Source: Rhodospirillaceae bacterium
GTDB lineage: Bacteria > Pseudomonadota > Alphaproteobacteria > TMED109
Direction of reading: 5' to 3'
NCBI GenBank assembly: GCA_902615805.1
Contig: CACMQH010000012.1
Location: 1 to 35,028, forward strand
Length of the DNA stretch: 35,028 bases
The notes below the pieces were generated by a model, which did no database searches, was not told the origin of the DNA, and saw nothing but the letters and a program-made list of their open reading frames with translations. Within the stretch, counting starts at the first letter, position 1, and each line of letters starts with the position of its first letter. The position numbers were made by a program, and so were the translations under genes. Shown here piece after piece: positions 1 through 35,028 of this stretch.

Positions 1-655
1 TTTTGGGCTTAAATTTTTTAATCCATTGAATTGTCTGATCAAAGTGAGAATGACTATAATGTGGCTCATATCTAACACAATCAATGACCCATAAGTCTAA
101 GTCATATAAATATTTTTCTGATGTTTTAGGGAACGATTTAACATCTGTAGAATAAGCAAACTTTTCTACCTTATAACCATAGGTTAACTCTTTTCCATGA
201 TTTTGATTAAATGCGAAAGCTTTGGTAGAACATACGCTAAACTCTCCTTCGTCAATTGTATTTACTTTTAACGGTGGTTTGAAATAACTATTATCTTGGC
301 TAAAAACATAGTCAAACCTTGTTTTTAATGAATTAATTGTATCTTTGGAGCCATAAACTGGTAATTGTTCTTTTCTTGTCCATAAAAATTGTCTTAAATC
401 ATCTATCCCATTGGCATGATCTGCATGAGCATGTGTCCATAAAACAGCATCTATTTTTTTAATATTATTACTTATTGACTGCATTCTAAGGTCAGGTGAA
501 GTATCTATTAAAATATTCTTTTTATTATCTAATGTAACTAATACAGATACTCTAGTTCTAATGTTTTTAGGATTATTTGGATCACACTCACCCCAGTAAT
601 TTCCTATTAAAGGAACGCCTCCTGATGATCCTGATCCTAAAATAGTAATTTTCAT
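1..655 (-). CDS. MBL-fold metallohydrolase, PhnP-like (partial)
   Basis: This gene runs off the left edge, so about 218 N-terminal residues are visible. The start ATG at 655 is shared with the TGA of tatD (ATGA overlap). The N-terminus MKITILGSGSSGGVP and the metal-binding THAHADHANG motif (about residues 79-88) are those of the PhnP/RNase Z-like metallo-beta-lactamase hydrolases, which hydrolyse cyclic or other phosphodiesters in the cytoplasm. Further metal ligands are plausible at the NQNHG and YSTD segments. In Alphaproteobacteria this family commonly follows tatD, as here. The exact substrate cannot be read from the sequence. The family call is firm and the C-terminus is unseen. Confidence 0.85.
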   Translation of the reverse strand, partial: MKITILGSGSSGGVPLIGNYWGECDPNNPKNIRTRVSVLVTLDNKKNILIDTSPDLRMQSISNNIKKIDAVLWTHAHADHANGIDDLRQFLWTRKEQLPVYGSKDTINSLKTRFDYVFSQDNSYFKPPLKVNTIDEGEFSVCSTKAFAFNQNHGKELTYGYKVEKFAYSTDVKSFPKTSEKYLYDLDLWVIDCVRYEPHYSHSHFDQTIQWIKKFKPK

Positions 656-1434
656 TTAACAAACTCTGCTTTAGTGAATAAATTAAAAAAATTATTTGTG
701 GTAGCTTCATATAGTTCTTTAGGATTTATATTCAACATATCTGCTAAGTAATTTGCTGTATGAATAACATGTGCAGGCTCATTTCTTTTGCCCCTCATAG
801 GCTCAGGAGATAGGTAAGGAGCATCTGTTTCAACTAAAAGTCGTTCTAGTGGTATTTTTTTAACAATATCTCTTAATACTTTAGCATTTTTAAATGTTAT
901 AATACCAGAGATAGATATAAAAAAGCCTAATTTCAATACCTCATTTGCTAATTCCTCTGTTGCAGTAAAACAATGAATTAACCCTTTAAAGGGGTTTTTT
1001 TGATATTCATCTTTTAATATTGAAATAGTATCTTTGTCTGCATCTCTTGTGTGTATTATAATAGGTAATTCAGTACTTCTAGATAACTCTATATGATTAA
1101 TAAATGACTCAATTTGTAATTTTTTACTGCTATTCTCATAAAAATAATCTAGTCCTGTTTCTCCTATCCCTATAAATTTTTTGTCTGACTTAAATTCAGC
1201 AATAGCTGATTGTAGATCTTTGTAATTATTATTAACATTATGAGGGTGTATGCCTAGAGAGTACCAAACATTTTTATTATTTTTTGCTATATTACTTATA
1301 TTTTTAAATTCTTCTATTTTTGTTGAAATAGTAAGCATACCATTTATATCATTATTTTTAGCGTTTTTAATAATATCAGATAAATCATGAGTAAAATCTT
1401 TCATGTTTAAATGGCAATGGCTATCAATAATCAT
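652..1434 (-). CDS. tatD: TatD family metal-dependent hydrolase / 3'-5' DNA exonuclease
   Basis: The protein has 260 residues, the normal length for this TIM-barrel family. Metal ligands are visible: HCH at residues 6-8, Glu92 in GETGLDYF, His128 in IIHTRD, His154 in LIHCF and Asp204 in VETDAPYLSP. TatD enzymes are cytoplasmic metal-dependent nucleases that trim DNA and RNA 3' ends. The gene is the middle of an overlapping run: its ATG overlaps the metG TGA (ATGA) and its own TGA overlaps the next ATG. Translational coupling in one leftward operon is therefore likely. Paralogues YcfH and YjjV are similar, and the metG neighbourhood fits YcfH. Confidence 0.92.
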   Translation of the reverse strand: MIIDSHCHLNMKDFTHDLSDIIKNAKNNDINGMLTISTKIEEFKNISNIAKNNKNVWYSLGIHPHNVNNNYKDLQSAIAEFKSDKKFIGIGETGLDYFYENSSKKLQIESFINHIELSRSTELPIIIHTRDADKDTISILKDEYQKNPFKGLIHCFTATEELANEVLKLGFFISISGIITFKNAKVLRDIVKKIPLERLLVETDAPYLSPEPMRGKRNEPAHVIHTANYLADMLNINPKELYEATTNNFFNLFTKAEFVK

Positions 1435-2960
1435 ATTTTTAAGTCCTTCTTATCAAACCTTGGAAAAATAGGATGAGATTTTTCAAGTTTTACACCTTCT
1501 TTAATGTCATTTTTAATTTCAGAGAAAGATATTTCTTCTTTTTGCTTTAGCATATGAAATATTTTTTTTGAAGATTCAGGTAAAAATGGCTGAAGGAGTA
1601 TAGTTATTTTATAAATAGTATTTACTAATGTATATAATACATTATTCAATCTTTTCAAATTATTATTTTTATGTAGGTTCCAAGGTTCATTGTTATCTAC
1701 ATAGCTATTTGCTGATCTTATAATTTTCCAAATGTTTTCTAACATTATATTAAACTGATAGTTATTCATTTGAACATTATTAATATCATAAATGTTTTTA
1801 GGAAGTTCTATTAAAGACAAATCATTTTCATTTAAATTATCAGCTTTAGGAATATTACCATTATTATACTTTTGAATCATTGTGAGCACTCTTTGAACAA
1901 GGTTACCAAAATCATTTGCTAAGTCACTATTTATTCTATTGACTAATAATTCTTCAGAAAAGTTCCCATCTTGCCCAAAAGGAATTTCTTTTAGTAAAAA
2001 GTATCTAACTTGGTCTATACCATATGTATCTACAAGGTAATTGGGGTCTATAACATTTCCCAATGATTTTGACATTTTTTCACCATTTATTGTCCACCAA
2101 CCATGCGCATAAATACTTTTAGGGATTTCATAACCAGTGGCTAATAAAAATGCAGGCCAATATATCGCATGAAATCTTAAAATGTCTTTTCCTACAATAT
2201 GTATATCAGCGGGCCAATATTTATTTTCTAAATTATCCTCTAAAACACTAATGTAATTAAACAAAGCATCTAACCACACATAAATAATGTGCTCATCATT
2301 TTTTGGAACCTTTATACCCCATTTAAAGCTTGTTCTTGATATTGATAAATCTTCTAACCCATTTTCTACAAAACTTTTTACCTCATTAAATCTTGATACA
2401 GGTTTTACAAAATTTTTATTTTTTTTGTAAAAATCCAATAAGGGTTTTTGCCACTTTGATAGTTTAAAAAAATAACTAGGTTCTTGTACTTTTTTTAATT
2501 TATCAAGTGATGGTCCAATTCTTTCATTATCCTTATTAATTTTAATATCACTTTCATTAATAAAACACTCATCTCTAATAGAGTACCACCCTTCATAATT
2601 TCCTAAATAAATTTCATTATTGTCTATAAGTTTATTCCATATTTTTTGAACTTTATTTTTATGTCTACTCTCTGTAGTTCTAATAAAATCATTATTAGTA
2701 AGTTTAAGCTTAGAACATAAATCTTTAAATCTAGCAGAGACTTTATCTGTGAACTCTAGGGTGTTAATATTTTTATCTCTAGCTGAGTTTTCTACTTTTT
2801 GTCCGTGTTCATCAGTTCCTGTAGTAAAATATACATCAAAATTTGATAGTCTTTTATATCTAGAAATTGTATCTGCAACAAAACTAGTATAAGCATGTCC
2901 TAAATGAGGAATATCATTAACATAGTAAATTGGAGTAGTAATATAAAAATTATTTTTCAT
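1431..2960 (-). CDS. metG: methionine-tRNA ligase
   Basis: The protein has 509 residues. The class I signature HLGH lies at residues 19-22, after the N-terminal ITTPIYYVND. KMSKS is present as GEKMSKSLGN near residue 294, and an anticodon-binding helical domain follows. The enzyme charges tRNA-Met, including the initiator. The length and the lack of an obvious four-Cys zinc knuckle place it with the shorter MetRS2 type common in Alphaproteobacteria, without the C-terminal tRNA-binding extension seen in E. coli MetG. It starts 4 bp after the holB stop and overlaps tatD by 4 bp, so it belongs to the same transcription unit. Confidence 0.96.
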   Translation of the reverse strand: MKNNFYITTPIYYVNDIPHLGHAYTSFVADTISRYKRLSNFDVYFTTGTDEHGQKVENSARDKNINTLEFTDKVSARFKDLCSKLKLTNNDFIRTTESRHKNKVQKIWNKLIDNNEIYLGNYEGWYSIRDECFINESDIKINKDNERIGPSLDKLKKVQEPSYFFKLSKWQKPLLDFYKKNKNFVKPVSRFNEVKSFVENGLEDLSISRTSFKWGIKVPKNDEHIIYVWLDALFNYISVLEDNLENKYWPADIHIVGKDILRFHAIYWPAFLLATGYEIPKSIYAHGWWTINGEKMSKSLGNVIDPNYLVDTYGIDQVRYFLLKEIPFGQDGNFSEELLVNRINSDLANDFGNLVQRVLTMIQKYNNGNIPKADNLNENDLSLIELPKNIYDINNVQMNNYQFNIMLENIWKIIRSANSYVDNNEPWNLHKNNNLKRLNNVLYTLVNTIYKITILLQPFLPESSKKIFHMLKQKEEISFSEIKNDIKEGVKLEKSHPIFPRFDKKDLKI

Positions 2961-2964
2961 AACA

Positions 2965-3954
2965 TTATTTTTTAATATTTTTATGCAATTCTATTAATAA
3001 AGAATATAATGTAGTATGTAAATCTGTATTTAAAGCTATATAATCATTATATTTAGTTTCTATTATATCAATAATATGAAAGATATTACTTTTGCTATAA
3101 AGCTTGCTAAACTTTTCTATTAGTAGTTTTTCCTCCTCTATTAAAATTGAATATTGATTTAAGAACATTTTTTTAATTACTTTTTTAAATAATAAGCTGA
3201 TTAGCTTAAAAAATACTAAAATAAGATTATTTTTTTTTTCTATTATTGAATTTATTACTTTAGTAGTCTCAATTTCGTTGAAGTCCTCAATATTTATAAA
3301 GTAATTGCATAAATATTTATAAATAGGCAAAGAATTATTATTTATAAAATATATTGCATCCCCTACGCTCCCTCTTGAAATTTTTGAATAAAAAGAAAGC
3401 TCTTCTTCTTCTAATTTAAAATTCATTTTTTCTAACACTTTCAAAACTTCTATATCATTTAATTTTTGTAAATTTAATATTTTACACCTTGACTTAATAG
3501 TTGCAGGTACAAAGCTATTTTGGTGATTTATAATAAAAATAAAGCTTCCTTTTGGTGGCTCCTCAATAGTTTTTAATAATGCATTATGACCAAATAAGTT
3601 TAAATCATTAATGCTATCAATTATTGCTATTCTGTAGCTACCGCTAAAAGATGTTTTATAAAAAAGTTTCTTTAAGCTTCTTATTTCATCAACAGATATA
3701 TACTTTTTATTATCATTTTTATTTAAAACAACCAAATCAGGATGAAATACATCTTCATATTCATTATCCTTATATTTTATGTCTAATAAATTAGATGCTA
3801 TTAACTTTGCAAGAAAAGATTTCCCTATCCCTTTTGAACCGTTTATCATCCATATATTAGCATCATAGGTAATATTGAGGTTTTTTAAAAAAAAACTTAT
3901 AGCTTTTTTATTGCCTTCTATTTTATTAACTATTTCTAGTGAATTAATAGTCAT
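2965..3954 (-). CDS. holB: DNA polymerase III subunit delta'
   Basis: The protein has 329 residues and belongs to the AAA+ clamp-loader family. Walker A is GSKGIGKSFLAK near residues 39-50, and the sensor region LLKTIEEPP is followed by the arginine-finger SRC motif (IKSRCKIL). The delta' subunit is the stator of the replisome clamp loader that opens the beta clamp. Position between tmk and metG is the usual alphaproteobacterial arrangement and supports delta' rather than DnaX. No zinc-binding cysteine cluster is obvious. The C-terminal collar domain is highly AT-biased and rich in Lys, Ile and Asn. The tmk stop lies 1 bp from its boundary. Confidence 0.9.
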   Translation of the reverse strand: MTINSLEIVNKIEGNKKAISFFLKNLNITYDANIWMINGSKGIGKSFLAKLIASNLLDIKYKDNEYEDVFHPDLVVLNKNDNKKYISVDEIRSLKKLFYKTSFSGSYRIAIIDSINDLNLFGHNALLKTIEEPPKGSFIFIINHQNSFVPATIKSRCKILNLQKLNDIEVLKVLEKMNFKLEEEELSFYSKISRGSVGDAIYFINNNSLPIYKYLCNYFINIEDFNEIETTKVINSIIEKKNNLILVFFKLISLLFKKVIKKMFLNQYSILIEEEKLLIEKFSKLYSKSNIFHIIDIIETKYNDYIALNTDLHTTLYSLLIELHKNIKK

Positions 3955-3955
3955 T

Positions 3956-4588
3956 TTATTTAAGTAAATTAAAAATAAGTTTTCTGATTTTTTCAGCTAA
4001 TATACTTTTATCATTTAATGCATTTAATTTTTGAATTCTAGAATTATTTTTAGCCAATTCATTATAGCCTTTTCTTACATTAGAAAAAAAACTTAAATTC
4101 TTATTATCATATTTATTTTTATTTTTTCTTTTATTAATTCTTTCTAGAGCCTTAGTTGGAGAAATATCTAATAAAATTGTTAAGTCAGGCACAAAATTAT
4201 TTATTAATGGCTTAGATATTTGAAAATAGAATTCTTTTAATTCATTATTTCCTGTACACTGATAAGCTAGAGTTGAGTCTATGAATCGATCGCATATTAT
4301 AATTTTACCATTTGTTATTGCAGGTTCTATTAACTTTTTATAGTGTTCATACCTTGCAGCTAATAAAAGTAAAATTTCAGTTTTGTTATCAAATTTAATT
4401 TTTTTATTTTTACTTAATAATAATTTACGAATAAGTTCAGCTTCAAGGGTACCTCCAGGTTCCCTAGTAAATAAAACTTTTTTTTTATTTTTATGTAAAT
4501 ATTTTTTTATTAATTCAATTTGCGTAGATTTACCAGACCCATCTATTCCTTCAAATGATATTAAAGTTCCTCTAACTCTATTCTGCAT
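3956..4588 (-). CDS. tmk: thymidylate kinase
   Basis: This enzyme phosphorylates dTMP to dTDP for DNA precursor synthesis in the cytoplasm. Visible motifs are the P-loop FEGIDGSGKST, the REPGGT segment and DRFIDSTLAYQ. I place the start at the ATG at 4588 (MQNRVRGTLISFEG). The reading frame also allows a TTG three codons upstream (4597), but the ATG gives a typical N-terminus. Its start region overlaps the dacA stop by 11 bp, so translation is probably coupled. The length of 210 residues is normal. Confidence 0.94.
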   Translation of the reverse strand: MQNRVRGTLISFEGIDGSGKSTQIELIKKYLHKNKKKVLFTREPGGTLEAELIRKLLLSKNKKIKFDNKTEILLLLAARYEHYKKLIEPAITNGKIIICDRFIDSTLAYQCTGNNELKEFYFQISKPLINNFVPDLTILLDISPTKALERINKRKNKNKYDNKNLSFFSNVRKGYNELAKNNSRIQKLNALNDKSILAEKIRKLIFNLLK

Positions 4589-5711
4589 AACCGCCAAAAA
4601 TAAAAAAGCTTAATGCAGAAGATATTTTTTTAAAAACACCAGCTTTTTTAATACTTTCTTTTGCATAAAGAGGATATTCTAAGTCTCCTTTAAAAGTATT
4701 TTGGATAATTAATTTTCCGTATTCTGTGTCTGTATTAATAGGTGCAGGTAATGGATTATTATAAATAACTTTTGCTGTATAATTGTTAATATTTCTTTTG
4801 TGCAAGGTAAAGTTTACATTATTTTTTGTAATAAGATCAATTATACTTTTATCACCTAACCAGACATCAGCTTCAATGATAGTCTCATTTGCATTGAACA
4901 AATTTATATTGATATACTCTCTAAATCCCCATTCAAGTAATTTAATAGTTTCATCTTTTCTTTCTTTCACACTGTCCATTCCACTTAACACAGCAATCAG
5001 CCTTCTTCCTGATTTTTCTGCTGTAGCAGCTAATGAGAAACCAGAGGCTTCAGTATAACCAGTCTTTAGTCCATCTGAAAACTGATATGAATATAATAAA
5101 GGATTTCTATTTCCTTGTTTTATATTATTGAAAGTAAATTCTTTTTCCTTAAACATATTAAAAAATTCAGGAAAATCATTAATAAGTTTTTTAGATAATA
5201 ATGCTAAATCATACGGAGTCATATAATGTTCATCATCAGGCCAACCGGTAGAATTTTTAAAATTACTATTTAACAAGCCAAGTTTTTTTGCTTTACTATT
5301 CATTAAATCAGCAAAAGCATCTTCACTTCCAGAAATGCCCTCTGCTACTACGATGCAAGCATCATTGCCTGATTGAACAATAATACCTTTTAGTAGATCT
5401 TTAACTTTAACATAGCTGTCTATCTCTACAAACATCTTTGACCCTCCTTTCCTCCATGCTTTTTCACTTACAAGGAACTCAGTATCCATATTAATATTTC
5501 CTGAAGAAATTTCTTCAAAAAGTACATATAAAGTCATTAATTTACTCATAGACGCAGGGTAAATTCTTGAGTTTGCATCCTTGTCATAAAGGATATTTTC
5601 TGTTTCAAAGTCCATAATAACAGCAAATTTTGCCGTTGTAGAGGTAGTTGCAGAAGAAATAGGTTTGATGTGGATAATAAATAGTATTAGTAATTTTAAA
5701 AAAACCTTCAT
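4578..5711 (-). CDS. dacA: D-alanyl-D-alanine carboxypeptidase (PBP5/6 type)
   Basis: This periplasmic, membrane-associated enzyme removes the terminal D-Ala from peptidoglycan pentapeptides. The three active-site motifs are present in order: SMSK (SxxK, in YPASMSKLM), SGN (VQSGNDA) and KTG (LKTGYT). A C-terminal PBP5-like beta domain follows. I start it at the ATG at 5711 (MKVFLKLLILF), which begins a signal peptide. The longer open frame to 5810 would add 33 residues overlapping rlpA and would bury the signal peptide. Neighbours rlpA and mltB are also wall-remodelling genes, and the 3' end overlaps tmk. Confidence 0.93.
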   Translation of the reverse strand: MKVFLKLLILFIIHIKPISSATTSTTAKFAVIMDFETENILYDKDANSRIYPASMSKLMTLYVLFEEISSGNINMDTEFLVSEKAWRKGGSKMFVEIDSYVKVKDLLKGIIVQSGNDACIVVAEGISGSEDAFADLMNSKAKKLGLLNSNFKNSTGWPDDEHYMTPYDLALLSKKLINDFPEFFNMFKEKEFTFNNIKQGNRNPLLYSYQFSDGLKTGYTEASGFSLAATAEKSGRRLIAVLSGMDSVKERKDETIKLLEWGFREYININLFNANETIIEADVWLGDKSIIDLITKNNVNFTLHKRNINNYTAKVIYNNPLPAPINTDTEYGKLIIQNTFKGDLEYPLYAKESIKKAGVFKKISSALSFFIFGGYAE

Positions 5712-5718
5712 ATATATC

Positions 5719-6570
5719 TTATTCCTTTTTATAGATAGTGTTAAATCCAAGTTTAAGTAATTTTTCAGCAGAAAGTTTAGCAATCTTTTCTTCTTTATAT
5801 GGACCAGCAAAAACTTTATATATTACTTTATCCTCTAATATTGTTGCATTTTTAATGAATAAATTATCATCAATTTTACTTTTAAGAAAGGCTAATAAGT
5901 TTAAAGCATTTTTTTTTTCTTTAAATACTCCAATTTGCAATAAGAATTTAGAATTTTTTGAAAACTCTTTTATTTCATTAGCATCTATATTTTTTGCATA
6001 ATTCACTAAAAATAAATAGTTTAAATATTTTTCATCTAATAGATGAGGACCACTGTCAATTAATTGAACCCTTACATGTGCTATTCCTTTTTCATAAAAA
6101 CCAAATTTAATTGCAGCCTTTTTAGAAAAATCAATAATTCTGTCATTAACAAATGGTCCTCTATCATTAACTCTCAAGAAAATTGTATTATTATTTTCTA
6201 AATTGGTGACCTTAACAATACTTGGTAAAGGAAGTGTTTTATGAGCTGCTGATATTTTTTCTTGATCAAAAATTTCACCATTTGCTGTCTTTTTAAGGTT
6301 AAATTTTGGTCCATACCATGATGCAATTCCTATTTCATCATACTCTGAAACTAGTTTTGGAATATATTTAATACCATTAATTATGTAAGGATTACCAACT
6401 TTATAATGTCCTTTAGATAAATTTTCTTTCTGAGTGCTTTCTTCTTCTTCTTTAGAAGTTTTATTAATTACTTTTTTTGTACCTTCTACTATCATTCTAG
6501 TATTTGTACATGCGTTATTAAATAATAAAAATAATATTAAAATATTTTTTATGTACTTAAAACGGTTCAT
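5719..6570 (-). CDS. rlpA: RlpA-like lytic transglycosylase with SPOR domain
   Basis: The protein has 283 residues. The N-terminus is a lipoprotein-like signal ending FNNAC, a weak lipobox with Asn at positions where small residues are usual. The double-psi beta-barrel domain spans about residues 80-165 and carries GIASWYGPKF, TANGE and VNDRGPFV. A C-terminal SPOR domain begins near residue 208 (FLLQIGVFKEKKNA). RlpA acts on peptidoglycan and SPOR binds denuded glycan strands at the septum. The gene overlaps mltB by one base (TAATG), suggesting translational coupling, and lies 7 bp from dacA. It is an envelope outer-membrane lipoprotein if the lipobox is used. Confidence 0.92.
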   Translation of the reverse strand: MNRFKYIKNILILFLLFNNACTNTRMIVEGTKKVINKTSKEEEESTQKENLSKGHYKVGNPYIINGIKYIPKLVSEYDEIGIASWYGPKFNLKKTANGEIFDQEKISAAHKTLPLPSIVKVTNLENNNTIFLRVNDRGPFVNDRIIDFSKKAAIKFGFYEKGIAHVRVQLIDSGPHLLDEKYLNYLFLVNYAKNIDANEIKEFSKNSKFLLQIGVFKEKKNALNLLAFLKSKIDDNLFIKNATILEDKVIYKVFAGPYKEEKIAKLSAEKLLKLGFNTIYKKE

Positions 6571-7532
6571 TAATATATATTTTTAATTTTATTTGCTAGA
6601 TCACCAACTATTAAAGCATAGTAGTCAGAATTATTGTACTTTTTAATAATTTTGAAATTTTTATCTATAGCAAAATAACGTAACTTTTCATTACTTTTGA
6701 TGATTTTAATATTTATTTCTTTAGAGTTTGCAAAATTATCTAAAAGTTTAGAGTTTTTAAAAATACTAATATTGTAATTTGTGTTTTCTTGTATTTTTTT
6801 CTTGAAACCCTCTTTAACTTGCACCTCTACACTCCAATAATTTTGTTTTTTCCAACCATGAGACTTCAAATAATTAGCAATTGATGCAAAGATATCATGA
6901 TGCGAATTCCAGATATCAACAATTTTATCTTTGTCATAATCTACGGCATAATTTAAGAAGCTTGATGGCATAAACTGACCTTGCCCCATTGCCCCAGCCC
7001 AAGAACCTATTAAAACCTTATTAGTATCTTTAAAGTTTGTCTCATATATTAGTAATGAATTAAACAACTCTTTTTTAAAAAAACTTTTTCTTCTGCTCGA
7101 ATAAGCTAAGGTAGCTAATGCTTCTATAACATTAAAATTCCCCATATACATACCATAATTTGTTTCTATTCCCCATATTGAAACAATAATTTCTGGCGCT
7201 ACATCGTATTTAGCATGTATTTCAGTAAGTATGTTTTGATATTTTTTTAATAAATCTTTACCAAGTTTAATTCTTTTTTGATTTATATTTCTATTATAAT
7301 AATTATCAAAAGTAATTTTAAACTCAGGCTGGTTATTATAAAGTTTTAAAACTTTTTTATTTACATTTTTTAAATGAGATAAAGTTTTAGAATAAGTCTG
7401 TTTAGATACACCATAATCTAAAATTTCTGGTTCTAGTTCCTGAAGCCATATAGAAAAATTTGAAGGCAAAAGCGCTGAAGAATAAAAAAAAATAACTTTT
7501 ATTAAAAATATATTTATAAAAATAAACTTCAT
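6570..7532 (-). CDS. mltB: membrane-bound lytic murein transglycosylase B family
   Basis: The protein has 320 residues, with a signal peptide at residues 1-22. The lytic transglycosylase core shows IWGIETNYG, whose Glu is the expected catalytic acid, followed by SWAGAMGQGQFMPSSF, the family's glycan-binding segment. It cleaves the MurNAc-GlcNAc bond with formation of anhydro-MurNAc. It has no clear C-terminal peptidoglycan-binding domain and no lipobox, so it may be soluble in the periplasm. It is the upstream partner of rlpA and dacA in the same leftward run. Confidence 0.93.
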   Translation of the reverse strand: MKFIFINIFLIKVIFFYSSALLPSNFSIWLQELEPEILDYGVSKQTYSKTLSHLKNVNKKVLKLYNNQPEFKITFDNYYNRNINQKRIKLGKDLLKKYQNILTEIHAKYDVAPEIIVSIWGIETNYGMYMGNFNVIEALATLAYSSRRKSFFKKELFNSLLIYETNFKDTNKVLIGSWAGAMGQGQFMPSSFLNYAVDYDKDKIVDIWNSHHDIFASIANYLKSHGWKKQNYWSVEVQVKEGFKKKIQENTNYNISIFKNSKLLDNFANSKEINIKIIKSNEKLRYFAIDKNFKIIKKYNNSDYYALIVGDLANKIKNIY

Positions 7533-7533
7533 T

Positions 7534-7923
7534 TTAGTTTAAATTCATATATTCAATTCCAAACTTCTTTAATATATTAAAATCAATTTTCTCAAGCATT
7601 TTGATATGTGTGGATTCTAATATAATATTAGGAGCGATATTATGATTTAATGCTTCTATCCACCTGTCTGCGCATAAACACCATCTATCTCCTGGTTTTA
7701 AGCCACTAAAATTATATTCAGGAACAGCTGTAATTAAGTCATTGCCCATACTTTTTGAAAAGTTTAGAAAACCTATGGTCATCTCTGAACATATTATATG
7801 TTCTCCAACATCATTATTGAAGGTTTTGCAATGTCCATCTCTATAAAATCCGGTTAGAGGATCAGTTGAACAAGGTTTAAGTTCTGTGTTTAGAACATTA
7901 AATGCATTTTTTTCATAGCACAT
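7534..7923 (-). CDS. DUF2237 family protein
   Basis: The 129-residue protein matches the DUF2237 family in its pattern: NVLNTELKPCSTDPLTGFYRDG near the N-terminus, then GEHIICSEMT, and GDRWCLCADRW near residue 80. The conserved cysteines suggest metal or redox chemistry, but the function of the family is unknown to me. The gene ends 1 bp from the mltB start and is the most upstream gene of the wall-enzyme run. It is divergent from the small gene at 7988. Confidence 0.85.
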   Translation of the reverse strand: MCYEKNAFNVLNTELKPCSTDPLTGFYRDGHCKTFNNDVGEHIICSEMTIGFLNFSKSMGNDLITAVPEYNFSGLKPGDRWCLCADRWIEALNHNIAPNIILESTHIKMLEKIDFNILKKFGIEYMNLN

Positions 7924-7936
7924 AAAAAAAAGATAT

Positions 7937-7970
7937 AATAGTAATAAAATTTTTACTATTCTTTTTTTTT
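7937..7970. other. hairpin with T-tract in divergent spacer
   Basis: An 8-bp perfect inverted repeat, AATAGTAA/TTACTATT with an 8-nt loop, is followed on the plus strand by C and then a run of nine or ten T. This looks like an intrinsic terminator, yet it sits in the spacer between two divergent genes, where no plus-strand gene ends. It could block antisense transcription, act as an attenuator for the gene at 7988, or be a protein-binding palindrome. Confidence 0.5.
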
Positions 7971-7987
7971 TACACTATATATGAATT

Positions 7988-8323
7988 ATGAATGATAAAA
8001 AAATATTTCTACCTTATAGAGCTATAACTGCTTCTCGAAAAGAAGTTAACTTTAAATTTAGTTTAGATGAAAATACCAATTCTCCGTTAGTTGTAAATGA
8101 AATAATTAATTTGTTGCTATCTAAAATTAGTAATGAAATAAATATTTATAAACCATCTAATGGAGATATAATTCAAGCTTTATGTATGGCTTTAGTTGTT
8201 AGATGTAAAATAATAGATTATGATATCAATAAAATTGAAAAAATAGTTAATAAAACTATAAAAAGAGCTTTTTCAGATGCTAAAAAAGCTGAGGTTTTAG
8301 AACCTTTAAGTGGTAATTCTTAA
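7988..8323 (+). CDS. conserved-looking hypothetical protein, 111 aa
   Basis: I do not recognise this protein. It has no signal peptide and no membrane segment. It appears to be a compact soluble alpha-rich protein with alternating hydrophobic positions in residues 35-95, ending in a charged helix and the tail EPLSGNS. A good hairpin terminator follows 17 bp after the stop, and the gene has normal local codon use, so it is probably real. It is monocistronic between the divergent DUF2237 gene and the convergent pseudoazurin gene. No function is proposed. Confidence 0.7.
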   Translation: MNDKKIFLPYRAITASRKEVNFKFSLDENTNSPLVVNEIINLLLSKISNEINIYKPSNGDIIQALCMALVVRCKIIDYDINKIEKIVNKTIKRAFSDAKKAEVLEPLSGNS

Positions 8324-8340
8324 TTCTATTTTGATAAGAT

Positions 8341-8364
8341 AATGCCAGTAGTATTACTGGCATT
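8341..8364. terminator. hairpin between convergent genes
   Basis: There is a perfect 10-bp stem AATGCCAGTA/TACTGGCATT with the 4-nt loop GTAT, in the 57-bp space between the convergent genes ending at 8323 and 8381. The flanking T-richness is modest on both strands. It is best read as a bidirectional terminator. Confidence 0.75.
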
Positions 8365-8380
8365 ACTATTGAGGTTTTAG

Positions 8381-8806
8381 TTAGATCTGACCCAAAAGCT
8401 CAGCTAATTTCTTTTTGCCTCTACCCATCATCTTAACTTTAGAGATAGCGTCTTTGTTAGAAACGTCACCTCCAACTACTACTAAAGCAATCATTCCCAT
8501 AACTTTGTGAGGCGTACAAACATATAAATAAACACCTGGTTTATCAAAAGTAATTGATACTTCCTTATTTAAGCCTGATTTGGCAGGTAACTCAAAACCA
8601 TCAGGACCACCTAAAAATTCAACGTTATGTCCTTTGTTAGTTGGCAGCCATTTAATAGTATCACCAACATCAATTTTAGCTATATCTTGACTGTATACCA
8701 TCTTTTGACCATCATCTCTCTTATTAAGCATATCGATTACTACTTCTTTAGAATATCCAACACTCAAAAATAAAAAAGTAAAAATACTTGTTAAAATAAA
8801 TTTCAT
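8381..8806 (-). CDS. pseudoazurin (type 1 blue copper protein)
   Basis: This is a periplasmic electron carrier of 141 residues with a signal peptide ending near residue 19 (SVGYS-KE). Type 1 copper ligands are visible with canonical spacing: His60 (GHNVEF), Cys97, His100 and Met105 in the YVCTPHKVMGM segment. The C-terminal helix-rich tail is also typical of pseudoazurin rather than plastocyanin or amicyanin. Known partners are nitrite and nitrous-oxide reductases and cytochrome peroxidases, but none is nearby, so the physiological partner is unknown here. A promoter in the 78-bp gap upstream is likely. Confidence 0.93.
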   Translation of the reverse strand: MKFILTSIFTFLFLSVGYSKEVVIDMLNKRDDGQKMVYSQDIAKIDVGDTIKWLPTNKGHNVEFLGGPDGFELPAKSGLNKEVSITFDKPGVYLYVCTPHKVMGMIALVVVGGDVSNKDAISKVKMMGRGKKKLAELLGQI

Positions 8807-8846
8807 AATTATTCCTTTCTTGTAAATAATATAATAGTAAATAGAA

Positions 8847-8864
8847 TAAAAAAAGCTATAGCTT
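8847..8864 (-). terminator. weak intrinsic terminator after malate synthase
   Basis: On the minus strand, about 20 nt after the glcB stop, AGAAGC-TATA-GCTTTT forms a short hairpin (one G-T pair) running into a T-tract. The stem is short, so confidence is limited. Confidence 0.45.
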
Positions 8865-8884
8865 CTATAAAAGAAATCAATAGA

Positions 8885-11047
8885 CTATATATTTTTTTCT
8901 CTTAATCTCATTTCATGTAATATTGGTTCTGTATAGCCAGATGGTTGATCCGAACCTTCTAAGACTAACCTACAAGCGGCTTTGAAGGCGAAAGTTTCAT
9001 ATGTATCAGACATCTTTTTATAGTTGTTATCACGTTCATTTTGAATATCAACCTTTTTTGCCATTTTCTTCATAATTTCAATAACTTCTTCATTAGATAT
9101 AATTTCATGTTTTAACCAATTAGCAAGAATTTGAGACGATATTCTACACGTAGCTCTATCTTCCATAAGCCCTATATCATTAATATCAGGCACTTTAGAA
9201 CACCCCACTCCTTGATCAATCCACCTTACAACATAACCTAAAATGCTTTGAGCATTATTTTGAACTTCTAATAAAATATCTTCTTTATTCCAGTTTTCTT
9301 TATTAGCTACTGGAATAGTTAATAAATCATCTAATTGCCCCCTGCTACCTTTGTTTAATATATTATTTTGAATTTCTTTAACATTTACAGAGTGATAATG
9401 CATTGCATGTATAGTTGCTGCTGTTGGACTAGGAACCCATGCACAATTTGCTCCTGAGTTAGGGTGTTCTATTTTTTTTTCAAACATATCTTGCATTAAA
9501 TCTGGCATAGCCCACATACCTTTACCTATTTGAGCTTTTCCTTGTAAGCCACATTCTAATCCAATATCAACATTTCTGTCCTCATAAGATTTTATCCATT
9601 TTGTTGCCTTCATATCACCTTTCTTTAAAAAAGGTCCTGCTTCTGTTGAAGTATGAATTTCATCACCTGTCCTATCCAGAAAACCAGTATTAATGAAAGC
9701 TACTCTATTTTCAGCAGCTCTGATGCATTCCTTTAAATTAACACTAGTTCTTCTTTCTTCATCCATTATACCTAATTTTACTGTATATTTTGGCAAGTTA
9801 AGAATTGCTTCTACTTCAGAAAAAATATCATTAGTAAACGCCACTTCTTCAGGACCATGCATTTTAGGTTTAACTATGTAGACAGACTTCTCTGATGAAT
9901 TTTTAGAAATACTTTCATTGTTTAAGTCATAGATTGCAATTAATGTTGTGAACATTGCATCCATCAAACCTTCTGGGATTTCTTTATCATTCTCGTATAA
10001 AATTGCTGGATTAGTCATTAAATGTCCTACATTTCTGATGAGCATTAATGATCTGCCCTTAAGGTTAATTTTTTCGTCAACCTTATTAAAAATACTTATA
10101 TTGCTATTAAGTTTTCTTGTTAAACTATTGTTATTTTTAGTAAATTTAGTTTCTAAATCTCCTTTCATAAGACCTAACCAGTTTTTATACGCTAATAATT
10201 TATCTTCTGCATCAACTGTGGCAACACTATCTTCACAATCCATTATTGTAGATATCGCAGATTCTAGTATTATATCTGCTATATGAGCATCATCATATTT
10301 ACCTATATTATGGGTGGGATCAATTAATATCCTAACTTTCAGTTTATTTTTTTCTAAAACAATTTCTGATAATATATTTTCTTTATTTAATCTGTAGCCG
10401 AAATACTGCTTGAATTCTAAAAGAGTATATCTATTGTCGTCTTGTCCTATAACTTCAAGTAAGTTAGAAGAAACCTGAATACTTTTAATATTTTTCCAAG
10501 AATAATTTTTTAGTGGGAATTCTTTGTCTAAGTAATCCCTAGCGTATTTTATTACCTCTGTTCCTCTACTTTCATCATATGGTCCTTGTTTGGGTAAACT
10601 TCCCATTAAATCTGTTCCATAAAGAGCATCATAAAGGCTTCCCCATCTAGCATTTGCAGCATTCAGAGCATATCTAGCGTTAGTAATTGGAACTACTAGC
10701 TGGGGCCCACAAATTTCAGATATCTCCTTATCTACATTTGTTGTTGCAATAGAAAAATTCTCTCCTTCTGGAACTAAATAACCTATTTCCATTAAAAACT
10801 GTTTATATTCTGCTAAATCAATCTCCTTAGCTTTATTTTTTTTATGCCACTCATCAATTTTTACTTTTAAATCTAATCTTTTTTTCAAAAGGGAATTATT
10901 AATAGGTGCATAATCTGTAATAAAATTTGAAAAGTTTTTCCAAAAGCTTTCTTTTTCAAAATTTAAATTATTTAAGACTTCATTATTTATAAAATTAAAG
11001 AGATTTTCTTCAATTTTTAAACCATATTTATCTATTCTTTTCCCCAT
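8885..11047 (-). CDS. glcB: malate synthase G
   Basis: The protein has 720 residues, matching the single-chain G isoform (E. coli about 723). It condenses glyoxylate with acetyl-CoA to malate. Signature segments include MLIRNVGHLMTNP (the active-site Arg region), IVKPKMHGPEEVAF, NTGFLDRTGDEIHTS, and GCSKVPDINDIGLMEDRAT with the expected catalytic Asp near residue 630. No isocitrate lyase or glycolate oxidase gene is in the window, so the glyoxylate source is not shown here. It is divergent from def with only 69 bp between the two starts. Confidence 0.97.
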   Translation of the reverse strand: MGKRIDKYGLKIEENLFNFINNEVLNNLNFEKESFWKNFSNFITDYAPINNSLLKKRLDLKVKIDEWHKKNKAKEIDLAEYKQFLMEIGYLVPEGENFSIATTNVDKEISEICGPQLVVPITNARYALNAANARWGSLYDALYGTDLMGSLPKQGPYDESRGTEVIKYARDYLDKEFPLKNYSWKNIKSIQVSSNLLEVIGQDDNRYTLLEFKQYFGYRLNKENILSEIVLEKNKLKVRILIDPTHNIGKYDDAHIADIILESAISTIMDCEDSVATVDAEDKLLAYKNWLGLMKGDLETKFTKNNNSLTRKLNSNISIFNKVDEKINLKGRSLMLIRNVGHLMTNPAILYENDKEIPEGLMDAMFTTLIAIYDLNNESISKNSSEKSVYIVKPKMHGPEEVAFTNDIFSEVEAILNLPKYTVKLGIMDEERRTSVNLKECIRAAENRVAFINTGFLDRTGDEIHTSTEAGPFLKKGDMKATKWIKSYEDRNVDIGLECGLQGKAQIGKGMWAMPDLMQDMFEKKIEHPNSGANCAWVPSPTAATIHAMHYHSVNVKEIQNNILNKGSRGQLDDLLTIPVANKENWNKEDILLEVQNNAQSILGYVVRWIDQGVGCSKVPDINDIGLMEDRATCRISSQILANWLKHEIISNEEVIEIMKKMAKKVDIQNERDNNYKKMSDTYETFAFKAACRLVLEGSDQPSGYTEPILHEMRLREKNI

Positions 11048-11116
11048 TATAAACCTCTCAATTAATATTAGATTTAATTTATTTAAAATAATTTAAAAAT
11101 ATATAAAATAATATAC

Positions 11117-11704
11117 ATGTTTAAAGATTTAAATATAGCACAAATTGGTCACCCAATATTAAGAAACAAAACAAAAGACATACCTATTAATGATATAAAG
11201 TCTGATAATACACAAAAAATTATAGAAAAAATGATTAAAACTATGCGTAAGCATAACGGAGCTGGTTTAGCTGCAAACCAGATTTATGAGCCAGTAAGAA
11301 TATGTATAATTGAAGTTTTGGATAACCCTAGATATAAACATTTAAATACCATACCATTAAAAATTCTAATAAACCCTAAGGTAATTATAAAAAAGGATAC
11401 AGCCACTTTTAATTCATATGAGGGATGCTTAAGTGTTCCTAATTTAAGAGGAAAAGTAAGAAGATACAATTCTATAAATGTTACTTATTACACTATGGAT
11501 GCAAAAAAAATTACAGAAAATATAAAGGGACTTGAATCTATTGTATATCAACATGAAATTGATCATCTAGATGGCTATTTATTTACTGATAAAGTAGAAG
11601 ATAATTCTACTCTTGTAACTTATGAAAATTATCAAAAATATTATGAGGAAGAATATAAAAAAGAATTAGAAAATTTTAATAGTATAGCAGAAAATTTATC
11701 TTAA
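11117..11704 (+). CDS. def: peptide deformylase
   Basis: This enzyme removes the formyl group from nascent protein N-termini in the cytoplasm. All three family motifs are present: HNGAGLAANQI (motif 1, GxGxAAxQ), YEGCLSVP (motif 2, EGCLS, metal Cys) and YQHEIDHLDG (motif 3, HExxH). The length of 195 residues is normal. Here the gene is not beside fmt, the usual partner, and it may be one of two deformylases in the genome. Its TAA shares a TTAA with the TAA of the convergent pdeM, giving a 4-bp overlap. Confidence 0.96.
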   Translation: MFKDLNIAQIGHPILRNKTKDIPINDIKSDNTQKIIEKMIKTMRKHNGAGLAANQIYEPVRICIIEVLDNPRYKHLNTIPLKILINPKVIIKKDTATFNSYEGCLSVPNLRGKVRRYNSINVTYYTMDAKKITENIKGLESIVYQHEIDHLDGYLFTDKVEDNSTLVTYENYQKYYEEEYKKELENFNSIAENLS

Positions 11705-12351
11705 AATTTCTTTTCTATCTTCAGTACCTTTGTATTTCCTAAAGCATAAATTTGATAATTATTTAAAAAAATATTTTTATAAATATCTGATGAAATATTT
11801 AATCCCCCAGTATAAGCACCGTATGCAGGTAAAATAATTTTTTCTTTATCTATTAAAAAACAGGGTTTTGATACCTTTGTTCCTCTAAATTTAAAGGTTA
11901 CCTTAGGATGATAGTGAGCACTAATTTCTAGCTTATTTTTTTTATTAGATATATGAGAAAATATAAAGTTTTTTAGTTTATATGAAGTATATGTTTTTAT
12001 ATTAACATATTTAAAACTATTATCATGGTTACCTTTAACCCAAATAACGTTTTTTTTTAATATATCTTTAAATAATTTTTTTTCTTTTGTCTTTAACCTA
12101 TCAAATGCTGAGTTATCGTGAAAAACATCTCCTAAAAATATTATTCTATTTGGTAATAACTCTTTAGTTATATTTAATAACCTCTTAAGTGTATCTATTG
12201 TGTCATAGGGAGGTAAAAAATTACCTTGATCAATATAAGAAGTACTTTTTTCTAAATGTAAATCTCCTACTATTAAGCTTTTTTCTTCTAACCAGTAAAT
12301 AGATCCATCAGGATTGAGTAAAAATTGATTGTTTCCAAACTGAACTAACAT
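11701..12351 (-). CDS. pdeM: ligase-associated DNA damage response endonuclease PdeM
   Basis: The 216-residue calcineurin-like phosphoesterase shows the motif ladder GDLHLEKST, LGDVFHD, KGNHD and SAHYHPK, with the family's C-terminal LPAYGAYTGGLNI. PdeM is part of the bacterial lhr-exonuclease-ligase repair cluster, all of whose members are here. The gene directly follows lhr with a 1-bp overlap, so it is surely co-transcribed. The phosphodiesterase substrate (processed DNA ends) is inferred from the family. Confidence 0.93.
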   Translation of the reverse strand: MLVQFGNNQFLLNPDGSIYWLEEKSLIVGDLHLEKSTSYIDQGNFLPPYDTIDTLKRLLNITKELLPNRIIFLGDVFHDNSAFDRLKTKEKKLFKDILKKNVIWVKGNHDNSFKYVNIKTYTSYKLKNFIFSHISNKKNKLEISAHYHPKVTFKFRGTKVSKPCFLIDKEKIILPAYGAYTGGLNISSDIYKNIFLNNYQIYALGNTKVLKIEKKF

Positions 12352-14795
12352 TAATGTAAATTTGCTTCCAATAATAAATTATTTTCTTCTTCAATTATAT
12401 CTATTAAATTATCTTCTTTTACTTTTTCTATATTAAACTCTAATAACAATGGAATAGACATTGGTGAAACCCTTTTAAGATTTTTATGTATGATATTATT
12501 TTTAATTGCTAAAAGATAATTTTTTATCTTATTATAGTCTAAAAGATCATCTATAGCCTCTAATTTAGTACTTTTTAAGAGTATATGATTTCTTTCATAT
12601 TTTTTTAATACTTCATATATCAAATCAGAATTAAATTTAATTTGTTTATGGGTTTTTATATAACCCGGGTAATTTTTATCAATTAACCCGGATATAACTG
12701 CTACATCTTTAAAATGCTTTCTAATTAGTGATGTATTTTCAAGCCATTGATTAAATCCCTGAAAAAAATTTCTGTTATCAAATAATTTTTCAACATCATT
12801 ACATTTTATTTCAGACCAAACTACTAATGCATAGTCTGTAGCAGTAAAAGCTATAGGTTTTAAATGTAACTTTAACATTTTGTTAAGCACAACTAAACCT
12901 AGGGTTTGATTTGCAGATCTTCCTTGAAAAGTATATGCAACTAAATAATTTTTTCTAAAGCCAAAATTATTCCTTGTAAATGTTTCAATGAGTAAGCCTT
13001 CACTAGGAGGAAGCATTGAATATTCTTCTTGTTTTTGAAGCCATTCTTCTATACGTGTGGGCATATTAAAATTTTTATAGTTATTAATCAATTCAATTAC
13101 ATGTCTAGAAAGTTTTGTTGATAATGGCAATCTGCCACCAACATATGAAGGGATCTTAGGGTATTTATTTTTACTTTTTTTTACAGATATGCCTTTGACA
13201 TTGTTTTCTAAATATTCTAATACCTCTCCAGCAAACAGAAATGTATCACCTCTTACTAAATTTTGTACAAAATACTCTTCAATTTTTCCTAATTTTTTAT
13301 TTTTTAAATAAACATTAATTAAATCAGATTCTACAATTGTACCTATATTCATTCTGTATTTGTGTATTAACCTTTTGTCTGATACTTCATAATTTCCTTT
13401 AATATTTTTTTTTATTTTATTAAATTCTTTATAATGTTTAAGACTGTATCCACCATTTTTAACAAACTCTAAAACTTTATTAAAGGTAATAATATCTAGG
13501 TTTTTGTATGGAAAAGAAGTTTTAATATTTTTAAATAACAAATCTTTGTTAAAAGGTTTGCTACAGGCTACTCCAAATATGTGTTGAGCTAAAACATCTA
13601 AACTACCTTTTTTTATTTTAATTTCTTCTATGTCATTTTCATAAATTGCTTTTTTTGCAGCTTCACATTCAAGGTATTCAAATTTATTTGTTGGTACTAA
13701 AATTGCCTTGGAAGGCAAATTAATTTTATGATTACTTCTTCCTATTCTTTGGATCATCCTAGATATTCCTTTAGGAGCTCCAACTTGTATAATTAAACTT
13801 ATGTTTCCCCAATCAATTCCTAACTCTAAGGAACTAGTTGCTACTATACAGTTTAGCAGTCCTTTGAACATTTTTTCTTCAATTTTTATTCTTAATTTTT
13901 TCTCTAAACTTCCATGATGAACAGCTATATTTAATTTATCTTTATTTATCTTCCATAATGACTGGAATAGTACTTCTGCTTGTGCCCTAGTATTTACAAA
14001 TATTATAGAATATTTATGTTTTAAAATATTATTATAAATATTTTTAATAGCATAAGTAGCCATATAACCAGACCAAGGTATATTTTTGGTTGTTTTAATA
14101 ATAGATACTGAAAATTTTTTATTTTTTAAACTTTTAATAACCTCAGATTTCTTTTTGTTGGAAAAGTAAGCTAATCCAGTTTTTATATCTTTTAAGGTTG
14201 CTGAAAGAGCAATTTTATTATGATTAGGAGCAATTTCATTTAATCTAGCTATGTTGAGTGCTAGTAAATCTCCTCTTTTGCTATGAATTATATTATGTAA
14301 TTCATCTATAATTAAATATTTTGTATTTGAAAAATATTCTTCAGCATTTTTGTATGACATTAATAGAGCAAAAGACTCCGGAGTCGTAACTAAAATATTA
14401 GGTGGTTTTTCTATCTGTTTGGTTTTTGTATACGCAGTTGTATCTCCTGTTCTAACTGATATAGTTAAATTTAAATCACACTCATTTATTGGAATTAAAA
14501 GGTTTCTTTCTATATCATAACTCAAAGACTTTAACGGAGAAATAAAGATAGTATATAAATTAGTTTTTTTAAACTTTTCAGATTCTAATATTGTTGGTAA
14601 TAAACCAGCTAATGTTTTACCAGATCCAGTTGGGGAAGTTATTAAAATATCTTTATTTTGATTGATTGCCTGTAATGCTTTTATTTGATAATCATAAAAA
14701 CTCCAGCCTTTTTTTTTAAACCACTTATTTATTTTATGTGACTGGATTTTATCTTTAATTATATTATTTTTATATTTATGCTTTTCTTGGATCAT
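12351..14795 (-). CDS. lhr: ligase-associated DEAD/DEAH-box DNA helicase (Lhr-Core family)
   Basis: The 814-residue SF2 helicase carries Walker A SPTGSGKT near residue 55, the DExH box IIDELHN, motif III ALSATL and motif VI QRIGRSNH, followed by the winged-helix and Lhr-specific C-terminal region. This length is that of the short Lhr-C1 type found with PdeM, MBL exonuclease and ligase. It translocates 3'-5' on single-stranded DNA in the known homologues. The only good start, ATG at 14795, lies inside the divergent exonuclease gene, so the two 5' ends overlap by 18 bp. Confidence 0.94.
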   Translation of the reverse strand: MIQEKHKYKNNIIKDKIQSHKINKWFKKKGWSFYDYQIKALQAINQNKDILITSPTGSGKTLAGLLPTILESEKFKKTNLYTIFISPLKSLSYDIERNLLIPINECDLNLTISVRTGDTTAYTKTKQIEKPPNILVTTPESFALLMSYKNAEEYFSNTKYLIIDELHNIIHSKRGDLLALNIARLNEIAPNHNKIALSATLKDIKTGLAYFSNKKKSEVIKSLKNKKFSVSIIKTTKNIPWSGYMATYAIKNIYNNILKHKYSIIFVNTRAQAEVLFQSLWKINKDKLNIAVHHGSLEKKLRIKIEEKMFKGLLNCIVATSSLELGIDWGNISLIIQVGAPKGISRMIQRIGRSNHKINLPSKAILVPTNKFEYLECEAAKKAIYENDIEEIKIKKGSLDVLAQHIFGVACSKPFNKDLLFKNIKTSFPYKNLDIITFNKVLEFVKNGGYSLKHYKEFNKIKKNIKGNYEVSDKRLIHKYRMNIGTIVESDLINVYLKNKKLGKIEEYFVQNLVRGDTFLFAGEVLEYLENNVKGISVKKSKNKYPKIPSYVGGRLPLSTKLSRHVIELINNYKNFNMPTRIEEWLQKQEEYSMLPPSEGLLIETFTRNNFGFRKNYLVAYTFQGRSANQTLGLVVLNKMLKLHLKPIAFTATDYALVVWSEIKCNDVEKLFDNRNFFQGFNQWLENTSLIRKHFKDVAVISGLIDKNYPGYIKTHKQIKFNSDLIYEVLKKYERNHILLKSTKLEAIDDLLDYNKIKNYLLAIKNNIIHKNLKRVSPMSIPLLLEFNIEKVKEDNLIDIIEEENNLLLEANLH

Positions 14796-15755
14796 AATTT
14801 ATATATATCATCAATAGATGCTTATATAGACCCAAAGCGCCCTGTAGACAAGGCTATAATAACTCACGCACATGCTGATCATGCAAAACCAAATCATAAT
14901 AACGTTCTTGCTACAGAAGATACTATAAACATAATGAAAATTAGATATGGGAATGAATGTGCTAAAAACTTCCAGATATTAAAATATGGTGAACGTATTT
15001 ATGTAGATGGTATCTATATAACCCTATACCCTGCAGGACATATTCTTGGAAGCGCTCAAGTTTTATTAGAAAAAAAAGGTTATAAAGTTTTAGTTACTGG
15101 AGATTTTAAAACTATTCCCGATGCAACAGCTCAAAAGTTTGAGTTAATTAAAACTAATACTTTAATAACTGAAGCTACATTTGGTCTTCCAATCTTTTGT
15201 CATCCTGATCCTTCTGAAGAGATTAAAAAAATAATAACTTCATTAAAGCAAAATCCAGAAGGCAATTACCTTATAGGTGTGTATTCTTTAGGAAAAGCAC
15301 AAAGAGTTATAAATATGTTAAGAATTCTAGGTTACACTAATGAAATCTATATCCATGGCTCAATTAAAAAAATTAATCAATATTATTTGAATAAAAAAAT
15401 CAACTTAGGTCTTTATACTCAAGTTAATAAGGATAATAGTAAGTTATTAAAGGGGCAAATAATTTTAGCCCCTCCTTCTGCAATTAAGGATGTTTGGTCT
15501 AGAAAAATTAATAATAAAGTCATAGGTCTTGCTTCAGGTTGGATGGCTATAAAACAAAGGGCAAAACAAAAACTTATTGAGTTACCTATTATTTTATCTG
15601 ACCACGCAGATTGGAATGAACTAACTAGAACAATCAAAAGCACTGAAGCTGAAAAAGTATTAATTACACATGGACAAGAAGATTGCTTAAAATATTGGTG
15701 CAAAAAAAATAATATCAATGCAGATGCACTAGCTAATAAAAATAAAGAGTTATAA
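14778..15755 (+). CDS. ligase-associated DNA exonuclease (MBL fold)
   Basis: The 325-residue protein has a metallo-beta-lactamase and beta-CASP-like fold related to SNM1/CPSF73. The metal motif THAHADHAKPNH is near residues 29-40, then AGHILGSAQ, TGDF, and the distal LSDHADW and ITHGQED segments. It processes DNA ends for the adjacent ligase. The N-terminus IDAYIDPKRPVDKAIITH matches the usual family start, so the ATG at 14778 is sensible even though it overlaps the divergent lhr start. It is followed 1 bp later by the ligase gene. Confidence 0.93.
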   Translation: MLFLDHNLYISSIDAYIDPKRPVDKAIITHAHADHAKPNHNNVLATEDTINIMKIRYGNECAKNFQILKYGERIYVDGIYITLYPAGHILGSAQVLLEKKGYKVLVTGDFKTIPDATAQKFELIKTNTLITEATFGLPIFCHPDPSEEIKKIITSLKQNPEGNYLIGVYSLGKAQRVINMLRILGYTNEIYIHGSIKKINQYYLNKKINLGLYTQVNKDNSKLLKGQIILAPPSAIKDVWSRKINNKVIGLASGWMAIKQRAKQKLIELPIILSDHADWNELTRTIKSTEAEKVLITHGQEDCLKYWCKKNNINADALANKNKEL

Positions 15756-15756
15756 T

Positions 15757-17322
15757 TTGAAAAAATTTGCAAATTTATTAGAACAGCTTTTATTCACTTA
15801 TTCTACAAATAGAAAAATTGAAATTCTAGCTACTTATCTTAAAAGTTTAAACTATAAAGAAAAAGGAATTACTATTGCTGTTCTGACTGGAAATTTAAAT
15901 TTTAAAAATATTAAACGTTCAAACATTTTAAATATTTTAAAAAGTAAATTAGATTGGTATCTATTTGAACAATCCTATGATTATGTAGGAGACCTAGCTG
16001 AAACTGTTGCGTTAATATGGCCAACTAATGTAAATTCAGAACAAAAAGATTTAAATGAGATAGTATGTGACTTAAAAAATAGTAAAAATATTAATAATAC
16101 TATTATTGAATATCTTAACTCATTTTCTTCAAAAGAAAGATGGGCTTTTATAAAATTTATTTTAGGTGGTTTAAGAATAGGCTTTTCAACTAGTTTAGTT
16201 AAAAAAAGCTTGGCTATGTATGGCAATAAACAGCTATGTAAAATAGAAAATATTTGGAATGGTTTGGAATATCCTTATGAAAACTTATTTTTGTGGTTAG
16301 AAAATAAAGGAAGTTATCCCTCTATAGATGTTAGTAAAACCTTTAGTTCATTTATGTTAGCGACATCTTTTGATGAGGAGCATATTGAAGATGTTAGATA
16401 TAGTAATGATTATTATTTTGAATATAAGTGGGATGGAATAAGAGTACAGTTAGTAGCTAAAAATGGAAGTACTACTATTTTTTCTAGATCAGGTGAGGAT
16501 ATTTCTAATTCTTTTCCAGAGATTAAAATAAACTGTACTGAACTATTAGTTCTTGATGGAGAAATGCTAGTAGGTCAAAACTACTCACCTTTACCCTTTA
16601 ATCAATTGCAAAAAAGGATTAATAAAAAAAAGCCTAGTAAAAAACTACTTACTGAATTACCTGCCTTTGTTAAAGTTTATGATATTTTATACTATAATGG
16701 AAAAGATATAAGAAATAGAACATTATACGATAGAAGAAAAAAGCTTGAAGAATACTTCTTAAATAACAGTAATACAAACTTAAATATTTCTGAGCTAATT
16801 AATTTTAAAACTGATAATGAACTTAAAAAAATTTATCAAAAATTTTCTTATATTGAAGGAATAATGATTAAAAAGAAATTATCTTTTTATTTAAGTGGTA
16901 GAAAAAAAGGTTACTGGTTTAAATGGAAAAAAGATCCAAAATATATTGATACTATATTAATGTATGCTCAAAGAGGTCATGGGAAAAGAAGCTCTTTTTA
17001 TTCTGATTATACATTAGGAATTTGGTCTAAAAATACGGTTATACCTATAGCAAAAGCATATTCAGGCTATACTGATGATGAATTAAATAAAATTGATAGA
17101 TTTATAAGAAAAAATACTATTGCTAAATATGGACCAGTTAGAGAGGTCAAAAAGTCATTGGTAATAGAATTAGCATTTGACTCTGCACAAATCAGTTCAA
17201 GGCATAAGTCTGGGATAGCATTAAGGTTTCCAAGAGTAAGCAGAGTTAGATGGGATAAACCAGTAAATGATGTACAAAATATAGAGGAAATAAAAAAAGA
17301 ATTATCTATTTATCATAGCTGA
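15757..17322 (+). CDS. cisplatin-damage-response-type ATP-dependent DNA ligase
   Basis: The 521-residue protein has an N-terminal DNA-binding helical domain, then the nucleotidyltransferase core with the adenylated lysine Lys224 in EYKWDGIRVQ (KxDG). LDGEML and the motif IV/V segments EGIMIKKK and YWFKWKKDP follow, and then an OB fold. The start is a TTG at 15757, 1 bp after the exonuclease stop, with no ATG near it. This is the ligase of the lhr/pdeM/exonuclease cluster and works alongside the NAD-dependent LigA. The 3' end overlaps the convergent transporter gene by 17 bp. Confidence 0.95.
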   Translation: MKKFANLLEQLLFTYSTNRKIEILATYLKSLNYKEKGITIAVLTGNLNFKNIKRSNILNILKSKLDWYLFEQSYDYVGDLAETVALIWPTNVNSEQKDLNEIVCDLKNSKNINNTIIEYLNSFSSKERWAFIKFILGGLRIGFSTSLVKKSLAMYGNKQLCKIENIWNGLEYPYENLFLWLENKGSYPSIDVSKTFSSFMLATSFDEEHIEDVRYSNDYYFEYKWDGIRVQLVAKNGSTTIFSRSGEDISNSFPEIKINCTELLVLDGEMLVGQNYSPLPFNQLQKRINKKKPSKKLLTELPAFVKVYDILYYNGKDIRNRTLYDRRKKLEEYFLNNSNTNLNISELINFKTDNELKKIYQKFSYIEGIMIKKKLSFYLSGRKKGYWFKWKKDPKYIDTILMYAQRGHGKRSSFYSDYTLGIWSKNTVIPIAKAYSGYTDDELNKIDRFIRKNTIAKYGPVREVKKSLVIELAFDSAQISSRHKSGIALRFPRVSRVRWDKPVNDVQNIEEIKKELSIYHS

Positions 17323-18019
17323 AGCTAGGATATTTTTTTTTAATAAAGTTTACTATTAAATAAACAATGGGGGTATCAATAGCAGCAAATATTATTTTAA
17401 CCAAGTAATTTGCAATTATAATTTTATATACTATGTCAAAAGATAGCCCCATACCAAAACCTAAGAAAATAGTATTTACTATAATTGTATCAATTAACTG
17501 AGATATCATAGTAGAGACATTATTTCTTAACCAAAGATACCTTGAATTGGTAACTTTTTTAATCATATGAAAAATATTTACATCAATTAATTGAGCAACA
17601 AGATACGCAGTCATAGAAGCAAATATCAGTACACCTGGTAAAGTGAAAACAGTATTAAAGGCTAATACCATTTCGTCTAATGTAGAATAAGGTGTGCCAG
17701 TAAGCCAAACTTCAGAAGGTGTAAGTCTTAGTACAATACTAATTATAATTAAAGATAATAAACTACAAAAAAAGCCCACTATTACCATAAGGCTTGCTCT
17801 TGCCTTACCAAAAATTTCACTGGTAACATCTGTTACTAAAAAGGTTATAGGATAAGTTATAATACCTGCTGTTAAGGCTAGAGGAGTTCCGAACAAACCA
17901 TTGGGTAAAGATTGATCAAACAATAAAAATATTTTAGTGCCAATTATATTAGTCAGGACTAAAGTGACAACAAATACTGACATTAATATAGAATAAATTT
18001 TAATATAACTTTCATTCAT
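17306..18019 (-). CDS. queuosine precursor transporter (YhhQ/DUF165 family)
   Basis: This is a membrane protein of about 237 residues with six predicted hydrophobic segments. The signature PITFLVTDVTSEIFGKARA and the YLVAQLIDVNIFH and STMISQLIDTIIVN segments are those of the VUT/YhhQ family, which imports preQ0 or preQ1. I start at the ATG at 18019 (MNESYIKIY). An upstream ATG at 18040 would only add seven residues. It lies 33 bp from the divergent thioesterase. Uptake rather than synthesis of queuosine precursor fits a reduced genome. Confidence 0.92.
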   Translation of the reverse strand: MNESYIKIYSILMSVFVVTLVLTNIIGTKIFLLFDQSLPNGLFGTPLALTAGIITYPITFLVTDVTSEIFGKARASLMVIVGFFCSLLSLIIISIVLRLTPSEVWLTGTPYSTLDEMVLAFNTVFTLPGVLIFASMTAYLVAQLIDVNIFHMIKKVTNSRYLWLRNNVSTMISQLIDTIIVNTIFLGFGMGLSFDIVYKIIIANYLVKIIFAAIDTPIVYLIVNFIKKKYPSFSYDK

Positions 18020-18052
18020 TTTCGTATAAAAATATAACATTAAGGATAGACA

Positions 18053-18469
18053 ATGAAAATATGGAAAAGAGATATAGATTTAATAAATATTAATAAAAAA
18101 ATGGATAATACCCTAGCCTCGCATTTAGGCATAAAAATAACTAATATTGATGATAATTCTTTAGAAGGCGAAATGATCGTTAGGGATTATTTAAAACAGC
18201 CTTATGGCATATTACATGGTGGTGCCTCAGTAGCATTAGCAGAAACATTAGGTAGTTTAGCATCTAATTTATGTATAGAGGAAGGCGTTAGTACCGTTGG
18301 GCTTGATATCAATGCTAATCATATTCGAGCTGTTAGAGAAGGATTATTGAAAGGAAGCAGTATTCCTATTCATATTGGTAAAAGTACTCATGTATGGGAA
18401 ATTAAAATGTATAATAATGAAAAAATTACTTGTATATCAAGATTAACTATGGCTATTCTTAAAAGGTAA
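18053..18469 (+). CDS. hotdog-fold thioesterase (PaaI/YdiI family)
   Basis: The 138-residue protein has the hotdog signature LKQPYGILHGGASVALAET, with the active-site Glu in the long helix, and then VGLDINANHIRAVREG. Family members hydrolyse acyl-CoA thioesters such as aromatic or 1,4-dihydroxy-2-naphthoyl-CoA. No menaquinone or phenylacetate genes are near, so the substrate is open. The acyl-CoA ligase downstream, after a structured spacer, suggests CoA-thioester housekeeping. Confidence 0.92.
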   Translation: MKIWKRDIDLININKKMDNTLASHLGIKITNIDDNSLEGEMIVRDYLKQPYGILHGGASVALAETLGSLASNLCIEEGVSTVGLDINANHIRAVREGLLKGSSIPIHIGKSTHVWEIKMYNNEKITCISRLTMAILKR

Positions 18470-18526
18470 TGTCGAGCTGTTGTATTTACAAATTAGGGAG
18501 AAGTGAATAGAAACGAACTCGACATT
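18468..18526 (+). other. structured intergenic element (long-loop stem)
   Basis: A 9-bp perfect stem, AATGTCGAG (18468-18476) with CTCGACATT (18518-18526), encloses 41 nt that contain a second hairpin TTGTA/TACAA (18480-18484 and 18487-18491) and a purine-rich AGGGAGAAGTGAATAG segment. The outer stem begins in the thioesterase stop codon, and its 3' strand is followed by TTAATATTTTTT. It may be an unusual terminator or a cis-regulatory RNA for the acyl-CoA ligase gene 65 bp downstream. I do not recognise a known riboswitch. Confidence 0.45.
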
Positions 18527-18591
18527 TTAATATTTTTTCGTATTTTGTTAAACATTGGATCACATTAAATTATATTTTTTTTAATAAAAAA

Positions 18592-20217
18592 ATGAAAAGC
18601 AAATTATTTTTAGAAAACAATACGATAAAAGATATTTCTAACTTATTATTTAAAAAGTTTAAAAATAATATACTATTAGAAAGCTCTAGAAAAAAACATA
18701 ATCAAAGCATTAATTCATACAGTTTTAATGATGTTTCTAATTATGTAGATATATATTCAAATTATTTCAAAAAAATTAATATTAACCGTAAAGATAGGGT
18801 CGCAATAATAGTAGGAAATATACCTGAATTTTTTATATTAAAAATTGCTCTTAACTATAATGGAATTTCGTGTGTCCCGCTAAATTATGAACTAAATATT
18901 AGTGAATTGAAATATATAATAGACCATTCAAAGACTAGGCATTTAATATGCACAAAGCAATACTTAGATAAGATTAAAGATATTTCAAATGGCAAACAAG
19001 TCGGCCTTTCTATTTTTAATAAAAATAAATTAACTTTAATTATAGAAAACAATAAAATTAAAAATAATAATGACAAATTTCTAAAGCCAACTGATGAAGC
19101 AAGTTTAATTTATACATCAGGTACTACTGGTAAGCCTAAAGGTTGTATATTATCACATTTTTATGAAATTAATGCTGGATATTCCTATACTTTAAAAAAA
19201 GGGCTAATTTCCATAAAATATAGTAAAGAAAAAATCTATAATTGTTTGCCAGTACACCACGTTAATGCTGGTATATTATCATTTTATGCAGCTTTTTTAA
19301 CAGGAAATACTCAAATACAAGCTAAAAGGTTTAGTGTCTCTAGTTTTTGGAAAGAAATAAAATATAGTAATGCTACTATATTTCATTATTTAGGAGTAAT
19401 GGTTCCACTACTTTTAAAACAAAAAAAAATAAAAGAAGAAAAAAATAATAATTTAAGGTTGGGAATTGGTGCAGGAATAGAGCCACATTTTCATAATATT
19501 TTTGAAGAAAGGTTTAAAGTTCCTATGGTAGAGCTATGGGGTATGACTGAAATGGTTAGATGTATATTTGATCATAAAAAAAGTAGAAAAATAGGCAAAA
19601 GATGTTTTGGCAAACCTGATGACTCATTGGAAACAAGAGTAATTAATAGTTCTGGAAAAAGTGTTTTAAATGAAGAAGGTGAATTAATTATTAGACAAAG
19701 CAAAAGTACACCAAAAAAAGGTTTCTTTGATGGATATTTTAGAGATAAAGCTGCTACTAATAAAGCTTGGAAAAATAATTGGTTTCATACCGGTGATATA
19801 GTAAAAAAAGATAAGAAAGGATATTTATATTTTGTAGATAGAAAAAAAAATATAATTAGAAGATCTGGCGAAAATATTTCTGCAGTTGAAATAGAAGCAA
19901 CATTACTAAGTTTAGAAGGAATTAAAAACGTAGCGGTATGTGCTTATCCTCATGAGATTTATGAAGAAGAAGTATTAGCATGTATAATCTTAAAAAATAA
20001 TAAGAATAAAAATGTAAAATATGCAAAAAGTATTTTAAATAACCTTAATAAAAAAATGACTTATTTTAAACTACCAGCATATATACATTTTACCGATAGC
20101 TTGCCAATTACATCTAGCCAGAAAATTATGAAAAAGGACCTACTGAAAAAAATAAAAGAAGATAAAAATAGAAATTTTTATGACCTATCAGAGCTTAAAA
20201 GAAAACTAAATACTTAA
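18592..20217 (+). CDS. AMP-dependent acyl-CoA synthetase, CaiC-like
   Basis: The 541-residue ANL-superfamily enzyme has the phosphate loop LIYTSGTTGKPKGC near residues 174-187, VHHVNAG, ELWGMTEM (A5 motif), FHTGDIVKKDKKGYLYFVDRKKN (A7/A8) and a C-terminal Lys in SQKIMKKDL. It adenylates a carboxylic acid and makes its CoA thioester. Overall it resembles crotonobetaine/carnitine-CoA ligases more than long-chain fatty-acid ligases, but the substrate is inferred. The gene ends in a TTAA shared with the convergent hydratase-fold gene. CaiB-like and crotonase genes lie elsewhere in this window. Confidence 0.87.
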   Translation: MKSKLFLENNTIKDISNLLFKKFKNNILLESSRKKHNQSINSYSFNDVSNYVDIYSNYFKKININRKDRVAIIVGNIPEFFILKIALNYNGISCVPLNYELNISELKYIIDHSKTRHLICTKQYLDKIKDISNGKQVGLSIFNKNKLTLIIENNKIKNNNDKFLKPTDEASLIYTSGTTGKPKGCILSHFYEINAGYSYTLKKGLISIKYSKEKIYNCLPVHHVNAGILSFYAAFLTGNTQIQAKRFSVSSFWKEIKYSNATIFHYLGVMVPLLLKQKKIKEEKNNNLRLGIGAGIEPHFHNIFEERFKVPMVELWGMTEMVRCIFDHKKSRKIGKRCFGKPDDSLETRVINSSGKSVLNEEGELIIRQSKSTPKKGFFDGYFRDKAATNKAWKNNWFHTGDIVKKDKKGYLYFVDRKKNIIRRSGENISAVEIEATLLSLEGIKNVAVCAYPHEIYEEEVLACIILKNNKNKNVKYAKSILNNLNKKMTYFKLPAYIHFTDSLPITSSQKIMKKDLLKKIKEDKNRNFYDLSELKRKLNT

Positions 20218-21083
20218 TTTGTATTTATTGAAACACTTGAACTTTGTCCAAAGCCTTTAAAAGTATAAATATAAGATTTACCAGATTTTAATGGGTAAAG
20301 TTTGCCAACTGAACCTAAACTAATTCTATCATTAGCTTTAAGTTTTATTCCTTTTTCATTAAAATCATCTATTAACCACTTTAAAACATTAATTGGATTT
20401 TTCATTAAGTTGCTAGACATTGCTTCTTGAATAATTTGACCATTTTTATATTTAAAAATAGTTTTAATATTAGCCAGTTGACTGAGAAATTCTTCATTAC
20501 TCTCAACCTTAATACCCTCTCCCATAACCATTTTAGTTGCAAGCATATTAGCTGCAACTAACATATTACCATTAACTACTGTGTCCTTAGTAAATGGTAA
20601 CGCAGGTATCTCGATAAAAGGATGAATAGTTTTTAGATTTGCCAATATAGCTAAAGAGCTTTTGGCATTCATTATCTCAGAGCTTTTGATAATTACTAAC
20701 ATATCTGGTTCAATAAAGGTTCTATATGCAAAATCGGAGTTTATTAAATCATCATTTTTTAAAAACATATGCTTGTATAAAACACCGCTAGCTGGACTTT
20801 TTATATTAAATCTTTCTTGTAAAGCTTTCCCTGTAAAACCTACCTTATAGCCTATTTTATCATTATACTTTTTATTAATTAAATAATTTAATTTTTCCTG
20901 ACCACAGTAAGCCTCTTCTAAACTTATCGTATTATCTAAAACCAAAATAGGTTGTTTGCCCTCATTATTAAAAATTGTCTTAGCAATATCCATAGTTAAG
21001 CAATCATGAGAACTTAGTGACGTGCTAAAAATATAAATAAGAATTAATATTTTAGTAAATTTACCTAGAAAACAAAAAGGCAT
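20214..21083 (-). CDS. 2-keto-4-pentenoate hydratase-like (MhpD/FAH fold) protein with signal peptide
   Basis: The 289-residue protein begins with a hydrophobic signal segment (KILILIYIFSTSLSS, cut before HDC). The rest matches the MhpD-type hydratase fold: KIGYKVGFTGKALQERF, ASGVL near residue 115, a FIEPDMLVII metal-region segment and a C-terminal GKSYIYTFKGFG. Cytoplasmic members hydrate 2-hydroxypentadienoates from aromatic catabolism. A periplasmic version is unusual, and no aromatic-pathway genes are near. Metal-binding acidic residues appear partly kept (EPD). The true substrate is unknown. Confidence 0.75.
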   Translation of the reverse strand: MPFCFLGKFTKILILIYIFSTSLSSHDCLTMDIAKTIFNNEGKQPILVLDNTISLEEAYCGQEKLNYLINKKYNDKIGYKVGFTGKALQERFNIKSPASGVLYKHMFLKNDDLINSDFAYRTFIEPDMLVIIKSSEIMNAKSSLAILANLKTIHPFIEIPALPFTKDTVVNGNMLVAANMLATKMVMGEGIKVESNEEFLSQLANIKTIFKYKNGQIIQEAMSSNLMKNPINVLKWLIDDFNEKGIKLKANDRISLGSVGKLYPLKSGKSYIYTFKGFGQSSSVSINTN

Positions 21084-21086
21084 TAG

Positions 21087-21641
21087 TTATTTTTTAGTTT
21101 TTTTAGGTTTTTTAGAAACTAGCTTCATACTAATTATTTTATCAGGATTTGAAACCTCACCATTAGATCCATCTCCTTTTTTTATCTTATCCACGTGTTC
21201 CATACCTTCAACTACTTGGCCCCAAATAGTATACTGCCCATCTAACCAAGATGCATCAGTAAAGCAAATAAAAAACTGACTATCTGCACTATTTGGGTCT
21301 TGAGCCCTAGCCATTGAAACTGTACCTCTAATGTGCTTTTCTGCTGAAAACTCAGCATCTATATTTTGGCCTGACCCACCTGTGCCATTGCCAAGAGGAT
21401 CGCCTCCTTGAGCCATAAAATCTGGAATAACCCTATGAAATTTCAAACCATCATAAAAGCCATCTTTAACTAATTGTGATATTCTTTTCACATGATTTGG
21501 GGCTAAGTCTTTTCTAAGCTTGATTAAAACGTCTCCTGTTTTAAGTTTCATATTTATGAAATCATTAGCTGGCATCTGCCCAACATATATTAAAAAAGTT
21601 AAAAGTAAAACTAAAATGTTTCTAAGCTTTGACATAAGCAT
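21087..21641 (-). CDS. peptidyl-prolyl cis-trans isomerase, cyclophilin type, secreted
   Basis: The 184-residue protein has a signal peptide (LRNILVLLLTFLIYVGQMPA) and then the cyclophilin core: FHRVIPDFMAQGGDP, GSGQNIDAEF, GTVSMARAQDPNSADSQFFI and WLDGQYTIWGQV. It is expected to help protein folding in the periplasm, like PpiA. The C-terminus is a short lysine-rich tail. Start could be ATG 21641 or ATG 21635. It starts 3 bp after the hydratase-like gene on its downstream side and is divergent from the small gene at 21663. Confidence 0.95.
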   Translation of the reverse strand: MLMSKLRNILVLLLTFLIYVGQMPANDFINMKLKTGDVLIKLRKDLAPNHVKRISQLVKDGFYDGLKFHRVIPDFMAQGGDPLGNGTGGSGQNIDAEFSAEKHIRGTVSMARAQDPNSADSQFFICFTDASWLDGQYTIWGQVVEGMEHVDKIKKGDGSNGEVSNPDKIISMKLVSKKPKKTKK

Positions 21642-21662
21642 AATTTACATAAAAAACTAATA

Positions 21663-21911
21663 ATGTATACTCAAAATTTAATTAATATTATGACTGATTC
21701 AAATTTCTATAAAAAATTAAATAAATTAAGAGCCAAAATAAAAGAAAAAAGAAAACAAGAGCTATATGAAATGATCAATGATGAAAAAAATCAACTAGAA
21801 GACAAGATTGCTTTAATAAAGATGTCTTTTAAAGAGCTAGATGAAAGAGATATGGTAAACAGTTTTAAAGAATTTATTAAAGGAGATAAAAAACATGAAA
21901 CTAAAGAATAA
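21663..21911 (+). CDS. small charged helical protein, 82 aa (hypothetical)
   Basis: This is an unrecognised, strongly charged protein (Lys/Glu rich) predicted to be almost entirely helical or coiled coil from residue 12 to 75. A second ATG nine codons in (21690) may be the true start. Its end overlaps the SDR start by 17 bp, and the SDR's GGAG ribosome site lies inside it, which suggests translational coupling and supports it being real. No function is proposed. Confidence 0.6.
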   Translation: MYTQNLINIMTDSNFYKKLNKLRAKIKEKRKQELYEMINDEKNQLEDKIALIKMSFKELDERDMVNSFKEFIKGDKKHETKE

Positions 21912-22602
21912 AAAAATTATAGTATTTGGAGGAACCTCAGGAATAGGTTTAGAAACCATCAAGTTACTTTTGCAAAATGGTGCATCAAAAGTTTATGCTA
22001 TAAGTAGAGATCCTAAAAAAGTTAAAATTAGAAAAAAGCAATTAATTCTAGAAAAAGCTGACGTGCTAGATGAAGCTTCTTTAAAAGCTCTTTTTAAAAG
22101 AATTGGTAAGTATGATGTGTTAGTTAGTACAGCTACTGGAGGAGAAAGAGCAATTGGACCATTTTTATCTATGAAAATGCAAGGTTATAGGAATTCCTTT
22201 GATAAACTTTGGGGATACGCAAACGTAGTAAGATATGGCGTTAAAAACTTAAGTAAAAGTGGTAATATTGTTTTAGTAAGTGGATCTCCGGCCAGAAAGC
22301 CAAAACCAGGGTTTGTCGCTATTTCTTCAGCAGGAGGAGCAGTTGAAGCATTTGCAAGGGCTATTACTCATGAGTTAGCTCCAATAAGAATAAATCTTAT
22401 ATCACCAGGAGTGATAGACACTCCTATGAGTCCTTTAAAAGGAAAAGCCAGAAAAGATTTTTATAAAAACTCTACCAAAGATAATATTATTAAAAGAGCT
22501 GGTACTGCTAATGAAGTAGCAAAAGCAATAATATTTGCCATTGAGAATGAATTCATTACTGGAACAACTATAGATATTGATGGTGGTTGGATATTATCAT
22601 AA
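21895..22602 (+). CDS. atypical SDR-fold protein lacking Tyr-x-x-x-Lys
   Basis: The 235-residue protein has the Rossmann dinucleotide motif IIVFGGTSGIGLE near residues 9-21 and the C-terminal ISPGVIDTPMSP and GTTIDIDGGW segments of short-chain dehydrogenases. Aligning the helix AGGAVEAFARAI to the canonical YxxxKGAVEAF places Ile and Gly where the catalytic Tyr and Lys should be. A group of bacterial SDRs with this feature is known, so it is probably a divergent or non-classical enzyme, or a regulator binding NAD(P), rather than a broken gene. A GGAG site precedes the ATG. Confidence 0.85.
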   Translation: MKLKNKKIIVFGGTSGIGLETIKLLLQNGASKVYAISRDPKKVKIRKKQLILEKADVLDEASLKALFKRIGKYDVLVSTATGGERAIGPFLSMKMQGYRNSFDKLWGYANVVRYGVKNLSKSGNIVLVSGSPARKPKPGFVAISSAGGAVEAFARAITHELAPIRINLISPGVIDTPMSPLKGKARKDFYKNSTKDNIIKRAGTANEVAKAIIFAIENEFITGTTIDIDGGWILS

Positions 22603-22608
22603 ATACAA

Positions 22609-22857
22609 TTAAAAAGGTAAAAAACCTCTTAGAATTCCAATTAATGGAGCAATAAGACCTTGTAAGTTTGGAAAAAAAGCCATCAACTTTGGTAAAAATT
22701 TTATTGATAATAATAAGACAACAAAAATTATCAGTATAATGATAAACTTAGGATTTAGTCTAAACTTTATGTTTTCATTTTTTTTGCTAGTAAATAGATT
22801 TAGAGCTAGCCATAAAAAAAATAAAATAAATATAATAATTAAAAGTAATCTAATCAT
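22609..22857 (-). CDS. small membrane protein, 82 aa
   Basis: There are two strongly hydrophobic segments (about residues 3-21 and 38-55) with a basic linker and a final hydrophobic stretch. The pattern resembles the N-terminal membrane part of the short alphaproteobacterial TIM14/DjlA-like J-domain proteins, but the J domain with its HPD motif is absent. That comparison is tentative. The start overlaps the cutA stop by 8 bp, so it is probably co-transcribed with cutA. Confidence 0.6.
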   Translation of the reverse strand: MIRLLLIIIFILFFLWLALNLFTSKKNENIKFRLNPKFIIILIIFVVLLLSIKFLPKLMAFFPNLQGLIAPLIGILRGFLPF

Positions 22858-23182
22858 ATTTTTTGTTTACAACACTTTCATTGGCCCAATATAAATAGCT
22901 GCTATCTACATTATTTACAGCAATAGTAATTATTTCAGGAATTTCGTAATCATGTATTCCTCTTATAACTTCATATACTAATTTTTCGTTTCTTTTCATC
23001 GTTTTAATAAATAATATATCTTCTCTTTCACTCTCTACCTTACCTTGCCATTTGTAATGAGAAGATACGTTTTCTATTACATTAATGCAAGAAACATAAT
23101 TATTTATTATCAATTCATTAATTATATTATTCTTAGTAATTTTATTTTTAACTGTAGTTTTTATAATTATTAATTCATTCAT
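22850..23182 (-). CDS. cutA: CutA1 family divalent-cation tolerance protein
   Basis: The 110-residue protein fits the CutA trimer family: NYVSCINVIENVSSHYKWQGKVES in the first half, then IKTMKRN and IHDYEIPEIITI, ending YLYWANES. CutA forms a ferredoxin-like trimer in the cytoplasm. It is linked to copper and other divalent-cation tolerance in E. coli, although its biochemical role is unsettled. It is divergent from the crotonase gene with about 60 bp between starts. Confidence 0.94.
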   Translation of the reverse strand: MNELIIIKTTVKNKITKNNIINELIINNYVSCINVIENVSSHYKWQGKVESEREDILFIKTMKRNEKLVYEVIRGIHDYEIPEIITIAVNNVDSSYLYWANESVVNKKYD

Positions 23183-23246
23183 ACATTTTATATTTTATTG
23201 ATTAATATACAATTTAATATATAAATTTTTAGTAGTGGAGAGATTT

Positions 23247-24077
23247 ATGAAGAAAATATCTGAAAATTTAATAAAGCCAATGGAAGATGCTGATATCTTA
23301 AAAGGAAGAATTAATAGAAAACTAATTCAAAATATTTTTTTTATCGATATAGACAGACCTTCAAAAATGAATGGATTTACTCCTTATATGTTTGAAGAAA
23401 TGGGTAAAGCTTTTACAGAGTATGAAAATGATAACAATGCTTTATGCGCTATAGTTTATACAAGTGGAGATAATTTTTGTGCTGGTATGGACCTAAAAGA
23501 AATGCGTAATTTATTAGAAAAAAATGATCATAGTTATATAAATAATAATAAACTAATTGACCCTTTAGGATTGAACAAACCAGTAAGAAGCAAACCACTT
23601 ATAGTTGCTGTGAAAGGAATTACCTTTACTTACGGATTAGAACTAATGTTAGCTGCGGATATAGCTATTGCTGATGAAAATACAACTTTTGCTATGTTAG
23701 AAGTAAAGAGAGGATTATTAATGACAGGCGGAGCTACAATTAGATTTGTAGAAAGAGCTGGTTGGAGTAATGCTATGAAATATTTATTAACTGGTATTAA
23801 GTTTGACTCTAATGAAGCTTTTAGAATGAATTTGATACAAGAGATACATAAAACTAATGATCTATTTACAAGAGCAGTTGAATTAGCAGGTTTTATTTGC
23901 AGTGCTTCTCCTGATGCTGTAAAGGAAGTAATTAGAAATTCTAGAATTGCTCAAATTAATCAAGAAACTGCTATAAATGAATTTGATAGTGTTCAAAACA
24001 AATTAATTAAAGGAAAAGATTTCAAGGAAGGGTTAAAGTCTTTTTTAGAAAAAAGAGAACCATATTTTAGAAAGTAA
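23247..24077 (+). CDS. crotonase-family enoyl-CoA hydratase/isomerase
   Basis: The protein has 276 residues from the ATG at 23247, which has GGAGAG seven bases upstream. An upstream in-frame GTG (23235) would overlap that ribosome site and is not used here. The oxyanion-hole segments are DNFCAGMDLKEM and ITFTYGLELMLAADIAI. Glu is kept in LEVKRGLL, but the second catalytic Glu of true enoyl-CoA hydratases appears replaced by Lys, so it may act as an isomerase, a hydrolase or on a special acyl-CoA. The substrate is unknown. It ends 1 bp from the convergent gene. Confidence 0.88.
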   Translation: MKKISENLIKPMEDADILKGRINRKLIQNIFFIDIDRPSKMNGFTPYMFEEMGKAFTEYENDNNALCAIVYTSGDNFCAGMDLKEMRNLLEKNDHSYINNNKLIDPLGLNKPVRSKPLIVAVKGITFTYGLELMLAADIAIADENTTFAMLEVKRGLLMTGGATIRFVERAGWSNAMKYLLTGIKFDSNEAFRMNLIQEIHKTNDLFTRAVELAGFICSASPDAVKEVIRNSRIAQINQETAINEFDSVQNKLIKGKDFKEGLKSFLEKREPYFRK

Positions 24078-24078
24078 T

Positions 24079-24384
24079 TTAAACTTTATTAATTTGTCTA
24101 CTCCAACTAAACACTACTTCTCCAGGAATACTCTCAACTATACCATCTAATTCCTTCATCATCTTAGTAAATAATGGTTGTAACCATTTATTGGTTTCTT
24201 CAAAATCTTTTTTACTGTTGTATTTTGCTATGTTTAGTATTTTACCTTCTCCAATATCTAATACTTGAAAATCAAGTAATTTTGAATCATTTTGAAATCT
24301 AGGAGTCACTGTACTAATAAAAGCTAAGGCTAACTGTTTTTTATTATCATTAGGAAACTTTGTTATAATTACTCTAATTAACAT
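24079..24384 (-). CDS. small ABM-like (dimeric alpha/beta barrel) protein
   Basis: The 101-residue protein has a beta-alpha-beta-beta-alpha-beta hydrophobic pattern (RVIITKFP ... LDFQVLDIG ... NIAKYNSKKDFEETNKW) compatible with the ferredoxin-like antibiotic-biosynthesis-monooxygenase or EthD fold. No catalytic residue is diagnostic. It lies tail to tail with the crotonase gene and head to head with the secreted protein at 24418. I do not assign a function. Confidence 0.65.
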   Translation of the reverse strand: MLIRVIITKFPNDNKKQLALAFISTVTPRFQNDSKLLDFQVLDIGEGKILNIAKYNSKKDFEETNKWLQPLFTKMMKELDGIVESIPGEVVFSWSRQINKV

Positions 24385-24417
24385 ATATTTTTCTCAGTAA
24401 ATATAATAAAATTAATT

Positions 24418-24873
24418 ATGAATTTTAAATTATTTATTACAACATTTTTTTTATGTTTTTCTTTTGAAAGCAATGTAATGGCACAGGATTGGGAAAGAAC
24501 TGATATGGGTTATGCAAATACCGAAATTTTTAAAACAACAGATGATTATCAATTTGTTTTTTATAATAGTAAGAGTTTTTGGAATGATAATCTGGGAAAT
24601 TATGGAAAAAATCATTGCAAGGGGTTAGCAAAAATAAATGCTGAAAACCTTTTTGATGGTGGAGAAGTTTATTGTGAGTCGATTGATCAAAAAAATAATA
24701 AATTTATAGTTTTACTATCAAGAAACAAAGGTGATTTTGACTCAGGTATTGGATTCTTTAAATTTATTGATGGGAATGGACCTTGGAAAAAATTTATAGG
24801 AAAAAAATGCAACTATGCTATCCAATACATTGATGATGGTTTCATGAGAATTGATAAATGCTTAATAAATTAA
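24418..24873 (+). CDS. small secreted beta-rich protein, paralogue A
   Basis: The 151-residue protein has a signal peptide ending VMA-QD. The mature part is short, beta-rich and Gly/Asp-rich: FWNDNLGNYG, C-KGLAKI, GIGFFKFIDGNG, and two C-terminal cysteines in GKKCNYAIQYIDDG and DKCLIN. It is clearly related to the protein at 26028-26510 and more distantly to 33489-33989. The layout is reminiscent of allene-oxide-cyclase-like or lipocalin-like barrels, but I cannot name the family. It is the last gene before tRNA-Ser and so marks the island edge. Confidence 0.75.
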   Translation: MNFKLFITTFFLCFSFESNVMAQDWERTDMGYANTEIFKTTDDYQFVFYNSKSFWNDNLGNYGKNHCKGLAKINAENLFDGGEVYCESIDQKNNKFIVLLSRNKGDFDSGIGFFKFIDGNGPWKKFIGKKCNYAIQYIDDGFMRIDKCLIN

Positions 24874-24937
24874 TAATATATTTTTTGTAGAAATTTTTAT
24901 TTATAAGTTTATAAATAAATGTAATATACAAGTTAAT

Positions 24938-25027
24938 GGTGAGGTGGCTGAGTGGTCGAAAGCTCCGGTCTTGAAAACCGGCGAACGTGCAAGCGTTCCG
25001 TGGGTTCGAATCCCACCCTCACCGCCA
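24938..25027 (+). tRNA. tRNA-Ser (anticodon UGA)
   Basis: This is a complete class II tRNA of 90 nt with encoded CCA. The acceptor stem is GGTGAGG/CCTCACC with discriminator G, the D arm is TGGCTGAGTGGTCGAAAG, and the anticodon stem CCGGT/ACCGG carries loop CTTGAAA (anticodon TGA). The long variable arm is CGAACGTGCAAGCGTTCC and the T arm is GTGGGTTCGAATCCCAC. It reads UCA-type serine codons. Degraded copies of it recur downstream, marking it as an integration target. Confidence 0.98.
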
Positions 25028-25091
25028 TACTTATAGATACTTCCTAGACATTGAATAACTTGTTTGGACCAATTTAGGACCAGAGAGAGTT
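25028..25091 (+). repeat. att-like flank repeat, copy 1 (intact tRNA end)
   Basis: The 64 bp directly after the tRNA CCA recur almost unchanged after the tRNA relic at 33204 and, more diverged, at 30554. Core elements are ACTTCCTAGACATTGAATA and GGACCA at 25066-25071 and 25077-25082, separated by ATTTA, giving an 11-bp period. This resembles the phased direct repeats bound by tyrosine recombinases or their accessory factors, which is inference. It probably represents the current left end of the island. Confidence 0.7.
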
Positions 25092-25123
25092 TACTGTATC
25101 AATTATTTAGTTAAACTAAAAAT

Positions 25124-25999
25124 ATGAACTATTCTTTTCCAAGAAAAAAACCTTCTCCTGTACCTAAAATAATTGTAACTCCTGAATATTTAGCAAAAGG
25201 AAGTCTTAAAAAAAGTTATATTAATACCAGACTAGCCTTTAATGTTCCTTGGATGGGAGTAGTTGCTATGGCATTTGCAAAATATCCATTTTTTTATAAT
25301 TCATTATGGCAATACATGCACCCATTAACTAAAAGTATTGAATTTGATAACTTATGTAAAAGACTTGTAATTATTTCAAAAAAAAAAGCATTAGAATTAA
25401 AACCAAAAGCTTTGATAAAAAGCTTAAAAAAAATTGGTTATAACAACTATGAAATAAAAAAAATCAATGAAGTTAATCAAATTTTTACTACTGGAAATAT
25501 GCCTTACTTAATCATGGCAACTATTGCTAGAATTTTTTTAGGAGAAGGAGAACTATTAAATAATAAATCTTTTAAAAAAAATAATCGTACCAGTATAAAA
25601 CCTGATAAGAATTATTTATTATTAATTGAACAACATCATGCAAATAAAAGTTTAAAAGAAATATATAAATCAATAAAAAGCAATTTAGGTTTACCATTTC
25701 TTAATACTGATTACAGAGCGTTTGCTAGGTGGCCTAGTTATTTTGAAATGTCATGGAAATCTTTTTTACCTACTTTAAAAAGTAAAAATTACGAAGAGAA
25801 AGTTTTAGAAATACATAACTTTATAATCAAAGAAGCTTTATTATTACCTAATCCAGATAAAATAAAATCTATACAAATTATAAATGCTGCCAAAAAAGAC
25901 AAAAAATTTAATGAAATAAAAAAAGTTGTAAACTTATTTCAATGGTTATTACCTGGTTTAATAACTAATGTGGCATTTATGAGAGAACAGATAAAATAA
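25124..25999 (+). CDS. DehI-family 2-haloacid dehalogenase-like protein
   Basis: The 291-residue, all-alpha protein matches the group I (DehI/DL-DEX) family. The diagnostic segment LNTDYRAFARWPSYFEMSWKS contains Asp196, at the place of the catalytic Asp (189 in DehI). Asn125 and Tyr128 in GNMPY sit three residues apart, like Asn114 and Tyr117 of DehI. The family releases halide from D- and L-2-haloacids. Many marine homologues are annotated only by similarity, so activity is not assured. It is the first cargo gene after tRNA-Ser, with no operon partner. Confidence 0.8.
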   Translation: MNYSFPRKKPSPVPKIIVTPEYLAKGSLKKSYINTRLAFNVPWMGVVAMAFAKYPFFYNSLWQYMHPLTKSIEFDNLCKRLVIISKKKALELKPKALIKSLKKIGYNNYEIKKINEVNQIFTTGNMPYLIMATIARIFLGEGELLNNKSFKKNNRTSIKPDKNYLLLIEQHHANKSLKEIYKSIKSNLGLPFLNTDYRAFARWPSYFEMSWKSFLPTLKSKNYEEKVLEIHNFIIKEALLLPNPDKIKSIQIINAAKKDKKFNEIKKVVNLFQWLLPGLITNVAFMREQIK

Positions 26000-26027
26000 A
26001 ATAAAATTTTGTAATACACTCTAAGAT

Positions 26028-26510
26028 TTATTGTTTTTTGTAATTTATTATATTTTGTAAAACTTTATCTGGTATATTACATTTTATTACAGTAAAATTT
26101 CTATTGTCCAAATATCTTGCTACAAATCTGCATTTATAATTTACAAGAAATTGAAACTTTCCTGTTCCAGCCAAAAATGTTGAAATGCCGCCTCCTCCAA
26201 CTTGAACATCAGTACTATCTCTTCTATAAATAGCCCACAACTTATCTCCATCTTCATTGGTCTGAATTCCCATGACTTCTAGATTAGGCTCTCCAGATAA
26301 ACTTTCAACCTTTCCAAATCCTTTAATAGTACCTATATCGCCTAAACTGTCTTTCCACATACCATCTAAAGAAAAAGTTCTATATGTCCTACTATCAGGT
26401 AATTTAGTATCTCCAGAAATAGTAGTATCCATATAAGCTTCTACCTTATAAGTTCCACCAAATACTGAATTAATATATAAAATATTTAATAATAATATTA
26501 TAAATTTCAT
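26028..26510 (-). CDS. small secreted beta-rich protein, paralogue B
   Basis: The 160-residue protein has a signal peptide ending VFG-GT. Mature motifs parallel paralogue A: FSLDGMWKDSLGDIGT, GFGKVES, EDGDKLWAIY, GGGGISTFLAGTGKF, and the C-terminal pair NYKCRFVARYLDN and VIKCN. The Gly-rich turn GTGKF plus long beta strands suggest a small barrel, possibly ligand binding, but no family name can be given safely. It converges on the DehI-like gene and is preceded by a 340-bp gene-free stretch. Confidence 0.75.
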   Translation of the reverse strand: MKFIILLLNILYINSVFGGTYKVEAYMDTTISGDTKLPDSRTYRTFSLDGMWKDSLGDIGTIKGFGKVESLSGEPNLEVMGIQTNEDGDKLWAIYRRDSTDVQVGGGGISTFLAGTGKFQFLVNYKCRFVARYLDNRNFTVIKCNIPDKVLQNIINYKKQ

Positions 26511-26850
26511 ACCTTAATCATATATGCCTATTAATAATTAACAATTAATTATTTCCTTGCTTATAGAATGATTCATATTAGCGTTTTAAGAGTCGTGGGA
26601 TTCATGTAAACCAATTTTAGCTACATTGGTACCAAATAAGCTTTAACGACTCTGTATGATTCTTAAATGGAACCTATTTATTATGTCCATACTAGACTGT
26701 TTTTTTTAAGTCTCTTCTATAACTAACTCTGTTTAAATTAATTTTATGATGACACATCATCTTTCAATCATCATATACATACCTATTAGTTATCATCGAC
26801 CATTACAGAACCACAAGTTTTGAAAAAGGGTGTCTTGCAACACCCTCTTT
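26511..26850. other. gene-free stretch with nested stems (structured core 26565-26662)
   Basis: This 340-bp spacer has no credible ORF. Its left part holds nested inverted repeats: AGAGTCGT (26589-26596) with ACGACTCT (26646-26653), and inside them ACCAAT (26610-26615) with ATTGGT (26625-26630). The outer arms AGAAT-gatt-CATA and TATGATTCT can extend the stem. The middle part has a small GATGA/TCATC hairpin near 26747-26760 and is otherwise unremarkable. A terminator lies at its right end. It may be a small RNA or a decayed element. Confidence 0.45.
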
Positions 26851-26852
26851 TT
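26823..26852 (-). terminator. intrinsic terminator of outer-membrane protein gene
   Basis: A GC-rich 6-bp stem GGGTGT/ACACCC with loop CTTGCA is flanked by A5 on the left and T-rich DNA on the right, so it can work on both strands. On the minus strand it directly follows the stop at 26851. Confidence 0.85.
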
Positions 26853-27894
26853 AGAATGCTTTTTGATAACCAATGATAATACTGCCTGTTTTTTTCATTT
26901 GAAGACCATTATTATCTTGTTTAATAGGTAAGGTATATTCAAAAGCTAATCTATGTCCTTTTAGATAATTATTTTGACCTAATAAATTTAAAGATAAGCT
27001 TAAATCAAATCCATCTCCACCATAATTCTTTGTATCTTGAGTAGGATTTCTTCCACTTATAGAGTTATCTCTTCCATCTATTTCTTCTTGATTATAGTAC
27101 TTCAGTCGTCCTGCAATAGAGGCTTTTTCATTAATCAAAAAACTGGTCCATGAAGTGATATCAAAATAATTTCCAAAACTCCAACCATTTTGGTCATTTA
27201 GAGCTGTTTTATAATTACTTTGAAACCCCATACCAAAGTTTTCAAAATCTTTATTTATGGTAAATGCTCCTTTTAAATCATAGGTACCTGAACCTAGTTG
27301 CATTCCATAAGGAGCTCTTATAGTTGGTCTACTACTATTTGGCATAAGCACTTCTACAGTTTCTGTAACAGAACCTGTAGGCAAAGACAAACCTATATTT
27401 AAATGAGATTTAATATTAAAAATACTTTTGCTATTAATCATAGCAGTTATGCTTGTATCCCCTATTCCTTTTGTTTCTGCCTCAAACTCACCAACTACAG
27501 CTGTGCCTCCCATATTATAAGTAGTATGAGACATTTTCTTTTTAATGTAATTAGTCATCAACATAATAGTAAGATTGTCAGAAGGAGCATACATTCCTCC
27601 CAACATATGCATTTCCATATTCATTTCTTTAGGTAGTATTCTATAGGTTTGACCAGTTCTACTATTAGTTAAACTTAGTGAATTGGTATTATTTATATTA
27701 TTTCCATTATTAATTAATTCCTCCATACTCATTTTCATAAATCTGTATGAAATCATGTATTCGTCAGATAAATGTAAATGGTCTCCCATAACACCAATAG
27801 GGGCATGAGAGTCTGGTTTAGGTAGTTTGTGGTCTGCTAAAATTTTGGATGTTGTCATAATAAATAACAACACAAATAACAATAGTGTTTTCAT
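26851..27894 (-). CDS. outer-membrane beta-barrel transporter-like protein (metal-cluster type)
   Basis: The 347-residue protein has a signal peptide ending ILA-DH and then SHAPIGVMGDHLHLSDEYMISYRFMKMSM. This start is typical of a family annotated as transporter that sits beside copper or zinc genes in many proteobacteria. It has repeated amphipathic strands with Gly and aromatic girdles and ends in aromatic Phe (YQKAF), as outer-membrane barrels do. The Met- and His-rich N-terminus suggests metal association, which is inferred. The Cys-containing envelope protein upstream in the same direction supports a heavy-metal role. Confidence 0.75.
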   Translation of the reverse strand: MKTLLLFVLLFIMTTSKILADHKLPKPDSHAPIGVMGDHLHLSDEYMISYRFMKMSMEELINNGNNINNTNSLSLTNSRTGQTYRILPKEMNMEMHMLGGMYAPSDNLTIMLMTNYIKKKMSHTTYNMGGTAVVGEFEAETKGIGDTSITAMINSKSIFNIKSHLNIGLSLPTGSVTETVEVLMPNSSRPTIRAPYGMQLGSGTYDLKGAFTINKDFENFGMGFQSNYKTALNDQNGWSFGNYFDITSWTSFLINEKASIAGRLKYYNQEEIDGRDNSISGRNPTQDTKNYGGDGFDLSLSLNLLGQNNYLKGHRLAFEYTLPIKQDNNGLQMKKTGSIIIGYQKAF

Positions 27895-27940
27895 GTTTCC
27901 TCTCTTTGATAAATTAAAATTTTTAGTTACTTTTTCAGGT

Positions 27941-28288
27941 CTACAATTTATTTATAGGAGGACCCCTAATAGTATTTATTTGGAAGTTTTTAGAAAATAT
28001 TAATTGAGAAAAGTTATTTTCATATTTGGAAATAAGAAAATTTTTAAAATTATCAGACTTAATTAAGTTTAATGAAAAATCTGGAAAACAATTAATACAT
28101 ATATCACATTCCTCATGAAACTTGTTTTCATCGATAAGCTTTCCATTAGGAAGTAGTATTTTATATCCACTATAGGAACATATTTTTTGAAAGCTACCAC
28201 TTTCAAACATTTTTGCTATCAAAATATTTGAAAAAGTAGTACTTATCAGTATCGAAAATACTAAATAAGAATTAATAAATAATTTCAA
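27941..28288 (-). CDS. small Cys-containing envelope protein (DUF2946-like)
   Basis: I start it at the TTG at 28288, six bases after an AGGAGA ribosome site, giving 115 residues with a signal or anchor segment (YLVFSILISTTFSNILIA). The longer frame to 28390 only reads into a repeat and lacks a signal. The mature part has IC-SYSGYKILLPNG followed by HEECDICINC, the iC...hCxxC layout seen in DUF2946 proteins, which accompany copper genes. The match is partial. It lies 47 bp before the outer-membrane barrel gene and is likely in one transcript with it. Confidence 0.55.
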   Translation of the reverse strand: MKLFINSYLVFSILISTTFSNILIAKMFESGSFQKICSYSGYKILLPNGKLIDENKFHEECDICINCFPDFSLNLIKSDNFKNFLISKYENNFSQLIFSKNFQINTIRGPPINKL

Positions 28289-28368
28289 AACTTCTCCTTT
28301 CTTTACGTTACCTTTTTTGTTTTTATTTAAAAGAACTTTTTTTGCTTTTATTTTTATTTGTATAGATA

Positions 28369-28465
28369 TTTTGGACCACTTCAGGACCACTACATTTTTT
28401 TAACGGGGAGCCACGGCTAGATATTGGTTCTTTTTGTTTCTTGCAAAAACAAATTCCTTATTTTA
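28369..28465 (+). repeat. att-like repeat, copy 2 (flank only) with hairpin
   Basis: This is a copy of 33240-33336 with many identical blocks: TTGGACCACT, AGGACCAC, ACATTTTTTT, GGGGAG, and TCTTTTTGTTTCTTGCAAAA followed by CCTTATTTTA. It carries GGACCA at 28373-28378 and 28384-28389 separated by CTTCA. A hairpin TTTTTG/CAAAAA lies at 28431-28449. No tRNA part remains, although the preceding 15 bp still resemble the TTGAATAACTTG flank. It separates the metal-related module from the CoA module. Confidence 0.7.
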
Positions 28466-28519
28466 CTTTATATTAAGTTTTAATAATGTAAATTAATATA
28501 AAATAGACATGTATACTTT

Positions 28520-29281
28520 ATGAAAAATAATTTGATACAATTAAATTTACAAGATAATTTGGCAATTATTTTTATGAATAGCCCACCAAATAATTTAATA
28601 AATAATCAATTTTTGGATTCTTTGCAAAAAAATATTTATGATGCTGAGAAGAAAGGAGCAAGGGCATTGTTAATAACAAGCAAGATTAAACATTTTTGCG
28701 CAGGAGCAGATCCAGATTTTTTTTTAAAAAAATCTTCTAAAAAGAAAAATGATCCTATGAGGTTAATACGTATAATAGAAAGTGTAAAAATACCGACTGT
28801 AGCAGCCATCAAAGGAGCAGCTTTAGGAGGTGGTTTTGAATTAGCTTTGGGATGTGATTTTATAATTGCAGCAGATACTTCTCGTATAGGATTAGTAGAA
28901 ACCTCAGTAGGACTTATACCACTTGCTGGTGGGGTTCAGAGACTAATCAACAGAGTAGGATCAGCAAGAACAAAAGAAATTGCAATGTTCGGCAGAAGAT
29001 ATGACGCGAGAACACTAGAAAATTGGGGCGCTATAAATATGGTAGTTCCAGAACTAAATCTTTTAGATGCTTCTATAGCATTTTCAAAACAATTGTCTAA
29101 TGGTCCAACTAATGCACTAAAGGAAATAAAAAAAATAGCTGATAATACAGTTATGTACGGTATTAAAAAAGCTGATACAGAGGCAGAAAAGTCAATTAAA
29201 AATGTTCTAAAATCACCCGATGCTAAAATAGGAATAAATTTCTTAGCAGGTAAAGAGAATAAAATAAATTTTAAAGGATAG
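28520..29281 (+). CDS. enoyl-CoA hydratase (crotonase family)
   Basis: The 253-residue protein has CoA-binding/oxyanion segments KHFCAGADPDF and IKGAALGGGFELALGCDF. Both Glu expected for hydratase activity are present: one in LVETSVGLIPLAGG and one in ARTKEIAMF. It hydrates trans-2-enoyl-CoA, or the similar crotonobetainyl-CoA. The CaiB-type CoA-transferase gene begins 4 bp after its stop, so the two form an operon that may activate and hydrate a short carboxylate. The promoter is presumably in the repeat-derived spacer upstream. Confidence 0.92.
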   Translation: MKNNLIQLNLQDNLAIIFMNSPPNNLINNQFLDSLQKNIYDAEKKGARALLITSKIKHFCAGADPDFFLKKSSKKKNDPMRLIRIIESVKIPTVAAIKGAALGGGFELALGCDFIIAADTSRIGLVETSVGLIPLAGGVQRLINRVGSARTKEIAMFGRRYDARTLENWGAINMVVPELNLLDASIAFSKQLSNGPTNALKEIKKIADNTVMYGIKKADTEAEKSIKNVLKSPDAKIGINFLAGKENKINFKG

Positions 29282-29285
29282 TTGA

Positions 29286-30509
29286 ATGTCTGGGCCACTT
29301 AAAGGGATAAAAGTTGTAGACTTCACAAGAGTTTTAGCAGGACCACATTTTACGAAGATTTTGTGTGATATGGGAGCAGAGGTAATTAAAATTGAACATC
29401 CAGAAAATGGTGATTTATCAAGATTAGGTCCGCCTATTACTAAAAACTTTTCACATTATTATGTTCAACAAAATGTAGGAAAAAAATGTATTTCTTTAGA
29501 TTTAAATAAGAAAGAAGGAAGAGTTATAGTTGAACAATTGATAAAGAAAGCAGATATAGTTGCTGAAAATTTTAGACCCGGTACTTTAGCTGCATTTAAA
29601 TTAGATTATGACAGCATAAAAGACTTAAATAAAAAATTAGTATATGTTTCTATAAGTGGCTATGGACAAGATGGACCCATGAGAGGAAAAGCTGCTTTCG
29701 CTCCTACAGTTCATGCAGAATGTGGAACTGCTTTTGCAAAGTTTAAACATGAAAATATAAAATTGACTGATTTTGAAGCTATGCAGAGTGATTTTTCTCA
29801 TGCAGACGTATATACAGGTTTAGAAGCTTCTATTTCCTGTCTCGCAGCTTTAAATAATGCACAAAAAACAGGAATAGGACAGCATATTGATATTAGTCTG
29901 GCAGCTACGATGATTGCAGTTAATGAAAGAGCACATGCAGAACTATCTGGAGATAACGATAACGGTGGTGAGCCATTTGCTTTATCTGCTCCTATATCCC
30001 CTTATTTAAGACTAAATTCCGGAGAAATAATAGTTATTGCTGCAAGTCCTATTTTAAGTTTTGTTTTTTTTCGATATGCAAGAATGATGAGAAGATTAGA
30101 TTTGATTGATAATCCAAAATATAAAACTGCTAAATTAAGAAGACAAAATTATAAAGACTTAATGAAAGAAGTTAATGATTGGGTATCTACTTTTAGAAAT
30201 GCAGAAGATTTGGAAGCACAAGTAAGTGAAGCAGGATTAGCTATAGGAAAATTAAGGAATATGAAAGAATTTGCTGAAGGTCCTTGGGGAGATTATTGGC
30301 AAATAATTAGAAAAATTAAAATCGATAAGGATAATATAATTAAAATACCTGGGCTACCTTGGAAGTTTTCTCGTACAAAATGTGAACCTCAAAATCACTT
30401 AGCAAACAGAGGTATGGACAATGAAAAAATATTAGTTGATCTTGGTTATACAAAAAAAGAAATAAAGAAATTGTACTTGAAAAATATATTATCAGAAGGA
30501 AATATTTAA
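29286..30509 (+). CDS. CaiB/BaiF-type (family III) CoA-transferase
   Basis: The 407-residue protein starts PLKGIKVVDFTRVLAGPH and has MGAEVIKIEHPENGD, SLDLNKKEG, VAENFRPGT and ISGYGQDGP in order, all typical of family III transferases. The catalytic Asp is expected at DFEAMQSDFSHADVYTG near residues 165-181. It moves CoA between carboxylates. Its partner is the enoyl-CoA hydratase upstream; a CaiC-like ligase is 9 kb away in the core. A tRNA-Ser relic begins 3 bp after its stop codon, so the gene abuts a former integration junction. Confidence 0.94.
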   Translation: MSGPLKGIKVVDFTRVLAGPHFTKILCDMGAEVIKIEHPENGDLSRLGPPITKNFSHYYVQQNVGKKCISLDLNKKEGRVIVEQLIKKADIVAENFRPGTLAAFKLDYDSIKDLNKKLVYVSISGYGQDGPMRGKAAFAPTVHAECGTAFAKFKHENIKLTDFEAMQSDFSHADVYTGLEASISCLAALNNAQKTGIGQHIDISLAATMIAVNERAHAELSGDNDNGGEPFALSAPISPYLRLNSGEIIVIAASPILSFVFFRYARMMRRLDLIDNPKYKTAKLRRQNYKDLMKEVNDWVSTFRNAEDLEAQVSEAGLAIGKLRNMKEFAEGPWGDYWQIIRKIKIDKDNIIKIPGLPWKFSRTKCEPQNHLANRGMDNEKILVDLGYTKKEIKKLYLKNILSEGNI

Positions 30510-30511
30510 AA

Positions 30512-30612
30512 CCTGCAAGCGTTCTGTGGGTTCGAATTCCATCCTCACCGCCATTCTTTATGACTTCCGTGACATTGAATAACTTACGTGGACCACAGTA
30601 GGACCAAAGAGA
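30512..30612 (+). pseudogene. tRNA-Ser 3' half plus att-like flank, copy 3
   Basis: From TGCAAGCGTT (variable arm) to CCGCCA (30513-30553) this is the 3' half of tRNA-Ser with a few substitutions in the T arm and acceptor. The flank follows: ACTTCCGTGACATTGAATAA, then GGACCA at 30590-30595 and 30601-30606 separated by CAGTA, then AAAGAGAT resembling copy 1. The 5' half is missing. The rest of the 256-bp spacer up to 30765 shows a slightly more GC-rich, Arg-codon-rich stretch (30613-30717) of unknown origin and nothing else. Confidence 0.85.
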
Positions 30613-30765
30613 TATTTGAACCCATAGATAAACGTGCAAATGGTCGTTCGAGAGTTCGTATAAGGAACAGAAAAGCCCCTACTCTTTCTAAAATCTTTAC
30701 ACGTAAACTTATGTTATAAAATAGTTATAGAATAAACATTATTAATAAGTTTAATTCTTTACATC

Positions 30766-31284
30766 CTAAAAGTGATTTTTAACATTAATTAGCTTTTTTG
30801 ATTTTTCTATTACATAGACTGATTTTTTCTTTTCTCCTAATATCTTAATGTTTAGCTTTTTTCCATTTTCAAAACTTTTAAAATATTTTATGTAAATTAT
30901 TTTTAGTTTAGATATTTTATTACAGACAAACTTATAACTACTTATAAATTCAGAATGTTTTCCCTCATTTATAACATTTGCTGAATAAGACTGTATTTTG
31001 CATTCCGCGGAACCTGAAGGAGAAATCAAATTCTTATAGTCCGATAAAATATTAATTGCATTCTTTACCTTTTCAATATCATTCTGTTGTTTTGCCTCAT
31101 ATTCAAAACCTACTATATCATTTCCTGGCATTTCAAATTCAAATAATAAAGTATTTTTTTCTTGGACTATATTTAAGGTACTAACGCCATGAACATGAGT
31201 AGCCAAAGATTTTTTTTTACTATGAGCATTTGCAAACGATGAAATTAATATAATCAAAATAGATATTTTCAATAAAATATACAT
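30766..31284 (-). CDS. ZrgA/DUF2796-like periplasmic metal protein
   Basis: The 172-residue protein has a signal peptide ending ANA-HS. The mature start SLATHVHGVSTLNIVQEKNTLLFEFEMPGNDIVGFEYEAK is the signature of the DUF2796/ZrgA family, linked to zinc uptake in Vibrio. The usual long His/Asp-rich central insert is absent; only a few His remain. It has a perfect GGAGG site before its ATG and shares a divergent control region containing a Fur-like palindrome with the peroxiredoxin operon. The role in metal acquisition is inferred. Confidence 0.8.
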   Translation of the reverse strand: MYILLKISILIILISSFANAHSKKKSLATHVHGVSTLNIVQEKNTLLFEFEMPGNDIVGFEYEAKQQNDIEKVKNAINILSDYKNLISPSGSAECKIQSYSANVINEGKHSEFISSYKFVCNKISKLKIIYIKYFKSFENGKKLNIKILGEKKKSVYVIEKSKKLINVKNHF

Positions 31285-31328
31285 AAAACCTCCATAATTA
31301 GGAATATTTTATAACATATTTGATTATT

Positions 31329-31349
31329 ATTATCAATGAGAATGATAAT
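31329..31349. promoter_or_regulatory. Fur-like operator in divergent control region
   Basis: The palindrome ATTATC-AATGAGAAT-GATAAT matches the character of a Fur box (AATGAGAATGATAATTATT reads as overlapping GATAAT-type repeats). It lies between the ZrgA-like gene (leftward) and the unknown/peroxiredoxin operon (rightward), about 45 bp from the first and 39 bp from the second start. Metal-dependent control of both is likely. Zur or another Fur-family regulator is an alternative. Confidence 0.65.
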
Positions 31350-31387
31350 TATTTGCATATTATATATTTTATGATATATATTTATTT

Positions 31388-31852
31388 ATGAGCTTAGATT
31401 ATTATGACCTACCATTTGGAGCACAGCTATTACTTTGGACATCGAGGGTAGTTATTAATAGCAGTTGCAGAAGTTCTCCTAATAAATATGACTTAGTAGA
31501 CATGGCTTATAAAAAGGTAGGTTTAGAGAAAGGCCTTTTTTTATTAAAAGATTTCTTAGTACACTTACGAAATAATAAAAATTTTAAATTACAATCAATT
31601 TGTTCTAGATATTTAATTTCTAATGAAATAAATCTAATTAATTGCTTAGAAGACAATAAATATTCTAATTTTAATAATGCTTATTATTTAAAAATATGGT
31701 CTATAAATAAAAATATTTCAGAATTTTGTAAAGCAGCACATAAATTATCAATTTCATTTAAACATTTAAAATTAAATACAGATATTAGTTTAATAATAAA
31801 CAATAAAGTAATAACAGATAAGGATAATTATAGAAATTTAACAATACATTAA
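31388..31852 (+). CDS. conserved-type protein of unknown function, 154 aa
   Basis: The protein has no signal peptide and appears mainly helical. The N-terminus DYYDLPFGAQLLLWTSRVVI and the following helical region resemble an unnamed proteobacterial family that begins with an aromatic-rich GAQLxLW motif. I know no function for it. It is the first gene of the peroxiredoxin-AhpD operon, 14 bp before the peroxiredoxin gene, and under the Fur-like box, so a role in peroxide or metal stress is a reasonable inference only. Confidence 0.7.
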   Translation: MSLDYYDLPFGAQLLLWTSRVVINSSCRSSPNKYDLVDMAYKKVGLEKGLFLLKDFLVHLRNNKNFKLQSICSRYLISNEINLINCLEDNKYSNFNNAYYLKIWSINKNISEFCKAAHKLSISFKHLKLNTDISLIINNKVITDKDNYRNLTIH

Positions 31853-31866
31853 GAAGGAGAGAATAA

Positions 31867-32412
31867 ATGATAAGCATAGGACAAGAAATCATAGACTTTG
31901 AAATTATAGGAGTAAAACCAAAATTTAATAATCATGAAGAGAATGGCGAAAGTGCTTTTGAGAATATTCATAAAGGCTCATTTCAGAATAAATGGAAAGT
32001 AATTTATTTTTACCCTAAAGATTTTACGTTTGTATGTCCTACAGAAATAGTAGAATTTGCAAATCTAAACCAAGAGTTTATGGATAGAGATTGTATTGTA
32101 TTAGGAGGAAGCACAGATAATGAATTTTGCAAGTTAGCATGGAGAAGAGAACATCCTGACTTAAAAAGCTTAAATCAGTGGTCATTTTCTGATACACAAG
32201 GAACGTTGGTTGATGCATTAGGAATTAGGTCAGAGGAAGGCGTAGCTTATAGAGCTACATTTATCATAGACCCACATAATATTATACAACATATAACTGT
32301 AAATAATTTAAATGTTGGAAGAAATCCTTCTGAAACACTTAGAATATTAGATGCCTTACAAACAGATGAATTATGCCCATGTAATAGACCAGTGGGAGGA
32401 GACACCATATAG
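31867..32412 (+). CDS. ahpC: peroxiredoxin, AhpC-type (AhpD-linked)
   Basis: The 181-residue protein has the peroxidatic Cys57 in FTFVCPTEI, with the AhpC/Prx context FYPKDFTFVCP and the GGSTDNEF and WSFSDTQG segments. The C-terminus has DELCPCNRPVGGD, with Cys170 and Cys172. This two-cysteine tail is the arrangement of the mycobacterial AhpC that is reduced by AhpD rather than by AhpF, which fits the AhpD-like gene 12 bp downstream. It reduces peroxides and peroxynitrite in the cytoplasm. An AGGAGAG site precedes the start. Confidence 0.94.
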   Translation: MISIGQEIIDFEIIGVKPKFNNHEENGESAFENIHKGSFQNKWKVIYFYPKDFTFVCPTEIVEFANLNQEFMDRDCIVLGGSTDNEFCKLAWRREHPDLKSLNQWSFSDTQGTLVDALGIRSEEGVAYRATFIIDPHNIIQHITVNNLNVGRNPSETLRILDALQTDELCPCNRPVGGDTI

Positions 32413-32424
32413 AGTTTTTTTAAT

Positions 32425-32946
32425 ATGAATATAAAAGAATTAATTAATACATTTCCTGATTATGCTAAAGACATAAAACTTAATTATTCTAAAATATTAA
32501 ATGAAGATATTTTAAATAAGAAACAATTATATGGCATAATATTAATATCTAGTTTTACTACACAATTAAACAGTTTAAAAGATGCTGCCTTAGAAGAAAC
32601 AAAGGAGTTTATTGATGAAGAATTAATGGAAGATGTATATGGCGCATACTCCATTATGTCAATGAATGCAATTTATTATAGATTTACCCATCTATCAGCA
32701 GAGAATGATTATTTTACTATGCCAGCTAACTTGAGAATGCAATATTTATCAAAGTTTAAAATTGATAAATCTGATTTTGAGATGTTATGTTTAGCAGTAG
32801 CCATAATAATTGGTTGTGGTAAATGTATTAATGCTCATGAAAATATTTTAAGAGAAAATAATATCTCAAAATTACATATTCAAACAGTGGCAAGAATAGC
32901 ATCTATTGTTAATTCTATAGCAAATGTAATAAGAGTTTTAAATTGA
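32425..32946 (+). CDS. ahpD: AhpD-like alkylhydroperoxidase (CMD family)
   Basis: The 173-residue helical protein has the CxxC-containing segment IIGCGKCINAHENILREN near residues 130-147, the AhpD/carboxymuconolactone-decarboxylase redox motif (CxxC with His three residues on). As in mycobacteria, it probably passes electrons from a lipoyl partner to AhpC. Its position right after the two-Cys-tail peroxiredoxin supports this. The TGA stop overlaps the TTG start of the next small gene (TTGA). Confidence 0.92.
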   Translation: MNIKELINTFPDYAKDIKLNYSKILNEDILNKKQLYGIILISSFTTQLNSLKDAALEETKEFIDEELMEDVYGAYSIMSMNAIYYRFTHLSAENDYFTMPANLRMQYLSKFKIDKSDFEMLCLAVAIIIGCGKCINAHENILRENNISKLHIQTVARIASIVNSIANVIRVLN

Positions 32947-33119
32947 GCTATCATCCCTTATATGGAATATTATTTTTTTTTATTTGTTTATTTGTTGCAT
33001 ATATATTTGGAAGAAAAAGTTTATTAAAAAATAATAAAAAATTTAATAAAAAAGAAAACTACGTATATACACGTGAACTCATTTCACCTGATGCACCTTG
33101 GTTAGATAAAAATAAATAA
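32943..33119 (+). CDS. 58-residue single-pass membrane protein, TTG start
   Basis: This is a short open frame that begins with TTG overlapping the ahpD stop (TTGA) and ends at the TAA at 33117-33119. The translation starts MSYHPLYGILFFFICLFVA, one transmembrane helix, then YIFGRKSLLKNNKK (basic, cytoplasmic) and ends ISPDAPWLDKNK. The overlap, the clear membrane topology and the conserved-looking C-terminal motif argue that it is real and translationally coupled. I do not know its function. The N-terminus may carry formyl-Met from TTG. Confidence 0.65.
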   Translation: MSYHPLYGILFFFICLFVAYIFGRKSLLKNNKKFNKKENYVYTRELISPDAPWLDKNK

Positions 33120-33121
33120 AA

Positions 33122-33203
33122 TTGAATGATATCTAAAAAACTCCGTTCTTAAAAACCGCGAACGTACAAGCGTTCCATGGATTCAATCCCACCCTCACCG
33201 CCA
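33122..33203 (+). pseudogene. decayed tRNA-Ser, copy 4
   Basis: The segment aligns to nearly the whole tRNA-Ser from the D arm on. It runs CTCCG, CTTAAAAACC, CGAACGTACAAGCGTTCC, and AATCCCACCCTCACCGCCA, with single-base losses in the anticodon stem and T loop. The anticodon position would now be TAA. The D arm and acceptor 5' strand are too degraded to pair, so it is not functional. Confidence 0.85.
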
Positions 33204-33336
33204 TGCTTATATAGATACTTCCTAGACATTGAATAACTTGTTTGGACCACTACAGGACCACAACATTTTTTTGATGGGGAGTTAAGGCAAGTAATTGGGT
33301 CTTTTTGTTTCTTGCAAAAACAGATACCTTATTTTA
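33204..33336 (+). repeat. att-like flank repeat, copy 4 (longest)
   Basis: The first 57 bp are nearly identical to copy 1 after the intact tRNA (ACTTCCTAGACATTGAATAA, CTTGTTTGGACCA). From 33240 on the copy matches 28369-28465. It thus joins the two repeat classes and shows they derive from one unit. It has GGACCA at 33244-33249 and 33255-33260, separated by CTACA, and a TTTTTG/CAAAAA hairpin at 33302-33320. The stretch 33337-33488 holds only copy 5 and no gene. Confidence 0.8.
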
Positions 33337-33390
33337 GAATCTAAATAGTTATTCAATAGTTTAGCCTGGTTATTAGGGCTATAGAAGAAC

Positions 33391-33432
33391 TGTGAAGTCT
33401 GCTGAGTGGTCGAAAGCTCCGGTCTTGAAATC
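33391..33432 (+). pseudogene. tRNA-Ser 5' half, copy 5
   Basis: GCTGAGTGGTCGAAAGCTCC and GGTCTTGAAA are identical to the D arm and anticodon arm of tRNA-Ser. The preceding GTGAAGTCT is a decayed acceptor strand. Similarity stops just after the anticodon loop, so only a 5' half is present. Confidence 0.85.
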
Positions 33433-33488
33433 CACTGAATGTGATTTAATTGCTTAACTTTAAACCACGCTAAGTAATTTAGAATCAG

Positions 33489-33989
33489 TTATTTAGTATA
33501 TTTTAAAGTAAATTCAAATTTTGAATAACCTGTTTCAGGATTAAATTCACCTTTATTCAAACCATAACCAGAGATATTTTTATATACTCCCGTACCACCA
33601 ATTATATTAGAATAACCTACGTTAGAAAAATTCTTTGTCCCACCAGGATTTTGACTTGTTCCCTCAAAGGTCATAAATATTTTACTTCCATCACTATATA
33701 TCTGAGTAACATGCCCTTTAACTGGACCACTTTTATTTATATAGTCACTATAGCCCCAATTATAGCTTTTAACTAGAGATAACCCTTCACAGTTTTTTTT
33801 CTTGTCTTTATATGTGCTTTCTAAAGAAAATATTCTTACTGAATGACCCTCTCTGTCTGTAGTAATACTATACTGTTTAGTATATTTACTTTCTTCTGGT
33901 GTGGTTTCATAAGTATATATACATTCTTCCGACTTAGCTGAAGAAATTAAAAAAATAAAAGTGTAAATTGTTATAAATAGTAGTTTCAT
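33489..33989 (-). CDS. small secreted beta-rich protein, paralogue C
   Basis: The 166-residue protein has a signal peptide ending AKS-EE. It shares with paralogues A and B the layout FSLESTYKD, GPVKGHVTQIYSDGSKIFMTFEG, and GGTGVYKNISGYG near residue 145, but lacks the two C-terminal cysteines. It has two or three N-terminal cysteines of its own. The GGTGxYxNxxG turn is also seen in small allene-oxide-cyclase-like barrels. It sits between two tRNA-Ser 5'-half relics. No function is assigned. Confidence 0.75.
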   Translation of the reverse strand: MKLLFITIYTFIFLISSAKSEECIYTYETTPEESKYTKQYSITTDREGHSVRIFSLESTYKDKKKNCEGLSLVKSYNWGYSDYINKSGPVKGHVTQIYSDGSKIFMTFEGTSQNPGGTKNFSNVGYSNIIGGTGVYKNISGYGLNKGEFNPETGYSKFEFTLKYTK

Positions 33990-34113
33990 ATTTTATCCTT
34001 AAAAAAATTTTTATATTGTTAAAAAAAACTACATATATTATGCGAGTTTTAAATTAAAAAAATATGACAACTAAGTTTATAAAAATAAAGAAGGTTTAAA
34101 CAAAGTCAGTATA

Positions 34114-34151
34114 TTCTACTGAGTAGTCAAAAGCACCAGTCTTGAAAACCA
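34114..34151 (+). pseudogene. tRNA-Ser 5' half, copy 6
   Basis: CTGAGTAGTCAAAAGCACCA and GTCTTGAAAACC align to the D arm and anticodon arm with a few G-to-A changes. Similarity ends in the 3' anticodon stem, as in copy 5. It is the most decayed recognisable copy. Confidence 0.75.
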
Positions 34152-34169
34152 ATGATACCATTTTATTAG

Positions 34170-35028
34170 TTAACTTAGATATTTAGGTCTTATTTTAATA
34201 AAAGGTAATTCTAAATATTTTCTAACTACGTGTGCTGTAAAAAAGTTAATAAATAAAATTAAAAATATATTTATTAATAAATTATCGATATTAAAACTTT
34301 TAATTAAGTCAATTATAAGCATATGCATTAGATATAAAGGATAAGCCCAATTTGCTAATTCTGATATTATATCTTTAGCATAAATATTATTTAATTTTAT
34401 GGTTCTATCTAATAAGAATATTAAACTAATACAAAATAGATAAATATGATAAAAAATTAAATTACTAGAGATTATAGAATTTTGAAAGCTAAAATTTTTA
34501 ATATATAATGAAAAATAATAATATATAAATATCAAAGAGCTAATGCCCAATAATATAACTAAAAATTTTAAGTATTTGTAATTTACATATTTTTGAAAAA
34601 AAAAGTAACTTATCCCTCCAAAAGCAATTGCATCTAATCTAAATAAAGAAACTCTTCTTATTTCACTTCCCCAATCATTATAATTTAGGTTGATTCTAGT
34701 AAAAAATATTACCAAACTTATTATTAGGCAGGTAAAAATAATTAGTTGTTTAGTTTGTATATTTTTTTTTCTTAATATAAAAGCTATAGTACAAAGAAGA
34801 GTTGGAAAAATTATATAAAATAATTCCTCAACACAAATTGACCAAGAAACAGAAAAAAAAGTATTCGATACCATTGGATAAAACATATTTTGTAAGAAAA
34901 AAAAATAGAATATTAATTCATTTTCAAAGTATCTATAAAAAAAGATATATGAAATAAGTGCAAAAAAATAAGCTGGCCATGTTCTAAAAACTCTTCTTTT
35001 AATAAAAATAATGGTATTTTTGACAAAA
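34170..35028 (-). CDS. acyltransferase family 3 (OafA-like) membrane protein, partial
   Basis: The open frame continues to the window edge, so the N-terminus is missing and about 285 residues are visible. Visible motifs are IKRRVFRTWPAYFFAL near the upstream end and SVSWSICVEELFYIIFP, the classic family pair (RRxxRxxPAY and SxxxExxFY). At least seven hydrophobic segments follow. Such proteins O-acetylate surface polysaccharides in the inner membrane. An internal ATG at 34886 is not the real start. The location at the end of the tRNA-Ser island fits a surface-variation role. Confidence 0.88.
   Translation of the reverse strand, partial: FVKNTIIFIKRRVFRTWPAYFFALISYIFFYRYFENELIFYFFFLQNMFYPMVSNTFFSVSWSICVEELFYIIFPTLLCTIAFILRKKNIQTKQLIIFTCLIISLVIFFTRINLNYNDWGSEIRRVSLFRLDAIAFGGISYFFFQKYVNYKYLKFLVILLGISSLIFIYYYFSLYIKNFSFQNSIISSNLIFYHIYLFCISLIFLLDRTIKLNNIYAKDIISELANWAYPLYLMHMLIIDLIKSFNIDNLLINIFLILFINFFTAHVVRKYLELPFIKIRPKYLS

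Follow-up and report, generated by a model that had tools for sequence, protein, structure and literature searches.

Stacked gene cassettes behind a tRNA-Ser(TGA) gene in a Rhodospirillaceae bacterium, probably inserted at the anticodon arm by a phage-type integrase

Islands of gene cassettes anchored at tRNA genes have been described in Ca. Actinomarinales (PMC7771536), Alteromonas (PMC4119200) and Ca. Methylopumilus (island fGI-2, PMC10872708). In the available parts of these reports, such additive flexible genomic islands use a tRNA as a repeated target, vary in cassette number and carry direct repeats of part of the tRNA. These repeats are tRNA 3'-end pieces in Methylopumilus and Alteromonas; the part is not named for Actinomarinales in the available text. 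The available part of one source also reports tycheposons in Methylophilaceae (PMC10872708). A second precedent comes from the phages YA3 and Ab31, for which a 64-bp attB/attP in tRNA-Ser was read from lysogens and corresponds to the last 63 bp of the tRNA-Ser gene plus one base (PMC7326022, PMC3974807). Counted on the Ab31 sequence, this stretch starts at the anticodon stem. Tycheposons, known from Prochlorococcus, are said to be elements of 4-200 kb. CIMEs and related products of tandem accretion consist of att-flanked cargo that can be mobilised in trans, and they are mostly remnants of larger elements. To our knowledge, few mobile elements are recognised in streamlined marine bacteria, yet these organisms gain and lose metabolic genes.

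The locus described here belongs to the known kind of tRNA-gene cassette islands. It lies in the window, by which we mean the whole stretch of 35,028 nucleotides analysed, one contig of a 1.18-Mb genome (G000) that is 75% complete. The window contains an intact tRNA-Ser(TGA) gene followed by partial copies. Copy 5 (33392-33443) matches tRNA positions 2-52 at 85% and copy 6 (34119-34150) matches positions 11-42 at 88%; both keep only the 5' half, as the original prediction had stated from the letters of the window. That prediction also had both copies losing similarity directly after the anticodon loop. The break does lie there, and the reading of copy 5 needed refinement: its similarity seems to stop at 42 because positions 43-52 have decayed, and in relatives that have this junction the match extends to 52. 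Copy 3, described as a 3' part only, indeed begins at tRNA position 47 and continues into the tRNA 3' flank. Within the window, the 33-base sequence of positions 10-42 has two occurrences, an exact one in the intact tRNA and one with a single mismatch in copy 5. Shuffles gave 0 matches, and the copy 5 match is not due to chance. Copies 5 and 6 are more than bare tRNA halves. Conserved sequence precedes each of them, ~130-200 bp at copy 5 and a degenerate remnant at copy 6.

We searched relatives with the tRNA and its flank. Arrays of partial copies behind the same tRNA were found in G001, G002 and G004, which belong to the same genus, and in G017 and G010 from another genus; G004 is the single amplified genome Rhodospirillaceae bacterium AG-422-C09. 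The catalogue comprises 30 distal tRNA-Ser(TGA) copies in six genomes, each array lying behind one intact tRNA. A distal copy opens with a module that we call END, continues with a core of 33 bp that corresponds to tRNA positions 10-42, and passes into the next unit, whose first module we call START. END is conserved over ~130 bp, and over up to ~200 bp in several cases, and precedes cores that border unrelated genes. It terminates in GTGAAGTCT, a distorted form of tRNA positions 2-9. Some STARTs consist of tRNA positions 43-90 and flank, sometimes with the first integrase codons, and others are unrelated to the tRNA. A family-wide search found END in two genera only, and within the array genomes it occurred, at the threshold used, only on the contig of the tRNA-Ser(TGA) locus. 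The END of the window is 95% identical to one END in G001, and a profile of END plus core made from other copies recovered copy 6 at E = 1e-9. Paired repeats of the form GGACCA-N5-GGACCA lie at +108 from tRNA position 21 in START and at -168/169 in END. The window holds 4 such pairs against 0.01 expected, and they look like putative arm sites for an integrase. The features of the window are as follows.

24938-25027, + strand: intact tRNA-Ser(TGA), the likely target gene, with the core (positions 10-42) at 24947-24979
25028-25082, + strand: START flank of the first unit, with the paired repeat GGACCAATTTAGGACCA at 25066-25082, +108 from tRNA position 21
25124-25999, + strand: DehI-family gene belonging to the first cassette
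28315-28465, + strand: truncated END module that has lost its core; arm repeat 28373-28389, END body 28423-28465
28520-30509, + strand: cassette of enoyl-CoA hydratase and CoA-transferase III genes
30510-30612, + strand: copy 3, a START module running from tRNA position 47 to the 3' end and flank; arm repeat 30590-30606
30612-30707, + strand: remnant of an integrase N-terminus, 32 codons, 72% identical to the G004 integrase
33136-33411, + strand: cargo-free mini-element, 276 bp core to core
33137-33260, + strand: copy 4, where the mini-element starts, with core positions 22-42 ahead of the tRNA 3' half and flank
33290-33400, + strand: END module, conserved before unrelated genes in the G001, G002, G004, G010 and G017 arrays
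33401-33433, + strand: core of copy 5, a predicted recombination site (tRNA positions 10-42, 1 mismatch)
33434-33488, + strand: START of the 166-aa cassette, without a tRNA 3' half and tRNA-like only to position 52
33489-33989, - strand: cargo gene for a 166-aa predicted secreted protein without Pfam or NCBIfam match
34090-34150, + strand: copy 6, a decayed END (GGTTTAAACAAAGTCAG...) with its core at 34119-34150
34170-34886, - strand: gene of the acyltransferase family, carried by the unit that follows copy 6 towards the contig end

The START junction of the 166-aa cassette recurs in G001, G002 and G017 after different ENDs. Since the same START follows the core in these genomes, the copy 5 junction is shared and is not a deletion private to G000. 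This START (window 33434-33480 and its equivalents in G001, G002 and G017) opens with an inverted repeat, GAACGTG ... CACGTTC in G001, which is possibly a terminator or a protein site. An intact native site for STARTs without a tRNA 3' half was found neither at G004 17660-17950, which seems to hold a decayed core, nor at G001 29440-29680, which seems to hold a truncated END. Several ENDs with different neighbours, in the window (28423-28465), in G001 (contig C5, 21397-21443) and in G017 (contig C15, 21116-21156), break off at about one position (CCTTATTT), which is perhaps a second recombination point. ARAGORN calls some array copies as extra tRNA-Ser genes (G004 contig C10, reverse complement, 7998-8088; G001 contig C5, 15055-15134 and 20584-20670), and attachment sites would be counted as tRNA genes by automatic annotation. 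Elsewhere in G000 (contig C14, 20912-22250), a different integrase of 391 aa adjoins another tRNA-Ser-like match, and similar pairs are present in G001 (C41), G006 (C42) and G017 (C6).

G004 codes for an intact 334-aa tyrosine integrase (PF00589 at E 8e-31; phrog_1), and the gene starts 5 bp past the START flank. The integrase unit measures 2,330 bp and lies between the tRNA and the first distal END-core, inserted ahead of the DehI unit. G000 is its empty counterpart, with the tRNA, flank and DehI gene 93.7% identical between the two genomes. Comparing filled with empty, the insertion restores the tRNA and the displaced copy stands at the far end. As in tyrosine-integrase tRNA elements generally, the integrase is next to the attachment site in G004, the tRNA is restored and an empty site exists; the window itself holds an integrase remnant only. 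Such remnants follow START in G000, G001 and G002. The integrase is intact in a single genome, the array-bearing genomes being mostly incomplete. Its nearest phage relatives, at 41% identity, are the integrases of PAJU2-like Pseudomonas phages (Ab31, YA3, Shamal), whose attP has TGGGGGA pairs at -121 and +108 around the tRNA-Ser anticodon stem-loop and 3' half. These phages resemble the array in their tRNA-Ser target, in the anticodon stem-loop plus tRNA 3' half within attP, in paired repeats of 11-bp spacing that flank the core, and in an integrase gene adjoining attP. They differ in being full phage genomes with no D-arm homology on the END side, whereas the array END carries tRNA positions 2-31 too and array units are 0.3-5 kb long, mostly without integrase, and stacked. 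Viral contigs (IMG/VR) yielded no END, core or integrase, and carriage of the units by phages is unsupported. A circular END-core-START form was not seen.

We favour, at a probability of about 85%, the reading that a phage-type tyrosine integrase built up the stack by inserting units at tRNA-Ser(TGA), with recombination in the anticodon arm. We observed the modules, their junctions, two filled/empty pairs, one intact integrase and sharing above background; from them we infer catalysis by a G004-type integrase, circular forms, movement in trans and the exact cleavage positions. In a circular unit, END would run through the core into START. A crossover at positions 26-42, in the anticodon arm, would put START behind the 5' part of the host tRNA, restoring the tRNA, and would leave END and core ahead of whatever had followed previously. 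Each further insertion, whether it used the tRNA or an END-core inside the array, would leave one END-core bearing a 5' half for its unit. Copy 5 is the END and core that close the 276-bp unit, and the 166-aa cassette begins behind it with its START; copy 6 is an older END and core. No 3' half follows either of them because the START of the next unit lacks one. Copy 3 is a START module whose upstream END and core have been lost. Most units lack an integrase and carry one or a few cargo genes, and they would therefore move only with integrase supplied in trans. In this reading, the tRNA-Ser(TGA) gene would serve as a kind of dock where gene cassettes are interchanged.

The cargo includes genes for DehI, enoyl-CoA hydratase (ECH), CoA-transferase, ZrgA, AhpC, carboxymuconolactone decarboxylase and acyltransferase, together with many small secreted proteins that fall in no family. 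Small predicted secreted proteins are encoded at 24418-24873, 26028-26510 and 33489-33989 of the window and in the G001 and G004 arrays. Recurring motifs in these proteins are LGNYG, GTGKYK and a C-terminal KC. The three from the window had no Pfam or NCBIfam match, and the proteins look like a divergent paralogous family common in arrays. Cassette order varies among genomes. The upstream flank is syntenic and the downstream content different in G000, G001 and G004, so that, as in additive islands, variable cassettes have been added at a conserved tRNA. The ECH/CoA-transferase block (window 28336-30568) is 96.0% identical between G000 and G001 over 2,235 bp, compared with 71-74% for the upstream flanks, the background being taken from 12 kb of flank. 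This suggests a recent exchange of the block between species. G001 and G002 share the 166-aa cassette at 97.7% identity, in an alignment that begins in the core. Judged from these identities, the cassettes are horizontally exchanged.

Such exchange could also proceed through RecA-type homologous recombination between END and START repeats, which would be the main reshuffler if integrase activity were rare and confined to the past. The ECH/CoA-transferase block has its edges within repeats of END and START. In the window (30509-30510), in G001 (contig C5, 23487) and in G003 (contig C59, reverse complement, 1950), tRNA position 47 follows immediately on the stop codon of the CoA-transferase gene. 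Three different units lie downstream of this junction in the three genomes, which points to homologous exchange within the START repeat as a second process acting on the array. The mini-element adds to this case, since its START and END are fused at one arm repeat (33244-33260) that is both the START arm (+108) and the END arm (-168), as does the finding of a single intact integrase. Some block boundaries inside START/END repeats count against the integrase model and fit homologous exchange; the right edge of the ECH/CoA-transferase block is a boundary in a repeat and not in the core. However, junctions with unrelated STARTs need a cut at the core, with no homology past positions 42-52, and the integrase element of G004 is complete and has its empty site in G000. 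We consider it unlikely that homologous recombination is the main reshuffler.

If an integrase inserted the units, the crossover can be bounded on both sides. In the window, an AhpC cassette and the 166-aa cassette are separated by the 276-bp unit; in G002 only a single core lies between them, which makes G002 the empty version of this array site. At positions 15, 16, 18, 21 and 25, the bases of G002 recur at the left junction of the unit in the window, and the right junction has END bases there. The crossover would thus lie to the right of 25, as five diagnostic bases at 15-25 stay with the left flank. In nine mutually unrelated STARTs, with homologous junctions counted once, the similarity to the tRNA stops at 41-52, and in most of them precisely at 42; the crossover would lie to the left of 43 because these unrelated STARTs begin after the core. 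These junctions place it within positions 26-42, essentially the anticodon arm, and so in the anticodon-arm class of tRNA integration sites. Phage relatives and stem symmetry indicate that the 7-base anticodon loop is probably the overlap. A crossover at the centre of the 33-bp core instead, on the D-arm side at positions 23-29, would agree with the symmetry of the core about position 26 and with the retention of positions 10-31 in most copies. It is improbable given that the five diagnostic bases of the window/G002 pair stay with the left flank and that the anticodon stem is where the attachment site of the related phages starts.

The junctions also bear on another scheme, in which the full tRNA was duplicated in the ordinary way and its 3' halves were then randomly deleted. 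In keeping with it, near-complete copies exist in the arrays (G004 7998-8088, G001 20584-20670) and many copies are visibly decaying. But breakpoints cluster at 41-46 in 10/30 copies, nine unrelated sequences follow truncated cores, and a uniform-breakpoint model gives P about 1e-4, a value for an interval picked after the data were seen. END is conserved upstream far past the tRNA, and the truncated copy 5 junction is common to relatives. Conserved END and shared junctions largely refute duplication with random deletion, which we hold to be very improbable. The original prediction had taken the breakpoints as signs of a crossover site at the anticodon arm or of elements carrying the 5' part, and this was largely right. 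The nine unrelated STARTs and the junction alleles bound the crossover as described, and END is conserved across unrelated cargo and across genera. The breakpoint mapping and the comparison with known att cores in tRNA-Ser that it had proposed agree with it, through the clustering above in the distal copies of six genomes and the 64-bp phage stretch. Full-length tRNA copies in relatives, which it had named as the contrary outcome, were present at the copy 5 site in 0/3, and all three show the same truncated junction.

Integrons are similar to the array in their head-to-tail cassettes, one site per cassette and sharing between genomes. The short cassettes of one to few genes and the integrase at one end in G004 would also suit an integron-type array (IntI with attC). 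However, the G004 integrase scores 30 bits on the TIGR02249 integron-integrase model, for which the cut-off is 265, the site has no hairpin fold (z 0.32 versus shuffles), the cargo genes run in both orientations and the target is a tRNA gene. Integron membership is ruled out by the IntI model score and the missing attC fold, and an origin of that type is extremely improbable. A tRNA-derived system that is integron-like in its working is possible, and we propose it tentatively: one integrase acting in trans would move integrase-less cassettes in and out, START-defective cassettes would be confined to the array, and the array would shield the tRNA gene. An assembly or single-cell amplification artefact, which fragmented genomes and at least one single amplified genome might suggest, is refuted by the same modules and junctions in five or more independent genomes of two genera and has a negligible probability.

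The stack of integrase-inserted units also differs from the other described tRNA islands. Its repeat is a 5'-half core, in contrast to the 3'-end pieces of Methylopumilus and Alteromonas, and it has END and START modules; arm sites or an integrase element are not described for additive islands in the available parts of the reports. Tycheposons, too, occur in streamlined marine bacteria as islands anchored at tRNA genes, and they combine metabolic cargo with a tyrosine recombinase. The size given for them sets them apart from the array, whose integrase unit measures 2.3 kb and whose units mostly consist of cargo alone. CIMEs share cargo between attachment sites, but the array consists of many kilobase-scale units with short standard ends. 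What is new is the dissection of small standard ends, an anticodon-arm core present as 5' halves, STARTs that leave the tRNA unrestored, and a cargo-free unit of 276 bp. A published description of this island variant was not found in the literature searched.

Copies of tRNA 5' halves, usually passed over in favour of 3'-end repeats, can mark cassette arrays. If the units are cassettes with short ends moved in trans by a phage-type integrase, END, core and arm repeats would be a search signature for single-cell genomes, and the locus would represent a concrete route for the exchange of single genes among open-ocean bacteria.
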